DNA from: Vibrio tritonius
GTDB lineage: Bacteria > Pseudomonadota > Gammaproteobacteria > Enterobacterales > Vibrionaceae
Assembly (NCBI RefSeq): GCF_001547935.1
Contig: NZ_AP014635.1
Location: 1,922,001 to 1,986,000 of the forward strand
Reading direction: 5' to 3'
DNA length: 64,000 nt
This document shows positions 1 through 64,000 of the stretch, piece by piece. The position numbers and the translations under genes are program-made. The first letter of the stretch is position 1, and each line of letters begins with the position of its first letter. The notes under the pieces were generated by a model. That model was not told the DNA's origin. It did not search any database and worked only from the letters and a program-made list of their open reading frames with translations.

Positions 1-446
1 CGCGGGTGAACACTACCAAGACGACTGATACCTGACCCAGTGGCTTCTAAGCCGGCAACAATGGTTGGGCCATCGGCCTTTTCATGCAATCGTGTGGTTA
101 GGTCTGCGCCCATTTCGCAAAGATGTGTAGGCTGCCATTCAAGTGCAAGATCAAACGATTTAGACCACTCGTCATCTTCCATATCACGCCATGCGTGTCC
201 TTGTGCTCCTTTACTTTTAAGGTATGCGACTACTTCATCTTGCACTGTCGTCGGATTGCACGTGGTGAGATAAATACTCGCCCCTTTATTAAGTAACCCT
301 TCGACTAAAGGAATCATCTTTAAATCTAAATGCATATTGCAAGCAAGGCGAACTCCTGTCAGATCAGGCAGTTCATTTATGGCACGTCGAGTGCGAGTCA
401 TGTGCAATGCAGTCCAATTGAGTTCCGCTGCAAAATCCTTATACAT
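1..446 (-). CDS. S-adenosylhomocysteine-hydrolase-like protein, 5' part (gene runs off the window)
   Basis: Only the first 148 codons are present; the 3' end lies beyond position 1. The ATG at 446-444 follows GGAG by five bases. The reading shows the AdoHcyase N-terminal pattern: LHMT near residue 14, GVRLACNMHLDLKM near 31-44, then TTCNPTTVQDEVVAYL near 61-76, equivalent to the SCN..STQDEVAAYL stretch of SahH, and GLEATGSGISRL matching the family's E-T-T-G-RL region. The family reversibly splits S-adenosylhomocysteine to adenosine and homocysteine with bound NAD. It is divergent: the usual DDGGD around residue 110 reads CEMGAD. Vibrio normally recycle this compound through Pfs and LuxS, so the physiological role is open. 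Confidence 0.75.
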   Translation of the reverse strand, partial: MYKDFAAELNWTALHMTRTRRAINELPDLTGVRLACNMHLDLKMIPLVEGLLNKGASIYLTTCNPTTVQDEVVAYLKSKGAQGHAWRDMEDDEWSKSFDLALEWQPTHLCEMGADLTTRLHEKADGPTIVAGLEATGSGISRLGSVHP

Positions 447-721
447 GAGGGCTCCAATCAAATGACTTATCATACCAAACTAGGTAATTAAATCGCTTTC
501 AAATCAATTGATTGCATAATACCGCACTTTTAAGCGTCGCGCAGCATACTCGCCAAAGATTGTGATGCAAATGAAGGCAACCCGACCACTCGAGATCTTT
601 AACAGTAAAGTAATAAGGCTGAAACATTAGCTCATTTTTTAGACAAAGAAAGTGCGCTAGAAGCATCACGCATTGATGATGGATAAATCATCACAACAAA
701 ACAGGAATTGAAGAAAAGAAC
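447..721. other. Intergenic region, no confident gene
   Basis: The 5' side holds the promoter region of the leftward hydrolase-like gene. Around 621-691 on the plus strand a short open stretch reads like protein (LAHFLDKESALEASRIDDG) but has no start codon after the preceding stop, so it may be the tail of a lost gene. I see no RNA gene or terminator. Confidence 0.4.
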
Positions 722-898
722 TTACCAATGAGGAAAAGCAGCGTCGCTGTTGTTAGCGTCTTGATTAAGACTGTCTGCAGGCTCGTCAAGCTGTTCTAGC
801 TCTTCTCGAGACATAGAAAAGTAAGCAAATGTCTGCTCAATAAAACGTTGAGTGTCGACATTCACATTATCAATTTCGTTATTAGAAAATAAAACCAT
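722..898 (-). CDS. Small acidic hypothetical protein (58 aa)
   Basis: I do not recognise this family. GGAG at 911-908 lies 9 bases from the ATG at 898-896; a second ATG at 904 is only 3 bases from it, so the downstream start is preferred. The protein is soluble and acidic, with a predicted helical segment QRFIEQTFAYFSMSREELEQL in its middle and an Asp/Asn-rich tail. It has no signal peptide or membrane segment. It stands alone between two long intergenic stretches. The clear ribosome binding site and protein-like composition support a real gene. Confidence 0.6.
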   Translation of the reverse strand: MVLFSNNEIDNVNVDTQRFIEQTFAYFSMSREELEQLDEPADSLNQDANNSDAAFPHW

Positions 899-1482
899 AC
901 CCATATACTCCTTTTAATATTTAGTTTCGTGGGTCAACAAATACTCCTTCTCAAAAATATTTTCGTTGAACACCGACTATTATACAGATTAGGAGTTATT
1001 TTGCCAGTAAAAATAACTTACTCAATAAAACGCAATGAAAAACATCATGAAGGCAGCATTGTAAGTTGCTGATATAAATGAATTAAAAAATTAATGCAAA
1101 TTAATAAACACGTCTATTAGTAAACAGAAGTAATATTTATGGCAGCAAGATCTTTTGTTTATTATTACTTTAATCTGACCAATAAATGACAATTAACCCT
1201 ATAAATAAAACGGAGTATTTTCTATTTTCTTAAATCAAAAACCAACTATTTATTGCATATCAATAGGACACACAGTCTCACACGCTCCCCCTCCTTGGCG
1301 AAGAGGGGCTGCTTATCAGCATCTACCTGATGAGTAAAATTAGAGCATCATTAGGAACGGTTATTTAGAGGAAAAAACTTTATTTAACGAGCAAATCAAC
1401 TGTCAGTTTATGTCGCAATCCCGACAATGTACCGTAAGTACCTCCTAATCTTACGGCATCACTATACAATTACGTTGAACTC
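899..1482. other. AT-rich intergenic region with two hairpins
   Basis: About 580 bases without a gene. It holds the promoter of the leftward 58-residue protein. Two stem-loops are visible: CCCCCTC/GAGGGG near 1286-1309 and CCGTAAG/CTTACGG at 1432-1438 and 1450-1456, whose loop contains CCTCC. Neither is followed by a T run, so neither is a clear terminator; a small RNA here is possible but not shown. Confidence 0.35.
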
Positions 1483-1556
1483 TCGTAATTGAGCTTAACC
1501 TTTACTCATTGATGAAGCTCTGAATTCAGCATCTTGAGGGCATTTGGGTGTGTACC
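1483..1556 (+). repeat. Decayed right-end relic of the 266-bp repeat
   Basis: The segment follows the last ~74 bases of the full 266-bp element: an ATTGAGCTTAACC block, TTGATGAAGCTCTGAATTC, then CATCTTGAGG and CATTTGGGT. Substitutions are scattered through it (for example GGGTGTG in place of GGGTATA). The left part of the element is absent. Compared with the full copies at 7730, 13260, 31957 and 62605. Confidence 0.75.
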
Positions 1557-1633
1557 CAAATGTCCTTATCTGTTTTGGCATGAAACATGAAACGGCATGG
1601 GTTAGTCATCTCACATTACAAAAGGAAAACAGT

Positions 1634-1843
1634 ATGTCTAATACAACGATTGAACAAGATCTTACTAAAGCGCTAAAGCGTGCCAAGCGTATTGTTGCAG
1701 AGCGTGCTGGAGAATTACACGATTTAGTAGAAGAGCGCCTACCGGAAGATTATGAACAGCTCCCTATCCTCAGCCAAGCTTGCTATGAAGCCTGTTTAGA
1801 ATGGGCAACACTAAAAGAACAGATACGCAAACTCGCTGATTAA
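1634..1843 (+). CDS. Small Rop-like / CCE_0567-type helical protein (69 aa)
   Basis: The start is the ATG at 1634, eight bases after AAAGGA; an in-frame upstream start at 1544 lies inside the repeat relic and has no ribosome binding site. The sequence forms two amphipathic helices around a central LHDLVEERLPEDYEQLP, followed by CYEACLEWATLKEQI. This resembles the small CCE_0567/Rop-like family (PF05082), whose members carry LHDLAEDLP..YE.LP and TYEAY.. and are often found in nif clusters. No nif gene is in this window, so any link to nitrogen fixation is not supported here. Family assignment is by pattern only. Confidence 0.6.
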   Translation: MSNTTIEQDLTKALKRAKRIVAERAGELHDLVEERLPEDYEQLPILSQACYEACLEWATLKEQIRKLAD

Positions 1844-1864
1844 CGCCTGCTCGCTCTTATTACT

Positions 1865-3163
1865 TTAGTGGCGCAGACGATCAACAATACCGACAAATCT
1901 AGAGACGCCAGCACTCACATCTTCTAAGCCATGTTGTACCGAGTGAATGCTGTCTTCTCCTTGTAATGCGACGAGATTTACCGAATCAAGATGACCATCC
2001 ATTTCCCCAATCAAACGTGTATTTTCCGACACAACCTCGGTAATTTCATCAGTCGCCGCAGATGTTCGAGAAGCCAATTTTCGCACCTCATCGGCAACCA
2101 CCGCAAAACCACGACCCGTTTCCCCAGCTCGCGCTGCTTCTATTGCCGCGTTGAGTGCTAAAAGGTTCGTTTGGTTTGCAATTCCATTAATGGTGGTCAC
2201 TATCTCATTGATATTTTTTGACTGATTCATCAGCTCACCGCCAAGCTCACTAGCTCCCTTCACTCTTGCCGCCACCCGATGAGACGTTTCAACTGCATCA
2301 TTTAACACATGAATCGCGGAATCTGTAATTCTTGAAGTTTCCTCAGAAATTGAAGCAGCCATCTCCACTGCTTGAAGAGCTAAATTGACACGTTCGGTAA
2401 TGTCAGACGCAAATTTGATGACTTTATATACTTCACCTTTACGATTAAAGATTGGATTATAGGTCGCCTCTACCCAAATGGTATTGTCGTGCGCATCTTT
2501 GCGCTGAAAGCGCCCAGTAAAATGTTCTCCCCGTTGTAACTTAAGCCAAAAATCAGGATTCTCGCTATAGAAATCAGGGAAACAAAACATTTTATGGTGC
2601 TTGCCCTCTATCTGCTTCAGCTCATAACCCATAACATTAAGGAAGTTTTTATTCGCTCGTAGAATAGTGCCATCGGGAGTAAACTCAATAACCGCAAGGG
2701 AGCGATCCAGCGCTTCCAGAATTGCGTTTTTACTAACGAGTTTCTTAGACTCCTCCGTCACATCAGTACATATTTTTACGACTTCAACGACACGCCCAGA
2801 AGCGTCTTTTACCGGAAAATAGTTAGCAGAGAGGTAAAGAATGTCACCATTTTTTGTGTAACGCTGAAAAATACCTTTACGTCCATGACCATTCGCGAGA
2901 TCGCTCCAAAATTCGCGATATTCGGAAGAGTTAGCCAAGCTACTATCACAAAAGATACGGTGATGCTGACCGGTAATTTCAGCTAATGAATAGCCAGTTG
3001 CAGCTAAAAATAGTGCATTTGCATCAATGATGGTGCCATCTGGTTTAAATTTGATATAAGCGGTGTGCTCTTTAATGGATTGCAACTCAAGTAAGCCTCG
3101 TTCACCTTCCAACTGATTAGCCTGCTCACCATCATCCGTCATGTTTTTGTGCTTAAACCACAT
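1865..3163 (-). CDS. Cytoplasmic methyl-accepting chemotaxis protein with two PAS domains
   Basis: A 432-residue receptor with no membrane segment. Residues about 25-140 and 145-262 are two PAS domains in tandem, each closed by a PAC-like stretch ([14 protein letters not shown] and [14 protein letters not shown]). The rest is an MCP signalling domain whose hairpin tip carries the conserved [19 protein letters not shown] and [14 protein letters not shown] blocks. It should bind CheW/CheA and modulate chemotaxis from the cytoplasm; PAS pairs of this kind (as in BdlA or Aer2-type receptors) often sense redox or oxygen through haem or FAD, but the ligand cannot be read from sequence. AAGGGA precedes the ATG. 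The signalling domain is short and ends soon after the tip, so long methylation helices are reduced. Confidence 0.92.
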
Positions 3164-3512
3164 GTCACTATCCCTTCTTTAACTATTAAATTGACTATCG
3201 CAAGATAGGCGCGAGTCAAAATCTCTTTTCTAACTCCAAAGAGTCATATCATTAAATATACATGCTGTTGAGTAACTTGCTGGATTTTTCCTAACTATCG
3301 TTGAGATCTAAGCTAGATTGAGATCTGAGTTACATTGATGCGAGAAAGAAGCCCATGAGCCGACTGAATAACGGTTGCCAATTATGCTCAAACTTTGATA
3401 ATCAGAAAGGTGTTAATTAAGGTCCCTGCTTTACCGTAAAGACATTCTGAACAATAAAAGCTGTCTACTCTATTGTACCGACGCGCCACAAGGGATAATG
3501 GTTGGAAACCAA
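3164..3512. other. Intergenic region upstream of the chemoreceptor
   Basis: About 350 bases between the chemoreceptor start and the terminator of the GH1 gene. It must hold the leftward chemoreceptor promoter. I find no further gene, RNA or repeat in it. Confidence 0.4.
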
Positions 3513-3548
3513 ATTAAAAAAAGGCGAAGCTGCTATCAACTTCGCCTT
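3513..3548 (-). terminator. Rho-independent terminator of the GH1 gene
   Basis: AAGGCGAAG at 3521-3529 pairs with CTTCGCCTT at 3540-3548 around a 10-base loop; on the minus strand the stem is followed by a run of seven T residues. It lies 24 bases past the GH1 stop codon. Confidence 0.85.
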
Positions 3549-3571
3549 ACACTGTTTACTACTTATGAAAG

Positions 3572-5014
<1,443 letters not shown>

Positions 5015-5033
5015 TCACTTTCTTCACCCTACG

Positions 5034-5049
5034 ATGGAACCGGTTCCAT
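5034..5049. promoter_or_regulatory. LacI/GalR-type operator (16-bp perfect palindrome)
   Basis: ATGGAACCGGTTCCAT is a perfect palindrome with the central CG step typical of LacI-family operators. It lies 47 bases upstream of the GH1 start at 4987, where a repressor would block the promoter. The regulator itself is not in the window. Confidence 0.75.
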
Positions 5050-5207
5050 TACAAGTTGCAAAAAAGACAATCCATGAATATCTGAAAAAGATCAAATAAA
5101 CACACCATCACAATTAACAATAACATCAACAAAAAGAAATAATATACACCGACTCCGCTACATTCTACGTAATAACGGCTAGGAGACAGACGGCAGCCAA
5201 GAAAAAT

Positions 5208-5233
5208 AAAAGCCACTGATTTCAGTGGCTTTT
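5208..5233. terminator. Terminator downstream of the 123-aa secreted protein
   Basis: AAAAGCCACTG (5208-5218) pairs with CAGTGGCTTTT (5223-5233) around a four-base loop. On the minus strand it ends in TTTTATTTTTC, about 65 bases past the stop codon at 5297. Confidence 0.8.
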
Positions 5234-5296
5234 AATGATGGGAATGTTGGAGCATAAAACACGGCGCTAGAGAATTATCTGTAGAGAAGAGGCAGC

Positions 5297-5668
5297 TTAG
5301 TGCCCGCTAGAAAGATCATCATCTAGCGATGGCAGTTGAATACTGAGCGTGCTGAATACACATCCAGCAAGCAGGTTAATAGCGGGGGTCGAATCTTCTG
5401 TCTGCTCAGAAATTTCTTCCGCGCAAGGCTCTGCAGCTGCCATACACTGTTCTGGGGTAATGGTTTGACCACTGGTAAAGGTTTTATTTTCCCAAAGTTC
5501 GGTGTTATTACACAAAGATTCAATATCATTTTGAGTTAAATCTGCTGCATTAGCAGATGGCATAGTATAAAACAGCGCCACCAAAAGAATGGAGAAAAGC
5601 TGTTGTACTCCAAAACATGCTTTTATATTGAGCAAAAAATTCGTTCGCGATAACATCGTTCGCTGCAT
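5297..5668 (-). CDS. Hypothetical secreted four-cysteine protein (123 aa)
   Basis: The start chosen is the ATG at 5668-5666, which follows GGAGGC by six bases; upstream in-frame starts lack this. The N terminus has a long Sec-type signal peptide with the hydrophobic core LFSILLVALFYT and a likely cut after SANA. The mature part is about 82 residues, acidic, with four cysteines (SLCNN, EQCMA, EPCAEE, AGCVF), which could make two disulphides in the periplasm. I do not recognise a family. It is a single-gene unit with its own terminator. Confidence 0.7.
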   Translation of the reverse strand: MQRTMLSRTNFLLNIKACFGVQQLFSILLVALFYTMPSANAADLTQNDIESLCNNTELWENKTFTSGQTITPEQCMAAAEPCAEEISEQTEDSTPAINLLAGCVFSTLSIQLPSLDDDLSSGH

Positions 5669-5912
5669 ACTACTGCCTCCGGATTGACCGTATTCAAGCG
5701 CACCCCACGTGCATAATTCTGGGTAAATAGTAGTCAATGGATTATTTACTCTGTCAATTGTCTGACAAATCTATTAACAACAGACCTTATGCATCACTGT
5801 TTCTGGATCAACATCAAGTTATGACCAAACACCCCCTATTTACTCTAGCTGAATTGGCGAAAAACACCTGAAAATATGGTACAAAATGACCCATGCGTGA
5901 CATTGTCACTAA

Positions 5913-6239
5913 TTAATCAAAGCAGAACTCATCATTAGTGAGTTTGACAATATTGACCATAGGTTCTTCCCAACCGAGCACTGCTTTAAGTGCTTTGACA
6001 GTTAACTTAACTTGGTCTCGTTCAACATTGATTTCAATTTTTAACAAAGGATAGCGTTCCACTTCTCCTTTACCGCCAAAAACCGGATTCGCCCCTTCTA
6101 ACGCACGATGAGAACCCTCATAGGTGGTGATTGCCCAGCAGTGATCGTACTGACCGATACGATCAACGCCAAGTTCATGCAAAGTACTCAATACCAATTC
6201 TTGTTGTTCTGGCTTACAAAAAATGCTCAATAGATACAC
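5913..6239 (-). CDS. YqfO/NIF3-insert-like domain protein (108 aa)
   Basis: A stand-alone 108-residue protein with the start MYLLSIFCKPEQQELVLSTLHELG and the tail EPMVNIVKL, the pattern of the CutA-like insert domain found in NIF3/YqfO proteins and as a free-standing family in Gammaproteobacteria. The fold is a PII/CutA-like alpha-beta sandwich; function is not established. It follows the nucleotidyltransferase gene by 35 bases on the same strand and probably shares its transcript with it and the upstream GNAT gene. Confidence 0.7.
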   Translation of the reverse strand: MYLLSIFCKPEQQELVLSTLHELGVDRIGQYDHCWAITTYEGSHRALEGANPVFGGKGEVERYPLLKIEINVERDQVKLTVKALKAVLGWEEPMVNIVKLTNDEFCFD

Positions 6240-6274
6240 ACTAGCCTTCTTTTATTTTTCAATTTTTCAATATG

Positions 6275-7078
6275 TTACAAAGAACGAAAAGGAGCAAAAA
6301 CATCATCAACCCACTTAACAATCGGCAACGCATCACGCTGAATCACTTGAGCAATACGCTCCTGGGTTGGTTGTTCTGTTTGCCATAGGCCCACGATAGC
6401 TTCGATTGCAGGTGCGCATTGAAGTGAACAGGTTCGAATCGCTGCGATAATGTCATCCAATGAGACATACCAACTGCCGTGTTCAACCGCGATAATCGTG
6501 TATACGGTGCGTAATATTTTTTTGGCCACTTCTCTCCCGACACGCGCGGCGCTACCGTAATTAAGCATGCCTAGCCGCTGCTGCAGGAAATCCGACAAAT
6601 CCCCGTTAAGGGCATAAGCAATCGCCAGAGATGGCTTTTGCCAGGCAAACTGTCGCGAAAGATCTTCGCCATAAATGCAACAGCAGCAGTGTTTGAGCCA
6701 AAAATGCCACCGATACTTCTCTTCTGGAAGCAGCACTTGATGAATAATACCGGGGTCAAAGTCAATTTTGGTGACCAAGTCATAACGCTGCTCAGTGGTA
6801 CGTTGAATGCCCTTCACAGCGTGTTGCTCTTGCTCGGTTAATTCTTGATTAAAGACCAGAGAGAGATCAAGGTCCGACTGATACTGGCGAGCCTCCCCTC
6901 TTGCAACACTACCGTAAAGATACACGCTGTGTAATTTGTCGCCGAGGCAAGTTTGCAACTGACACAAAAGGTCGTCGATGAGCTTACGGTAGTCGGCAGT
7001 AATGTACTCAACCTTACATGGGTTAACGATAAAACCCTCGTGATTAAGGCCATTATCTATGTTTTTCGTTTGAATCAT
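6275..7078 (-). CDS. Nucleotidyltransferase-domain protein
   Basis: A 267-residue protein. Residues about 45-90 are a Pol-beta-type nucleotidyltransferase core, with the helix-turn motif YGSVARGEA and the metal-binding SDLDLSLVF. The remainder is helical, in the manner of aminoglycoside adenylyltransferase-like proteins, but no resistance gene assignment is justified. It would transfer a nucleotide from NTP to an unknown acceptor. It lies 20 bases downstream of the GNAT gene and 35 upstream of the YqfO-like gene, so the three probably form one leftward unit. Confidence 0.75.
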   Translation of the reverse strand: MIQTKNIDNGLNHEGFIVNPCKVEYITADYRKLIDDLLCQLQTCLGDKLHSVYLYGSVARGEARQYQSDLDLSLVFNQELTEQEQHAVKGIQRTTEQRYDLVTKIDFDPGIIHQVLLPEEKYRWHFWLKHCCCCIYGEDLSRQFAWQKPSLAIAYALNGDLSDFLQQRLGMLNYGSAARVGREVAKKILRTVYTIIAVEHGSWYVSLDDIIAAIRTCSLQCAPAIEAIVGLWQTEQPTQERIAQVIQRDALPIVKWVDDVFAPFRSL

Positions 7079-7098
7079 AGCGTTCCCATTATGATCAG

Positions 7099-7608
7099 TT
7101 AAGCCAACAATTTATAGAAATAGACCGTCGCACTCAGCTCTCCTTGCGAGCTCATTGCATAGTTTGGGATCTGACCTGCTTCGATGTAGCCAACTTTACG
7201 ATACAAAAGAGACGCTACGTCACCAACTCGGGTATCAAGCACTAACAAGCTTTGCTCACGACGCATTGCTTCTTGTTCCAACGCATTAAGTAACTGGGTA
7301 GCAATGCCTTTCCCCCTTGCATTGCGATGCACCATCAGTTTTTCGACTTCGCCGCGATGTCGACCGTTGGCTTTCTTGCACAAGGCAAGTTGCACGCGGC
7401 CTAATACTTCGCCCTCATCTAATGCAACAAACAGAACTCGCTCTTGATCTGCTATGCCCTGAGCCACATTTTGCCAATAGCTGTTTACTTCGTTATCGCT
7501 TACAGGATCAATAAATCCGACCGATGCGCCACTTGCTACACAATCTTTTAATAACTGAGCAAGTGAATTATTGATATCTGACAGGTCGTGAATCATGGTT
7601 ATTTGCAT
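7099..7608 (-). CDS. GNAT-family N-acetyltransferase
   Basis: A 169-residue GNAT enzyme. The acetyl-CoA-binding motif A reads VHRNARGKGIATQLLNALE (R/Q-x-x-G-x-G/A), and the motif B end is LYRKVGYIEAGQIPNYA. The substrate is unknown. It is the first gene of a probable three-gene leftward unit with the nucleotidyltransferase and the YqfO-like protein. Its promoter region, 7609-7729, ends directly at a full copy of the 266-bp repeat. Confidence 0.85.
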   Translation of the reverse strand: MQITMIHDLSDINNSLAQLLKDCVASGASVGFIDPVSDNEVNSYWQNVAQGIADQERVLFVALDEGEVLGRVQLALCKKANGRHRGEVEKLMVHRNARGKGIATQLLNALEQEAMRREQSLLVLDTRVGDVASLLYRKVGYIEAGQIPNYAMSSQGELSATVYFYKLLA

Positions 7609-7729
7609 GCGTTTCCCTTGCAGTAAATCGCCTTTTCAATAAGGCCGTACTAAAAATTCACCAAAACCAACACATTATGTGCTGCCTTGCTTTAAGCTAC
7701 TTTGGCGTAAGCCATTAAATTCGTCAATA

Positions 7730-7995
7730 TATACCCAAGTAACCTCAAGATGCGGTTTCAGCGAGAATGTATTCGCTCATAGACAAGGCACCGATTTGAA
7801 TACATAGTTATTTTACGTAGAAAATCGGTAACACAGCATAGGAGCGAATACAACTCGCCCTTTGGGAGCTCATCAACAAGCCCATTTCTGCGCCCAATGA
7901 CGTTGAAAGGGAATGACCATTCCTTCCGTCATTGAGCTTGACCTGTGCTCGTTGATGAAGCTCTGAAATCTGCATCTTGAGGTCATTTGGGTATA
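7730..7995 (+). repeat. 266-bp inverted-repeat element, copy A
   Basis: Full-length copy. It begins TATACCCAAG and ends CATTTGGGTATA; the terminal 24 bases form an inverted repeat with two mismatches through CCTCAAGATGC. Inside are two nested stem-loops: GTATTCGCTC pairing with GAGCGAATAC, enclosing ACCGATTT/AAATCGGT; and GAGCTCATCAAC pairing with GTTGATGAAGCTC, enclosing CAATGACG/CGTCATTG. It carries no gene. It sits upstream of the GNAT gene and downstream of the bglA terminator. The flanks share only TA. Confidence 0.9.
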
Positions 7996-8032
7996 ATACG
8001 GTTATTATTTTTCAATGAGTTAGCCTATAAAA

Positions 8033-8066
8033 AAAGAAGCTCGCCATCTGCATGGCGAGCTTCTTT
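8033..8066 (-). terminator. Terminator of the bglGFA operon
   Basis: A 15-bp perfect stem (8033-8047 with 8052-8066, containing GAAGCTCGCCAT) around a four-base loop; the minus strand continues with T residues. It follows the bglA stop by 23 bases. Confidence 0.85.
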
Positions 8067-8088
8067 AAAATAAAAAGGTCAATCTGAT

Positions 8089-9588
<1,500 letters not shown>

Positions 9589-9618
9589 TCATCAGTCGTC
9601 TTTGAACAGGAAAGAGAA

Positions 9619-11635
<2,017 letters not shown>

Positions 11636-11709
11636 GATTGGATTACAAAATCATATAAACGTAATAGGTAGATGTTCTCCTTATCTTAATCTCATTGAGA
11701 TATCTCATA

Positions 11710-12582
11710 TCAAAGGCCGCGAGCGAATTCGTTTTCACCTACGACATTGCCAATATGAATCACAAGGTAAAGTTTTTCAGAATCACTCATCTTGTGCCCA
11801 TAGTTCTTTTCCATAAACTCAGCAATAATCCCTACACAAGCAAATGTCTTCGTGTGTTTTTTATGAATAATGTCAACAAATTCACTGTCGTGATTATTAA
11901 TCACTTCTTTATTGTGAACGCGTTGCGCAAAAAACTTCAAATGGGTAATAAACCTTTGGTAATTTGTGGTTTCTTCATCCACTTTGATTTTAAAGTAATA
12001 CTTCACTATGCTCTGAATTTGAAAAACAATTTTAGTGACTTCCTTAACATCACTAATATGTTGTCTATCCAACGCATTAATAATGTGAAGCGCAACGTTA
12101 CATGCTTCATTTTTAGGTAACAAGGTATTATAACGAACTAAAATATGTTCTATCATCTCGCAAGCAAACTGATACTCGCGTTTATAATAGTTTTTTACTT
12201 CCCAATCCAGTGGATTTTTAATCTCAATCCCCTGTTCAGCTCGCTTAACTGCACAATCTAAATGGTCGGCTAACGCAATGAAAAGGCTATCATTAAAGTC
12301 AGTAGAGAGTGTTTCTTTAGCTCGTTCAATGATATCACTGGTCATTTGAACTATGCTGAGCGGCAAGCTTTCAATTAACGTTTTCAATCGTTCCGAAACC
12401 GCATCTCCTGCTTGCAGGCAGAACACTTTTTCTACTTTGTTAAGATCCACTTCACTACCGGTGCGAACAGCAAACCCTAACCCTTTTCCGGTTAAAATCA
12501 CTTCCATCCCGTCACTAGCGACAGCGCTAACAACGTTATTATTTAATATCTGGACGACTTTCGGGTCTTTTAACGTCACCAT
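11710..12582 (-). CDS. bglG: BglG/LicT-family transcription antiterminator
   Basis: A 290-residue PRD antiterminator. Residues 1-60 are the RNA-binding CAT domain (VVQILNNNVVSAV, GKGLGFAVRTG), followed by two PTS regulation domains, about 70-170 (ALADHLDCAVKR) and 175-285 (LYLVIHIGNVV). When not phosphorylated by the BglF EIIB domain it should dimerise, bind RAT hairpins and allow read-through. It heads the operon bglG-bglF-bglA, with a probable RAT in its own leader and a clear one before bglF. Confidence 0.93.
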   Translation of the reverse strand: MVTLKDPKVVQILNNNVVSAVASDGMEVILTGKGLGFAVRTGSEVDLNKVEKVFCLQAGDAVSERLKTLIESLPLSIVQMTSDIIERAKETLSTDFNDSLFIALADHLDCAVKRAEQGIEIKNPLDWEVKNYYKREYQFACEMIEHILVRYNTLLPKNEACNVALHIINALDRQHISDVKEVTKIVFQIQSIVKYYFKIKVDEETTNYQRFITHLKFFAQRVHNKEVINNHDSEFVDIIHKKHTKTFACVGIIAEFMEKNYGHKMSDSEKLYLVIHIGNVVGENEFARGL

Positions 12583-12685
12583 CTTTATCTTTTCTTTCTC
12601 TATCTACGATTTTATTACGCCAAAAACGCAAAAAGGCGATTCTGTAGCACACAACTCCGGCAATTTAGCGGTTCATTGTATACAC

Positions 12686-12712
12686 AGTCTCGCCCACTTA
12701 AGGTAACAATCT
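12686..12712 (-). promoter_or_regulatory. Probable RAT site in the bglG leader
   Basis: The minus strand reads AGATTGTTACC, a short loop, then GGGCGAGACT, matching the RAT pattern with some changes in the 3' arm. It lies 104 bases upstream of the bglG start. A short CGCC/GGCG hairpin follows near 12610-12635, which could be the competing terminator, but its T run is poor. Confidence 0.55.
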
Positions 12713-12824
12713 GTTCTTGGTTTAGATTATCCTCTAAATCTAAAACATCTAGTCACTTTACTAAAAAATGTGAAGATTCTCTTAAAAGTAAATAAAGAAA
12801 GAAAAGCCAAAGCTATTGAGAGCA

Positions 12825-13016
12825 TCAATCTGTGCTCATGGCTGCTGCGAGCTTTTCTGTTGGAATACGCCCCGAGTCTAACACCATATCAATAGGAAGA
12901 GGGGCCACATAAGCGGTTGATTCACTGTCACTAAATATGTTTAAGCCGTAGACAAATGACATGATAACCACGGCCATAATCGCTAAATAAATTGTACCAC
13001 GTTGTTTATTATTCAT
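12825..13016 (-). CDS. Small single-span membrane protein (63 aa)
   Basis: The start at 13016 (MNNKQRGTIYLAIM) is favoured; an earlier ATG at 13046 has no ribosome binding site, and the one preceding 13016 is weak. There is one membrane segment (YLAIMAVVIMSFVYGLNIF) after a short basic N terminus, then a 40-residue outer tail containing VAPLPIDMVLDSGRIP. The family is not recognised. It lies between the bgl leader and repeat copy B. Confidence 0.5.
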   Translation of the reverse strand: MNNKQRGTIYLAIMAVVIMSFVYGLNIFSDSESTAYVAPLPIDMVLDSGRIPTEKLAAAMSTD

Positions 13017-13259
13017 TTTTCTATCACTTATTACGGATAAATACATCAGTTATTTAAAATGGGAATGGACAACAGATACATCATCCCACAAATAGAAAAA
13101 ACACGTCGTCTTAAATATGAGAATACAATAATGAGACACATAAAATAATGCCTAAACGATCAGTAACAATATATCCTTACACTTACTAATGTATTATTTA
13201 TTCCCATACAAAAAACATGTTCAATCTATTTTTGCCAATCGATAGATATGATCATCATA

Positions 13260-13525
13260 TATACCCAAGTAACCTCAAGATGCGGTTTCAGCGAGAATGT
13301 ATTCGCTTATAGGCAAGGCACCGATTTGAATACATAGTTATTCTACGTAGAAAATCGGTAACGCAGCATAGAAGCGAATACAACTCGCCCTTTGGGAGCT
13401 CATCAACAAGCCCATTTCTGCGCCCAATGACGTTGAAAGGGAATGACCATTCCTGCCGTCATTGAGCTTGACCTGTGCTCGTTGATGAAGCTCTGAAGTC
13501 TGCATCTTGAGGTCATTTGGGTATA
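13260..13525 (+). repeat. 266-bp inverted-repeat element, copy B
   Basis: Full length, in the same orientation as copy A. In the first hairpin it has GTATTCGCTT/AAGCGAATAC where copies A and D have GTATTCGCTC/GAGCGAATAC, a two-sided change that keeps pairing. By eye it differs from inverted copy C at one base only. Its right half (13403-13525) is read on the minus strand as the 3' end of the GNAT gene. Confidence 0.9.
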
Positions 13526-14005
13526 CACTTTTCCGCAGATCGAGTAATTCTGTGGTACTACTTCAGCTAACTGAAAACCGCACTTACGCAATACTGATTC
13601 AGAAGCAACATTACCTTCGGTAACAACCGCTTCAAATTCATGAATACCGAGTTCGATACTGCTCCACTCAAGCAAGGCCATCAAACTCTCCGAACCGTAA
13701 CCAAACCCAAAAAATTTGGGTAGAAAGAGATAGCCTATTTCAGCTACACCATCTTTGTAACAAAATCCGGTTATTCCAACTGGCTCCCCAGTTGCGATTT
13801 CAAACACAACGAGTGTAAGCCAATCACGGCTCTGCGTTGTCCACGGCTGACAGCGTCGCTCAAAGCGTGCTTCAATCTCATCAGTAGGCATGGGATCGAA
13901 ACATTTGGCAATCACAATCGGGTTAACATGAAGTTCATGGAAAAAATCCCAATCTTGAACTTCAACTTGCCTCATTGCCAAACGAGAGCTTGAAAATTGA
14001 TTCAT
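13403..14005 (-). CDS. GNAT (RimJ/RimL-type) acetyltransferase with a repeat-derived C terminus
   Basis: A 200-residue reading frame. Residues 1-160 are a RimJ/L-like GNAT: SSRLAMRQVEVQDWDFFHELH at the start, the GFGYGSESLMALLEW acetyl-CoA loop and EGNVASESVLRKCGFQ near the end of motif B. From GKVYT (about residue 160) onwards the codons come from the inverted repeat: the last 40 residues (ending QKWAC) are a translation of repeat copy B on its minus strand. The insertion removed or displaced the native last few residues. The enzyme core is complete, so activity is possible, but the tail is unlike any family member. It may be treated as a chimeric or partly disrupted gene. Confidence 0.8.
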   Translation of the reverse strand: MNQFSSSRLAMRQVEVQDWDFFHELHVNPIVIAKCFDPMPTDEIEARFERRCQPWTTQSRDWLTLVVFEIATGEPVGITGFCYKDGVAEIGYLFLPKFFGFGYGSESLMALLEWSSIELGIHEFEAVVTEGNVASESVLRKCGFQLAEVVPQNYSICGKVYTQMTSRCRLQSFINEHRSSSMTAGMVIPFQRHWAQKWAC

Positions 14006-14032
14006 AACACTCCTTCACACTAGCGCTGCTTC

Positions 14033-14110
14033 TATGTATTCAAATTAGAGCTTCGCCTGAGATCAAATACATTCTCTTTGAAACAACATCTTGAGATTAT
14101 TTGGCTATCT
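14033..14110 (-). repeat. Decayed left-end relic of the 266-bp repeat
   Basis: On the plus strand TATGTATTCAAAT, CTTCGCCTGAGA, AAATACATTCTC and CATCTTGAGATTATTTGG follow, with substitutions, the reverse complement of the first ~80 bases of the element. The remaining ~185 bases are missing. It lies just upstream of the GNAT start at 14005, so this gene is bracketed by one old and one young copy. Confidence 0.7.
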
Positions 14111-14317
14111 CTATTAAAGAGCCATCACTTGTCACCGTTTATAACAAGCTAACAATAACGTGCGTTAACTACCAGCGTTCTGTTTCTTTAAATGGAATAA
14201 TTATCAGTTGTTTTCTCAAATTCTGGTGCAAGATCAAACTTTATCCTCCTTAGGTATAATTGTTGTTTACTGTGACATCGGTATAGTCCGAGACAACGTC
14301 ACGCTAGGTACAACATC

Positions 14318-16444
14318 ATGAAAATCATTCATTCTCCGCTGCTCTTGCTAGGAATAATCAGCTTCAGCGCCTTAGGTGTAGAGGTTCACTCGCCCCCCTC
14401 CCATGCCTTTATCAGCCAAATGTCAGATATCGATTCAATTCAGCAAAAGCAGCCAAATGCTGAGGCTGAGCAATTGACTTTTGTTACGGCATCGGAATGT
14501 AACAATCAAACGTTACTCATGAACGCTAACTCATTGAAAAAAGAGAGCGTTGCTTATCATCAATACGTTGAAGAACTCTGGCAGCGGGCATTAAACAATG
14601 AATATTTTTATATTCAGACCCAAGGGTGCCCAATGAGTACCGATGAGTGGATAAGCAATATCCTACCGTGCAATGAAGCATTGTGTGGTAAACAATACGT
14701 CGCAGATAAACACGTTATTTGGCTCAATGCTCACCTAGAACCATCAAATCTACGTCAAGCGACTATCGGGATACGCACGCCTCTACTTTTTGATCAAGAG
14801 CGCCAACTTTGGCAAGTGACTGGCTACTTTGTCGAAAAAGGGAAATTGAGTGATCGTATCGCCTTGCAAGGTTTTACCGCCGAGTCATCATTAAAAAACA
14901 GTGAGTTTGTTGATGAATTATCATTGTTTTTCCCTAATGGCTCATTACGCCAAGTGTCTCATTTCAATCAACAAGGCAAGAAAAATGGCACTGAGCATCG
15001 CTATTATAAAACGGGGCAAATTCATCAAACCGCACGCTACTTAGATGGGCAGCTTAACGGCTCCGTTTTGACCTACCATGCGAACGGCAATATTGAAAGT
15101 AATGTGAACTTTATTCATGACGAACATGCCGATGGAGAATGCCTTCATTACAACGCCGAAGGAAATTTATCTCGTAGCCATACATTCAAAAAAGGCGATT
15201 TCGACGGTAAATACATCGATTACTTTGATAATGGCTTAGTAAAAACAGTTATTCAGTATGATAACGGCGTTATGATGCGCCGAGAAACCTTTCATGCTAA
15301 TGGTCAACCAGAAAGCCTATACCAACTAAATAACAAACAAACCATTTCATTGCGCTATAACGTGCAAGGTAAGTTAATTAACCGCGATAGATTTGCCAAA
15401 TACGCGTATGGAACTTATCCCCTAAGCCATGAAACTTGGTTCAGCAATGGCAATCGTTCGATTGAGGAAATATACGACGAGCGAGGACTGCGTCATGGAA
15501 AAATGCAGAGCTGGTATCAAAATGGTCAAACAAAAGAACTCGCAATATATGAGCATGGGCATCTTACTGAACAAAAACGCTTTTCACCTCAAGGCAAACA
15601 AACAGAAACAATAGCCTATTTACAGGATAAGAAAAACGGTCCACATAAAAAGTGGTCAGCTGAAACAGGCAAACTGATTTATGAACTTACCTATTCCATG
15701 GGCTTACCAGCCTCGGCAGAAAAACACTATGAGGCGCACTCTGGAGAGTTAGTTGAAATTAGGTATCTTGATAAAAACGGTCAACCACTGAATCATTTGT
15801 TCAACGGTCAAGCTCCAATCCAACGTTTTACACACGGCTCTCTGACATACATGCGCTGCGGGCAAGATAATTACTTGAGTGATGTCGACCAGTTAATGGC
15901 TAAAGCAAAAAACAATGATGGAGTGGCCCAATACGCCTTGGGACTCTTTTACCATCAGTGTAACGCAAAAGAACAAACATTAAACTGGTTAACTCAAGCC
16001 GCTGAAAACAATAATATCGATTCAATTCAGCTTCTTATTTCAATCTATCGTACTGCTGATGGAAATCAGCCTCAAACCAAAGGTGACCATATTGCTTGGC
16101 AATATATGCTTAAAGCGGTTGAGCTAAAACAACCCAACGCGCTATTTGAAGTGGGCTTTCACTATTTACCGAAAGAATTTGCTCAACACCTTTTTCAGGA
16201 CTGGACGCAATACGATTTTGTCACACCGAATGAAAACTTAGCCTTTGCATATATAAAACAAGCCGCCGATCTAGGTAACCCCAAAGCTATATATGCGACC
16301 GGATTAATGTTCCAGTATGGTATTGGTGTCGATGCTTCTGACGAAATCGCATTACGTTACTTCCATAAATTACAAGACGTGTTACCTGATCTGGCACAAA
16401 CGCTGATCGCCGCGCTGCCAACAGTAGAAGATAACTTACAATAA
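14318..16444 (+). CDS. Secreted YwqK/MORN-variant and Sel1-repeat protein
   Basis: A 708-residue protein with a signal peptide (hydrophobic LLLLGIISFSALG). Residues about 200-480 contain repeated units of the YwqK/MORN-2 type: YYKTGQIHQTARYLDGQLNG, YHANGNIES, YFDNGLVKT, FHANGQPES, WFSNGNRSI, WYQNGQTKE, each with the Y..NG core. The C-terminal 170 residues carry Sel1/TPR-like helical repeats (AQYALGLFYHQ..NWLTQAAE, AIYATGLMFQYGIGVDASDEIALRYF). Both repeat types mediate protein contacts. Despite the common database name 'YwqK antitoxin', no toxin partner is seen here. It is a single gene, exported to the periplasm or outer surface; function unknown. Confidence 0.8.
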   Translation: MKIIHSPLLLLGIISFSALGVEVHSPPSHAFISQMSDIDSIQQKQPNAEAEQLTFVTASECNNQTLLMNANSLKKESVAYHQYVEELWQRALNNEYFYIQTQGCPMSTDEWISNILPCNEALCGKQYVADKHVIWLNAHLEPSNLRQATIGIRTPLLFDQERQLWQVTGYFVEKGKLSDRIALQGFTAESSLKNSEFVDELSLFFPNGSLRQVSHFNQQGKKNGTEHRYYKTGQIHQTARYLDGQLNGSVLTYHANGNIESNVNFIHDEHADGECLHYNAEGNLSRSHTFKKGDFDGKYIDYFDNGLVKTVIQYDNGVMMRRETFHANGQPESLYQLNNKQTISLRYNVQGKLINRDRFAKYAYGTYPLSHETWFSNGNRSIEEIYDERGLRHGKMQSWYQNGQTKELAIYEHGHLTEQKRFSPQGKQTETIAYLQDKKNGPHKKWSAETGKLIYELTYSMGLPASAEKHYEAHSGELVEIRYLDKNGQPLNHLFNGQAPIQRFTHGSLTYMRCGQDNYLSDVDQLMAKAKNNDGVAQYALGLFYHQCNAKEQTLNWLTQAAENNNIDSIQLLISIYRTADGNQPQTKGDHIAWQYMLKAVELKQPNALFEVGFHYLPKEFAQHLFQDWTQYDFVTPNENLAFAYIKQAADLGNPKAIYATGLMFQYGIGVDASDEIALRYFHKLQDVLPDLAQTLIAALPTVEDNLQ

Positions 16445-16482
16445 TCTTGTGCGGAGAGTCTTACCGCTAACATCGAGTGATC

Positions 16483-16515
16483 AAAGGCGTTGTGTCGGAA
16501 GCCAACAACGCCTTT
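16483..16515. terminator. Terminator between two convergent genes
   Basis: AAAGGCGTTG (16483-16492) pairs with CAACGCCTTT (16506-16515) and is followed on the plus strand by ACTTTTTAAG. It ends the 708-residue gene and overlaps the stop of the convergent GNAT gene. Confidence 0.75.
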
Positions 16516-16978
16516 ACTTTTTAAGCTCTGTCGACAACGTTTTAGAAAAATAGATTCTCTCACTGCCAAGCACGGGGAAATGACGTAAACGCCCCGTTTC
16601 ATTAAAGCCCAGTAAGATATAAAAATTCGGCGCTTGTCCGACAAACGTATCAACGAAAAGGTGCGTTATCCCTTTCTCTTTGACCGTTGTTTCAAGGTGC
16701 AACATAAGTGCTCGCCCCCAGCCCATACCCCGCAGATGAGGTTCAATCCATAAATATTGAATATAAAGGCTGGTTGCTAACATGGAACCGCAAACACCTC
16801 CAACCACGCGCTCGCTATCATCGTGTAAAAAACACGCAACGTTTTGCTCTTTAAGATTGGGGAATTGTTGCTCATGCAGGGACATCAGTCCCTGATAAAG
16901 CTTGCCTATATCAGTAGAAGAAGGTTGAAATGTCGTGACGGTTTGCATCGCAATATTTATCCATGTTGATAACTCCAC
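16514..16978 (-). CDS. GNAT-family N-acetyltransferase
   Basis: Up to 154 residues. The acetyl-CoA loop is EPHLRGMGWGRALMLHLE and the C-terminal motif NFYILLGFNETGRL. The start is uncertain: a GTG at 16978 sits almost on top of GGA, whereas the ATG at 16948 (MQTVTTFQPS) has no good ribosome binding site; the protein core begins after either. Substrate unknown. It is one of four GNAT genes within 11 kb. Confidence 0.8.
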   Translation of the reverse strand: MELSTWINIAMQTVTTFQPSSTDIGKLYQGLMSLHEQQFPNLKEQNVACFLHDDSERVVGGVCGSMLATSLYIQYLWIEPHLRGMGWGRALMLHLETTVKEKGITHLFVDTFVGQAPNFYILLGFNETGRLRHFPVLGSERIYFSKTLSTELKK

Positions 16979-17088
16979 TCCAGACTAAGTGGTGGATAAC
17001 TGCTGCAAGTTCCTTACAACCATTGATAATGGCAGACAAAAAAACGCAAGAGGGAAAGTTTACAAGTGAAGCTCGAGTGCAGAAGGAG

Positions 17089-17643
17089 TTAAGCCACTTG
17101 GTAACTCATCATAAACTCCCCTACGGGTTCATTATCGACTTGATATCGTTCTGGGATATAACTAACTTCCACGAAACCCAATTTGCGGTAGAGTTGAATT
17201 GCTGGCAGATTGGTATCGAGTACTTTGAGGTCGACCCAATTAATGCGCTGATTTTGTTTAGCGACATCTAATACCATAGAAAGTAACTGCTCACCAAGCC
17301 CATGGCCACGATAGCAATGAGCAACCCCAATCCCTAACCACACTCGGTCGTTATCATCATCAAATTCGTCGCGGCGTAAACTCACATCACCAATAATCTC
17401 TTTTTGCTCGTTTCTCGCTAACCATAGACGACGCCATGTTGGTTGATTTTGAGCAGCAGTAAGGCCTTGTTTATAAGCCTGTTTCAATGACTCTCCCCAA
17501 ACCGATGTCCCCGGCGCATCTGGCATAAATAGTGGCGTATTACCCATGCCATTGGTGTCAAACTGTTGCTGTGCGTATCGATAAAACGCATCCAAATCTA
17601 AAACAGTCGCGGGAGTAATGAAAACCGAAGAGAGCCTAGCCAT
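17089..17643 (-). CDS. GNAT-family N-acetyltransferase
   Basis: A 184-residue GNAT enzyme. Motif A is HCYRGHGLGEQLLSMVLD and motif B ends LYRKLGFVEVSYIPERYQ. The N-terminal part (VFITPATVLDLDAFYRYAQQQF) is the usual first strand and helix. It overlaps the end of the upstream riboflavin-synthase-like gene by eight bases, which implies translational coupling and perhaps a shared function, though none is known. Substrate not predictable. Confidence 0.85.
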   Translation of the reverse strand: MARLSSVFITPATVLDLDAFYRYAQQQFDTNGMGNTPLFMPDAPGTSVWGESLKQAYKQGLTAAQNQPTWRRLWLARNEQKEIIGDVSLRRDEFDDDNDRVWLGIGVAHCYRGHGLGEQLLSMVLDVAKQNQRINWVDLKVLDTNLPAIQLYRKLGFVEVSYIPERYQVDNEPVGEFMMSYQVA

Positions 17644-18361
17644 GCTCTATCTCATCAAGCGCTTTTGCTTTTGCCCTAGCGCCAAGAAAGTCGAAATCAA
17701 GGCCCTGTAAAGCCAACAGGCTATCAATGGCAGGGTATAGGTCTCCCAGCGTATCACTTAAGGAACTGCGCAGTGTTTCAATCACTTTCTGACTGCCCCG
17801 CTCTATTTCCACATTAAGCCAATCGCCAACAAACTTCTGTCCAAAAACACTCATTTGAGATGCAGTATTAGCCAAAGAAACGGTAAAGACATTTTGCTCT
17901 TGGTCCACCTCTAAAACAGATACACTGGCACCGTTTAACGCGACCCGACAGCCAACCACCAGATAACGATGCCACATGTTAGGAAACGACAATTGGTAAA
18001 CTCGCTGCTGATCTCGCATATCTACATCATTTATTTGGGCTTTAAAGTCGATATTCCCGGTCAACCGATGGCCATAACGATCCTTAGACTGCTGATCTGC
18101 ACAGGTGAGATGAACAAAAGCCCCAGGTTGCACCGAAATAAGTCCGATGTCATTCTCTTGATATCGTTCCGCTTGTAATACCAAAACATCATTAGCTTGG
18201 CACTGAGTGACGCAAAAGCGACCCCCATCCACACAAACCCACTGACCTGCCGCTACCTGTAAGTAGAAGTCATGATGGCAACGCAACGAAATTTCTCTAG
18301 ACGAGTCTTTTTCCGCACTAGTCAACACTTTACCTAACGATTGAACCACACCTGAGAACAT
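17636..18361 (-). CDS. Riboflavin-synthase-like lumazine-binding protein
   Basis: A 241-residue protein with the two-barrel architecture of riboflavin synthase alpha (RibE). MFSGVVQSLGKV matches the start of RibE; YGHRLTGNIDF replaces the linker GGHLMSGHI; domain 2 has VVGCRVALNGASVSVLEV where RibE has IDGISLTV. Domain 1 has VDGGRFCVTQ where RibE has NGCCLTVT. The second-domain TLERTTLG is TASQMSVFG. So fold and probably lumazine or flavin binding are kept, but several ligand residues differ and synthase activity is doubtful. Such paralogs include the lumazine and yellow fluorescent proteins of luminous Vibrionaceae. It is the first gene of a pair with the GNAT at 17089. Confidence 0.75.
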   Translation of the reverse strand: MFSGVVQSLGKVLTSAEKDSSREISLRCHHDFYLQVAAGQWVCVDGGRFCVTQCQANDVLVLQAERYQENDIGLISVQPGAFVHLTCADQQSKDRYGHRLTGNIDFKAQINDVDMRDQQRVYQLSFPNMWHRYLVVGCRVALNGASVSVLEVDQEQNVFTVSLANTASQMSVFGQKFVGDWLNVEIERGSQKVIETLRSSLSDTLGDLYPAIDSLLALQGLDFDFLGARAKAKALDEIEHG

Positions 18362-18770
18362 CTTTTATTGCCTTTACTGTAATTAAGTTCCGTGAACTAG
18401 TCCATTTGCAATTCGACTACCATTCACTACAAAAATGGATGGGCATATTTAATTTAGAGTAGATATACTAATCAAATGCATTAAAAAAATCTAATACAAG
18501 ATTCACAAGAATATCCTTTTTAAATCAATATTATTACGCCATAAAGACAGAAGAGTAGACACAATTTTTCCACTTGAGAAAAGTGAAATTAAGTTCACAA
18601 CCAACTATTTTTACCAATGTCGCTCTAATGAGACAAATATCAGCCACTATTTACTTAGTTATCATAAAGATGCGTTAGCTATAATTACCAATTAGCCAGT
18701 CCCATATAGACCTCTAAGCCCTCCTATCAGTTGTAACTCATTCGCCATAGTGATAAGCTCGCGCGAATTT
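18362..18770. other. Intergenic promoter region of add
   Basis: About 400 AT-rich bases separating the divergent ribE-like gene and the add riboswitch. A good -10 element TATAAT lies at 18680-18685, about 90 bases before the aptamer, with only a weak -35 match. No other gene or RNA is seen. Confidence 0.45.
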
Positions 18771-18838
18771 ACTTCGTATAATCCCAATAATAAGGTTTGG
18801 GAGTTTCTACCAAGAGCCTCAACTCTTGATTATGAAGT
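18771..18838 (+). ncRNA. Adenine (purine-class) riboswitch aptamer
   Basis: P1 forms between ACTTCGTA (18771-18778) and TATGAAGT (18831-18838). Between them are the conserved AATCCCAATAATAAGG P2 arm, GTTTGGGAGTTTCTACC junction, and CAAGAGCC..AACTCTTG P3 arm. The discriminating junction base before TATGAAG is T (GATTATGAAG), the adenine-specific form. Downstream, AGTCT of the 3' P1 strand and ACTTTA can pair with TAAAG and AGACT around the add ribosome binding site, so adenine binding should open the start site (translational ON switch). Confidence 0.97.
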
Positions 18839-18877
18839 CTGTAACTTTATGTCCTCATTTTGTAAAGGTAGAGACTG

Positions 18878-19870
18878 ATGAACTATCACAACCTTCCAAA
18901 AATAGACCTCCATTGTCATTTAGACGGTAGCGTACGTCCTGAAACCATCATTGATTTGGCTCGAGAACAAAATATCACTCTACCAAGTGACGATATCGAA
19001 ACCATTCGCTCTTTAATGATTGCTCCTGAGACTTGCCCAAACCTTGGCGAGTATCTATTACGTTTCGAATTACCCCTTTCCGTAATGCAAACAGCGGAAG
19101 CGATAGAACGTATCTCATTTGAAGTATTTGAAGATGCCGCAAAAGAGAACGTCAAATACCTTGAAATGCGCTATGGCCCAATGTTACACCTCAATCAAGG
19201 GCTGACACTTGACCAAGTAATCAGCAGTGCAGTGAAAGGCATGAAACGTGCAGAAGAAATGTACGACATCAAGGGTAACTACATTCTCTCTATTTTGCGT
19301 CACATGCCAAAAGAAACCATTAAGTCGGTTCTTGATGCCGGTGCAAAATATCTCAATGACGGAGTGGTTGCTTTCGACTTAGCCGGTGGTGAAGCGGACG
19401 GTTTTTGCCATGAATTCATTCCATATGCGCAATACGCGATTGAAAAAGGTTATCGAGTCACCATTCATGCTGGCGAACAAGGTTGCGGACAGAATGTCTA
19501 TGACGCCGTGAGCCTCTTAGGTGCTGAGCGTGTTGGACATGGTATTCATATTAAGAACCACGCCGATGCGTATCAGTTGGTGAAGCAAGAGTCTATTACA
19601 TTAGAAACGTGCCCAAGCAGTAACGTACAAACCAAAGCAGTGGATAACTTAAGTAGTCATCCAATTAAAGCGTTCTATAAAGATAGTATTCTTATCACAA
19701 TCAATACCGACAACCGCACGGTTTCTAATACCACAATGACAGACGAAGTCCGTAAGGTGTTTGAGCAATTTGAGCTGACTTTCGAAGATTACGCGGCAAT
19801 TTACAAAACCAGCGTCGCGAATGCGTTTGCCACAGACGAGGTAAAACAGCATCTACTAAGTTTTATATAG
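18878..19870 (+). CDS. add: Adenosine deaminase
   Basis: A full 330-residue zinc enzyme converting adenosine to inosine (and deoxyadenosine to deoxyinosine) in purine salvage. Visible are the Zn ligands H12 and H14 (DLHCHLDGS), the HAGE motif with the catalytic Glu near residue 200, the RVGHG histidine, and the TCPSSN and INTDNR Asp regions. It is somewhat closer to short bacterial Add types. The ribosome binding site AAAGGTAGAG is within the sequestering part of the adenine riboswitch, which directly tests the substrate's base. A terminator follows 38 bases downstream; the gene is monocistronic. Confidence 0.97.
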
Positions 19871-19871
19871 A

Positions 19872-19897
19872 TATACCCAAATGACCTCACGACACGG
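19872..19897 (+). repeat. Solo terminal-repeat relic of the 266-bp element
   Basis: TATACCCAAATGACCTCA followed by CGACACGG matches one terminal inverted repeat of the element (right-end version, with AAATGACC) with small changes. Nothing else of the element is present. It lies directly between the add stop codon and its terminator. Confidence 0.6.
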
Positions 19898-19907
19898 TTA
19901 AAGAGTT

Positions 19908-19932
19908 AAGGGAAGTATTACTTCCCTTTTTT
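19908..19932 (+). terminator. Rho-independent terminator of add
   Basis: AAGGGAAGT (19908-19916), loop ATT, ACTTCCCTT (19920-19928) and then a run of T residues. Confidence 0.9.
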
Positions 19933-19934
19933 AT

Positions 19935-20308
19935 TGAATTTATGGGATCGTTTCCAACACTTAAGCTGATTCATTTATACTCAGCAAATTGCAATGCTAT
20001 TAACTTTATATTTTATTTACCAATCAATAAGTGGTAAAGTTAGCATTAGTTTTTACTTAAATTCACTATTATCTCCATGCGAATCTTTCTTTGCACTTTT
20101 TTACAATAAAGTTCAAAGAAAGATTTTATTTTTTAGTGAACTCATTGCAATGACTCTATCGACTGGTGTCGGAATAAGAATCTCATTGCACTTTTATTCA
20201 AAACAATTTGGTCGATTAACGCTTATTAAAATGCTCTAACTAATCGGTCAAGAATTAGTTTTGAATTCTTTATTGAATGCTTAAGATATATCATGCACAG
20301 GTCCTTAA
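19935..20308. other. Intergenic region, no confident gene
   Basis: An open stretch of 81 codons exists at 19994-20239 but has no ribosome binding site and its composition is typical of AT-rich non-coding DNA. The 3' part must hold the promoter of the GGDEF/EAL gene. Nothing else seen. Confidence 0.4.
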
Positions 20309-22189
20309 ATGTACAAGACTGAACGTCTGAAAGTGTTTTCAGCGAACTTGCCTTTTTTAGTTTCAGTAAACATAGGTATCTCCACCATTTTGGTGATTAG
20401 TGGGATCTATGACGGCATCAGCACAGACAAACTTTTTTGGATGTTCTCTATCTACGCCGTCTCAGCGTTACGGCTCTTTTTTCATTACGGTATTAGTTCG
20501 ACCAATCCTCATAAGTTAGATTTCCATTTTTTTGGTGTGGTCCTCGCAGGTGTTGTTTGGGCCAGTTACCCCTATCTGTTCCACCAGAACTTTACGATAA
20601 AGCAAGAGATGGTTGCACTTATCATCTTTTGTGGCATGTCTGGCGGTAGTGCCAGCTTGCTGTCCGCTGATTTACGCTCTTCAATCGCCTTTACGACTAT
20701 TACGGTGATTCCCTTCTGTTTAGTGCTAATGGGAATGGGACCGGATGAAAAAGCGATTGGCATCATGGGGATTGGCTATGCCATTGCGCTTTGCCTTAGC
20801 GCAGTACGTAGCTCAACCTTTATCATCAACTCGATTCGTAGCCAGCTTCATGTCGAGAGCTTGGTTGCTAACTTAGAAAGTGAAGTAGAAAAACGAACGG
20901 CAAAGATTTTAACCCTTGAACAGAAAGATATGCTCACCGGATTATATAACCGGACTAGCTTCACAACTAAAGTTGAAATGGTTCAAGATCAAGCTTTTGA
21001 ACAACAAAATAATATCGAAACTTTTATCCATATTAATTTGGAAGCCTTTCATATTATTAACGATAATTACGGCCATGAATTTGGCGACTTAGTATTAACT
21101 CTTATTGGTAAGCGATTAACTAACATAGATAAATATTACGGTTCAGTTTCTGCTCGTTGGGGCAACGATGAGTTTATTATTTATCTTTCAACTCAATCGA
21201 CCTATACCGTAAATGAGTATATTGATTTAGTAAGAGAGAAACTTTCTGAGCCAATTCAGCATAATAATATTCGCGTATCTCTCACCTTTCACATTGGTTA
21301 TTTTGACGGCAGTGAACCAATGCCAATATTGAGAGCAATTAAAAACGCGCAATTGGCGATGAGCGATGGAAAGAAAAACCATATTCGTGTTCGAGCATTC
21401 GATCAAGATATTCAAGATCAATATGAACGCAAAGAATATTTAAGATCAGAAATGCTCAAAGCCATTGAAAACCAGACTTTTTTCATGAATTATCAACCGA
21501 TTGTTGATATAAAGACACAACGCATCCATAGCTTTGAAGCTCTCGTACGTTGGAAAGTCGCGGGAGAGCCTATTGCCCCAGACGAATTTATTGCAATAGC
21601 AGAAGAAAACGGCTTGATCACAGATCTGGGTAAGTTAATCATGAAAATGTCGTTGATGGCTCTTAATAGAGTGAATCAACGCCATCCTCAGGTCGCGATA
21701 TCGATAAACGTTTCCGCCATAGAATTTGAGCATGATGATTTTATTAATTATCTTGATTTTCTCATTCATCAATATTCTATCATTACTCAAAATATTCATT
21801 TAGAAATTACGGAAACCGCGATGATTTCTAATTTGGCTCGACTGAGCAATGTGATCAAACGCCTAAAAAATAAAGGTATCATGATTTCAGTAGATGATTT
21901 TGGAACTGGCTTTTCATCCATTTCTGTTCTTAAGAACTTAAGTGTCGATTTCATTAAAATCGACAAAACTTACGTTGACGATATCTGCAATAATGAAAAG
22001 GACCAAAGCATCGTTTCTGCTGTTACTAAGATGGCGCACACCATTAACAGTAAAGTGATTGCTGAAGGTGTAGAGTTACCCGAACAACTCGCGATTCTAC
22101 GTTCAAGTGATGTCGATTTTATTCAAGGATACTTGTTTAGCAAACCAGTATCGTTTGAAACCATGCTCACGCAACTGGCTTACGAATAA
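20309..22189 (+). CDS. Membrane GGDEF-EAL protein, probable c-di-GMP phosphodiesterase
   Basis: A 626-residue protein. Residues 1-175 contain about five membrane segments and no known sensor motif, then a coiled linker (ESLVANLESEVEKR). The GGDEF domain (about 208-360) is degenerate: the active loop reads RWGNDEF and the first metal-binding Asp is replaced in HINLEAF, so cyclase activity is unlikely. The EAL domain (about 375-620) looks intact: EALVRW, INVSAIEF, EITETAM, DDFGTGFSS, KIDKTYVDD, AEGVE and QGYLFSKP. Expected to hydrolyse c-di-GMP at the inner membrane, with the GNDEF domain perhaps a GTP sensor. Single-gene unit. Confidence 0.92.
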   Translation: MYKTERLKVFSANLPFLVSVNIGISTILVISGIYDGISTDKLFWMFSIYAVSALRLFFHYGISSTNPHKLDFHFFGVVLAGVVWASYPYLFHQNFTIKQEMVALIIFCGMSGGSASLLSADLRSSIAFTTITVIPFCLVLMGMGPDEKAIGIMGIGYAIALCLSAVRSSTFIINSIRSQLHVESLVANLESEVEKRTAKILTLEQKDMLTGLYNRTSFTTKVEMVQDQAFEQQNNIETFIHINLEAFHIINDNYGHEFGDLVLTLIGKRLTNIDKYYGSVSARWGNDEFIIYLSTQSTYTVNEYIDLVREKLSEPIQHNNIRVSLTFHIGYFDGSEPMPILRAIKNAQLAMSDGKKNHIRVRAFDQDIQDQYERKEYLRSEMLKAIENQTFFMNYQPIVDIKTQRIHSFEALVRWKVAGEPIAPDEFIAIAEENGLITDLGKLIMKMSLMALNRVNQRHPQVAISINVSAIEFEHDDFINYLDFLIHQYSIITQNIHLEITETAMISNLARLSNVIKRLKNKGIMISVDDFGTGFSSISVLKNLSVDFIKIDKTYVDDICNNEKDQSIVSAVTKMAHTINSKVIAEGVELPEQLAILRSSDVDFIQGYLFSKPVSFETMLTQLAYE

Positions 22190-22234
22190 CCGTAATTTAC
22201 GATAGCATGGCTTGTTTATCTCTGATTTAACAAG

Positions 22235-22660
22235 CTATGCTACTGCTTGTCTAGAGCGATAAAGAGCAGAATGAGCAAGAGTGTAATCCCCTTGTATCTC
22301 TTGTTGAATATGCGCTCCATATAATTGTTCAAGTGGCTTGCCGTAAGCATACACTTCTAGCTCCTCACCCGTCACTTGTTCAATGACCGTCAGTTCAACA
22401 CGACGATAACCATCAGCGACATCAATGCGTTCGAGCACATCCATCTCACCTAATACGCCATCATCAACAAGAAAAACTTGTCCCTGAACCTGATGGCCGA
22501 AGCCGCGATTTAAAATCAACCAAGGTGAATAACGTTCCCCTACCAAATAAAGAGGGTAACGATTCTTCGTTTGAAAGTTTCCCGGGTAACGCACACCTTT
22601 ATTGATGGCAAAGTTCGGAAAACCTTCTTTTAATGTCCCAAAGACAAACACCTTATGCAT
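22235..22660 (-). CDS. Gamma-glutamylcyclotransferase-fold (AIG2-like) protein
   Basis: About 141 residues from the ATG at 22660, which follows AAGGATA; upstream in-frame codons lack such a site. HKVFVFGTLKEG is the family's Y/F-G-S/T-L-x-x-G substrate loop, followed by NKGVRYPGNF, YPLYLVGERYSPWLILNRG and GQVFLVDDGVLGEMDVLERIDV (the ..LD..E region with the putative catalytic Glu) and the terminal VYAYGKP. Members turn gamma-glutamyl amines or peptides into 5-oxoproline, but many bacterial ones are uncharacterised. The gene lies just downstream of glpM on the same strand. Confidence 0.85.
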   Translation of the reverse strand: MHKVFVFGTLKEGFPNFAINKGVRYPGNFQTKNRYPLYLVGERYSPWLILNRGFGHQVQGQVFLVDDGVLGEMDVLERIDVADGYRRVELTVIEQVTGEELEVYAYGKPLEQLYGAHIQQEIQGDYTLAHSALYRSRQAVA

Positions 22661-22719
22661 GGAAATATCCTTATTTCTGTCGGCAGAAAGATGTACCATT
22701 CTCGGTACACTCAAAAATG

Positions 22720-23070
22720 TCATAGAGCCACCGCATACCATTTAGTCCAACCTACCAAAAGAACCGCGGCAAAGGCGCCCCACACTAACGTTGCTAAAGT
22801 CAATGTCCACATCAAGTTGTAGCGATAGCTAAAATAATAAACAGCGACCAAATATGCCGCGTAAGGAAGCAGAGAATAGAGCCCGAATAAGACTGTTGAC
22901 CGTAATTCTTCCATTGTTCGCTCAGAACCAACAATGTAGTGAGCAATCAACGCGAAGGTAGGAAACAGTGGCACCAAACCTGAAATATAGAAACTCTTAC
23001 TCTTCGACAATAACGCAATCAGCAATACAGCCAACGCTCCTAAACTGCACTTGGCAAATAAAGCGACCAC
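22720..23070 (-). CDS. glpM: GlpM family membrane protein
   Basis: A 116-residue hydrophobic protein with four membrane segments. The N-terminal half (LGALAVLLIALLSKSKSFY, then ISGLVPLFPTFALIAHYIVG) and SERTMEELRSTVLFGLYSLLPYAAYL are characteristic of GlpM, named from Pseudomonas where loss affects glycerol metabolism and alginate. The molecular function is unknown. The stop is 60 bases upstream of the GGCT-like gene start. Confidence 0.9.
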   Translation of the reverse strand: MVALFAKCSLGALAVLLIALLSKSKSFYISGLVPLFPTFALIAHYIVGSERTMEELRSTVLFGLYSLLPYAAYLVAVYYFSYRYNLMWTLTLATLVWGAFAAVLLVGWTKWYAVAL

Positions 23071-23307
23071 TCATCTATCCCTATATGAAACGTATCCCTT
23101 AACCATTGTGTATGCGCATTATGCTCATAATTATGCGTTAAAAACCAGCTTCAATTTTGGACATTTTCTTTTTAGTTGAGAATCATTACCAGATCATTAA
23201 GCGAATTGCCTACAGATAAGGTGCTTAAATGATATGGCAGATCTCACCCAAACGATTGAACGAGAACGACCGACAAAAACCATGATGCGTAATGAGTAAC
23301 CTCTGCT

Positions 23308-23703
23308 CTAGTGAGTTGAAGTACTCTGCAATTCAACAAAATGGTTTATCGCTGGATAAGTTACGCTGGTACAATTACTTGGCAGAGTATCGAATGGGTA
23401 CCAACGTATCTCTCTGCACAAATGAGGCTCAGCGTTATGTAATTCACCTTGCCACTCATGGCAATAGAACACGTAATGGCACAAACCGTCATTTTCATCA
23501 AAGATATCGCAAATCAGTGATAACGATGTGACTTCAACGCCGACTTCTTCTTTTGCTTCTCGAATGGCCGCTTGAGCCGGAGACTCATTGGGTTCAACTC
23601 TACCGAACGGCAGCCCCCATAAATCACTTAGATGACGAGTATTCTCCCGATAACCAAGTAATACATGGTTATCTTGCGCAAAAATAATGTGTACTACATC
23701 CAC
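23308..23703 (-). CDS. Nudix hydrolase
   Basis: A 131-residue Nudix enzyme. The Nudix box is complete: GRVEPNESPAQAAIREAKEEVGVE (G-x5-E-x7-R-E-x2-E-E-x-G-V), with W-x-x-P before it. It would hydrolyse a nucleoside diphosphate linked to another moiety, with Mg bound by the box glutamates; sequence does not fix the substrate. AAAAGGAGA precedes the ATG at 23703. Single gene, between glpM and a 51-residue protein. Confidence 0.9.
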   Translation of the reverse strand: MDVVHIIFAQDNHVLLGYRENTRHLSDLWGLPFGRVEPNESPAQAAIREAKEEVGVEVTSLSLICDIFDENDGLCHYVFYCHEWQGELHNAEPHLCREIRWYPFDTLPSNCTSVTYPAINHFVELQSTSTH

Positions 23704-23753
23704 AATAAGCTCTCCTTTTCCGTTTTTATGGGGGGCGAACTATCTTACTCAGA

Positions 23754-23909
23754 TTAATGTATGTTGATTGATTTAATTTGATCCACTCCAAGCCCTAATA
23801 GAGTGCCGAATATCAAGCCTAGTGCCATGTTTCCCATCGACCATCCTACTAAAGTGCCTAATCCTAATCCCCAGGCATAAAACTTGCCATTACCTGTTTT
23901 CATGCGCAT
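23754..23909 (-). CDS. Small glycine-rich membrane protein (51 aa)
   Basis: Too short for most gene calls. The ATG at 23909-23907 follows GGGAAG by about five bases; other ATGs lie one codon before and two codons after. The product, beginning MRMKTGNGKFYAWG, has small-residue repeats (GLGLGTLVGW, MALGLIFGTLLGLG) typical of a glycine-zipper hydrophobic hairpin, and a polar tail DQIKSINIH. Family unknown; proteins of this shape are usually small inner-membrane proteins. Confidence 0.6.
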   Translation of the reverse strand: MRMKTGNGKFYAWGLGLGTLVGWSMGNMALGLIFGTLLGLGVDQIKSINIH

Positions 23910-24111
23910 CATTTCTTCCCTGTTTTTGTGTTGTGTACATCTGTTTTGACTCTGCTCTTTTATGGCAGGTTAGTTTCAGATTACCTCTTTGACGTAAAGT
24001 TTCAATCTCCAAATTGACAAAGTTAGACATTAATTTCACAGAGGTTATGTACACAAAAACCTGCCATTATCATTAACTCATTGAGCATTCACATCACAAA
24101 TAAATATCAAA

Positions 24112-24145
24112 AAAATGGAGCTAAGAAGAATCTTAGCTCCATTTT
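24112..24145 (-). terminator. Strong terminator, end of the trkH transcript
   Basis: A perfect 15-bp stem (24112-24126 with 24131-24145, containing GGAGCTAAGA/TCTTAGCTCC) around a four-base loop, followed on the minus strand by seven T residues. It lies 205 bases past the trkH stop, leaving a long 3' untranslated segment. Confidence 0.85.
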
Positions 24146-24349
24146 GCTTAGCTCAGTGGCATGACACTCTTTGGTGCCGATTATTATCATTTTGCTCACT
24201 GATAAATAGCCAACCCTTTGCGGGTCTACCTTCTAACTCTCTGACGTCGTTAGTAAAGGATTCGTCGTTTGATAAGTATCATAGCGACGAGGCCGTTATC
24301 GTGAGAATCGTAAACTTACAAAATTCCGCTATGTCAGAGCCATACTGAG

Positions 24350-25831
24350 TTAATAGCGCCAAAATGCCTTAGAAAAGATGATGAGAACGGGGAAAATTTC
24401 CAGTCGGCCAAATATCATAGCTAAACACATTAACCATTTAGCAGGGTCTTTTAATGGAGCAAACCCAGCAGCCGTTTCTCCCCACCCTAATCCCATGTTA
24501 TTTATACAAGCCGCGACCGTACCATAAGCCGTCTTGAAATCGTGCCCGATGGCGACCAGCCCCCAAATAAAGAAGCAGGTAAAAAAGATCCATAGGAAAA
24601 ACAGCCCCCAAACTGAGCGCATTACACGATCATTGACCTTCTCTCCCGCCACTTTAGTGGTCAATAGTGCATTAGGACGCACTAGCTGGTGTATCTCTGT
24701 CCGACCTTGGCGAAACAATAACAAAAAACGCATCGCTTTAATGCCACCACAGGTTGAACCAAAGCAGCCACCAAAGAAACTGGCTCCCATTAAAAGTAAC
24801 ACCACCGCATCTGGCCACTGCGGGAAACCTGCAGCACCTAAGCCATTATCGGTCATAACCGATACGGCTTGGAAAAAACCGTGCACAAAGGCATCTGATA
24901 AACCAAAAGTGTGGGTACGTATCAGTTCTAACCAAGTAATCAATACCACAATACCCATGATGAGCATCATGAATTTGAATTCCGAATTACTCCAAATCGG
25001 TTTCAAACTGCGTTTCATGATCGCCACATAGTAGAGTGAGAAATTGACCGCAGCGAATATAGAAAATACGCCTCCAACCAATTCTATGGCAACGCTATTG
25101 TAATACCCCAAGCTATCGCCATGTGTAGAAAAACCGCCCAGTGAAACCGTTGATAGACTATGACAAATGGCATCGAACCAGTTCATACCTGCCCAGTAAT
25201 AGGCCAACGTTGTTACCACAGCAAGTAAACTGTACAAGCCCCACATGCTGCGTGCCGTATCGGCCAAACGCGGCGTGAGTTTTTCCTCTTTCATTGGTCC
25301 CGGCATTTCAGATTGATAAAGCCTTGCACCACCAATCCCTAGAAAAGGCATGATGGCAACGGCCAATACGATGATCCCGAGACCACCGAGGAAATTGAGC
25401 TGCGCGCGAAAAAACAATATCGACTTAGGCAAGCTATCAATATTCGCTAGCACCGACGCCCCTGTTGTGGTGATACCGGAAACCCCCTCAAATAACGCAT
25501 CGGTAAAAGAGAGGTCGAGACGACGATCGAGATAAAATGGCATTGCACTCATGATGGAGAAAATCAGCCAAAATAGACAGGCCACCATAAAACCATCGCG
25601 CTTTTGTAAATACTTATCCTCGCTTTTATTCGTGAGCTTCCAACCGATTAAACCAATCACTAACGAAACAACACACGTGAGGAAAAAGGGCGTGATATAA
25701 CCATCGCGATACAGCCAAGCAACGCCCATAGGCACTAACATGGTTAAGCTGTAAATGATGATCAGAAAGCTACAAAGATGCAGCACGGTTCCCACCCTTG
25801 AGTGAGAGCGTAAATATGAGTGAATGTTCAT
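24350..25831 (-). CDS. trkH: TrkH/KtrB-family potassium uptake channel subunit
   Basis: A 493-residue protein with the four M1-P-M2 repeats of the superfamily. Selectivity-filter glycines are visible in GVSGITTTGASV, HSLSTVSLGGFST, AVSVMTDNGLGAAGF and ACINNMGLGWGE. PGPMKEEKLTPRLADTARSMW and GSTCGGIKAMRFLLL are typical of TrkH. It should form the K+-translocating subunit with a TrkA-type regulator encoded elsewhere. It follows the kdpE-like gene by 14 bases, so it is likely the third gene of a kinase-regulator-transporter operon and controlled by that two-component system. Confidence 0.93.
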   Translation of the reverse strand: MNIHSYLRSHSRVGTVLHLCSFLIIIYSLTMLVPMGVAWLYRDGYITPFFLTCVVSLVIGLIGWKLTNKSEDKYLQKRDGFMVACLFWLIFSIMSAMPFYLDRRLDLSFTDALFEGVSGITTTGASVLANIDSLPKSILFFRAQLNFLGGLGIIVLAVAIMPFLGIGGARLYQSEMPGPMKEEKLTPRLADTARSMWGLYSLLAVVTTLAYYWAGMNWFDAICHSLSTVSLGGFSTHGDSLGYYNSVAIELVGGVFSIFAAVNFSLYYVAIMKRSLKPIWSNSEFKFMMLIMGIVVLITWLELIRTHTFGLSDAFVHGFFQAVSVMTDNGLGAAGFPQWPDAVVLLLMGASFFGGCFGSTCGGIKAMRFLLLFRQGRTEIHQLVRPNALLTTKVAGEKVNDRVMRSVWGLFFLWIFFTCFFIWGLVAIGHDFKTAYGTVAACINNMGLGWGETAAGFAPLKDPAKWLMCLAMIFGRLEIFPVLIIFSKAFWRY

Positions 25832-25845
25832 GATTTGCAGAAAGA

Positions 25846-26544
25846 TTACTGTTTGGTTAAGACCTGAGTAAGCAGCCGGTAACCTAAGCCAGGTTCCGTT
25901 TTTAGTAGCTGCTGTTCATCGACACTGTCGCGCAACTTGCGCCGTAGTTGGCTAACCAACACTCTCAGGTAATGAGTATCTTCGGTGTGGGTGGCTCCCC
26001 AAATATTTTTTAGAAGATCGGTTTGTTTGATCAGTTTGTTCGGATGTTTGGCTAACATGCACAAAAAGGCGAATTCCTTTTTAGTTAATGCCAGTTCTTG
26101 CTCATCAAGCCAAAGCTGATGACTGTTTTGCAGCAAACGAATTCGTCCACAGTGCAATTCATCTGCCCCTTTTGTCTCATCAACTAAATCCCGGAGTAAC
26201 ACTTTAATGCGGACCATTAACTCTCTGATACCAAAAGGCTTACTCAGATAGTCGTTTGCCCCAGCTTCGAGCAACCGTATTTTTTCGTCTTCTTCATCAC
26301 GGGCGGTCAAGATCAACACCGGAATACGGCTCTGGCTTCTTAGGTGATCAAGTAAACGAATACCATCACCATCAGGTAAACCTAAATCCAATACCACGGC
26401 ATCAATTCCGCCTTGCTCCAACATAACCATCGCTTCAGCAATAGAGTGCGCGCCGCAATATTCTAATCCCTCAGCCACCAGCGAGATACGAATAAAGGTA
26501 TGAATTTGCAGCTCATCATCTACCACTAAAATTTTATGCGCCAC
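25846..26544 (-). CDS. OmpR/KdpE-family response regulator
   Basis: 232 residues: receiver domain (1-120) with acidic pocket DDE near residue 9, phosphoacceptor D53 (VVLDLGLPDGDG), T/K at LTARDEEDEK and LSKPFGI; winged-helix DNA-binding domain (about 130-230) with LTKKEFAFLCMLAKHPN and THYLRVLVSQLRRKL. The sequence is closest to KdpE. It overlaps the kinase stop by 11 bases and precedes trkH by 14. There is no kdpFABC in the window; the likely target is its own operon. Confidence 0.92.
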   Translation of the reverse strand: MAHKILVVDDELQIHTFIRISLVAEGLEYCGAHSIAEAMVMLEQGGIDAVVLDLGLPDGDGIRLLDHLRSQSRIPVLILTARDEEDEKIRLLEAGANDYLSKPFGIRELMVRIKVLLRDLVDETKGADELHCGRIRLLQNSHQLWLDEQELALTKKEFAFLCMLAKHPNKLIKQTDLLKNIWGATHTEDTHYLRVLVSQLRRKLRDSVDEQQLLKTEPGLGYRLLTQVLTKQ

Positions 26545-27607
26545 AATGTGTTACTCCCGATTGAATCGGTAAGGTGATCCGAAATGTGCTGCCCTCTTGC
26601 TGAGCAATCGCCTCAATTGAGCCTTGGTGAGCTGCAATCAAACCTCGAGCAACCGCTAACCCTAATCCGGTACCACTGTCGTTATGTTTAAGCCCTTTTT
26701 GCGAGTAGAATAGCTCAAACATTTGCTCCGCTTGTTCTGGTGAAAATCCAATACCTTGGTCTTTTACATCCAAAATAACTGCATTCCCCTCCAGATAAAG
26801 TGACAACGTCACTATAGAGTCGAGCGGAGAATAACGCAGCGCATTATCCACCACATTAAACAGCGCTTGTGAGATCAAACTAGAACTTAACGACAGCATA
26901 GGCAGAGGCTGCTTGTTATCCACTACCACTCGCGACGCTCGCTCGCCTAAGCGTGCTAATACGAGGGAAACGACCTGTAACAGCGACTCTTCTTCCTTAT
27001 TGACTTTCAAAGCACCGTGTTGCAGCTTGGTCGCTTGCAACAAGTTTTCAATGTACTGATGAAGGCGATGACTCTCTTGCGTGGCGCTGTCGAGCAACTC
27101 ATCGGTTTCCACTTTCGAGAGCAACGCTTGATACTCTTTCAAAGTACTTAACGTGCCAATAATGGTCGCCAAAGGAGTGCGCAAATCGTGAGAGACAGAT
27201 AAGAGTATCTGGTTGCGTAACTGCGCTTGTTTTAACGCATCTTGTTGACGCTTATACCGCTCCGCCAATTGGCTGGTCAATAAGGCGACACCAATAAACA
27301 CTAGGAGATTAATAATGTCATCTTGTCGCCACATCACCAAAGAAAAACGCGGAATCGTAAACAAGAAATTAAAACACACAGCCCCGATAATAGCCGCAAT
27401 AAATGCGTATTTACCATCGCAGTAAAAAGCGACCAGCACCACCGCAAGTTCTAATAACAATAACACGGCAACGGCCGACTCTAATGCGACATCAAGTCCG
27501 TAGCTGCAAACTAATGCAGTCGATACAATGATTGCGGTAAAGAGCCAACGCTGACCAATTGTTGTCGGTGTCATGGAGATCGTCATCTTGTTCATCAGTG
27601 GCGGCAC
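26534..27607 (-). CDS. KdpD-like sensor histidine kinase lacking the N-terminal KdpD and Usp domains
   Basis: About 357 residues, compared with about 900 in full KdpD. It begins with a DUF4118-type block of four short membrane segments (about 20-112: WLFTAIIVSTALVC, VAVLLLLELAVVLVAFY, AFIAAIIGAVCFNFLF, INLLVFIGVALLTSQ), then the HisKA domain with phosphoacceptor H140 (SVSHDLRTPLA) and the ATPase domain (NVVDNALRY, DVKDQGIGF, GTGLGLAVARGLI). The cytoplasmic KdpD domain and the universal-stress domain are absent. The start is a GTG at 27607 or an ATG four codons in. Probably senses membrane or K+ status for trkH. Confidence 0.9.
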   Translation of the reverse strand: MPPLMNKMTISMTPTTIGQRWLFTAIIVSTALVCSYGLDVALESAVAVLLLLELAVVLVAFYCDGKYAFIAAIIGAVCFNFLFTIPRFSLVMWRQDDIINLLVFIGVALLTSQLAERYKRQQDALKQAQLRNQILLSVSHDLRTPLATIIGTLSTLKEYQALLSKVETDELLDSATQESHRLHQYIENLLQATKLQHGALKVNKEEESLLQVVSLVLARLGERASRVVVDNKQPLPMLSLSSSLISQALFNVVDNALRYSPLDSIVTLSLYLEGNAVILDVKDQGIGFSPEQAEQMFELFYSQKGLKHNDSGTGLGLAVARGLIAAHQGSIEAIAQQEGSTFRITLPIQSGVTHCGA

Positions 27608-27706
27608 TCTATCAAACCCTTATTTTCTTGGCGCGTAAAAAAAGCGTAAAAAAGCACGTCAATAACGTGGTTAGTTTACGCTTCTCTGGGCATTTTTGCG
27701 TCTAAG

Positions 27707-28309
27707 TTAGGCTTCAACCTCTAATTGGCGCAATAATTTTGCCGGGTTGCCGCCAATCACCACATTATCGCCAAAGCTTTTGGTTACCACGCTGCCGGAC
27801 GCGACCACCACGTTATTGCCCAAGGTTACTCCTGGGTTAATCGTTGCATGACCGCCAATCCAGCACTCGTCGCCTATGGTAATCGGCTTGGCAAACTCAA
27901 CCGATTTACGCAGCGTTAAATCCAGAGGATGACCTGCGGTATAAATACCAACTTGCGGGCCAATTAAACAGTTGTCCCCGATAGTCACAGGCGCACAATC
28001 CAAAATTACACCATCCGTATTCATGTAGAAGTTTTCCCCTACCCGAATATTGTGGCCATAATCGCACGCAAAACGGCCACTGATATGAAAACGTTCACCA
28101 ACTTGACCGAACAATTGACGAATGATTGCATTGCGCGCATCGCCTTCCCGACTGCGTAACTGATGGAAATCGTCTAACAAATCACGAGCTCGTGCGCGCA
28201 GCGCAACTAAGGTGTCATCTTCTGAATAGTAGTTTTCACCATCACACATCGCCACCCACTGACTATCATCACCATTTAGTAAAATATCGGAAAAAGATGG
28301 ATACGCCAC
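27707..28309 (-). CDS. Maltose/galactoside O-acetyltransferase-like protein
   Basis: About 200 residues. A Mac domain (about 20-75: CDGENYYSEDDTLVALRARARDLL) precedes a left-handed beta-helix of hexapeptide repeats (ITIGDNCLIGPQVGIYTAGHPLD, ITIGDECWIGGHATINPGVTLGNNVVVASGSVV) ending VVIGGNPAKLLRQL. The catalytic His is in YTAGHPLD. It acetylates sugar hydroxyls from acetyl-CoA. A GTG at 28309 is eight bases after AGAGG, better than the TTG two codons upstream. It has about 20 extra N-terminal residues compared with E. coli Maa. Single gene. Confidence 0.88.
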   Translation of the reverse strand: MAYPSFSDILLNGDDSQWVAMCDGENYYSEDDTLVALRARARDLLDDFHQLRSREGDARNAIIRQLFGQVGERFHISGRFACDYGHNIRVGENFYMNTDGVILDCAPVTIGDNCLIGPQVGIYTAGHPLDLTLRKSVEFAKPITIGDECWIGGHATINPGVTLGNNVVVASGSVVTKSFGDNVVIGGNPAKLLRQLEVEA

Positions 28310-28546
28310 AATCAAAGCCTCTTATGATTTGAATACTGTTCGAGTCTACCGTATTCATCGTGTTTCTCAATCATTGCCTCTGTTTATTCCTAACTTCCTA
28401 GCAGAATTGGAAAAAAGCACATACAAAGAGGTTGGTCATTCACATCCCCTCTGAGCACAATATCAGCAAATAAACGTATACCCACTGATTTCACAAGATT
28501 ATTTCCGTATACTTCGCCAAGTTACTTATTTCATTAGGACCTGACT

Positions 28547-29164
28547 ATGTTTCAACCCGCTAATACCGTTGTCGTACTTGACTTTGAGACCACGGGATTA
28601 TCCCCGAATATGGGCGACCGTGCGATTGAAATTGGCGCGGTCAAACTGGTTGATGGGGTTAAGGTTGGCTCCTTTCAGCAGTTGATGAATCCTGGTTTTC
28701 CCGTTAGCCCATTCATTTCTTCTTTTACGGGTATTACCAATTCCATGCTTTCTCATGCACCTAAAGCAAAGGAAGTGATGCAAGAATTTGCCGAGTTTAT
28801 TGGCGACAGTCCCCTTGTGGCGCACAATGCATCATTTGATAAACGCTTTCTGGATGCCGAATTTGAACGGATAAACGCGCATTATCCGGGGCCATTCGCC
28901 TGCTCGATGCTCATCGCAAGACGCCTTATCCCCAATGCACCAACTCATAAGCTGGGTGATTTAGTGCGTTTTAAGCAGATTGAAAATGACGGTACATTTC
29001 ACCGGGCCTTAGCCGATGCGGAGATGACAGCCAAATTATGGCTATTGATGCTCGATGAACTTGCCGAGCAAGGTGTGATGTCGCCAAACATAGCGTTAAT
29101 GCAGAAGATCAGCCGGACTAATAAAGCTGCCATTCCGGCCTTACTCTCAAAAGAGATAGGATAA
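28547..29164 (+). CDS. DnaQ-like DEDDh 3'-5' exonuclease
   Basis: A 205-residue exonuclease of the DnaQ fold: ExoI motif VLDFETTGL, ExoII HNASFDKRFLDAEF, ExoIII HRALADAEMTAKL with the DEDDh histidine. These residues bind two metal ions to cleave single-strand ends. It is a free-standing protein with no polymerase, UvrC-like or helicase domain, so its role may be in repair or RNA processing. A TTAGGCGC/GCGCCTAA stem with a long loop lies right after the stop (29171-29220). Confidence 0.92.
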   Translation: MFQPANTVVVLDFETTGLSPNMGDRAIEIGAVKLVDGVKVGSFQQLMNPGFPVSPFISSFTGITNSMLSHAPKAKEVMQEFAEFIGDSPLVAHNASFDKRFLDAEFERINAHYPGPFACSMLIARRLIPNAPTHKLGDLVRFKQIENDGTFHRALADAEMTAKLWLLMLDELAEQGVMSPNIALMQKISRTNKAAIPALLSKEIG

Positions 29165-29391
29165 AAACACTTAGGCGCACTCACACAACACTCATTCGCA
29201 ATGAATCCGAGCGCGCCTAATGCGGGTAAAACGGATATCTAATTCGTCACCAATGCTATTGTGGCTCAATGTCCTTATCCAACCCAATAACTCTCCATAC
29301 CATTGATGACTAAGCTGAGAGCATTGCTATACCAATCGTCGCCTTTAACTATGCAGATAATGGCGGCAAAGGATAGTAATGCAACGTCACC

Positions 29392-29667
29392 CTAAATTTG
29401 GCTAATACGTTGAATATGGGTAATAGCAACATGGCCATCTAAGTTACGATACATATTTACAATCGCTGGGTAGCTTGGAGCGCCGGGATAAGTCACTTGA
29501 GCGTTACAAAAGAACGAGTAGTTCATTCCAGCGACGATTTGATGAGCCACGGCTAACGGCTTGTAATCGACTCCCATCAGACCTTCTATCCCATCAGCGA
29601 AGACGTGTTGAGTTTCATCTGTTAGTTCTTCATAAGGGCTCCAATTGCCCACACTAGCCTGTACCAT
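29392..29667 (-). CDS. Small cystatin-like protein (91 aa)
   Basis: The ATG at 29667 follows AAGGAG by seven bases. No signal peptide. The sequence HQIVAGMNYSFFCNAQVTYPG resembles the QxVxG loop and following strand of the cystatin fold (QVVAGTNY), with an N-terminal helix-like NWSPYEELTDETQHVFADGI and a last strand HVAITHIQRI. This suggests a cystatin-like fold, not proven inhibitor activity; there is one Cys only. It is transcribed leftward, 191 bases downstream of the arginase-family gene. Confidence 0.65.
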   Translation of the reverse strand: MVQASVGNWSPYEELTDETQHVFADGIEGLMGVDYKPLAVAHQIVAGMNYSFFCNAQVTYPGAPSYPAIVNMYRNLDGHVAITHIQRISQI

Positions 29668-29857
29668 TTTTAACTCCTTTTCATATTGTTTACGATTTAA
29701 ACAATATGAGCGTAGTTTAATACAAGAATAGCTCCATAACATTAGCCGAAAGGGCAATAAATGTGCGGCATTAAGACATTCGAGGTCCCCAAAAAGAAAA
29801 CCAAAATGAAATTTGACAGGCATATTGCAAAGATAAGAGCGCTCGGTCATGTCAAAC

Positions 29858-30742
29858 TTAATTGTCACCAAGCAGAGGCAAACTTGCGAGCATGTTCTTC
29901 ATGGCAATCGCATCCCAGGGAAGGTGTTCTGCTACGCCTAAACCAACCACATCAGCAACTTTTGCTACATCACGCAGCACATTTACCACCTGCTGCATCG
30001 TAAGTTGGCCTTGTGCGATGCCGTCAAACTCATTTGGCTCCGCATCCGGTTTGCTAAATAGCAGACCGCGGAAAGTTGTTGGGTCAAGCACATCCAAATC
30101 AAGGTGCACCGCTAAATGTTTAGCGCCGGTGGATTTAAACCAGTCAACGACCGCTTGAGTACCTTTTTCAGCCAGTTCAGCGGGAGAGATGTTCTGCAAG
30201 CCTAAACGTTCCATTTCGTGGGTTTCCCACTCTGTGGTATTGTTCACACCAACATAGCAAACATTGCTTGCTTTAACCGTTTGTTTTACGTGAGCGGTAA
30301 ATTCGCTATCACCTTGGCCAAGTAGGTTGCCAAGCACATGTGCGTGGGCATGTTCAAACTGCTCAGGTCCCATGATATCTGGGTGTGCATCAACCCATAA
30401 AATAGCCAATTCACCATCGTAACGTTCGTTAAGATAAGCAAATGGCGCCAAATCGACTAAGCAATCACCACCGATGACGATGATGCTGTCTGGTTGATGT
30501 TTGTCGATCTTCGCACGAGCATCCACTAATTGCGCTAGCAATGCTTTCCGTCCAACAATCCCTTGTTCATTGCTTAACCCTTTTGATGTCGGCTCAGCGA
30601 CCTTCACTTCTTCAACCGGCCCGGTTGGATCAGGAGCTAACCAATTGAGTAATTGCGCACCAAAATGGTATGGCGGATTATCCCCACCCTGCCATTGGGG
30701 AAAAAACAGACGTAACGGTTTCTTTTGTGCTGAATCAGCCAT
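29858..30742 (-). CDS. Arginase/agmatinase (ureohydrolase) family protein
   Basis: About 294 residues from the ATG at 30742, 9-10 bases after GAGGAG. Mn-binding motifs are present: IVIGGDCLVDL (GGDC, where many members have GGDHS), WVDAHPDI, and HLDLDVLDPTTF. The SLT-like GGDH histidine is replaced by Cys, so metal site A is altered. Substrate may be a guanidino compound, not necessarily arginine. The divergent AraC-type gene just upstream (30889-31818, same strand) is a likely regulator. Confidence 0.88.
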   Translation of the reverse strand: MADSAQKKPLRLFFPQWQGGDNPPYHFGAQLLNWLAPDPTGPVEEVKVAEPTSKGLSNEQGIVGRKALLAQLVDARAKIDKHQPDSIIVIGGDCLVDLAPFAYLNERYDGELAILWVDAHPDIMGPEQFEHAHAHVLGNLLGQGDSEFTAHVKQTVKASNVCYVGVNNTTEWETHEMERLGLQNISPAELAEKGTQAVVDWFKSTGAKHLAVHLDLDVLDPTTFRGLLFSKPDAEPNEFDGIAQGQLTMQQVVNVLRDVAKVADVVGLGVAEHLPWDAIAMKNMLASLPLLGDN

Positions 30743-30888
30743 AAAACATTCACTCCTCAATACTCAGCCCATAGCTGAACATTCAAAATTGTGTCGGTGT
30801 TTAATCGACACTCATTATGGAAGCACGGAGAATGAATCCGTTAGTCTGAGGAGGACAAATGCTTTGCTGTGAGCGCCATGCTCAAAGA

Positions 30889-31818
30889 TTAAAGTGGGCT
30901 CTTGTTATTGAGGAGCTGCTTGGCCGTAATCCCGTAAGTTTCTTTAAACAAGCGACTAAAATGCGTCATGTTAGAAAAACCAAAAGTAAATGCAGTTTCG
31001 GTGATGGTACTATAGCGGCGACTCAGCAACGCTTTATAACAAGCACTCAAACGCTGTTGCCATAACCAACGCATCACGGTGGTTTGTTCCGCAGCAAACA
31101 ACCGATTAAGCGTGCGTGCCGACATATTGTTGTCTTTAGCAATTGATTCAATGGTTAATGACGAATCATCAATTCTATCAAGCAAATATTTTTGTACTTT
31201 ATACAGTTTCTCGTTGGCTTTTAAAGACAGTGGTTGGCCATTTTCCGCGTCGTATGCCGAATCCAACATGGTTAACATCGATGAAATCATCTTGTCACCC
31301 ACAGCAGACTCTTGCTCTTGAACTTGCCAAATGCTTTGCATTAACGAAACCGAGACGTTGCCTAACAATGAGTGGCTTGGCAATACCTGATTAATCACCT
31401 TATCAGGCTGATTAAAATGCGATAAAAACAACCCGCGTGGAATCGACATGACCATTTGATCATCGCCACTTGGGAAATGGCAAGAGAATGACTGGGCACT
31501 GTCATACACCAAAATGTCCCCTGGCTTTTGCTCAAAAGTACGACCATTTTGGGTTAAAATTGCCCGCTGGCAAAAAGAGAGAGCAACCAAAATATTGTCA
31601 TTTTGATCAGGGCGATAATCACAATACTCAATTGGTGTGGATTTGATTCGCGTGAACAATGAACCACCAAAACGTTTCACTTCCAGTGATCCATCAAATC
31701 CTTCACTGCTCAAACGACGGTTATAGGTGGGCGTGTAATAGGTTGATTCAATTAGCCCTTGCCAATAATCAAAGCGTTTAGAATCTACAATGTTATGGGT
31801 TGAAAAGCGTTTCACCAT
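30889..31818 (-). CDS. AraC-family transcriptional regulator
   Basis: A 309-residue regulator. The N-terminal two thirds resemble the AraC-binding-like domain of FeaR/OruR-type proteins (RFDYWQGLIESTYYTP, GDILVYDSAQSFSC). The C-terminal ~100 residues are two helix-turn-helices: SLTIESIAKDNNMSARTLNRLFAAE and ITETAFTFGFSNMTHFSRLFKETYG. It lies immediately upstream of the arginase-family gene in the same direction, with a 146-base gap that would hold that gene's promoter, making local control likely. An effector is not predictable. Confidence 0.92.
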   Translation of the reverse strand: MVKRFSTHNIVDSKRFDYWQGLIESTYYTPTYNRRLSSEGFDGSLEVKRFGGSLFTRIKSTPIEYCDYRPDQNDNILVALSFCQRAILTQNGRTFEQKPGDILVYDSAQSFSCHFPSGDDQMVMSIPRGLFLSHFNQPDKVINQVLPSHSLLGNVSVSLMQSIWQVQEQESAVGDKMISSMLTMLDSAYDAENGQPLSLKANEKLYKVQKYLLDRIDDSSLTIESIAKDNNMSARTLNRLFAAEQTTVMRWLWQQRLSACYKALLSRRYSTITETAFTFGFSNMTHFSRLFKETYGITAKQLLNNKSPL

Positions 31819-31956
31819 ACATTTTTATCCTTTCAAAAACATCACACTTTCTGTGTCTGGGTTAATTGCCATTGTCCCTATAGTACAAGCTTAGTTGGCG
31901 CGACAAAAGTCGCCTCCCCCCCAAATAGCACTTCAGTATCAGTCGATGCCTATCTC

Positions 31957-32222
31957 TATACCCAAATGACCTCAAGATGCAGACTTCAGAGCTTCATCAA
32001 CGAGCACAGGTCAAGCTCAATGACGGCAGGAATGGTCATTCCCTTTCAACGTCATTGAGCGCAGAAATGGGCTTGTTGATGAGCTCCCAAAGGGCGAGTT
32101 GTATTCGCTTCTATGCTGCGTTACCGATTTTCTACGTAGAATAACTATGTATTCAAATCGGTGCCTTGCCTATAAGCGAATACATTCTCGCTGAAACCGC
32201 ATCTTGAGGTTACTTGGGTATA
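31957..32222 (-). repeat. 266-bp inverted-repeat element, copy C (inverted)
   Basis: Full length, in the reverse orientation to the other copies. By eye it is identical to copy B except one base in the second hairpin (GCTCAATGACG in the element's own sense instead of GCCCAATGACG), which makes that stem perfect against CGTCATTGAGC. It lies between the AraC gene and the Zur-box promoter of the G3E GTPase. Confidence 0.9.
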
Positions 32223-32272
32223 TCTCAACCCAGATCCCCCGACTATTTTTGTGATTGAACTTGCCAAAATGT

Positions 32273-32286
32273 AATGTTATAACATT
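32273..32286. promoter_or_regulatory. Zur-like operator
   Basis: AATGTTATAACATT is a 14-bp perfect palindrome containing the TGTTATAACA core of the gammaproteobacterial Zur box, with TGT to the left and TC to the right as in the consensus. It ends 14 bases before the first possible start of the G3E GTPase gene, where bound Zur with zinc would block transcription. Confidence 0.8.
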
Positions 32287-32300
32287 TCTAGTTAATCACA

Positions 32301-33578
32301 ATGGCGCTAACCATGATAAGAAAAAATTCATCCGGCGATTTATCCGTTATCTCACCCGACGCTGATGAAGTATACAGTAATGGTGAAGTACAACCTATTC
32401 CTGTTGTTATCCTAAGCGGTTTTCTCGGCTCGGGTAAAACCACCTTATTGCGTAACTTAGTGATTCAAAGTCATCAGCAAAATAGATCAATTGGTGTGAT
32501 CGTCAATGAACTCAATGGGTTCGATGTCGACGGTACCTTGGTGGAAAACGTTGATGTGGTCGACAAGAAACACCACAGCCTCATTTCAATCGCTGGCGAG
32601 AGCCTTAGCACACCTGCGGGAATCGAGAAGTTAGATGGCGCTATATCAACCTTATTGACGCACCACACGCCGCAACTACTGATTATCGAAACCTCCGGAA
32701 GCGCGCATCCACTGCCGTTGATTGATTACTGTCGTCAGCAAAGTCGAATCAAGTTAACGGGCGTACTCTCCCTGATGGATAGCGTGATGTTAGCGCAAGA
32801 TTTTTCATATGGTCAGAACCTAGTTACCGATCTGCAAGCCAATCTGATACAAGGGAAACGAGACATCAACAATCTGTTGGCCGAACAGGTGCTCTTTGCC
32901 AGCCATGTAATCCTGACCAAAACCGAGCGCTTAAACGCAGAACAAGTTCAACAGATTGGCCAAGCTTTGCAAAAGATAAACCCGTACGTGCCCATCTTAG
33001 CGGTTTCGTGGGGCAAGTTGGCATTTGCAGAGCTGATGCAGTTACCCACCTATCGTTTTTCCTTAGTAGAGCAACTGATTGACGAACTTAAAGACGTCGT
33101 TGTACAAGACAGTGCAAAATCATCTCTATATCAAATGGAAACGATGCTCATTGAAGATGACCGCCCTTTTCATCCGCAGCGGCTTTGGGATACTTATCAT
33201 CACTATTTAGGTAAACAAATCTATCGCAGTAAAGGCTTTTTCTGGCTAGCCACACGCACTTCCCATGCTTTGCTGTGGAATCAGACTGCGGGCAGTATTG
33301 GACTTGAGCAAATAGGCACTTGGCGCTCTGCCATATTAGAACAAGATGATCATGGGTTAACACTAGACGAGCAGCGTATCCTGCAAGACAAAATCGAAAA
33401 GCACAACGGTCGATTTGGCGACCGTCGCTGTAGATTAATCGTCATCGGTGATAAAGCTCAGCTCACCACCTTCACTAAGGCCCTGAAACGCTGCTTTTTA
33501 ACTGACCGTGAAATTCGAGATTGGCAGCAAGGCATCTCATTTCCCGACCCATGGCCGAAAACCACAATAATACAATAG
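32301..33578 (+). CDS. G3E-family (COG0523/CobW-like) GTPase, probable zinc metallochaperone
   Basis: A 425-residue protein. The P-loop GFLGSGKTTLLRN, the G2-like INVNELNGFDVDG area, the ETSGSAHP Walker B/G3 stretch and TKTERL G4 identify the G3E GTPase domain, followed by the CobW C-terminal domain (RSKGFFWLATR, GDRRCRLIVIGD). The family's CxCC metal site is missing: the equivalent segment reads ISIAGESLS. Zur-like control suggests service under zinc shortage, but without CxCC the metal would need other ligands. The start is either the ATG at 32301 or one four codons on; neither has a clear ribosome binding site and the operator is only 14 bases away. Confidence 0.88.
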   Translation: MALTMIRKNSSGDLSVISPDADEVYSNGEVQPIPVVILSGFLGSGKTTLLRNLVIQSHQQNRSIGVIVNELNGFDVDGTLVENVDVVDKKHHSLISIAGESLSTPAGIEKLDGAISTLLTHHTPQLLIIETSGSAHPLPLIDYCRQQSRIKLTGVLSLMDSVMLAQDFSYGQNLVTDLQANLIQGKRDINNLLAEQVLFASHVILTKTERLNAEQVQQIGQALQKINPYVPILAVSWGKLAFAELMQLPTYRFSLVEQLIDELKDVVVQDSAKSSLYQMETMLIEDDRPFHPQRLWDTYHHYLGKQIYRSKGFFWLATRTSHALLWNQTAGSIGLEQIGTWRSAILEQDDHGLTLDEQRILQDKIEKHNGRFGDRRCRLIVIGDKAQLTTFTKALKRCFLTDREIRDWQQGISFPDPWPKTTIIQ

Positions 33579-33668
33579 CCATGGATTTCTCTTTACCAAG
33601 AGGCGACTGGGTACACAGTAATGTATTCGCAGGATGGGATAAATCTTTGAAGAAAAATGCTTAGAAAC

Positions 33669-33697
33669 AACAAAGCCCGCTAAAAGCGGGCTTTGTT
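33669..33697. terminator. Bidirectional terminator between G3E gene and tRNA-Val genes
   Basis: AACAAAGCCCGCT pairs with AGCGGGCTTTGTT around AAA, with A and T runs on both sides. It can end the rightward G3E transcript and the leftward tRNA transcript. Confidence 0.88.
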
Positions 33698-33705
33698 TTA
33701 AATTT

Positions 33706-33782
33706 TGGTGCGTCCAAGTGGACTCGAACCACCGACCCCCGCCATGTCAAGGCGATACTCTAACCAACTGAGCTATGGACGC
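33706..33782 (-). tRNA. tRNA-Val (GAC)
   Basis: On the minus strand the 77-base gene begins GCGTCCATAGCTCAGTTGG and ends in encoded CCA. The anticodon loop is TTGACAT within TCGCC/GGCGG, giving anticodon GAC. The T arm is GTCGGTGGTTCGAGTCCAC. It is the second gene of a pair, 23 bases after the other copy. Confidence 0.95.
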
Positions 33783-33805
33783 ACATTGTGATGTTCCAAG
33801 ATATT

Positions 33806-33882
33806 TGGTGCGTCCGAGTGGATTCGAACCACCGACCCCCGCCATGTCAAGGCGATACTCTAACCAACTGAGCTACGGACGC
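33806..33882 (-). tRNA. tRNA-Val (GAC)
   Basis: Almost identical to its neighbour at 33706, with CCA encoded and anticodon GAC. The acceptor stem differs by a paired change (GCGTCCG/CGGACGC instead of GCGTCCA/TGGACGC), which keeps the stem intact. First gene of the pair, 20 bases downstream of its -10 element. Confidence 0.95.
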
Positions 33883-33902
33883 ACTGCTTGGGAACGAGAT
33901 GG

Positions 33903-33931
33903 ATATTAGCGACTGTTTTAGAGTCGTGCAA
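33903..33931 (-). promoter_or_regulatory. Sigma-70 promoter of the tRNA-Val pair
   Basis: On the minus strand TTGCAC (33931-33926), a 17-base spacer and TAATAT (33908-33903). The spacing is ideal and the -10 lies 20 bases before the first tRNA. Confidence 0.8.
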
Positions 33932-34147
33932 GTGCAAATTCTTACTTTTTGAATCAATTGGCTTTTTCGCGATCATTTTGGTTATTTTTTATTCCATACT
34001 GCCTACTTTGGTGCAAATAAACCCAAATCGAGCACTGCATCACTTTTTGTGAATCTGATTCAAAAATCCTATGTACTAACAGTGAGAAATGGGTATGATG
34101 ACACTGTATAAACAATAACCATAAAATCATTAACTTGGCTAGTTCGC

Positions 34148-35218
34148 ATGGATGCAAAACTTTTCGATCACTCTCACACCATTAGAGCATCGTTACTTTC
34201 TGGAGTCAGTCTGTTTTCAACAGCTGTATCAGCCTGTCTCGCGCTTTTCTATTTGATCCAACTGGACTCTATTTTGACCGGCGCAATTCATCTGGTCTTT
34301 TGCGCTTACTCTTTGCACATCTACTTTTTGGCAAAGAAAAACCAGCATACGGAAAGAAACGTACGCAATTTTGTTTATCTTATTATTCTCATCATTACTT
34401 ATGGGAACGCCTGTCTACCCTTAGATAACTATAACCTTCTATGGATAACATTATGTCCACTGCTTATGTATGCATTATTAGGTCGCAGGCATGGCTTTTA
34501 TGCTTCAATTGCAATCTTTGTACTGCAGCTATGTATTTTGGGGTACAGAGTTTTTCACGTAGGCGACCATTCTGTAGCAGGTTTACTTGTAAACTTAATC
34601 AGTAGTTATTGTACAGTTTGGCTAATTTCGCATATCTATGAAGGTAACCGCAGAGACGTAGAACAAACTCTAAGTAGCCTAGCCTCACGCGATGCACTAA
34701 CAAGTACACATAATCGGCTCGCATTGACGACAGCATTTGGGCATTTTGAGCGCCATCGCCACGATGAATCGCTCAGTTTATTGATTATTGACTTGGATTT
34801 TTTCAAATCAATAAACGATCGATATGGGCATGACGTGGGTGATAAGGTTTTAATTGAAACCAGTCAATTGATTATGCAAATTGTTGGGGACGATAATCTG
34901 TATCGTATTGGTGGTGAAGAATTCTGCGTCACACTCTTTAATCAATCTGTCGACCACGCCGAAACCGTTGGTGAGAGAATTCGCCATTTAGTCGCCAGTA
35001 ATCCTTACGTCTATAACGATCAACACATTCACCTTACACTGAGCGTCGGTATCTGTAGCTATCAGCCGGGTCATCACCTTGGGGATTTGTTGCGTATGGC
35101 CGATAAAGAGCTATATCGCGCAAAGGAGTGTGGTCGTAATCAGGTGCGTTTATGTTCTGTTCCAAAAGAGGAGTTACCAACAACGACAGTATCTCCTCAA
35201 CAAGAAGCACATCTCTAA
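34148..35218 (+). CDS. Membrane-bound diguanylate cyclase
   Basis: A 356-residue protein. Residues 1-165 hold five to six membrane segments (for example GVSLFSTAVSACLALFYL, FVYLIILIITYGNACL, ASIAIFVLQLCILGY). The GGDEF domain (about 180-340) is intact: DALTSTHNRLAL, IIDLDFFKSINDRYGHDVGD with metal and substrate residues, and the active loop RIGGEEF. No clear RxxD inhibitory site precedes GGEEF. It should make c-di-GMP. It converges with the DUF2726 gene, overlapping it by four bases. Confidence 0.93.
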   Translation: MDAKLFDHSHTIRASLLSGVSLFSTAVSACLALFYLIQLDSILTGAIHLVFCAYSLHIYFLAKKNQHTERNVRNFVYLIILIITYGNACLPLDNYNLLWITLCPLLMYALLGRRHGFYASIAIFVLQLCILGYRVFHVGDHSVAGLLVNLISSYCTVWLISHIYEGNRRDVEQTLSSLASRDALTSTHNRLALTTAFGHFERHRHDESLSLLIIDLDFFKSINDRYGHDVGDKVLIETSQLIMQIVGDDNLYRIGGEEFCVTLFNQSVDHAETVGERIRHLVASNPYVYNDQHIHLTLSVGICSYQPGHHLGDLLRMADKELYRAKECGRNQVRLCSVPKEELPTTTVSPQQEAHL

Positions 35219-35883
35219 GAATCTATCTCTTCATCATCGAAAACAACATTGTAGTTTTCGGTGTAGGTACAATGGGGCTGACGGCTACAGGTAAAAAAGC
35301 GTCGCCCTTTAAATTCCCCTTGAGTTGCCACTTTAACCACCATTGGGCTACCACAACGTTTGCAAAAACGTACTTCTTTATCTGATTCAATCAAATCAAT
35401 ATGAGCTGCCAACAAGCGGCGAAGTTTTCCCACCTGATAGCTGTATTTAATATTCGCACCAATTAATGGCAGCCCCGCCGATTTACACACTTGCATGATG
35501 AGCTTCTGGCGATCAATTTTTCCTTTATCCAACTCTCGCCCATTGTCCAACTCGATAATCACTCGAGGTTCAAGCGTGCGAGCATCACACACAACATAAT
35601 CGAAGTAACTTTTGGCAATCTGATTGTTGGCAATAAACCACTCTTTTTTGTTCTTAGTTTTATGCGGAACAAGCACGGTTCCCATGGCCACTTTCGATAA
35701 AATCACACCATGCCCGCCCACTGCAGCGACTAGTGCATTGTAAAATGCGCCTTCCGACATATTGAGCAAGGGGCCTTTTTTGCGATATTGGTATTCTGCT
35801 GTATTTTCTTGTTTCAGAAGATATTTTTGAGCAAAGTAAAAAAAAGCAACCAATACAACAACGACAATAAATATGTTGACCAT
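35215..35883 (-). CDS. DUF2726 protein with membrane anchor and zinc ribbon
   Basis: About 222 residues from the ATG at 35883 (MVNIFIVVVV), preceded by GGAG. One N-terminal membrane helix (FIVVVVLVAFFYFAQKYLL) then a DUF2726 domain (about 40-160: SEGAFYNALVAAVG, SYFDYVVCDARTLEPRVIIELDNGRELDKGK), which is a restriction-endonuclease-like fold, and a topoisomerase-type C4 zinc ribbon at the C terminus (RFCKRCGSPMVVK...RFFTCSRQPHC). The mix points to a membrane-tethered nucleic-acid-handling protein; the role is unknown. The start at 35916 has no support. Confidence 0.85.
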   Translation of the reverse strand: MVNIFIVVVVLVAFFYFAQKYLLKQENTAEYQYRKKGPLLNMSEGAFYNALVAAVGGHGVILSKVAMGTVLVPHKTKNKKEWFIANNQIAKSYFDYVVCDARTLEPRVIIELDNGRELDKGKIDRQKLIMQVCKSAGLPLIGANIKYSYQVGKLRRLLAAHIDLIESDKEVRFCKRCGSPMVVKVATQGEFKGRRFFTCSRQPHCTYTENYNVVFDDEEIDS

Positions 35884-36052
35884 GGTGATAAAAGCTCCAC
35901 ACAGATGAGAGTACATAATTAACGATATTTTAAGGGAATTACCAGAGGCAATCCAAATATTTGCGCTATGATGCTGTTAAAAGAGCAAAGCCGCGACTAT
36001 GTGAGTTGTGATTGGTATGTCCCTACTACAAAATAAAAACGGCTCAAATAAA

Positions 36053-36075
36053 AACGGAGCCATCTCGGCTCCGTT
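36053..36075 (-). terminator. Rho-independent terminator of cheV
   Basis: AACGGAGCC (36053-36061), loop ATCTC, GGCTCCGTT (36067-36075); the minus strand continues TTTTATTTG. It lies 18 bases after the cheV stop. Confidence 0.85.
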
Positions 36076-36093
36076 CAAATCTATTGTTTTTAG

Positions 36094-37065
36094 TTAAAAA
36101 ACAAATTTATCCATCAAGGTAACCATCTTACCGATCTCTGGTTTGGTAATCGTGTCATTTGCCCCCAGAGCCAACGCTTTTTCACGGTTATCATCACTCA
36201 TTAACGACGAGAACATAACAATAGGTAACTCTTTATACGCCTCACTATCACGAAGACGCTTCACTAAGTGCATACCGTCCATGCGTGGCATTTCTACATC
36301 GGTCACGACCGCATTAACAAAATCATCGGTGGAAACACCTTCCGATTTAGAATGGTTAGCAATCTCGGTCAATTTCTCAAACGCCTCGCCACCATCTTTA
36401 CAAGCAATGATGTTGTAACCTGCTGAGCTTAGCGTGTCTTGAATCAAGCTACGAATAAAGGCGGAATCATCCACAACCATAACGGTTTTCCCGTTACGTT
36501 TGGCCACCATTTTGCGGTTAAGATCGACTGTACGGTCCACTTTAACGTCGTATTTTTCCATGCTGAGTTCAGGGTTGATGTCAGCAATGATTTTCTCAAA
36601 ATCCAGAATCATAATTAGCTTATCGTCTTGACGAACAACCGCAACCACACAGTCTTGTTCGCCCGCTTCAAGAAATTGACTCGGGGACTCAACATCATTC
36701 CAAGAAATACGATGAATTCGACTGATACTGTCGATTAAAAAGCCATTTGTCATGCGGTTGAAGTCGGTGACGATCACATATTTTTTGTTGATGTCAGGAC
36801 TCACTGGCACTCCCAGCCACCCTGCCAAATCAACTAAAGGCGTCAGTATCTCCCGGGATGAGAACACACCAATCATGTGAGGTTGAGCATTAGGATAATC
36901 GGTGGTTTCAGGCACTCTAATGACTTCACGTACTTTGGCAACGTTAATACCGTAGTAACAGGTTTTCGTCTTACCATTTGGTAACACCTTCTCGAGATGG
37001 AACTCAATGATCTCAAGTTCATTGGTGCCACTTTCTAGTAAGATTGAACTGCTTGCTTTACTCAT
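36094..37065 (-). CDS. cheV: Chemotaxis coupling protein CheV
   Basis: About 323 residues: an N-terminal CheW-like domain (about 10-160, with YYGINVAKVREVIRVP and GVFSSREILTPLVDLAGWLG) fused to a receiver domain (about 190-320) with VMVVDDSAFIRSL, phosphoacceptor in VVTDVEMPRMDG and TKPEIGKMV. It couples receptors to CheA and can be phosphorylated to adapt signalling. The start is the ATG at 37065 or a GTG three codons upstream. A structured leader with a possible short reading frame precedes it. Single gene, unlinked to other che genes here. Confidence 0.94.
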   Translation of the reverse strand: MSKASSSILLESGTNELEIIEFHLEKVLPNGKTKTCYYGINVAKVREVIRVPETTDYPNAQPHMIGVFSSREILTPLVDLAGWLGVPVSPDINKKYVIVTDFNRMTNGFLIDSISRIHRISWNDVESPSQFLEAGEQDCVVAVVRQDDKLIMILDFEKIIADINPELSMEKYDVKVDRTVDLNRKMVAKRNGKTVMVVDDSAFIRSLIQDTLSSAGYNIIACKDGGEAFEKLTEIANHSKSEGVSTDDFVNAVVTDVEMPRMDGMHLVKRLRDSEAYKELPIVMFSSLMSDDNREKALALGANDTITKPEIGKMVTLMDKFVF

Positions 37066-37136
37066 AATTATCACATCGTCCCGGGATGAATGTTTTTGCC
37101 ACGCTCACGGCATCAAGCCGATAAATCACTGTCGTT

Positions 37137-37170
37137 GCTCATCAAGCGCAAAAGCGCCTCCTTGTTGAGC
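37137..37170 (-). other. Structured leader of cheV
   Basis: GCTCATCAAG (37137-37146) pairs with CTTGTTGAGC (37161-37170) with one mismatch, and inside it GCGC-AAAA-GCGC (37146-37157) forms a second hairpin. On the minus strand AAGGAGG sits in this structure, five bases before a TTG that opens a 12-codon frame ending TGA near 37110. A second small hairpin, CGGC/GCCG, is near 37108-37120. Confidence 0.45.
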
Positions 37171-37174
37171 GACT

Positions 37175-37737
37175 CTACTATACCGTAATCTATTAGTATA
37201 AGCGTCTACTTTATCAATAATTTAGCTCAAAAATTCTTAGCTTATCAATTTATTTCTCTAGGCTAGACTTTGATAATGCACTTTTGAATTTCAAAAGCCA
37301 TAACGTCACTCTAAGCCATTATTTTATCATTAATTTATTCTTAACTATGGCGGCAGATTGGACTAATACTTTAATAATTGAAACCAATTAATCCTCCCAA
37401 TAGCATTTTCCTCTTCACGACTCAGTGATACCACAAACTCGAGATAAACTTTAGATGCTGATCTTATAGTCGTCTAGCGATAGCTCTATCAATTGAGTTT
37501 CACTTCACTATTTTGTGGTTTACTAGATGCCATGGATAATCCAACAAATGAATCAAATTGCAATGCACAAATGGCGTAGCTCGGAAGTGAAAAATATCAA
37601 ATTTTGCACTCAATTATGTATGGCACAAATCACAAAGATTTTCATTCTAACGTCCTGTGAGCTTCTATACTTATGGATAGAACACGGAAGTGAAACGTTT
37701 TAACTCATTGATCTAACACAACGTAAAGGAGGACGCC
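37175..37737. other. AT-rich intergenic region
   Basis: About 560 bases upstream of both the leftward cheV leader and the rightward 77-residue gene. Promoters must be here but I see no firm -35/-10 pair, RNA, repeat or gene. Confidence 0.4.
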
Positions 37738-37971
37738 ATGAAACGTGACGATTTAGGGATCTGTTTAAACCGCAACATGCTCTTTCATCATTTACAGTCC
37801 ACTTTTACTTGTATTCGTGCATACGAAGTTGATTCTGACGCTCACGAAGACGTTCACGTAATGCTTTCTTTCCCCCAAATGTCTGGAAAAGAAGTGCTTT
37901 TTAATATGCTTGGTACTGAGGACTTAGAATGGCGTGCAGAGCATTATTGCCCTTCCCATTCCAGAGACTAA
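37738..37971 (+). CDS. Small hypothetical protein (77 aa)
   Basis: AAAGGAGG, a near-perfect ribosome binding site, lies six bases before the ATG. The protein is hydrophilic, has no signal peptide or membrane helix, and includes YEVDSDAHEDVHVMLSFPQMSGKEVLFNML. Cys residues occur at 9, 25 and 71. Family not recognised; its compact composition and strong translation signal make it a real gene. It is alone between cheV and the export operon. Confidence 0.65.
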   Translation: MKRDDLGICLNRNMLFHHLQSTFTCIRAYEVDSDAHEDVHVMLSFPQMSGKEVLFNMLGTEDLEWRAEHYCPSHSRD

Positions 37972-38104
37972 CGCAACGTTATCACTGCCGCCTCTCATTT
38001 AGTTTATTTTTTTACCGCTAGCGTTAAGAAACGAGATGGCACTCATAGACATGAAGAACAATAGTATAGAGTATTAACTCTAAACAAACCTGATTGGGAT
38101 TGTC

Positions 38105-39535
38105 ATGCTCAAAACTGTCCATGTCTTTCTGTGGTGTTCGCTTTGTTATGTGGTCTCAGCTAACGCCGCTCCTATCTCCTTTGTTCAAGCGTGGGATTTG
38201 CTGCAACGGGAAAACAACTCTCTCGCAGCAGAGCATGCTAATGTCGAACGTTATCGTCATTTAACTGAAGCCACCTCTAGCCTCAACTTACCACAAATTT
38301 CCATTGGTGCGAATTACACCCGTTTAGATGACAACATAACTCTTACCGGGGATAAAATATTCGGCAATACCAAGTCTAACATTTCCTCCTCCCTTGCTGC
38401 TGTATTGGCAGGACTCAACCTCGATCTTAGTAGCCTATCCGGCTTTACTACAACCATCAGTCAGCAGGATATTGTTACCTCATCGGTACGAGCTATCTGG
38501 CCTATTTTTACTGGAGGAAGAATCACTGCAGCTCAACAAGGAGCCGAAGGTAAACAACAAGAAGCAAGTGCTCATTTTAAAATGGAAGTACTGGCTCGCT
38601 ATGAAGATTTGGCAAAATACTATTTTAGCGTGGTCCTTGCTAAGGAGGTCGTACAAACCCGCCAAGCCGTTGTTAAAGGCTTAACGACCCATAGAGATAA
38701 CGCTGTAAAATTAGAACAACAAGGGCAAATAGCCCATGTTGAGCGGCTGCAAGCAGATGCGTCTCTGGATAAAGCGGTAGTAGACTTAAAAAAGGCCCAA
38801 AAGAATCTCGATATTGCGCAAAATGCTCTCACCAAAATTCTTGGTCAAACCACCTTAGTCGAACCTAGTGGGCAGCTGTTTATTAACACCACTCTACCAC
38901 CTATCAGTGTATTTGATGGACAAACTCAGCAAACCTATCCTGGCTTGGCCATTTTGGATGCCAAGGAGAAGCAAGCGAAAAGCTTAGCCAAAGCAGAAAA
39001 AGGAAAATACTTTCCTCAAGTCTATTTGTACGGCAACTACAACCTCTATGAAGAGGACTCTATTGCTAGCCAATTGCAACCCGATTGGATGGTGGGTATT
39101 GGCGTTAGTATTCCAATCACGGAAAACACAGGCCGTGGTGACCAGTTACAAGCTGCCAGTAGCGCGATAACCCAAGTGCGCTATCTTAGAGCGCAAGCCC
39201 TGCAAGACCTCTCTGTATTAGTACAAAAAACCTATTTAGAAGCCGAACAAGCCATTGAAGAAGTTCAAGGACTGAAATCAAGTTTAGCCTTAGCTAAAGA
39301 GAATTTGCGGTTGCGTGAAACCGCCTTTAGTCAAGGCTTATCCACCTCCGTTGATGTGGTGGATGCGGAGTTATATCAAGCGAGCATTCGCACTCAACAA
39401 TCCGTCGCTGGATTCAATTATTTAATTGCCCTGACCCGCCTATTAGCCCTTAGCAGTGAAATGAATTCGTTTGAACACTATCACCACAGCGCGATTTTTC
39501 TCAACACTGCGCAAGCATCGCCAACGCATCCCTAA
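38105..39535 (+). CDS. TolC-like outer membrane efflux protein
   Basis: 476 residues with a signal peptide (LWCSLCYVVSANA cut before APISF). The rest shows the two repeated long coiled-coil halves of the outer-membrane efflux family: LPQISIGANYTRLDD, RYEDLAKYYFSVVLAKEVVQTR.., and FPQVYLYGNYNLYEED, KTYLEAEQAIEEVQGLKSSLALAKENLRLRETAFSQGLSTSVDVVDAELYQ. It should form the trimeric channel through the outer membrane for the adaptor and permeases encoded directly downstream (9-base gap). First gene of a four-gene operon. Confidence 0.9.
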   Translation: MLKTVHVFLWCSLCYVVSANAAPISFVQAWDLLQRENNSLAAEHANVERYRHLTEATSSLNLPQISIGANYTRLDDNITLTGDKIFGNTKSNISSSLAAVLAGLNLDLSSLSGFTTTISQQDIVTSSVRAIWPIFTGGRITAAQQGAEGKQQEASAHFKMEVLARYEDLAKYYFSVVLAKEVVQTRQAVVKGLTTHRDNAVKLEQQGQIAHVERLQADASLDKAVVDLKKAQKNLDIAQNALTKILGQTTLVEPSGQLFINTTLPPISVFDGQTQQTYPGLAILDAKEKQAKSLAKAEKGKYFPQVYLYGNYNLYEEDSIASQLQPDWMVGIGVSIPITENTGRGDQLQAASSAITQVRYLRAQALQDLSVLVQKTYLEAEQAIEEVQGLKSSLALAKENLRLRETAFSQGLSTSVDVVDAELYQASIRTQQSVAGFNYLIALTRLLALSSEMNSFEHYHHSAIFLNTAQASPTHP

Positions 39536-39544
39536 GGAGACAGT

Positions 39545-40525
39545 ATGAAGTCATTAAAATTATCGCTGGTTGGCCTAATCGCAATAGGGATTATCGGTTG
39601 GATAACCTACAGTTTCTATCTTGCCTATCAACCACAGCCTATTCGTTTGCAGGGGCAAATTGAATCGCAACAATACAGCATCTCTTCTAAAGTGGCTGGT
39701 CGAATTGATCAGGTGTTCGTGCGAAAAGGCGATCAACTTGAAAAAGGACAACTGGTATTTACCATCCATAGTCCTGAAATTGAAGCCAAGCTAGAACAAG
39801 CCATCGCAGGACAAAAGGCGGCTGGTGCATTGGAAAGTGAAGCCAAAAATGGCGCTCGCGAACAACAGGTACAAGCAGCTAAAGACCAATGGTTAAAAGC
39901 ACAAGCAGCAGCTCAACTGGCGGAAAAAACCTACCTAAGGGTCAACAACCTTTATAAAGATGGTGTCGTATCTGAACAAAAACGCGACGAAGCACAAACC
40001 CAATGGCAAGCGGCTAATTACACCGAAAGCGCGGCAGAGCAAATGTTTAAACTCGCCAAAGAAGGTGCACGCAAAGAAACCATTCAAGCCGCAACAGAAA
40101 AAGCCAAAGCAGCGGCTGGCGCTGTTGCAGAGGTTGAAGCCTATGCGGCCGATACCAAAATCAACAGTTGGTTTAACGGCGAAGTCTCTCAAGTATTACT
40201 GCACAGCGGTGAGTTAGCCCCCCAAGGCTTTCCCGTCGTCACCGTTATTGATACTCAAGACACTTGGGCGGTATTTAACGTGCGTGAAGATTACCTTAAG
40301 CACTTTCCCAAAGGCGCAACCATCAAGGCATATGTTCCAGCCTTACAGAAAACGCTCGATTTCACAGTGACTCACATTGCGGTGATGGGCGATTTTGCTA
40401 CGTGGCGCTCCACTGATGCCACTCAGGGATTCGATTTAAGAACCTTTGAAGTGGAAGCCCGCCCCATCACAGCCAACAGCGCATTACGCATGGGAATGAG
40501 CCTAGCGGTAACGTTAAATCCATAA
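39545..40525 (+). CDS. HlyD-family periplasmic adaptor (membrane fusion protein)
   Basis: 326 residues. One N-terminal membrane helix (LVGLIAIGIIGWITYSFYLAY), a biotinyl-lipoyl half (SSKVAGRIDQVFVRKGDQLEKGQLVFTIHS), a long helical hairpin rich in Ala/Lys/Gln (about 85-180), the second lipoyl half (NGEVSQVLLHSGELAPQGFPVVTVI) and a beta-barrel end. It bridges the inner-membrane permeases to the TolC-like channel. Second gene of the operon; GGAG precedes the ATG by five bases. Confidence 0.92.
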   Translation: MKSLKLSLVGLIAIGIIGWITYSFYLAYQPQPIRLQGQIESQQYSISSKVAGRIDQVFVRKGDQLEKGQLVFTIHSPEIEAKLEQAIAGQKAAGALESEAKNGAREQQVQAAKDQWLKAQAAAQLAEKTYLRVNNLYKDGVVSEQKRDEAQTQWQAANYTESAAEQMFKLAKEGARKETIQAATEKAKAAAGAVAEVEAYAADTKINSWFNGEVSQVLLHSGELAPQGFPVVTVIDTQDTWAVFNVREDYLKHFPKGATIKAYVPALQKTLDFTVTHIAVMGDFATWRSTDATQGFDLRTFEVEARPITANSALRMGMSLAVTLNP

Positions 40526-40546
40526 ATCTGATGAGACGCAGCAAAT

Positions 40547-41698
40547 ATGTGGAAACAACAGTGGCAGTTAATCAGACATCATAAATGGTTACAGTGGAGC
40601 ATTATTTGGCTTCCCCTACTGCTTGCTGCATTTTTGTGGTGGATCTTTTCCGCAGCGATTGTGCGCGATTTACCAATTGGCGTTGTCGACTTATCCCACA
40701 GTTCGCTATCCCGAACTTTAATTCGCGATGTCGATGCCACATCAACACTGGCGGTGACACGACATTATGCCTCAATAGATGAAGCCAGCACCGACCTTAT
40801 TAAAAGTGAGATCTACGCTTATATCGTCATTCCCTACCATTTTTCGCGGGACATCACGTTAGGTCACCAACCAGCGGTAACCACATTCTATAACAGCCAA
40901 TATATTTTAACCGGGCGCTTGGTCAATTCCGCCGTTGCCGCAGTGCAAGCCTCTTTCAACGCCAAGGTCGATTTGGTCAAAAACTTATCCCGCGGTCAAC
41001 AAACTGCTTTAGGTGCACTAGCAAATGCGGTTCCCATCCAAACGCAAATGACGCCGTTGTTTAATTTGAATATGAACTACGCGCAGTTTCTACTTTCAGG
41101 AATCATTCCCGCCTTGTGGCAAATTATTATCGTGGCAAGTGTGATCATGGTATTAGCCACCTATCATGAGCACACAAAACAAGATTCCCAGTGGCAGCAA
41201 ACACCGCTTATCCAGTTACTAAAAGCACTGGTTCCTTACCTGCCTTGGTTTGGATTACAAGGTATGGCTTATTTGTATTGGTTCTATTACGCACTTGATT
41301 GGCCCAACCATGGTCATGTCATTATGCTCATTGCGGCGCAATGGCTCACTATTGCAGCCTGCGTCGTGATGGGAACGCTGTTTTATCTCATTACCTTGGA
41401 TGCAGCACGCAGTTTAAGCTTTGCTGCCGCCTATACTGCGCCAAGTTTTGCTTTTATGGGGGTGACGTTCCCAGCCACTAACATGGGGACATTGGCAACC
41501 TTGTGGCGCGATATTCTACCAATAAGTCACTACATTGAAGTGCAAGTTCAACAAGTCAATTATGGGCTTTCTTCATGGCACTCTCTACCGACACTTCTTT
41601 CGTTGCTCTGGTATCTTATTCCCTTGGTATTGGTATGCTGGCTTGCTCCCAAACGTCTTGGCTCAAACAGCTCAGAAACGGAGGAAATTCAATGCTAA
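40547..41698 (+). CDS. ABC-2-type permease
   Basis: 383 residues. Membrane segment near 17-35 (WSIIWLPLLLAAFLWWIFSA), a periplasmic domain of about 150 residues (DLPIGVVDLSHSSLSRTLIRDVDA...YIVIPYHFSRDI), then five more segments typical of ABC-2 exporters of the YhhJ/DUF3533-like group, including LLSGIIPALWQIIIVASVIM. No nucleotide-binding domain. It is paralogous to the next gene and overlaps it by seven bases, so the two probably form a heterodimer. Confidence 0.88.
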   Translation: MWKQQWQLIRHHKWLQWSIIWLPLLLAAFLWWIFSAAIVRDLPIGVVDLSHSSLSRTLIRDVDATSTLAVTRHYASIDEASTDLIKSEIYAYIVIPYHFSRDITLGHQPAVTTFYNSQYILTGRLVNSAVAAVQASFNAKVDLVKNLSRGQQTALGALANAVPIQTQMTPLFNLNMNYAQFLLSGIIPALWQIIIVASVIMVLATYHEHTKQDSQWQQTPLIQLLKALVPYLPWFGLQGMAYLYWFYYALDWPNHGHVIMLIAAQWLTIAACVVMGTLFYLITLDAARSLSFAAAYTAPSFAFMGVTFPATNMGTLATLWRDILPISHYIEVQVQQVNYGLSSWHSLPTLLSLLWYLIPLVLVCWLAPKRLGSNSSETEEIQC

Positions 41699-42858
41699 AG
41701 CTGATCCTGCTTGAATGGCGTGCTTTAAGCCGTAATGCGGTGGTCGTGTTAACGGTATTTGGTGGCGTCTTCTTCTATTCGTTTCTCTACCCATTGCCTT
41801 ATGAGCACCAGATTCCACTCAAACAACCCATTGCTATTGTAAACCTAGATAAGAGTGCGATTAGTTATCGGTTGGAGCGAATGGTCGATGCGACCCCGCA
41901 ACTTGCCGTCACTAAGCGTTTATCAACCATTGTCGATGCAAAACACGCCTTTTTAGCGCAGCAGATTACTGGCTTTTTAGTGATTCCAGAGCACTTTTAT
42001 CGTGATTTGATGCTGGGCAGTCGGCCAACACTTTCCTATGCGGGTGATGCCTCTTATTTTCTGGTTTATGGCACGATTGCAGAAGGTCTAGCCAAAGCCG
42101 CAGGAACGTTATCGGCACAAGCCAAAGTCTCTCGGTTACTGGCGAGCGGTCAACCCCTTGTGCAAGCACAATCAAGCTATGCCCCAACTCGCACCAATCT
42201 AAAACCCACCTTTAATGCACGCATGGGTTATGTGGATTACGTGGTGCCCGCCGTCTTTGTATTGATTCTACAGCAAACATTAGTCATGGCGGCGGGTCTG
42301 ATTGGCGGAACACAAAAAGCAGATGCCCAAACAAGTACCTATTGGTGGAGCGTCTCGACCGGAAAAATACTGGTCGTCCGAACATTCGTTCTCACCAGTG
42401 TGTACTATCTACTCAGCGCTTATTATTTTGGCGGCAGCTTCGATTATCACGGCGTTAATACTCTAGCCAAACCCCTAGAGTTAATGACATTACTGCTGCC
42501 ATTTCTACTCAGTTCCATTTTCATTGGCATCGTTCTTGGCGCCATCACACCAAAGCGGGAATACGTTACCCTTGTGGTATTGGTCAGTTCTATGCCACTG
42601 GTTTTTTCCGCCGGTTTTATCTGGCCAATAGAAAGCTTACCCACCCCACTTGCCTACTTCGTCGATTTGTTGCCGAGCACACCGGCGATTAAAGGATTTT
42701 TAGCACTTAACCAAATGGGCGCAAGTTGGCATCAAATCGCAACACATTGGAGCCATTTGTGGTTATTAACGTTAATATGGGGCGTTTTTGCTTGGTTTAC
42801 CTTTGAGCGTGCACAGCAATCGATGATATTTAAGTACGTAGAGTTGGAAACCAAGTAA
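41692..42858 (+). CDS. ABC-2-type permease, second subunit
   Basis: 388 residues from the ATG at 41692, six bases after GGAGG. Same plan as the gene before: membrane helix (VVVLTVFGGVFFYSFLYPL), periplasmic loop (IAIVNLDKSAISYRLERMVDATPQL.. FLVIPEHFYRDL) and a C-terminal membrane bundle. It ends the operon, and no ATPase gene of the RbbA/YhiH kind follows: the next gene is on the other strand. The pump therefore needs an ATPase from elsewhere or a different energy source. Confidence 0.88.
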   Translation: MLKLILLEWRALSRNAVVVLTVFGGVFFYSFLYPLPYEHQIPLKQPIAIVNLDKSAISYRLERMVDATPQLAVTKRLSTIVDAKHAFLAQQITGFLVIPEHFYRDLMLGSRPTLSYAGDASYFLVYGTIAEGLAKAAGTLSAQAKVSRLLASGQPLVQAQSSYAPTRTNLKPTFNARMGYVDYVVPAVFVLILQQTLVMAAGLIGGTQKADAQTSTYWWSVSTGKILVVRTFVLTSVYYLLSAYYFGGSFDYHGVNTLAKPLELMTLLLPFLLSSIFIGIVLGAITPKREYVTLVVLVSSMPLVFSAGFIWPIESLPTPLAYFVDLLPSTPAIKGFLALNQMGASWHQIATHWSHLWLLTLIWGVFAWFTFERAQQSMIFKYVELETK

Positions 42859-42875
42859 CATAAAGATATAGCGAG

Positions 42876-43274
42876 CTACTTGGTGAATTTGTTTTGGGGG
42901 TGTTCTTGCCACTGGCGGCGCATTTTCGCAATGGTTTTTTCATCCACACCATGAACATTACGGTACTGCTCACGGCATACCAATATGTTCAGTGTTGCGC
43001 GATATCTTTTTGCCAATTTACGATAAAAGGCCATTTCCCACTGCCGAACAAATGTGTTCGATACCACAATATCGCATCCCTGTGAAAGCCAGTAATCACT
43101 CTGTTCCTGACACCATTGGTGGGCTTGCTTGATTGACTCAGGACGAAATTGATATTCACCTTGTGGATTAACAAAGAACATGTCCGCTTCCAGATGAATG
43201 CCCGGTAATGTTTTTGCGAGGGTAGATTTCCCCGATCCAGGCAAACCTCTTATCAAGGTAATCGTCAGCGACAT
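42876..43274 (-). CDS. P-loop kinase-like ATP-binding protein (132 aa)
   Basis: Walker A is IRGLPGSGKSTLAKTL near residue 8. HLEADMFF and the VVSNTFVRQWEM stretch follow the pattern of small AAA/zeta-toxin-like or polynucleotide-kinase-like phosphotransferases, which act on small metabolites or RNA. No antitoxin gene is adjacent. The C terminus is short and basic. It converges with the permease gene, 18 bases apart. Substrate not predictable. Confidence 0.8.
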   Translation of the reverse strand: MSLTITLIRGLPGSGKSTLAKTLPGIHLEADMFFVNPQGEYQFRPESIKQAHQWCQEQSDYWLSQGCDIVVSNTFVRQWEMAFYRKLAKRYRATLNILVCREQYRNVHGVDEKTIAKMRRQWQEHPQNKFTK

Positions 43275-43430
43275 AATAATTTAACTCTTTGTTGTTATTA
43301 GAAATAGATTCCCATCCTACTCATTGATGGGAAGAGAGAAAGTTTACTGTTTTCTCTGTTTTAGGGTAACTTATTTTTATTGCCAACGCATTTTGCTCTC
43401 GACATCATTCCGCAGTTGAGTTATAAGTCT

Positions 43431-43446
43431 AGATGTATAGACGTCC
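43431..43446. promoter_or_regulatory. Tandem MetJ boxes upstream of metA
   Basis: AGATGTAT and AGACGTCC are adjacent eight-base units matching the met box AGACGTCT at six and seven positions. They lie 25 bases before the metA start, so MetJ with S-adenosylmethionine would repress it. Confidence 0.75.
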
Positions 43447-43471
43447 ATAATTATCGCTTAGGGAGAAAGCA

Positions 43472-44416
43472 GTGCCTATTAAGATACCTGATCAATTACC
43501 GGCTGGAGATGTATTACGACATGAGAACATCTTTGTGATGCCAGAGTCTCGTGCTTCCACGCAGGAAATTCGACCACTCAAAGTGTTGATCTTAAATCTT
43601 ATGCCCAAAAAGATAGAGACTGAGACTCAATTCTTACGTTTATTGTCGAATTCACCTTTGCAGATCGATGTTGAACTGCTTCGAATTGACGATCGTCCAA
43701 GTAAAAATACACCAGAAGAGCATCTCAATGCCTTTTATCGCCAGTTTGAAATGGTGCAAAACCGTAACTTCGACGGCTTGATCATCACGGGTGCACCTCT
43801 AGGCTTAGTCCAATTTGAAGATGTCGTGTATTGGGATCACCTAGAACGCATTATGGATTGGGCAAAAAGCCACGTCACATCAACACTATTCGTTTGTTGG
43901 GCAGCTCAAGCCGCATTAAAGTTACTTTACGATCTACCTAAACGTACTCGAGAAGATAAACTATCTGGGGTGTATCAACATGAGATTCGTCAGCAATTTC
44001 ATCCACTATTACGTGGTTTTGATGATACTTTCTTAGCACCTCATTCTCGCTACGCTGATTTTGATCCAGAATACTTAGCCGAACATACCGATCTCGACAT
44101 TCTTGCGACATCAAAAATCGCTGGGGTTTATCTCGCATCAACCAAAGATAAACGTAACGTCTTTGTGACCGGACATCCCGAATACGACGCCCTAACCTTA
44201 CACAACGAATACATCCGTGATGTAAAAGAAGGCCTAGACCCTGTAATGCCAGTTAATTACTATCCAGATAATAATGCGGAAAATCAACCGCATGCAAGCT
44301 GGCGTAGTCATGGGCATTTACTGTTTGCTAACTGGCTCAATTACTGTGTTTACCAACAAACACCGTACGATCTCGATAACTTTAGCGAAGATAAGTTCAC
44401 CAAAGACGAAGACTAA
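43472..44416 (+). CDS. metA: Homoserine O-succinyltransferase
   Basis: 314 residues, the usual MetA length. GTG start at 43472 after AGGGAGA. The catalytic Cys is C142 in [13 protein letters not shown], with H and E in VTGHPEYDA and the conserved [11 protein letters not shown] near residue 41. It makes O-succinylhomoserine from homoserine and succinyl-CoA, the first methionine-specific step. Annotated members of this family can also use acetyl-CoA. A pair of met boxes lies upstream. Single gene. Confidence 0.96.
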
Positions 44417-44438
44417 TTTGTTATTGTTATTGTTTAAA

Positions 44439-44466
44439 CATATGGGTCACGCAAGTGACCCATATG
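44439..44466 (+). terminator. Hairpin downstream of metA
   Basis: CATATGGGTCAC, loop GCAA, GTGACCCATATG forms a perfect 12-bp stem 22 bases past the metA stop. No T run follows (CATTGTTC), so it may be an RNA-stability or Rho-assisted 3' end element. Confidence 0.5.
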
Positions 44467-44575
44467 CATTGTTCAAAACCTATTTTGCTAAGTCAGTCGC
44501 ACGCTTAAGGCGTACATCTTCTTCTACACAGCACCTCTTTTTATGATATGCGCTCTATGTTTGAGGAGCACATCC

Positions 44576-45244
44576 ATGCCCAAACTTCCTGTTAGACTGT
44601 TACTACTGCTCTGCTTTTTAAGTGGTTGTGTCCACCAATCTTCACAAAATAAAGCTCACGATCCGCAGGCTATCGCAGCGGCCCGAATTGCCCTCGGTCT
44701 GGCTTACTTAGCTCAAGGCGATAACGTAAGGGCTAAACAAAACATCGACCGAGCCTTAGAGGTGATGCCTAACTCTCTTTCAGCCCAGCTTGCGTTAACG
44801 TATTACTATGAAAAAGTGGGAGAAATAGACAAAACCAAACGTGCCTTTGCGACTGCACTTAAACGTCACCCCCACAGTGGCGATTTACTCAATAACTACG
44901 GAGCATTTCTTTGTCGACAACACCAATATGCTGACTCGCTGTATTACTTTGACCAAGCACTGGTCACCCCTAACTACCCCGACTTAGCAGCCACATACGA
45001 AAACGCAGCTTTATGCGCTTGGCAAGGTAATATCGATTCAAAAGCACAGCATTATTTTATTCAAGCGAAGCATTACTTGCCTCAAAGTGAGCGTTTAGCA
45101 CGTAACTTCATACGCTGGAATATAGAAACAGAGCGATGGGAAGAGGGACAAAAGGCCATTACTGACTATCAGCGTCAATTTGGTGAAAACCTTTTTAGCG
45201 TTGAAGCACAACGCACGATAGATAAAGGAGCTCATAAATCTTAG
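44576..45244 (+). CDS. TPR lipoprotein (PilW/PilF-like)
   Basis: About 222 residues from the ATG at 44576, after GAGGAG. The N terminus has a lipobox LLCFLSGCVHQ, so the mature protein starts at Cys and is anchored to a membrane. Four to five TPR units follow (ARIALGLAYLAQGDNVRAKQNIDRAL, SAQLALTYYYEKVGEIDKTKRAF, GDLLNNYGAFLCRQHQYADSLYYFDQAL). The layout resembles the type IV pilus secretin-assembly protein PilW/PilF, but it is not in the usual rlmN-ispG neighbourhood, so it may be a paralog with another partner. Confidence 0.85.
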   Translation: MPKLPVRLLLLLCFLSGCVHQSSQNKAHDPQAIAAARIALGLAYLAQGDNVRAKQNIDRALEVMPNSLSAQLALTYYYEKVGEIDKTKRAFATALKRHPHSGDLLNNYGAFLCRQHQYADSLYYFDQALVTPNYPDLAATYENAALCAWQGNIDSKAQHYFIQAKHYLPQSERLARNFIRWNIETERWEEGQKAITDYQRQFGENLFSVEAQRTIDKGAHKS

Positions 45245-45311
45245 ACGGGATAAGTTACTGAATGACCAATACACTTCCCGACAAACTGCAGATTAAACTC
45301 ATTGATAAAAG

Positions 45312-45533
45312 CTACTTTACGTTAGTTGGACGTCCATTTCGGCCACCTTTTCGGTCGCGGTAATGGGTTCGACGTAAACGCCGCGTTTTTTTCGCTCGTT
45401 GCATCTTCTGATACTCGCGAAATAACATCCGACCAAACAAAAACAGCCCCACCAGTAACAGCAAGGTGAACACCGACATAAAGGGCACACAAAGCCAATC
45501 AGGTTGACAAGGTACAAAAAATGCAAAATCCAT
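45312..45533 (-). CDS. Small membrane protein (73 aa)
   Basis: The ATG at 45533 follows AAAGGAG by six bases. MDFAFFVPCQPDWLCVPFMSVFTLLLLVGLFLFGR: one membrane helix, then a very basic tail (QRAKKTRRLRRTHYRDRKGGRNGR) that would lie in the cytoplasm and could bind RNA or lipid head groups. Family not recognised. Single gene, leftward, next to rlmF. Confidence 0.55.
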   Translation of the reverse strand: MDFAFFVPCQPDWLCVPFMSVFTLLLLVGLFLFGRMLFREYQKMQRAKKTRRLRRTHYRDRKGGRNGRPTNVK

Positions 45534-45603
45534 ATCAACTCCTTTCAGCAAGACGAATTAATAGTGTTACTTACAATACTAATGAATTATCCTGCTCAAA
45601 AAA

Positions 45604-46764
45604 TTAACATTTCTGCTTCAACCAGTCTTTGCGCTGACTAGCATTTTGAAAACTCCATGCAATAAAACGGCTGATTTTTTGACCTTGCGCCATTTCTACC
45701 ACTCGGGCATCAACGGCACCGACTTGCTCCAGCTGCTTTCTCATCCAACGGACATTTTCCTTTTTAGAGATAAGTGAGCTAAACCACAGTACTTGATCTT
45801 TAAAGAGCGCACTTTCTCGAGCCATTTTCTGCAAAAATGCCGCCTCACCGCCCGGACACCAGAGCTCTGCTTTTTGTCCACCGAAATTAAGCCCCGAGGT
45901 AACGTTTGGCTTTGCTTTAGCGCCAGAACGTTTCTGCGCGTTGTTCGCTAAATTCACTCGTTTTTGCTCAGTCCCTTTTTGCGCTTCTTCTAGAGAGCGA
46001 TGAAAAGGAGGATTACAAGTGGTAAGCACAAACCTATCATTGCCCCCTATGATGCCAGAAAAGATAGACTGGCTATTTGTCTGTAGTTGACACTCAATTT
46101 TGCCTTTTAATACAGAATTGCTTTGTACGATTAGGTTGGCTTGCTTAACCGAAATAGGGTCGATATCCGAACCTTTCACCTGCCAACCATAATCGACGGC
46201 GGCAATAATCGGATAAATGCAGTTTGCTCCTACACCAATATCCAACATGGTCACTGCAGACAGCTCCAATTCTGGCGACTCGTTTTGCAGCAGTTCGGCC
46301 GCACGATGAATGTAATCTGCACGACCAGGAATCGGTGGACACAAATAACCTTCAGGGATATCCCATTGAGTTACCTGATAATGATGAGCTAACAGCGCTT
46401 TGTTGAGACATTTCACAGCGTTCGGATCGGCAAACGCGATCGTATCCTGTCCAGCAGGATTTTTGACCACATACTGGCGAAGCTCAGGTAACGCCTGACA
46501 CAGGGCAGCAAAATCATACTGACCACGATGGCGGTTACGTGGGTGCAAACCTTGGCTAGAGGTAATCACCTTCACATTAAGGGACGATTTACTGCGCTGT
46601 GCTTGTTTGGTTCTCTTGCCTTTTGCCGCCGCCCTCTTCGCCCGTTTTTGTGCTTGCTTTTGCTCGTCACTGAGCGACTCACCCACTAAAGTTTTGCGCT
46701 TTTTTTGTTTCTGCTTAAAAAACTGGTCAGCAGGAATTCCATTGATTAGCGGTGAACGACTCAT
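45604..46764 (-). CDS. rlmF: 23S rRNA (adenine-1618-N6)-methyltransferase
   Basis: About 386 residues from the ATG at 46764, seven bases after AAGGAG; a start further up at 46851 is inside the upstream gene. After a basic N-terminal extension ([31 protein letters not shown]) the methyltransferase domain has [16 protein letters not shown] (SAM loop) and the catalytic TTCNPPFH. It methylates A1618 of 23S rRNA. Its start overlaps the stop of the YgjP-like gene by four bases, so the two are likely translated together. Confidence 0.95.
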
Positions 46765-47270
46765 GCTGCAGCTCCTTTTAACTCTTGTACCATCATAAAA
46801 ATACGCGCATCCAACTCTAACTGATGGTACTGCGGCTCCATATGACAACACAGTTGATAAAAGGCTTTGTTGTGTTCCTTTTCTCTTAAATGAGCAAGTT
46901 CGTGCACCACCAACATGCGAAGTAAAGGCTCGGGGGCTGATTTGAAGATTTGTGCAATCCGAATCTCATTTTTGGCTTTGAGCTTATTGCCATGCACTCT
47001 TGATACGTATGTGTGCAAACCTAACGCGTGATTGATCAAATGAATTTTGCCATCCCACACCACCTTACTCAGCGGGGCTGTCTTTTTCATGAACTGATTT
47101 TTCAGTGCCATCGTGTATTGAAATAGCGCTTTTTCACTTTGAATATCATGACGCTCTGGATAGCGCTGTTCAAACCAAGTGACTAATTGGTCATTGGCAA
47201 CTAGCCGTTCTACAGATTCGATAGTATTCGTCGGATAACCTTGAATGTATTTCAATACAGGATGTGTCAT
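46761..47270 (-). CDS. YgjP-like (DUF45) zinc metallopeptidase
   Basis: About 169 residues from the ATG at 47270, whose product ([13 protein letters not shown]) aligns with E. coli YgjP; a TTG further up has no ribosome binding site. Zinc motif [18 protein letters not shown], with a third ligand downstream (H-E-x-x-H..E). Members are WLM-like metalloproteases of unknown substrate. Translationally coupled to rlmF through a four-base overlap. Confidence 0.88.
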
Positions 47271-47417
47271 GGGCGGTGTAAATTGACTCAATCAGCAAAA
47301 GGGCGCTAAGTGTAGCCCAAAGCGCACTGCGATTCATCTGTTGTGTCGTCAGGTTTGCAACTCATTAGCACCACAGGTAAACTCTGCGCCCCGAGAAAAA
47401 TACTACGAGTAAGCACC

Positions 47418-47648
47418 ATGAAACGAGTTGTTCTTTACATAAAAGACAAATGCCCGCACTGCAAAGATGCCCAACGCTATTTAGATAGCAAGCAGATTCC
47501 ATATCGTCTGTGTAATGCCAAAATGCAGCGTGGTCGCAAAGAATTGGATGCAATCGGCGCGCGTAGTGTTCCGGTATTGAAAATTGGCGACCGCATTATG
47601 ATTGGCTGGAATCCAAAAAACTTTGACCGCATGTACGGTGGGAAGTAA
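47418..47648 (+). CDS. Glutaredoxin-family protein (76 aa)
   Basis: MKRVVLYIKDKCPHCKDAQRYLD: a CPHC active site in a thioredoxin fold of glutaredoxin size, with cis-Pro at RSVPVLKIGD. It should reduce mixed disulphides or deliver electrons to a partner. The ATG at 47418 (GAG ten bases before) is preferred; the longer frame from 47343 has no ribosome binding site. It converges with the LysR gene. Confidence 0.85.
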   Translation: MKRVVLYIKDKCPHCKDAQRYLDSKQIPYRLCNAKMQRGRKELDAIGARSVPVLKIGDRIMIGWNPKNFDRMYGGK

Positions 47649-47667
47649 TCGAAACAGGCTCATTAAA

Positions 47668-48537
47668 TTAAACGTACTTCTTAACGTATTCAATAAACGT
47701 TTTATCGGCATGGGAAAGATAGCCCTCTTTACGCCATGCCAATGCCAAATCTAACCACACAGGTGGATCAAACGGCACCGCCACCACATCCGGTTCTTTA
47801 TCCGTCACCAATTCCAATAATGCGGTAATAGCATACTCATGCTTTACAATGCTTAAAATCATTGGCAACAGGTTGGTTTCAAAAGAGAATCTAGCTTCAA
47901 GCTTGTGCTCCTTACATACCTTATCAACAAATTCTCGGTGGAAATAACCGGTTTTAAACATCACCAATTCGTGTTCAAAAAAAGTTTCAAAATCAATCGA
48001 TTTCGCGGTCGCCAATTCATGTTGATGTCCAACGGTCGCCACCATTTGTGATGACAGTATTGGGTCGACATCTAGCTCTGGTGGAATATCTTGATTTAGG
48101 ATAACCCCTATATCTAACTCTCCAGCAAGTAACATTTGGCGAATCGACTGAGTCCCTGCTTCGACCACCGTCATTTTCAAATTTGGGAATTGGCTTTTAA
48201 ACGCCATGATGATTTCTGGTAAAAAGTAAGAACCCATCATGCTTGGCGTACCGAGTCGCACCTCGCCTTTTACTACGCCTTTCAATTCATCCATGGCCAA
48301 TTGTGCATCATCGAGTTGTCGTAAAACTCGTAACGCATGTTCTAGTAACACATCCCCCTCATGGGTAAGAGAGACTTTGCGTTCATCGCGTTTAAATAAG
48401 GTGACCCCGAGCTGCTGTTCAAATTTCTTTATTGAAATACTTAACGCTGGCTGAGCAATATGCAGCTGTTGTGCAGCATGAGTAAAACTGCCCTGCTGGG
48501 CAACGGCCACAAAATGGCGTAGATGACGAGTTTCCAT
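47668..48537 (-). CDS. LysR-family transcriptional regulator
   Basis: 289 residues. The winged helix-turn-helix is at 1-60 (METRHLRHFVAVAQQGSFTHAAQQLHIAQPALSISIKKFE..), followed by a periplasmic-binding-like effector domain (VRLGTPSMMGSYFLPEIIMAFKSQFPNL). It is divergent from the MFS gene at 48639 with a 101-base shared promoter region, so it probably controls that transporter in response to its substrate. AT-rich half-sites (ATA..TAT) occur in this gap. Confidence 0.92.
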   Translation of the reverse strand: METRHLRHFVAVAQQGSFTHAAQQLHIAQPALSISIKKFEQQLGVTLFKRDERKVSLTHEGDVLLEHALRVLRQLDDAQLAMDELKGVVKGEVRLGTPSMMGSYFLPEIIMAFKSQFPNLKMTVVEAGTQSIRQMLLAGELDIGVILNQDIPPELDVDPILSSQMVATVGHQHELATAKSIDFETFFEHELVMFKTGYFHREFVDKVCKEHKLEARFSFETNLLPMILSIVKHEYAITALLELVTDKEPDVVAVPFDPPVWLDLALAWRKEGYLSHADKTFIEYVKKYV

Positions 48538-48638
48538 AGTCGATAAATTTTAGATATGGTGGTGATATAGGTAATATATTTTATTAATTAGCCAGACACT
48601 GATAATTTGATCACGTTGTTAATGATTGAGTTGTTATT

Positions 48639-49859
48639 ATGATTGAGCTGCACACTCCACAATACCGCAAAGTGACCTTCGCTTTAGCCTTTGGCTCATT
48701 TTTGGTTTTTTCTAATCTGTATTTGTTTCAACCCATGCTGCCCTATATGGCAGAGCACTTCGCTATTTCTGAGACCCAAACCAACTGGATCTTTGCTGCA
48801 TCTACCTTAGCGTTATCTGTCTCTTTAGTTCCCTGGGCTATTAGTTCTGAATCGTTTGGTCGACGAAAAATAATTTTAATCGGCCTTTTTGCTATGCCAA
48901 TCATTAGCCTCCTGATGCTGTTAACGACACAATTTTGGCTACTTGTTATGGCTCGTGCAGCAATGGGGATCGCTCTAGCCGCATTTACTTCGGTTGCTGT
49001 GGCTTACATGGTTGAAGAACTCTCTGCCCCAGCGTTTAGTAAAGCCATTGGCAGTTACATTGCAGCCAATTCACTAGGCGGTATCGCGGGACGTATTACC
49101 GGTGGAATGTTGACCGATGCGCTAGGTTGGCAACAGGCGGTTGTGGTCATGGCGGTCTTTACGTTACTAGGCACCCTATGGGTAACATACACACTACCGG
49201 TACAACAGCACTTTGTGGCCCAGAAAGGGCGCTTTCGCGAACATAACCGCTCAATGTTACACCACTTACGTACCCCTTTGTTGTGGCTAGCCATGTTGAT
49301 TGGATGTGCCAACTTCGCACTATTTGTAAACCTGTATTCGGTAGCAGGATTTAGATTGGTCGCCGCACCATACTCACTTCCTGTGGGATTGGCATCTTTG
49401 ATCTTCCTTTGCTATCTCGGTGGCACGCTAAGTTCACGATTAACATCATTGTGGGTTAAGAATCACTCATCCATAAGCGGAATGATCTTGGGCACTATCA
49501 TTAGTATGCTCGGCATGTGGATAGCCCGGATAGAACAGCTACCAGCCATCTTAATCGGTTTAATGTGCATTAGTTTTGGCGCGTTTTTTACCCACACATT
49601 GGCGTATTCTTGGGTAAGTCGTAAAGCAACCCAAGCGAAAGCCACAGCCACCGCGCTCTATTTGGTCCACTACTATATCGGCGGCAGCTTAGGCGGATTT
49701 TTTCTACTTTATTGCTGGCAGCACGGCGGATGGGATGGCGTGATAGAAGGCGGTATGGTGCTCTATTTGGCCATTTTTGGCTTGTGTTGGATGCTCAGTA
49801 AACGTAACCGTTCCCCGGTAACTGAGCCAAACCGTGGATTTGTTAAAACGTCCCGGTAA
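48639..49859 (+). CDS. MFS transporter (YnfM-like)
   Basis: 406 residues, 12 predicted membrane helices, with the MFS motif between helices 2 and 3 (ESFGRRKIILIGLF). AAFTSVAVAYMVEELSAP and GYILAAN-type SYIAANSLGGIAGRITGGML resemble the YnfM/arabinose-efflux-like group. Substrate unknown. The overlap with the next gene's upstream part is small; the LysR gene is divergent. Few ribosome-binding bases are visible before 48639. Confidence 0.9.
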   Translation: MIELHTPQYRKVTFALAFGSFLVFSNLYLFQPMLPYMAEHFAISETQTNWIFAASTLALSVSLVPWAISSESFGRRKIILIGLFAMPIISLLMLLTTQFWLLVMARAAMGIALAAFTSVAVAYMVEELSAPAFSKAIGSYIAANSLGGIAGRITGGMLTDALGWQQAVVVMAVFTLLGTLWVTYTLPVQQHFVAQKGRFREHNRSMLHHLRTPLLWLAMLIGCANFALFVNLYSVAGFRLVAAPYSLPVGLASLIFLCYLGGTLSSRLTSLWVKNHSSISGMILGTIISMLGMWIARIEQLPAILIGLMCISFGAFFTHTLAYSWVSRKATQAKATATALYLVHYYIGGSLGGFFLLYCWQHGGWDGVIEGGMVLYLAIFGLCWMLSKRNRSPVTEPNRGFVKTSR

Positions 49860-49908
49860 CAGTTTGTGCTATGCTTGCGGCAAATTCACAATAACAACGA
49901 AATACACT

Positions 49909-50472
49909 ATGAGCTCAACCACAGATACCAAAGCCATTGCTGCTACAGTTAATCAATGGCTCGATGATGTTGTCATCGGTCTTAACTTGTGCCCTTTTGC
50001 CGCTAAACCACAGCGCAATCAACAAATTAAAATTTTTGTCAGCCTTGCAGACACAGAAGAGCAACTCCTAGAAGACATCCTCGTCCAATTCACCATTTTA
50101 GAGGACACTCCCGCTAGTAAGTTAGAAACCACGCTCGTTGTCGTACCGAACATGTTGGAAGATTTTTGGGACTACAATCAATTCATTGACTGGGTGGAAG
50201 CCCTCATTCAACAACAAGGCTGGAATGGTACGTATCAAGTCGCCACTTTCCATCCAGATTACTATTTTGCGGGTACAGACCCAGACGATGCAGAAAATCT
50301 CACCAACCGAGCCCCTTATCCGATTTTCCATCTCATTCGCGAAGAGAGCATGGAAAAAGTGTTACGCCACTACCCCGATCCTGAAGCGATTCCAGAAAAC
50401 AATATCGCGCTCGTGTCTGCGCTAACGGAAGAAGAACGTCTTAAATTATTCCCTTATTTGTTTCGAAAATAG
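49909..50472 (+). CDS. DUF1415-family protein
   Basis: 187 residues from the ATG at 49909. VNQWLDDVVIGLNLCPFAAKP and TTLVVVPNMLEDFWDYNQFIDWVEALI, then GTYQVATFHPDYYFAGTDPDDAENLTNRAPYP and HLIREESMEKVLRHYPDPE..IPENN are the conserved blocks of this uncharacterised gammaproteobacterial family. No membrane segment or signal. It starts 50 bases after the MFS gene stop and could be read through with it. Confidence 0.9.
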   Translation: MSSTTDTKAIAATVNQWLDDVVIGLNLCPFAAKPQRNQQIKIFVSLADTEEQLLEDILVQFTILEDTPASKLETTLVVVPNMLEDFWDYNQFIDWVEALIQQQGWNGTYQVATFHPDYYFAGTDPDDAENLTNRAPYPIFHLIREESMEKVLRHYPDPEAIPENNIALVSALTEEERLKLFPYLFRK

Positions 50473-50621
50473 GCAAGTTGAGATACAGCCTTAATGCGCT
50501 TATCAACCAAGCTTGATTGCGTACATAAGTGCAGCAACTAGCGAGGGAAACCAAAAATCTTCATGGGCTTTGGTCCTTGAAAGTGCTACCCTAGCGGCAG
50601 CATTTTCTATGAGAGAATAAC

Positions 50622-50972
50622 ATGAGCAAATTAACTGCAGACATCCAAGCAAACCTTGATCTTTTCGTAGCAGAAACAAAAGAATCTCAACTGGTTTGGG
50701 GCCTTCGCAATGAAGAAGGTTGGTTGTCTTGTGAATCAACCGAATTTGAAGAAAGCGAAGTGATGCCTTTTTGGTCAAGCAAAGCTGACGCTGAAATCCA
50801 CAACGTTGAAGAGTGGGCTGATTTCGAAGTCGTTGAAATCCCGCTAGATATTTTTGTGGAAGATTGGCTACTCACTCTAGCCGAAGATGGCGTACTGGTT
50901 GGTACCAACTGGAACGCGCAACTTGAAGGTAAAGAGCTAGAGCCTTCTGATTTAGCCAAACTTTACGTTTAA
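50622..50972 (+). CDS. DUF2750-family protein
   Basis: A 116-residue acidic protein: LFVAETKESQLVWGLRNEEGWLSCES and VMPFWSSKADAEIH...EWADFEVVEIPLDIFVEDWLLTLAEDGVLVGTNWN. The W-x-L.. and FWS blocks match DUF2750, a small family of unknown function common in Vibrio and Pseudomonas. Single gene, with good codon use and AGAGAATAAC before the ATG. Confidence 0.88.
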   Translation: MSKLTADIQANLDLFVAETKESQLVWGLRNEEGWLSCESTEFEESEVMPFWSSKADAEIHNVEEWADFEVVEIPLDIFVEDWLLTLAEDGVLVGTNWNAQLEGKELEPSDLAKLYV

Positions 50973-51054
50973 GTTATCGCTAAACGCCATTGAACAAGAC
51001 GCAGCGATGCGTCTTGTTTGTTTTCAATCTACAAGCCCCAATCGGACCGAATCC

Positions 51055-51630
51055 ATGCAATTAAGTAAGCTAACGCAAGAAATTTTTGATCATCTGTATC
51101 GCGACATTACTGAATTCCGTTCAACTTTTGATCTTCCTGTTGCTCAACCAGAGACACTAAACGAACAGCAAGATAGCCTGCACACATCTTTGATTGTGGA
51201 AGAGATGACAGAGCTTGCAGAAGCACCGGATAAAACTGAACAAGCCGATGCAATCGTCGACAGTGTATACGTCTTAATGGGCCGTTTAGTGCATCTTGGT
51301 AACGACAAAGTATCGGATAACTTAGCAATCAGTTACCTTATCGACATTCTGCTAAACGTTGCAGTCAACCGCGGTATCGACTTTATTCCATGTTGGGATG
51401 AAGTACACAGCTCAAACATGAGCAAAGTGTGCCGTAACGAACAAGAATACGCAGAAACAGAAGCGTTTTACGTCAAACAAGGCGTGAAACTGATGGCCGT
51501 AGAAAAAGGCGGTTACATCATCGCTAAATGCGCAGAAGATTTTGTTTCTGAAAGCAAAACCATCAAAAAAGGTAAAGTGCTGAAATCGGTTTACTACCGC
51601 CCAGCAGACCTAGCCCCATTAACCAAATAA
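51055..51630 (+). CDS. MazG-superfamily NTP pyrophosphohydrolase-like protein
   Basis: 191 residues from the ATG at 51055. The signature EEMTELAEAPDKTEQADAIVDSVYVLMG carries the E-E-x-x-E and x-x-D metal-binding pattern of all-alpha MazG/HisE-type hydrolases; IIAKCAEDFVSESKTIKKGKVLKS gives a second conserved block. It probably removes pyrophosphate from an NTP or similar. The RBS is weak (CGGACCG). Follows DUF2750 by 80 bases. Confidence 0.82.
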   Translation: MQLSKLTQEIFDHLYRDITEFRSTFDLPVAQPETLNEQQDSLHTSLIVEEMTELAEAPDKTEQADAIVDSVYVLMGRLVHLGNDKVSDNLAISYLIDILLNVAVNRGIDFIPCWDEVHSSNMSKVCRNEQEYAETEAFYVKQGVKLMAVEKGGYIIAKCAEDFVSESKTIKKGKVLKSVYYRPADLAPLTK

Positions 51631-51680
51631 TGGCGTGCGCCAAAGCCTAGCACCGCTGGGCTTTGGTCTTCCGCTCTTTA

Positions 51681-51715
51681 AAAGGACACACACTTTTCAA
51701 TTGGGACACACACCC
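51681..51715. repeat. REP-like GGACACACAC motifs before the RAYT gene
   Basis: AAAGGACACACAC (51681-51693) and GGGACACACACCC (51703-51715) are two direct copies of a GGACACAC core, 145 bases before the transposase start. Matching GTGTGTCC lies on the other side of the gene in the opposite orientation. Confidence 0.5.
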
Positions 51716-51859
51716 ACATTTATTTCACATTTCAGTTTACGACTTTTAACTCATCCCAATTGTTTCTTTGAAGCGTCTCGAATAATCGCTGCGTCACTCT
51801 TACGCTCACTTCAGTAAATCGTCACGCTAAGGCTTTCTACTTTCTCGGAGCCGCAATTC

Positions 51860-52822
51860 GTGACAACCGCTCGCTCTCAGCTTATTTGTCCAGACATCAC
51901 GCCGTACTATCACTGTGTTTCTCGTTGTGTTCGTCGTTCGTATTTATGTGGCGTTGATAGTCTCACAGGAAAATCGTATGAGCATCGCCGTGATTGGATT
52001 GAACAGCGTATTCTTAGCCTCGCCTCTGTTTATCTCATTCAAATTTGCTCTTACGCGGTGATGAGCAATCACTACCATCTCGTTGTACGTATTGATAAAG
52101 AAGGTGCTCTTGCTTTGTCTGATTTGGAGGTGGTTAAGCGCTGGAACGCAGAGCACCAACTGCCATTAATTATTCAACGTTGGTTAGCGGGAGATATTCG
52201 ATCTGAGTCAGAAAAAGATGCGTGCAATCAATTCATCTGCAAGTGGCGAGAGCGACTTTATTCCCTCAGTTGGTTTATGAAAGAGCTTAATTATGATATT
52301 GCAGTTCAAGCAAACAAAGAGGATCAATGTACAGGCCGTTTTTGGGAAGGCCGATTCAAATCTCAAGCTCTACTCGATGAAAAAGCGCTTCTTTCTGCTA
52401 TGGCGTATGTCGATCTAAACCCGATTCGAGCCAAGATAGCCGATACGCCTGAACAATCAGATTTTACCTCAATAAAAGCGAGACTAACAAGTTTAGAGAA
52501 AGGGGAAACCACCACATCATCGCTCGCCAATTTCATGGGCTACGAGCACCAAAATAAATCGCGAGGTATCCCTTTTAGACTCAGTGACTACCTTGAGCTA
52601 GTGGATTGGGTTGGCCGACAAATAAGGCCAGATAAGCCCGGTTATATCGAAGATTCGCAGCCTAATATACTCAGGAGGCTCTCGTTAACCCAAAGTGATT
52701 GTTTAGCTCTTTGCACCAAGCTAGAGAAAAAGCCTCGCGTTTGGGTAGGAACCAAAGCGCGTTTACATGACGCCAAAATGGCATTAAACAAAAAGCGGAT
52801 GGTCGGTCTGCATATTGCTTAA
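51860..52822 (+). CDS. REP-associated tyrosine transposase (RAYT, Y1 HUH family)
   Basis: 320 residues from the GTG at 51860, ten bases after GGAG. HUH motif H71-Y-H73 in SNHYHLVVRI; the catalytic Tyr is in AMAYVDLNPIRA near 182; FWEGRFKSQ is conserved in RAYTs. The enzyme nicks single-strand DNA at REP-type hairpins. Unlike IS200/IS605, RAYTs are usually single-copy and vertically kept. GGACACAC-type palindromic pieces lie on both sides. I see no intact IS ends. Confidence 0.88.
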   Translation: MTTARSQLICPDITPYYHCVSRCVRRSYLCGVDSLTGKSYEHRRDWIEQRILSLASVYLIQICSYAVMSNHYHLVVRIDKEGALALSDLEVVKRWNAEHQLPLIIQRWLAGDIRSESEKDACNQFICKWRERLYSLSWFMKELNYDIAVQANKEDQCTGRFWEGRFKSQALLDEKALLSAMAYVDLNPIRAKIADTPEQSDFTSIKARLTSLEKGETTTSSLANFMGYEHQNKSRGIPFRLSDYLELVDWVGRQIRPDKPGYIEDSQPNILRRLSLTQSDCLALCTKLEKKPRVWVGTKARLHDAKMALNKKRMVGLHIA

Positions 52823-52997
52823 TATCTAGGAGCCGCATTATCTCTCTCGCCCCCCCCTTTTGACTCCCCTACAAACAAATCTAACCTGCTAATCAATTTT
52901 GTATGCAAGTTCGGAATCGGTTGGCACAAACAAAATTAACTAACACAGCAGAAAAATAATACATTTTTAATGTCTATTGAGGTCTGTTCTCGTAAAG

Positions 52998-53027
52998 GTG
53001 ACTGTCCTTTTAGGAAAGAGTGTGTCC
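52998..53027. repeat. REP-like motifs after the RAYT gene
   Basis: GTGACTGTCCTTTTAGG and GAGTGTGTCC are inverted relative to the upstream GGACACAC copies, so the gene is bracketed by an inverted arrangement. A REP hairpin consensus for this group is not known to me. Confidence 0.45.
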
Positions 53028-53055
53028 TCGTTAAGGAAGAGCCAAACGATAGATA

Positions 53056-53085
53056 AAAAAACGCCACCCTGATAGACAAGGTGGC
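53056..53085 (-). terminator. Terminator downstream of btuD
   Basis: GCCACC (53063-53068) pairs with GGTGGC (53080-53085) and the minus strand then has seven T residues. It lies 170 bases past the btuD stop and is the first strong terminator for that transcript. Confidence 0.7.
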
Positions 53086-53256
53086 TAAGGAGACTATAAA
53101 AAGCCTAACAAGAACGAGAATGTATCGATCTTATTAATGCCAATTGCGTGCCAACTTTTAAAAATATCCTAAGTTATTGATTTATATAGATGTGGTTAAA
53201 ATGGCATTTTGGGCGGTTTCAGTTAATGATCCACATTTGTGCTTTCTGCACCAAAA

Positions 53257-54012
53257 CTACTCGAAGAGCAGTATAGATTTTCCATCAAAATCAACGAGCT
53301 TGACGGAGGTGTTGAATACACACGCGAGCATCTCTTCAGTTAATACCTCTGTCGGTAAACCAATGCTCTCCACGACACCTTTTCGCAAAAGCACGACTCG
53401 GTCAGCGTGGCGTAGTGATCGGTTTAAGTCGTGGTTTGCCATCACCACGGTGATCCCCTGCTGTTTGACGTACGCAATCAGTTTATAAAGCAAAGCCTCT
53501 TGTGCGATATCGAGAGGCGCCGCTGGTTCATCCAAAATCAACATCTTTGCATAGGGATTGAGTGTCGGCCAAATCTGTAAGCAGCAACCAGCCAGTCGTA
53601 CGCGCTGCCATTCACCGCCAGAGAGCTGATGAATGGAGCGATGCAATTTGTCGCTGATATTTAAAAGTTCACTCAGTTCATTGACCACCGGCAACACTTT
53701 CTCATCATGAACGTCAATACATGCCGGCAATGACAAAGCCAGATATTGAAAAACATCGAGATTAAAGGAAGGACGCTGCGCTTGTGGTAAAAAAGCGCGT
53801 TTGAGCGCAAGGTCAGGCAGTGATAGATCACTAATAAGTACATCATCAAACCACACTTCCCCTTGGCACTCTGTCATACCCGCTAGTGCTCCGAGCAACG
53901 TACTTTTACCGCAACCATTTGGCCCCAAAATATGCAGCACTTCTCCTGCTTCACACTCAAACGATAGTGGCAATAAACGATGGCCCACTTGTAAGTCTTT
54001 AATGCGAATCAT
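53257..54012 (-). CDS. btuD: Vitamin B12 ABC importer ATPase
   Basis: 251 residues with Walker [18 protein letters not shown], the Q-loop [12 protein letters not shown] signature [16 protein letters not shown], Walker [13 protein letters not shown] and the H-loop NHDLNR. With BtuC and BtuF (not in this window) it drives cobalamin across the inner membrane. It overlaps btuC by 14 bases, so translation is coupled. In the family it is closer to BtuD than to the ferric-siderophore FhuC types. Confidence 0.9.
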
Positions 54013-54994
54013 GATTTTTCACCAGCATCCAGATAAATACTGGAGCTCCTAACGTTGTGGTCACCACTCCGAGTGGCAGCTCCGCTGAATTAAGCGCTAA
54101 TCTGGCCACTAAGTCTGCTGCTGCTAACAGCAACGCGCCACCTAATGCCGATAATGGTAGCAGCATTTTATTTTCTGAACCTAAGGTTAAGCGCAGTAGA
54201 TGTGGGACAACTAAGCCAACAAAACCAATTACGCCGCCCAGAGCGACCGCTCCGCCAACCAATATTGACACCGCCAAGATAAGTTTCCAGCGCAGTTTAT
54301 GGATATCCACACCTAACTGGCGAGCGACCTCTTCACCGAGCATCAGCTTATCGAGTTTTTTACCTTGCAACACCAACCATCCAATCACCGGAATGGTCAC
54401 TACACTGAGCCAATGCTGCTCCCAAATCACACCACCAACACTGCCCATCAACCAATACATTAACTGGCGAAGGCTCATATCATCACTGAAATAGAACGCC
54501 CACGTCACCACTGCGCCTGATAAAATTCCCAGAGCGACTCCAACTAACAACAATCTTGTTGTCGTTAGCCTTAACGTTTTCGCCATAGTGACTAATATGG
54601 CAGTAAACACTAAAGCACCTGCCATAGCTGATAGCATAAACACTTGTGGTGTGGCTGCAAAAGGGAAAAAGAACAACACTAACACCATGGCGACACTGGC
54701 TCCGCCGGAAATACCGACCACACCGGGTTCAGCGAGTACGTTACCCAGTAACACTTGTAATGTTGCCCCAGCAACGCCCAGTGATGCACCAATTATCAAT
54801 GCAGCTAATAACCGTGGAATACGTAATTCGAACAATAACCGGGCTTTGAGCGTTGTCATTGGCTCAAATGGCGAAATGTAAAGCCCACCTAGCACTAAAT
54901 AAAAGCCAGCCAAAAGCAATAGAGCTAGCCCCAGAACCCACGCGGCTCTAACCCACCGTTTTTGTTTACGTAAAAGGAGCTGATTAAAATCCAT
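53999..54994 (-). CDS. btuC: Vitamin B12 ABC importer permease
   Basis: 331 residues, about 10 membrane helices, of the FecCD/BtuC family: [44 protein letters not shown], and the coupling loop [22 protein letters not shown]. BtuC2D2 takes up cobalamin. The ribosome binding site is weak. There is no cobalamin riboswitch in the short gap before it, so regulation is not visible here; the nearby CobT gene suggests a cobalamin theme for 53-57.5 kb. Confidence 0.9.
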
Positions 54995-55016
54995 AAAGTG
55001 AGAACTATAAACAAGA

Positions 55017-55042
55017 ATGGCTTAACGATAACGTTAAGCCAT
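55017..55042 (-). terminator. Terminator between astE and btuC
   Basis: ATGGCTTAACG, loop ATAA, CGTTAAGCCAT forms a perfect 11-bp stem, 29 bases past the astE stop; the minus strand continues TCTTGTTTATAG. The T run is modest. Confidence 0.65.
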
Positions 55043-55070
55043 TTAAATAGAAAGAGAGATTTACCGTTAA

Positions 55071-56096
55071 TCAGTCGTAAACGACTTGATCATTCTCATA
55101 TCGAATAGAAACGCCGCACACCATGAGTGCCGCTCGTTGGCCAATCGCCACTTTATGATTAGGGAAGACAATCGCTTCCCCTTCATTTTGTGCCATAAGC
55201 GGTTTATCACCGTCATGACCAAATACTTCACCATGCATAAAAGAGGTGAAGTTTTCGACTGAATCATCAAACAAAAACTCAAAGTCGTCATGTAAACGTA
55301 CAATCGTACGACTTACTCGATATGTAATTAACTCATTGGTAGGCGTCGGTAATACATCACCAGCGATTTTCGCTTTTAGTGCATCACTAAACCCTTTGAA
55401 AGAATTGAGATCATTCTCCCCTAACCGGGCAACTTTGCCCAATTCCACGGTCACTGCTTGAGCACCATGCAGTTCGGCGCTGTACCAACTAAAGGTGCTT
55501 GATGGAGCATTAGATAGCATTAATGCTTCCACCTGAGCAGCATTGAGAAAATCGATCAATGCTCGGCTTCGAGTTGCATGGCGAGAGCGAGGGCTAACCG
55601 CAAATGAGAGATGTTTAGAACCACGAATGGCGCAATGCAAATCAAAATGCCAACGTGATTCGACCTTTGTCCCACAGAAAAAATCACTCACTGTAATTTT
55701 TAAACTATCGGCGATACCCAGCTCTAACGATGGCTCTTGCGGCTTTTCGTCAAATAGGCGATTAAGATTAACATCGACAAAACGCACATGTGCATTGGTT
55801 GCTTTAGGGTGCGCCAATATAAACAAGCAGCGCTCTTTTACCGCTTGCTTACCAGACAAAATGTCACTAACCCACTGATCCACCAACTCTAGAGGTGCGG
55901 TTTCATCACCATGTATGCCAGCAGATATAACCAAGTGCTGAGTATTGGGGGTTTGCTGAGCAGGAATCACCTCTAGCACACCACGTTGATGTAATTTTAA
56001 CGTGACACCATCTGCATTTTTAACGGCATTCGGAACGATTTGAGAATACGTATCCAATGTGTCAGTCAAAAATGACTGATGAAACAGTGACGTCAT
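55071..56096 (-). CDS. astE: Succinylglutamate desuccinylase
   Basis: 341 residues of the AstE/AspA family. Zinc ligands H62 and E65 (SAGIHGDETAP) and a later His (WHFDLHCAIRGS); GAQAVTVELGKVA is the conserved catalytic-Glu region. It splits N2-succinylglutamate to succinate and glutamate, the last step of arginine succinyltransferase catabolism. The other ast genes are not next to it here: it stands alone between btuC and cobT, as in some Vibrio. Confidence 0.93.
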   Translation of the reverse strand: MTSLFHQSFLTDTLDTYSQIVPNAVKNADGVTLKLHQRGVLEVIPAQQTPNTQHLVISAGIHGDETAPLELVDQWVSDILSGKQAVKERCLFILAHPKATNAHVRFVDVNLNRLFDEKPQEPSLELGIADSLKITVSDFFCGTKVESRWHFDLHCAIRGSKHLSFAVSPRSRHATRSRALIDFLNAAQVEALMLSNAPSSTFSWYSAELHGAQAVTVELGKVARLGENDLNSFKGFSDALKAKIAGDVLPTPTNELITYRVSRTIVRLHDDFEFLFDDSVENFTSFMHGEVFGHDGDKPLMAQNEGEAIVFPNHKVAIGQRAALMVCGVSIRYENDQVVYD

Positions 56097-56136
56097 GCAT
56101 TACTCCTTTATTGCACAGTAACAATACCAATGGTAG

Positions 56137-56292
56137 TTAATATCTATTACACCGGTAACGATCATCATTTAGACGAAGATAATCAATCGGCTGATAAAAT
56201 ACCTTACCTTCCAACAAGGTAACTCTGAACTTGGTAAGTTTACCACCATCAGAGGAAAACTCTCTATCTTCAATTAGTTCTTTACCGTACAC
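56137..56292 (-). CDS. Candidate small gene or gene fragment (51 codons)
   Basis: On the minus strand a GTG at 56292-56290 opens a frame to TAA at 56139-56137. The product contains KELIEDREFSSDGGKL and GKVFYQPIDYLRLNDDRYR, which has clearly protein-like composition and few rare residues. There is a stop codon just before the start (TAG CTC TTT GTG) and no Shine-Dalgarno, so it may be the tail of a lost gene. It lies between cobT and astE on the same strand. Confidence 0.45.
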   Translation of the reverse strand: MYGKELIEDREFSSDGGKLTKFRVTLLEGKVFYQPIDYLRLNDDRYRCNRY

Positions 56293-56384
56293 AAAGAGCT
56301 AATTCTGACTTGTATCACGTAAATATAACTAAGGATCGTCACTCCTATCACTCTTTGACGAGCCACACCGAGACTAATAAATTA

Positions 56385-57413
56385 TTACACCGTTACACCA
56401 GCTTCAGCAAAACTGGCCATGGTGTTATAGAACTCAGCTGCCGCTTTAACCATAGGTACAGCAAGCGCAGCGCCTGTGCCTTCACCAAGGCGCAACCCCA
56501 ATTCCAACAACGGTTTCGCGTGCAGTTTGTCCAGCACAACTTTATGACCCGCTTCATGTGATTGGTGAGCAAAGATCATCACTTCTCGACTGTCTGGTTC
56601 AATAAGAGTGGCAATGTATGCCGCCGTGCTCACAATGAAACCATCAACTAAGACTGGAGTGTTTTTTTCGTACGCGCCAAGGAATGCTCCAACCATCTGT
56701 ACGATTTCAAAACCACCGACTTCGGCTAATACTGTCAAAGGATTTTGACCTTGGCAGCGAGCGACACCTTGCGCGACAAGAGCCACTTTTTTCTCATATT
56801 GCGCTGGTGAAATACCCGTTCCCATACCAACACAAGTCTGCGCACTTTCGCCTGTTAGTGCCGCCAGTAATGCTGCCGCACTGCTCGTATTGGCAATACC
56901 CATTTCACCAAACATCACCAAGTTTGAGCCTTGGTCAATAATGTTTTGCACAAAGGATTTGCCTAAATCAATACCGCGAGTCACCTGCTGCGCCGTCATT
57001 GCCGCCGATTCGGCAAAGTTAGCAGTGCGGTCACCAAGACGCTGGATGAAAAAATCAGGATGATCGGATTCAACAGGGAATAAAATACCTGTATCGACCA
57101 CTTTAATATCAATTTGGTTAGCACGGCAAAAACAGTTAATCGCGGCACCACCATTTAAAAAGTTAAGCACCATCTGTTGTGTTACTGCACTTGGGGCAAT
57201 ACTAACACCGGAGTCAGCAATGCCATGGTCACCAGCAAATACAATCGCGGTGGGCTTTTGGATTTCAATCTGATTCACAGCATTCGTTTTTCCTTGGCTT
57301 TGAATTAAAGCCAACTGAAAAGCCACTTCTTCTATTTGGCCCAAAGAACCAACGGGTTTGGTTTTTTGGTCAATCCGAGTTTGAATTGACTCAGCGTATT
57401 GACGATCTAGCAT
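56385..57413 (-). CDS. cobT: Nicotinate-nucleotide:dimethylbenzimidazole phosphoribosyltransferase
   Basis: About 342 residues from the ATG at 57413, eight bases after AAGGAT. The family blocks are present: [72 protein letters not shown], and the catalytic-Glu end [21 protein letters not shown]. It makes alpha-ribazole phosphate for the lower ligand of cobalamin. cobS and cobU are not adjacent here. No cobalamin riboswitch is seen upstream. Confidence 0.95.
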
Positions 57414-57419
57414 GCTCAA

Positions 57420-57818
57420 TTATCCTTACAGTCATCAGCTACTTATATGACAGCACACCTGAACTTTTATAAGTGACACTACACCGCACCGAAGAGTGCT
57501 AGGTAGCTGAATAATTTACAAAATTAATCTGAGTGTACTCGCAATTTTACTGATACTCCAAACATAAACCAGTACTTAGCCAAAGTTCAACATTGGTGTT
57601 AATCATCGATAACGAACGGTGTCTGTTATATTTACAAAACCACAACGATTAATAAGCACTTTGTTGCAATCTATTCAACTAAGCAATATAGTCAAAAGCT
57701 AACTTATTGACGAAATGAAGCGTATATAGTGATATTCCTCGCGAAATCGTAGGTTATTCTCTTTTATCAAATCTGTATTTTATATACGCTACGCACTTCT
57801 GCGTTAGGTCAAAACATA
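57420..57818. other. Divergent promoter region between cobT and the NAD(P)-binding gene
   Basis: About 400 AT-rich bases. I looked for a B12 box (cobalamin riboswitch core) and did not see one. No RNA gene or repeat is visible. Confidence 0.4.
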
Positions 57819-58532
57819 ATGATAAATAAAGACTTTCCCTTAGCAAACGACAGCGACTTTTACGTAATGATCGCCGGAGCATCCGGACTGGTAGGCTCTC
57901 AAGTACTCAAGCATTTGCTCAATCAGTGTCATCTTGGCGGTGTATATACCATGGTCAGGCAACCGCTTGGTCAGCAACACCCTAAGCTAGTTCAGGTTCT
58001 TGACGGGCAACTCTCTGTTTTCCCTGAAAATGCCAAAGGTAAGGTACGCTATGGTGTGATCGCGTTGGGAACAACCCTGAAACAAGCAGGCTCCAAAGAG
58101 GCGTTGAAGAACGTTGATCTTGATCTGGTTGTCGAGATAGCAACACGGATGAAAGCCTATGGTATTACCCATGTGGCTGTTGTTTCGAGCTTTGGTGCTA
58201 ATCCTAAATCTCATTCGCACTATTTATGCTGTAAAGGCGTGATGGAGCACAAACTCATGCGACTAGGGTTTGAACACCTTTTGATTATGCGTCCTGGGCC
58301 TTTAGTCGGGGCGCGTCAAGAAATCCGTCCCGGTGAGATATGGCTTCAACGATTAATGAAAGTGGGTCAATATGCCCTATTTGGTCAATTACGAAATATC
58401 ATTCCGATTGCAGCACAAGATGTTGCTAAAGCGCTTCTGAAAACACTCTTCGAAACAAACGATCAAAAAGTAACCATACTTAATTCAGTCGATATGCTGC
58501 AAAGGCTCAATAAACCCCTCAAGAATAAATAG
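57819..58532 (+). CDS. NAD(P)-binding atypical short-chain dehydrogenase
   Basis: 237 residues. The Rossmann loop is IAGASGLVGSQVLKHLL, followed by MVRQPLGQ, and the mid-region DLDLVVEIATRMKAYGITHVAVVSSFGAN and YLCCKGVMEHKLMRLGFEHLLIMRPGPLVG typical of the YbjT/TIP30-like atypical SDRs, which have no standard YxxxK site. It ends with IIPIAAQDVAKALLKTLF. The reaction is unknown. Single gene. Confidence 0.85.
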   Translation: MINKDFPLANDSDFYVMIAGASGLVGSQVLKHLLNQCHLGGVYTMVRQPLGQQHPKLVQVLDGQLSVFPENAKGKVRYGVIALGTTLKQAGSKEALKNVDLDLVVEIATRMKAYGITHVAVVSSFGANPKSHSHYLCCKGVMEHKLMRLGFEHLLIMRPGPLVGARQEIRPGEIWLQRLMKVGQYALFGQLRNIIPIAAQDVAKALLKTLFETNDQKVTILNSVDMLQRLNKPLKNK

Positions 58533-59043
58533 TCTTTTCTCTATGAGCAGACTGTTGCCTTTTATCACAGTCCAAACAAAGGCACAGGATTGCTCATAAT
58601 CTTCTTTATCATATTAGAACAGAAACCTCACCTTGCTCTGACATTAATTCAACGCCTAACTGCTTAAATTGTTAAGGTTTTGATCCAAAACCACCCTCAC
58701 TATGATAGGCGAATTAGCTCGCCTTCCACTATAAAACCAGCCCCATATTTACCATTCTTTCGTTAGCTCACAAGCTAACTATTTTCAAGTGCCTGCAATA
58801 TATTATTATTAAAAAACATGTTTATTTAGTAGAAAGTTTGGATTCACATTCCAAAACAGTGTGTGGTGATAATTTAATAGCGAAAAGTATTGTGAAGGGT
58901 GTTCCATTTTTCTCCGTCACCCATAGGCGAGACTATTCGGATGGATATAATGGGCCCCGCAAACGTCACACAAGTGAAACGTAAGCGTCACGCTAAGACG
59001 GCGTGATCGTCACAAACTTGTAACTAGGTAAATAGGAAACAAA
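58533..59043. other. Promoter and leader of the lipoprotein gene
   Basis: About 510 bases. A perfect -10 element TATAAT lies at 58946-58951, and a TCACGC/GCGTGA stem-loop at 58988-59006 sits in what would be the 5' untranslated leader, about 40 bases before the start. No other gene or repeat is evident. Confidence 0.5.
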
Positions 59044-59472
59044 ATGACTAACAAACTAAAACTTTCAGCAGCAGCAGTGGCCCTAACTCTTCTAGCAGGT
59101 TGTTCATCTTACAATGCAAGCCAACCTACTTCAGGTCTTGTAGCTAACGTTGAATCATCTGTTAAAGCAGACATTAAAGTTGGTGGCAAAATCTCTGGTG
59201 AAGCTACTGCAAATGTTCTTATGGGCGTAATCAACTGGGGCGCTGGCGATCACTTTGTTGATGGCGTAGACTACGGTACAGGTGGTGCTCTATCTTTCGC
59301 AGACGCTTCAGCTTCTGCTAAATCTGCAGCTGCATACAACGCTGTTAAAGCTTCAGGTGCTGACCTAATCGTTGCTCCTCGCTACGAAATCACTACTGAA
59401 GACTACGTAGTATTCAAGAAAATCCACGTGAAAGTAACTGGTTACAAAGGTACTATCACTAGCGTGAAATAA
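59044..59472 (+). CDS. Lipoprotein (142 aa), probably highly expressed
   Basis: Lipobox LALTLLAGCSSYN: the mature protein starts at Cys 20. The mature part is rich in Ala, Gly, Ser, Val and Asp, with a beta-like pattern (VESSVKADIKVGGKISGEATANVLMGVINWGAGDHF, SAKSAAAYNAVKASGADLIVAPRYEITTEDYVVFKKIHVKVTGYKGTITSV). The family is common in Vibrio but uncharacterised. Codons are strongly biased to those used in abundant Vibrio proteins. It has its own -10 element, leader and terminator. Confidence 0.85.
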   Translation: MTNKLKLSAAAVALTLLAGCSSYNASQPTSGLVANVESSVKADIKVGGKISGEATANVLMGVINWGAGDHFVDGVDYGTGGALSFADASASAKSAAAYNAVKASGADLIVAPRYEITTEDYVVFKKIHVKVTGYKGTITSVK

Positions 59473-59493
59473 TTCACAGTGAATTCTCGAAAG

Positions 59494-59520
59494 AAAGGCT
59501 CCCATGGGAGCCTTTCTTTT
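59494..59520 (+). terminator. Rho-independent terminator of the lipoprotein gene
   Basis: AAAGGCTCCC (59494-59503), AT, GGGAGCCTTT (59506-59515), then CTTTTTTG. Confidence 0.88.
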
Positions 59521-59755
59521 TTGTAGTCTGATACTTCTCTCTCATAACGTTATAGTTATCACCACCCAACAGTTTACCCCTTAACTGCGCTAATTATTCT
59601 CAACCAGAACATTTTACAATCCACATTAAAACTTTTGGTTATAAGACATAACAAAACAGCATTGTTTAGATAACAATTCTTATCATCATCATCCCCAACT
59701 CAGCATATCATAGTCACAAATACTTATTTTTTAGTCTTTAGTTAAGGAATTTACT

Positions 59756-61126
59756 ATGTCACTAGCAGTTATCGCTGCTCTCGCGATATTTGTTGGCATT
59801 CTGGCGGTTTTATTTTACCAACAGAAGCAATCACATACCCTTTCACGCCTTGTATTGATCGGCCTAGTACTAGGTAGTCTGTTTGGCTTAGGCCTGCAGC
59901 TTATCGTTGGTGAAGGTCAGCCTGTTACCGCACAAGTACTCTCTTGGGTCGCGATCGTCGGTAACGGATACGTTGGACTACTCAAGATGGTAGTGATGCC
60001 ACTTGTTTTAGTATCAATGATTTCTGCCGTTGTACGTCTAGACAAAAATGGGTCTCTGGGCAAAATTTCAACACTCACTATTGCCGTCTTATTATTTACG
60101 ACGGCCATTGCGGCTTTAATCGGTATCCTCATGGCACAAGCGTTCGGCTTAACTGCTGAAGGTCTCACCGAAGGTGCACGTGAAATGGCACGCTTAGACA
60201 CGCTAGCGACTAAAGCGACAACCGTTGCTGGGCTGACTATTCCTCAAATGCTCCTCAGCTTTATTCCAACTAACCCGTTTGCAGATTTAACAGGCGCCCG
60301 ATCTACTTCTATTATCGCTATCGTGATCTTTGGTGTGTTGGTTGGCGTAGCTAGTCGCAAAGTCATGATGGAAAAAGAAGATCTTGAAGCACCAATCCGT
60401 ACTTTTGTTGAAGCGATTCAATCGATTGTCATGCGTCTGGTGAAAATGATCATGGCGTTGACACCTTACGGTATCGCAGCGCTTATGGCTAAAGTAGTGG
60501 CAACTTCTAGCGCAACAGACATTTTAAAGCTGCTTGGCTTTATCGTTGCTTCTTACGTAGCTATCGCAGCCATGTTCTTAGTACATGCCTTACTTGTCTC
60601 TTTTGTTGGCGTGAGTCCTAAGGCCTACTTCCAAAAAATTTGGCCAGTACTTACCTTTGCGTTTAGTTCTCGTAGCTCCGCCGCAACCATTCCATTGAAT
60701 GTGGAAGCACAAATAAACAAGCTTAACGTTCCACCAGCAATTGCTAACCTAGCAGCCTCTTTTGGTGCCACTATCGGTCAAAACGGCTGTGCGGGTATTT
60801 ACCCTGCAATGCTAGCAGTAATGGTTGCGCCAACCGTTGGTATCAACCCAATGGACCTGCACTTTATTCTGTCATTGATTGCCATTGTGACGATCAGTTC
60901 CTTTGGTATTGCTGGTGTGGGCGGTGGCGCGACCTTCGCTGCGTTAATCGTTCTTCCAGCAATGGGGCTACCCGTAACAATTGCTGCACTCCTTATTTCG
61001 ATTGAACCACTGATCGATATGGCTCGTACCGCTCTAAATGTGTCGGGCGCAATGACTGCTGGAACTATAACTAGCCGTCTGCTAAATCAGGTACATCAGC
61101 CAGAAACACAAGCGCAAGAAGCTTAA
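59756..61126 (+). CDS. tcyP: L-cystine transporter (TcyP/YdjN, DAACS family)
   Basis: 456 residues with eight membrane helices and two re-entrant loops of the dicarboxylate/amino-acid:cation symporters. SSRSSAATIPLN, TIGQNGCAGIYPAML and the helix-8 region IEPLIDMARTALNVSGAMTAG are characteristic of TcyP. It imports L-cystine with cations. Preceded by an AAGGAATT site and followed 20 bases later by a strong terminator. Single gene. Confidence 0.92.
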   Translation: MSLAVIAALAIFVGILAVLFYQQKQSHTLSRLVLIGLVLGSLFGLGLQLIVGEGQPVTAQVLSWVAIVGNGYVGLLKMVVMPLVLVSMISAVVRLDKNGSLGKISTLTIAVLLFTTAIAALIGILMAQAFGLTAEGLTEGAREMARLDTLATKATTVAGLTIPQMLLSFIPTNPFADLTGARSTSIIAIVIFGVLVGVASRKVMMEKEDLEAPIRTFVEAIQSIVMRLVKMIMALTPYGIAALMAKVVATSSATDILKLLGFIVASYVAIAAMFLVHALLVSFVGVSPKAYFQKIWPVLTFAFSSRSSAATIPLNVEAQINKLNVPPAIANLAASFGATIGQNGCAGIYPAMLAVMVAPTVGINPMDLHFILSLIAIVTISSFGIAGVGGGATFAALIVLPAMGLPVTIAALLISIEPLIDMARTALNVSGAMTAGTITSRLLNQVHQPETQAQEA

Positions 61127-61148
61127 CTCTCCCGATTTACCCTTTAAA

Positions 61149-61186
61149 AAAAGCCAAGCAACTTCAATTGCTTGGCTTTTATTTTT
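61149..61186. terminator. Terminator between tcyP and the YeeE/YedE gene
   Basis: AAAAGCCAAGCAA (61149-61161) pairs with TTGCTTGGCTTTT (61168-61180), followed by ATTTTTGG. On the minus strand it is preceded by a T-run after the stem as well, so it may also end the convergent YeeE/YedE transcript. Confidence 0.85.
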
Positions 61187-61212
61187 GGAATCACAGAAAA
61201 ACGCCAATTATG

Positions 61213-62469
61213 TTAGCACTGCTTCAAAACTCTAGAGTGCAGTTGATTGCCTAAAATGCCACCGAGTAACAACACAATAAGGAATACCCAACCAGAAAGA
61301 GAGAAGTTGGCAATAGGAGTGAATAAAGCCCCAACATTACAACCATTGGCAAAACGGGTACCAAGCCCCATCAACAACCCACCAAACGCAAATAAAGAAT
61401 AATGGCGCACTGTGTAACCGGGTTTCAGGTTAAACGCTCCCTTACCTAGCAGTAATACAGCAATAAGAGTACCTAACAAAATCGCAAAGTTTTGTACTGT
61501 TACATTATGTTCAAGTAACGGTAGCGTATATATGGCTTCAGGTTTATGGGAATATGCGGCGACATCTTGCACATTCATACCTAAACTTATCAATAGCTTA
61601 CCAAACCACAACCCAAACGGAGTGGATGCTCCCCAGCCAGCGCCAGTTGTAGCCATCATAATGCCAAAGATAATGGCGATCACCAATGCTGTGCTCCGCA
61701 TTTGCCAAACGTTGCCTAGCCATTGTTGATAGTTTTCTTTACTCCAAACTCGATAATCAACTGATGGAGCCACTGCTGCTTGCTGTTGGCGAAGGATTTC
61801 TCCGTCCACTCCGTAAAACGTGCCACCAGCTTGACGAGATGCTTGATAGCGTTTTGCACGCCAACTCACGAAAAGTGCTAAGCCAGCAGTCACGATTACC
61901 GACCAGAAGTAACCCTGTAATGGTCCACCAAGCAAGTCTGGTAAAAATACACCTTTGCCACTATAACTGGAGGTCGAGAACCAAGTTTGACGAATCCAAG
62001 TCTGAGTTGCTTGTAAAGGGAACCCCAGAAAAACACCAAAACCAAAAAAGAAAAGGGTAATTAAAGCGCGGGGAATATCCCCCACCATTTCGACCATCAC
62101 ACCTGTTGCACAGCAGCTTGATAAGCTCATGCCAGCACCAAACATTAATCCACCGATTAGTAAACCAGCATTGATCGGATTAACCCACAAGTGGTAATCA
62201 CCTGGCTTAGCATTCAATAGTAGACCCGCACTAACAACCGAGGTTATAACAAACATAAACATCAGTGTTTGCAGTAGCTGAGTTGACCCACGACGATATG
62301 CTCTATTTACGCTGCCCGCAAAACCGATCGAGCCTTTAGTTAAGGCGAAACCTAATGCTAAACCCAGCAAAAGACGCAGATAGAGAGCATCACTCTTTAA
62401 ATATAAGGCCCCAAATACCAAAGTTGCTACAGCGACACCTAAAGCCCACCAAGCCTGTTGCTTATTCAT
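61213..62469 (-). CDS. YeeE/YedE-family sulphur-compound transporter
   Basis: 418 residues, about 9-10 membrane helices. The two family cysteine-containing repeats are present: GAGMSLSSCCATGVMVEMVGDIP and GGLLMGLGTRFANGCNVGALF, plus GSIGFAGSVNRAYRRG and TSTGAGWGASTPFG-type GAGWG. Members such as YeeE/TsuA take up thiosulphate; others are named for selenium or sulphur metabolism. Starts at 62469, after which lies the 266-bp repeat copy D. The neighbouring cystine transporter suggests a common theme of sulphur uptake but they converge and are separate units. Confidence 0.88.
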   Translation of the reverse strand: MNKQQAWWALGVAVATLVFGALYLKSDALYLRLLLGLALGFALTKGSIGFAGSVNRAYRRGSTQLLQTLMFMFVITSVVSAGLLLNAKPGDYHLWVNPINAGLLIGGLMFGAGMSLSSCCATGVMVEMVGDIPRALITLFFFGFGVFLGFPLQATQTWIRQTWFSTSSYSGKGVFLPDLLGGPLQGYFWSVIVTAGLALFVSWRAKRYQASRQAGGTFYGVDGEILRQQQAAVAPSVDYRVWSKENYQQWLGNVWQMRSTALVIAIIFGIMMATTGAGWGASTPFGLWFGKLLISLGMNVQDVAAYSHKPEAIYTLPLLEHNVTVQNFAILLGTLIAVLLLGKGAFNLKPGYTVRHYSLFAFGGLLMGLGTRFANGCNVGALFTPIANFSLSGWVFLIVLLLGGILGNQLHSRVLKQC

Positions 62470-62604
62470 TTACCACACCATTTATTCGCATACGAACTCA
62501 AAACGCTGCAGGTTAACATGTTTGATACTTGTTATTGAGTTATTCATTTATAACATTTAGTTCTAGCTTAAATGTGATTTTCAAAATATATGCGATCGGT
62601 ATAA

Positions 62605-62870
62605 TATACCCAAGTAACCTCAAGATGCGGTTTCAGCGAGAATGTATTCGCTCATAGGCAAGGCACCGATTTGAATACATAGTTATTCTACGTAGAAAAT
62701 CGGTAACGCAGCATAGGAGCGAATACAACTCGCCCCTTGGGAGCTCATCAACAAGCCCATTTCTGCGCCCAATGACGTTGAAAGGGAATGACCATTCCTT
62801 CCGTCATTGAGCTTGACCTGTGCTCGTTGATGAAGCTCTGAATTCTGCATCTCGAGGTCATTTGGGTATA
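62605..62870 (+). repeat. 266-bp inverted-repeat element, copy D
   Basis: Full length, same orientation as copies A and B. It has the GTATTCGCTC/GAGCGAATAC version of the first hairpin like copy A, plus its own substitutions (CGCCCCTTGGG, GAATTCTGCATCTCGAGG). It lies between the YeeE/YedE start and the 119-residue gene. A frame on its minus strand is only its own translation. Confidence 0.9.
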
Positions 62871-62958
62871 AAAATAGATAATCAATTTTATTGTCAAAAT
62901 CGGGGGCACTGATATTATCACCGTACTTAAAATAAATGTTAGTTGGCTACGAACTATT

Positions 62959-63318
62959 ATGACTGAAGAAATTAAAGAAACAGTATTACAACCATTAACC
63001 ACAAAAGAAGCTAAAGCAAAATCGAATGCTCTTATTGCCTATGGCTTGATGGCATTTGGTTCAGTTATTATTATCACTTGGTTTATTGGAGCCATTTGGG
63101 CTATGGTGAAAAAGTCTGAGGCTGCTGGTACTCGCTTTGAAGATCACTACAAAAATATTATTCAACTGTTCTGGTATAGCCTTGTTCTAATTATTATTGG
63201 CTTCGTCACCAGTTTATTTGTTATTGGTTACTTTATTTTACTTGCCACGTGGATTTGGATTATTTTCAGACTCGTGAAAGGCTTTGCTAGAATTTTAACC
63301 GACCAATCGTACAGTTAA
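62959..63318 (+). CDS. DUF4870-like small membrane protein (119 aa)
   Basis: Three membrane helices (LIAYGLMAFGSVIIITWFIGAIWAMV, IIQLFWYSLVLIIIGFVTSLFVIGYFILLATWIWIIFRLVKGF) after a polar N terminus. The pattern, with ARTFEDHYKNII-like GTRFEDHYKNIIQLFWYSL between helices, is that of small DUF4870-type transmembrane proteins of unknown function. Starts at 62959, 88 bases after repeat copy D. Few ribosome-binding bases are evident. Confidence 0.8.
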   Translation: MTEEIKETVLQPLTTKEAKAKSNALIAYGLMAFGSVIIITWFIGAIWAMVKKSEAAGTRFEDHYKNIIQLFWYSLVLIIIGFVTSLFVIGYFILLATWIWIIFRLVKGFARILTDQSYS

Positions 63319-63382
63319 ATACATCCATATATCTAAGACAGGGCCACTATTGCTTGCGGGATTAAGCTTGGCTAGTCCCTAC

Positions 63383-63413
63383 TGATGATGCACTGAAAGG
63401 CCATTTGGGTATA
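63383..63413 (+). repeat. Terminal-repeat relic of the 266-bp element
   Basis: The end GGCCATTTGGGTATA at 63399-63413 matches the right terminus of the element, preceded by a weak ACTGATGATGCACTGAA resemblance to its TTGATGAAGCTCTGAA region. Only this fragment remains. Confidence 0.5.
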
Positions 63414-63420
63414 GGTATAC

Positions 63421-63452
63421 GTTAAGCACGCATAGCTCTATGCGTGCTTAAC
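63421..63452 (+). terminator. Hairpin, possible terminator of the 119-aa gene
   Basis: GTTAAGCACGCATAG pairs with CTATGCGTGCTTAAC across a two-base loop, a strong palindrome. The following bases are GCTTCTAGCC with no T run, so it may instead be a regulatory or recombination palindrome. Confidence 0.45.
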
Positions 63453-63675
63453 GCTTCTAGCCTTACTCTTACATCTTTATCTTAACAAAATCTGTTGCTT
63501 AGCAACTTTTCAAGCATTGGCACAGCGGGTATCCTTGCCTCACTCCAATTTGCAGCTAGCATTGATAAAAAAAGCCTCGCTTTCATTATCGGGTTAACGC
63601 AGCATGGTCATTATTTGACAAACCATTTCTGATAGATAATTGACCGACACACAATTCAGAGGACGTATCCTGAAC

Positions 63676-64000
63676 TATGCTTAGGTTTTCAACATCACTC
63701 AGCCTGACACAAATGCAGCATTTACGTAGCATTCTGGTTATTTTGGGCTTTGTTTTCGCAGTCTTAATTGCCTATTCTAAAAGTCAGGCATTAACCTACG
63801 GTGCGATTCGATTTGATTTTGATGCCACAGCAGCCTCAGTAACAAAGATTGATGTTAATCATCGTCACAACGACATTATTTTCGTTCATTACACTTTTTT
63901 TTCAGAAAAATCAGAGCCCTACGAGGGAAGCTACGAAGTTCACTCATCGAAAGAGAATTACCCTTACCCTGTGGGCAGCCGATTACCGATCGTTTTCGCA
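63676..64000 (+). CDS. DUF3592-like membrane protein, 5' part (gene runs off the window)
   Basis: The ATG at 63676 opens a frame with no stop to the window end (108 codons). It begins MLRFSTSLSLTQMQHLRSILVILGFVF, with one membrane helix, and continues with a strand-rich region (IIFVHYTFFSEKSEPYEGSYEVHSSKENYPYPVGSRLPIVF) resembling DUF3592 domains, which read Y.V.G....G......G..V.V.Y. The RBS is weak (AGAGGACG about 15 bases upstream). Its end is not seen. Confidence 0.65.

Follow-up and report, generated by a model that had tools for sequence, protein, structure and literature searches.

The genome of Vibrio tritonius carries a family of 266-bp repeats that is probably a high-copy, non-autonomous MITE of the IS630/Tc1-mariner type, moved in trans and keeping its fold for propagation. 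The first-pass annotation of this DNA, made from the letters alone, had described the repeat as having the shape of a MITE; this description is supported here, with the addition of a TA duplication and of an end motif shared with IS630 elements. Where the junction can be read, the element inserts at TA with duplication of the TA, and its relatives have in common a fold, a three-way junction, in which compensatory changes are numerous and neither strand is preferred.

Copies in the window and beyond

The window (the whole stretch of DNA that was analysed, 64 kb in length) contains four full copies, all where the first-pass annotation had placed them and each exactly 266 bp long; they are 97-99% identical, and their gap-free alignment has a mean column identity of 99%. 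The long terminal inverted repeats claimed for them are present as 24-bp ends, the internal stems that had been named are likewise found in the sequence, and two decayed fragments extend the original list. The features of the window are the following, with the parts of the element given for copy 1:

7730..7995, forward strand: full copy 1, 266 bp
7730..7753, forward strand: left terminal inverted repeat of copy 1; the outer TA is the target/duplication, as known from other copies
7761..7858, forward strand: arm 1 of the three-way junction, a hairpin with helices 3-5; double changes in 27 of 36 pairs
7852..7869, forward strand: junction motif AACTCGCCCTTNGGGAGC, conserved in the alignment of relatives
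7865..7964, forward strand: arm 2 of the three-way junction, a hairpin with helices 6-10; double changes in 25 of 32 pairs
7972..7995, reverse strand: right terminal inverted repeat of copy 1
13260..13525, forward strand: full copy 2, 266 bp; site empty in the relative G102, best fit with TA retained
31957..32222, reverse strand: full copy 3, 266 bp; site empty in G102, best fit with TA retained
62605..62870, forward strand: full copy 4, 266 bp; element absent from the G102 site, where the junction is too diverged to read
1484..1549, forward strand: decayed right-end fragment, 88% identical to consensus positions 198-263
14032..14108, reverse strand: decayed left-end fragment, 79% identical to consensus positions 2-78

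The window also holds a purine riboswitch (RF00167, 70.6 bits) at 18754-18852, just upstream of a 330-aa open reading frame (ORF) at 18878-19870.

The end pattern TATACCCAAGTNACCTCAAGATGC, with up to three mismatches allowed, occurs 8 times in the window and not once in 100 shuffles. Extending the search to the whole genome (two contigs, 5.22 Mb) raised this number to 269, against 0 for a reversed-pattern control, with many further copies lying outside the window. A sample of 464 kb, consisting of the window and one contiguous stretch of 400 kb, contains 11 full copies that are 97-99% identical to the consensus, together with ten shorter matches of 23-135 bp (two more inside full copies being excluded); extrapolation from the full copies gives about 124 per genome. 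Distinct complete copies read in the fetched genome stretches number 45, which is a lower bound for the genome.

Among 48 end pairs in the targeted loci, 36 enclose 266 bp and 4 enclose 285 bp, while three of the remainder join a neighbouring copy; and among the 38 distinct copies of 266 bp, all except one (with 25 differences) are separated from the consensus by 0-8 differences. The four 285-bp copies (L046, L049, L052 and L066) form a subfamily with a common 19-bp insertion in arm 1, apparently a tandem duplication, which indicates that arm 1 tolerates some change. There are also extreme mini-forms that consist of almost only the two inverted ends (L050 1756-1794, 39 bp; L074 1504-1556, 53 bp; L076 1497-1559, 63 bp), and truncated copies (L044, L060, L061, L067, L069, L073 and L075) whose left end is exact and whose break point varies (33-100 bp), a left-end bias that may not be real since the sampling favoured left ends.

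According to crude ORF calls, 34 of the 38 copies lie between genes and 3 within an ORF, and for 1 there is no upstream call. All four intergenic arrangements are represented (11 divergent, 9 and 7 in tandem, 7 convergent), and by these calls the 38 copies show no preferred gene context that would suggest a regulatory position. If contig starts are taken as origins, the 85 exact right ends give no clear sign of a preferred orientation with respect to replication. No reading frame stays open for 60 codons or more in more than 8 of 30 relatives, and the element contains no transposase gene.

The family is not confined to this DNA, a possibility that the first-pass annotation had raised and that matches in other genomes of the genus rule out. 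At E <=0.001, 59 of 148 genus genomes match copy 1 (the host's own genome included); among the matches listed, at least 33 of these 59 have an essentially full-length match at 67-100% identity, and others match at one end only. Five of 72,556 plasmid records match, at full length in V. tritonius, V. campbellii, V. casei and a Photobacterium and at half length in V. aerogenes, and no record of the phage collection does. In some annotations the repeat appears as a small hypothetical protein, for example on the V. tritonius plasmid pMA35. Outside the genus, full-length matches occur in the order-level families coded f7 and f13, and a search of 394 order-wide genomes for the exact junction motif found it in 13, which is strictly a minimum. 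On inspection of extra-genus loci, four from G159 and G281 (f13) have both ends, 263-264 bp apart, and 176-bp forms are found at one of two G262 loci (f13) and at one from G368 (f10); no recognisable ends were seen at five other loci (f7, f6) nor at the other G262 locus.

Insertion sites, ends and the candidate transposase

The closest relative found, G102, is 92% identical over 1.5 kb. Twelve of the 45 complete copies have both flanks in the G102 stretches that were fetched, and the element is absent at all 12. Six of the empty junctions are readable, meaning that at most 60 bases are unaligned, and in all six the best fit is one TA kept, i.e. the TA was duplicated on insertion; the other six empty sites are too diverged to be read, with best fits of no TA (4), TA (1) and TATA (1). 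For copy 1, the flanks lie about 9 kb apart in G102 and the insertion junction is unreadable. No longer target duplication is evident in the end pairs of the targeted loci. The TA duplication suggests the IS630/Tc1-mariner superfamily, for which RUP offers a precedent (PMC2229807).

The ends of the element read TATACCC-N10-AAGATGC. The first-pass annotation had advised a search for an autonomous element with TATACCC ends, and IS630-family elements in other genomes do carry the same end motif, which bounds the "CCC-type" insertion sequences (IS) of this family in Vibrio, Photorhabdus and Pectobacterium. Searching 223 genus genomes for IS630-type transposases with Pfam DDE_3 gave a match in 104, and at 21 of 30 transposase loci fetched from the genus the gene is flanked by a pair of TATACCC-type ends; 7 of the loci have a single such end and 2 have none. 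Intact elements with such ends are about 1.1 kb long and encode a protein of about 355 aa that belongs to the IS630 family (NF033545, E 5e-71).

A scan of named genomes gave 80 loci, of which 44 were scored after removal of truncated loci and of many near-identical copies from Photorhabdus; the end used was the one that came closest to the IS consensus in a range of about 160-220 bp. The 3' ends start with TATACC in 40 of 44 cases and end with AAGATGC in 36 of 44; for the 5' ends the corresponding counts are 35 and 20 of 41. Compared with the left end of the MITE, the 3' ends at two Pectobacterium polonicum loci and at six Photorhabdus loci have 2 mismatches in 24 positions; the 5' ends of the scanned IS630 elements are at least 7 in 24 away, and an IS630 element with exactly the ends of the MITE was not found among the scanned loci. 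Ends shared with IS630 would also suit an ordinary IS deletion derivative whose fold is incidental, a reading that we consider extremely unlikely, as it is contradicted by the interior of the element, the length and fold of which are kept at about 70% identity across species.

Under the explanation that we prefer, a non-autonomous MITE moved in trans, a CCC-type IS630 transposase (lost from the host or transient in it) would bind the ends and insert the element at TA. The helper transposase is the weakest link of this explanation. The whole host genome has no match to the CCC-type IS630 transposase group and one weak match to DDE_3 (E 1.5e-7). Of 32 mostly MITE-bearing genomes searched for the group, 16 have no match; the MITE-bearing G030, G135 and G084 show none, and G134 and G142, which also bear the MITE, show weak matches only. 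As no match to the group was found in the host, the helper would be transient, lost or different. The sampled stretches of the host's own genome contain no autonomous element: the three end pairs with a spacing of 950-3220 bp all run into an adjacent full copy.

Two other candidates were rejected. An IS4 transposase beside an end in pMA35 (L038 10796-12405), considered as an autonomous form, belongs to an IS4-family element that is inserted into a copy. A two-ORF IS630 group has no such ends (<=6 mismatches) in L210-L212, L214, L223, L225 and L226, and one 6-mismatch end match in a further locus of this kind, L222, is read as chance.

Enzymes of the Y1/HUH and RAYT type recognise DNA hairpins, and a single-strand transposase of this sort might move the element, as with REPINs. 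The genome does contain two RAYT-like genes that are intact, and a Y1 match that has a stop, yet within 1.5 kb of these three loci there is no convincing match to the element (best E 0.03). Nor do the TA duplication and the IS630-shared ends fit, REPIN insertion not being known to leave a TA duplication, and we judge this mover to be very improbable. The two RAYT-like (Y1) proteins (L117 1456-2415 and L118 1414-2403) are related to each other, 319 and 329 aa long, and without adjoining copies of the family.

A three-way-junction fold without strand preference

The three-way junction closed by the ends, as it had been proposed from the internal stems, is the minimum-energy fold of the element. 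One copy folds much more stably than shuffled sequences do: the two strands give z = -10.9 and -13.2 with RNA parameters and z = -10.3 and -10.8 with DNA parameters. Covariation was analysed in 30 relatives with a mean identity of 72%, the structure being taken from RNAalifold on the same alignment. In the 92-pair junction so obtained, 95.2% of cells are paired, against 82.4% with shuffled partners and 33-37% with partners slid by 1-3 columns, the first percentage being inflated relative to these controls by the derivation of the structure from the same alignment. The repeated double changes are independent of that derivation: 57 of the 92 pairs have changes on both sides, three or four Watson-Crick types are used at 35 pairs and all four at 16, and on the tree of the relatives there are at least 173 double changes from one Watson-Crick pair to another, with 44 pairs having changed at least twice.

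Inserted copies and propagating lineages appear to differ in how changes are compensated. In the host genome, rare changes at paired positions (found in two copies or fewer) end in a Watson-Crick pair in 3 of 37 cases, in G-T in 12, in A-C in 15 and in other combinations in 7, and the copy with 25 differences has Watson-Crick pairs at 3 of its 18 changed paired positions. By contrast, the three shared paired variants (49/113, 63/98 and 170/201) are compensated in 14 of 24 variant copies, though only in part, as there are 5 wobbles and 5 mismatches; two more shared variants, 50 and 221, create a wobble or a Watson-Crick pair out of a consensus mismatch. Between lineages, 362 of 611 departures end in Watson-Crick pairs. 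Cells and copies are mutually related, and these contrasts are therefore given without p-values. As rare changes are seldom compensated and shared variants often are, selection seems to act when copies are made, such that inserted copies seem to decay and propagating lineages seem to keep the fold.

The molecule under constraint could be RNA or DNA. A folded RNA tolerates G-U on its own strand and does not tolerate A-C. Structures predicted from one strand lean to the G-T of that strand (74:45 from the plus strand, 75:45 from the minus strand), and so only pairs predicted from both strands were counted; in the 80 such pairs, G-T and A-C occupy 43 and 44 cells, respectively. The same procedure applied to RNase P RNA from 30 genus genomes gave 20 G-T to 1 A-C, a control that is not perfectly matched, as divergence is lower in the RNase P set than among the MITEs (90% vs 72% mean identity). 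The constraint thus looks alike on the two strands, which is the expectation for folded DNA and not for one RNA, and the pairs that change show no strand preference.

A transcribed structured RNA, regulatory or stabilising and also mobile, would account for the strong RNA fold, which is seen on both strands, and for the conserved junction motifs, and the few conserved plus-strand A-C mismatches (61:103, 58:107 and 77:89) would be G-U on the minus strand, which leaves some room for an RNA of that strand. Apart from the even balance of the wobble cells, this reading has against it that the 38 copies lie in all gene contexts, that most of the rare changes seen in inserted copies lack compensation, and that Rfam has no gathering-score match at the copies in the window and none for copy 1 at E <=5. 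We regard it as improbable.

The main rival to selection is mutational palindrome correction, in which template switching in a hairpin (quasi-palindrome correction) copies one side of the stem to the other and complementarity is kept with no function. Strand symmetry is also expected from such a DNA-copying process, and so are double changes that go mostly from Watson-Crick to Watson-Crick with few wobble intermediates; the variant at 170/201, from G-C to T-A, is also in its favour, with T-C intermediates in 3 copies and a G-A in 1. However, template switching should erase the internal loops, and yet 58:107 (pairable in 0 of 30 relatives) and 77:89 (4 of 30) stay mismatched despite base changes, the facing loop position 61:103 never changes (pairable in 0 of 30), and overall 241 of 795 facing loop cells are able to pair, although 19:255 (27 of 30) and 165:214 (22 of 30) mostly are. 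Compensation in situ is also rare, as shown by the counts for rare changes and for the most diverged copy given above. This process is, in our estimate, rather unlikely as the source of the complementarity.

Returning to a fold kept by selection during propagation, we hypothesize that the element propagates via folded DNA, either as a cruciform or as single-stranded DNA at the replication fork, in which the two ends would be brought together. Copies unable to fold would then leave no descendants, and copies already inserted would be free to decay. The mobility of the MITE may in this way be structure dependent, as is known of integron attC sites and REPINs. The stronger claim, of a DDE/IS630-type transposon that cannot spread unless its DNA takes the form of a defined three-way junction, is made tentatively, as a possibility to which we give less than even weight; the IS630/DDE superfamily is thought to act on double-stranded ends.

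Relation to known repeat families

The repeat has the features of an IS630-type MITE: it is short, lacks a transposase gene, and has inverted ends, the TA duplication (in 6 of 6 readable cases) and ends shared with IS630. The strand test shows which of DNA and RNA is likely to be the molecule under constraint, and the CCC-type IS630 group can be named as candidate source of the transposase. If mobility depends on the fold, the copies would be a natural record of what the transposition machinery demands of its substrate. REPINs are likewise non-autonomous, hairpin-forming and structured at the DNA level; they are shorter and are not known to have IS630 ends, and, as a further difference from the REPIN/RAYT system, the RAYT-like genes here have no flanking copies of the element.

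The titles and abstracts searched, of limited coverage, contain no description of the 266-bp family, and the searchable literature, which is limited evidence, yielded none of a large, covarying, strand-symmetric three-way junction. In the accessible parts of the published accounts, the folds of bacterial MITEs are hairpins predicted from one sequence or a consensus, whereas large-scale covariation supports the fold described here.

A repeat of V. cholerae that contains VC2263 has 28 intergenic copies and is called a variant of RU-1f (ERIC) (PMC2759123). Its peptide LQLQIVWVY resembles by eye LHLEVIWVY, which is encoded by one frame of the right end here, and the end of that repeat may thus be of the same type; the likeness is one of peptides. 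The repeat is described as ERIC-like in the accessible part of the report, with neither an IS630 partner nor a fold analysis (PMC2759123).

Parallels are also provided by two families with proposed IS630 partners. RUP of Streptococcus pneumoniae has about 100 intergenic copies, a TA target and ends that resemble an IS630 element, IS630-Spn1, which has been proposed as the source of its transposase in trans (PMC2229807). It differs in being 107 bp long, in being known from one species, in that the proposed IS is of the same species, and in that no other structural signature is reported in the part of the article accessible to us (PMC2229807). In Photorhabdus, the ERIC-related MITEPlu5 has been associated with the CCC-type IS630 elements ISPlu3, ISPlu8 and ISPlu19; like the present family, MITEPlu5 and ERIC (MITEEc1) combine high copy number, TA duplication and a strong predicted fold with CCC near the ends, shared with an IS630 subtype, and with presence or absence between strains (PMC6267812). 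The accessible text on these elements reports no three-way junction, covariation or strand test (PMC6267812). That the present repeat is distinct from ERIC, as the first-pass annotation held, rests on length, 266 bp (285 bp in four copies) against 123 bp for MITEPlu5 and 127 bp for ERIC. That the family works like RUP and MITEPlu5 is well supported.
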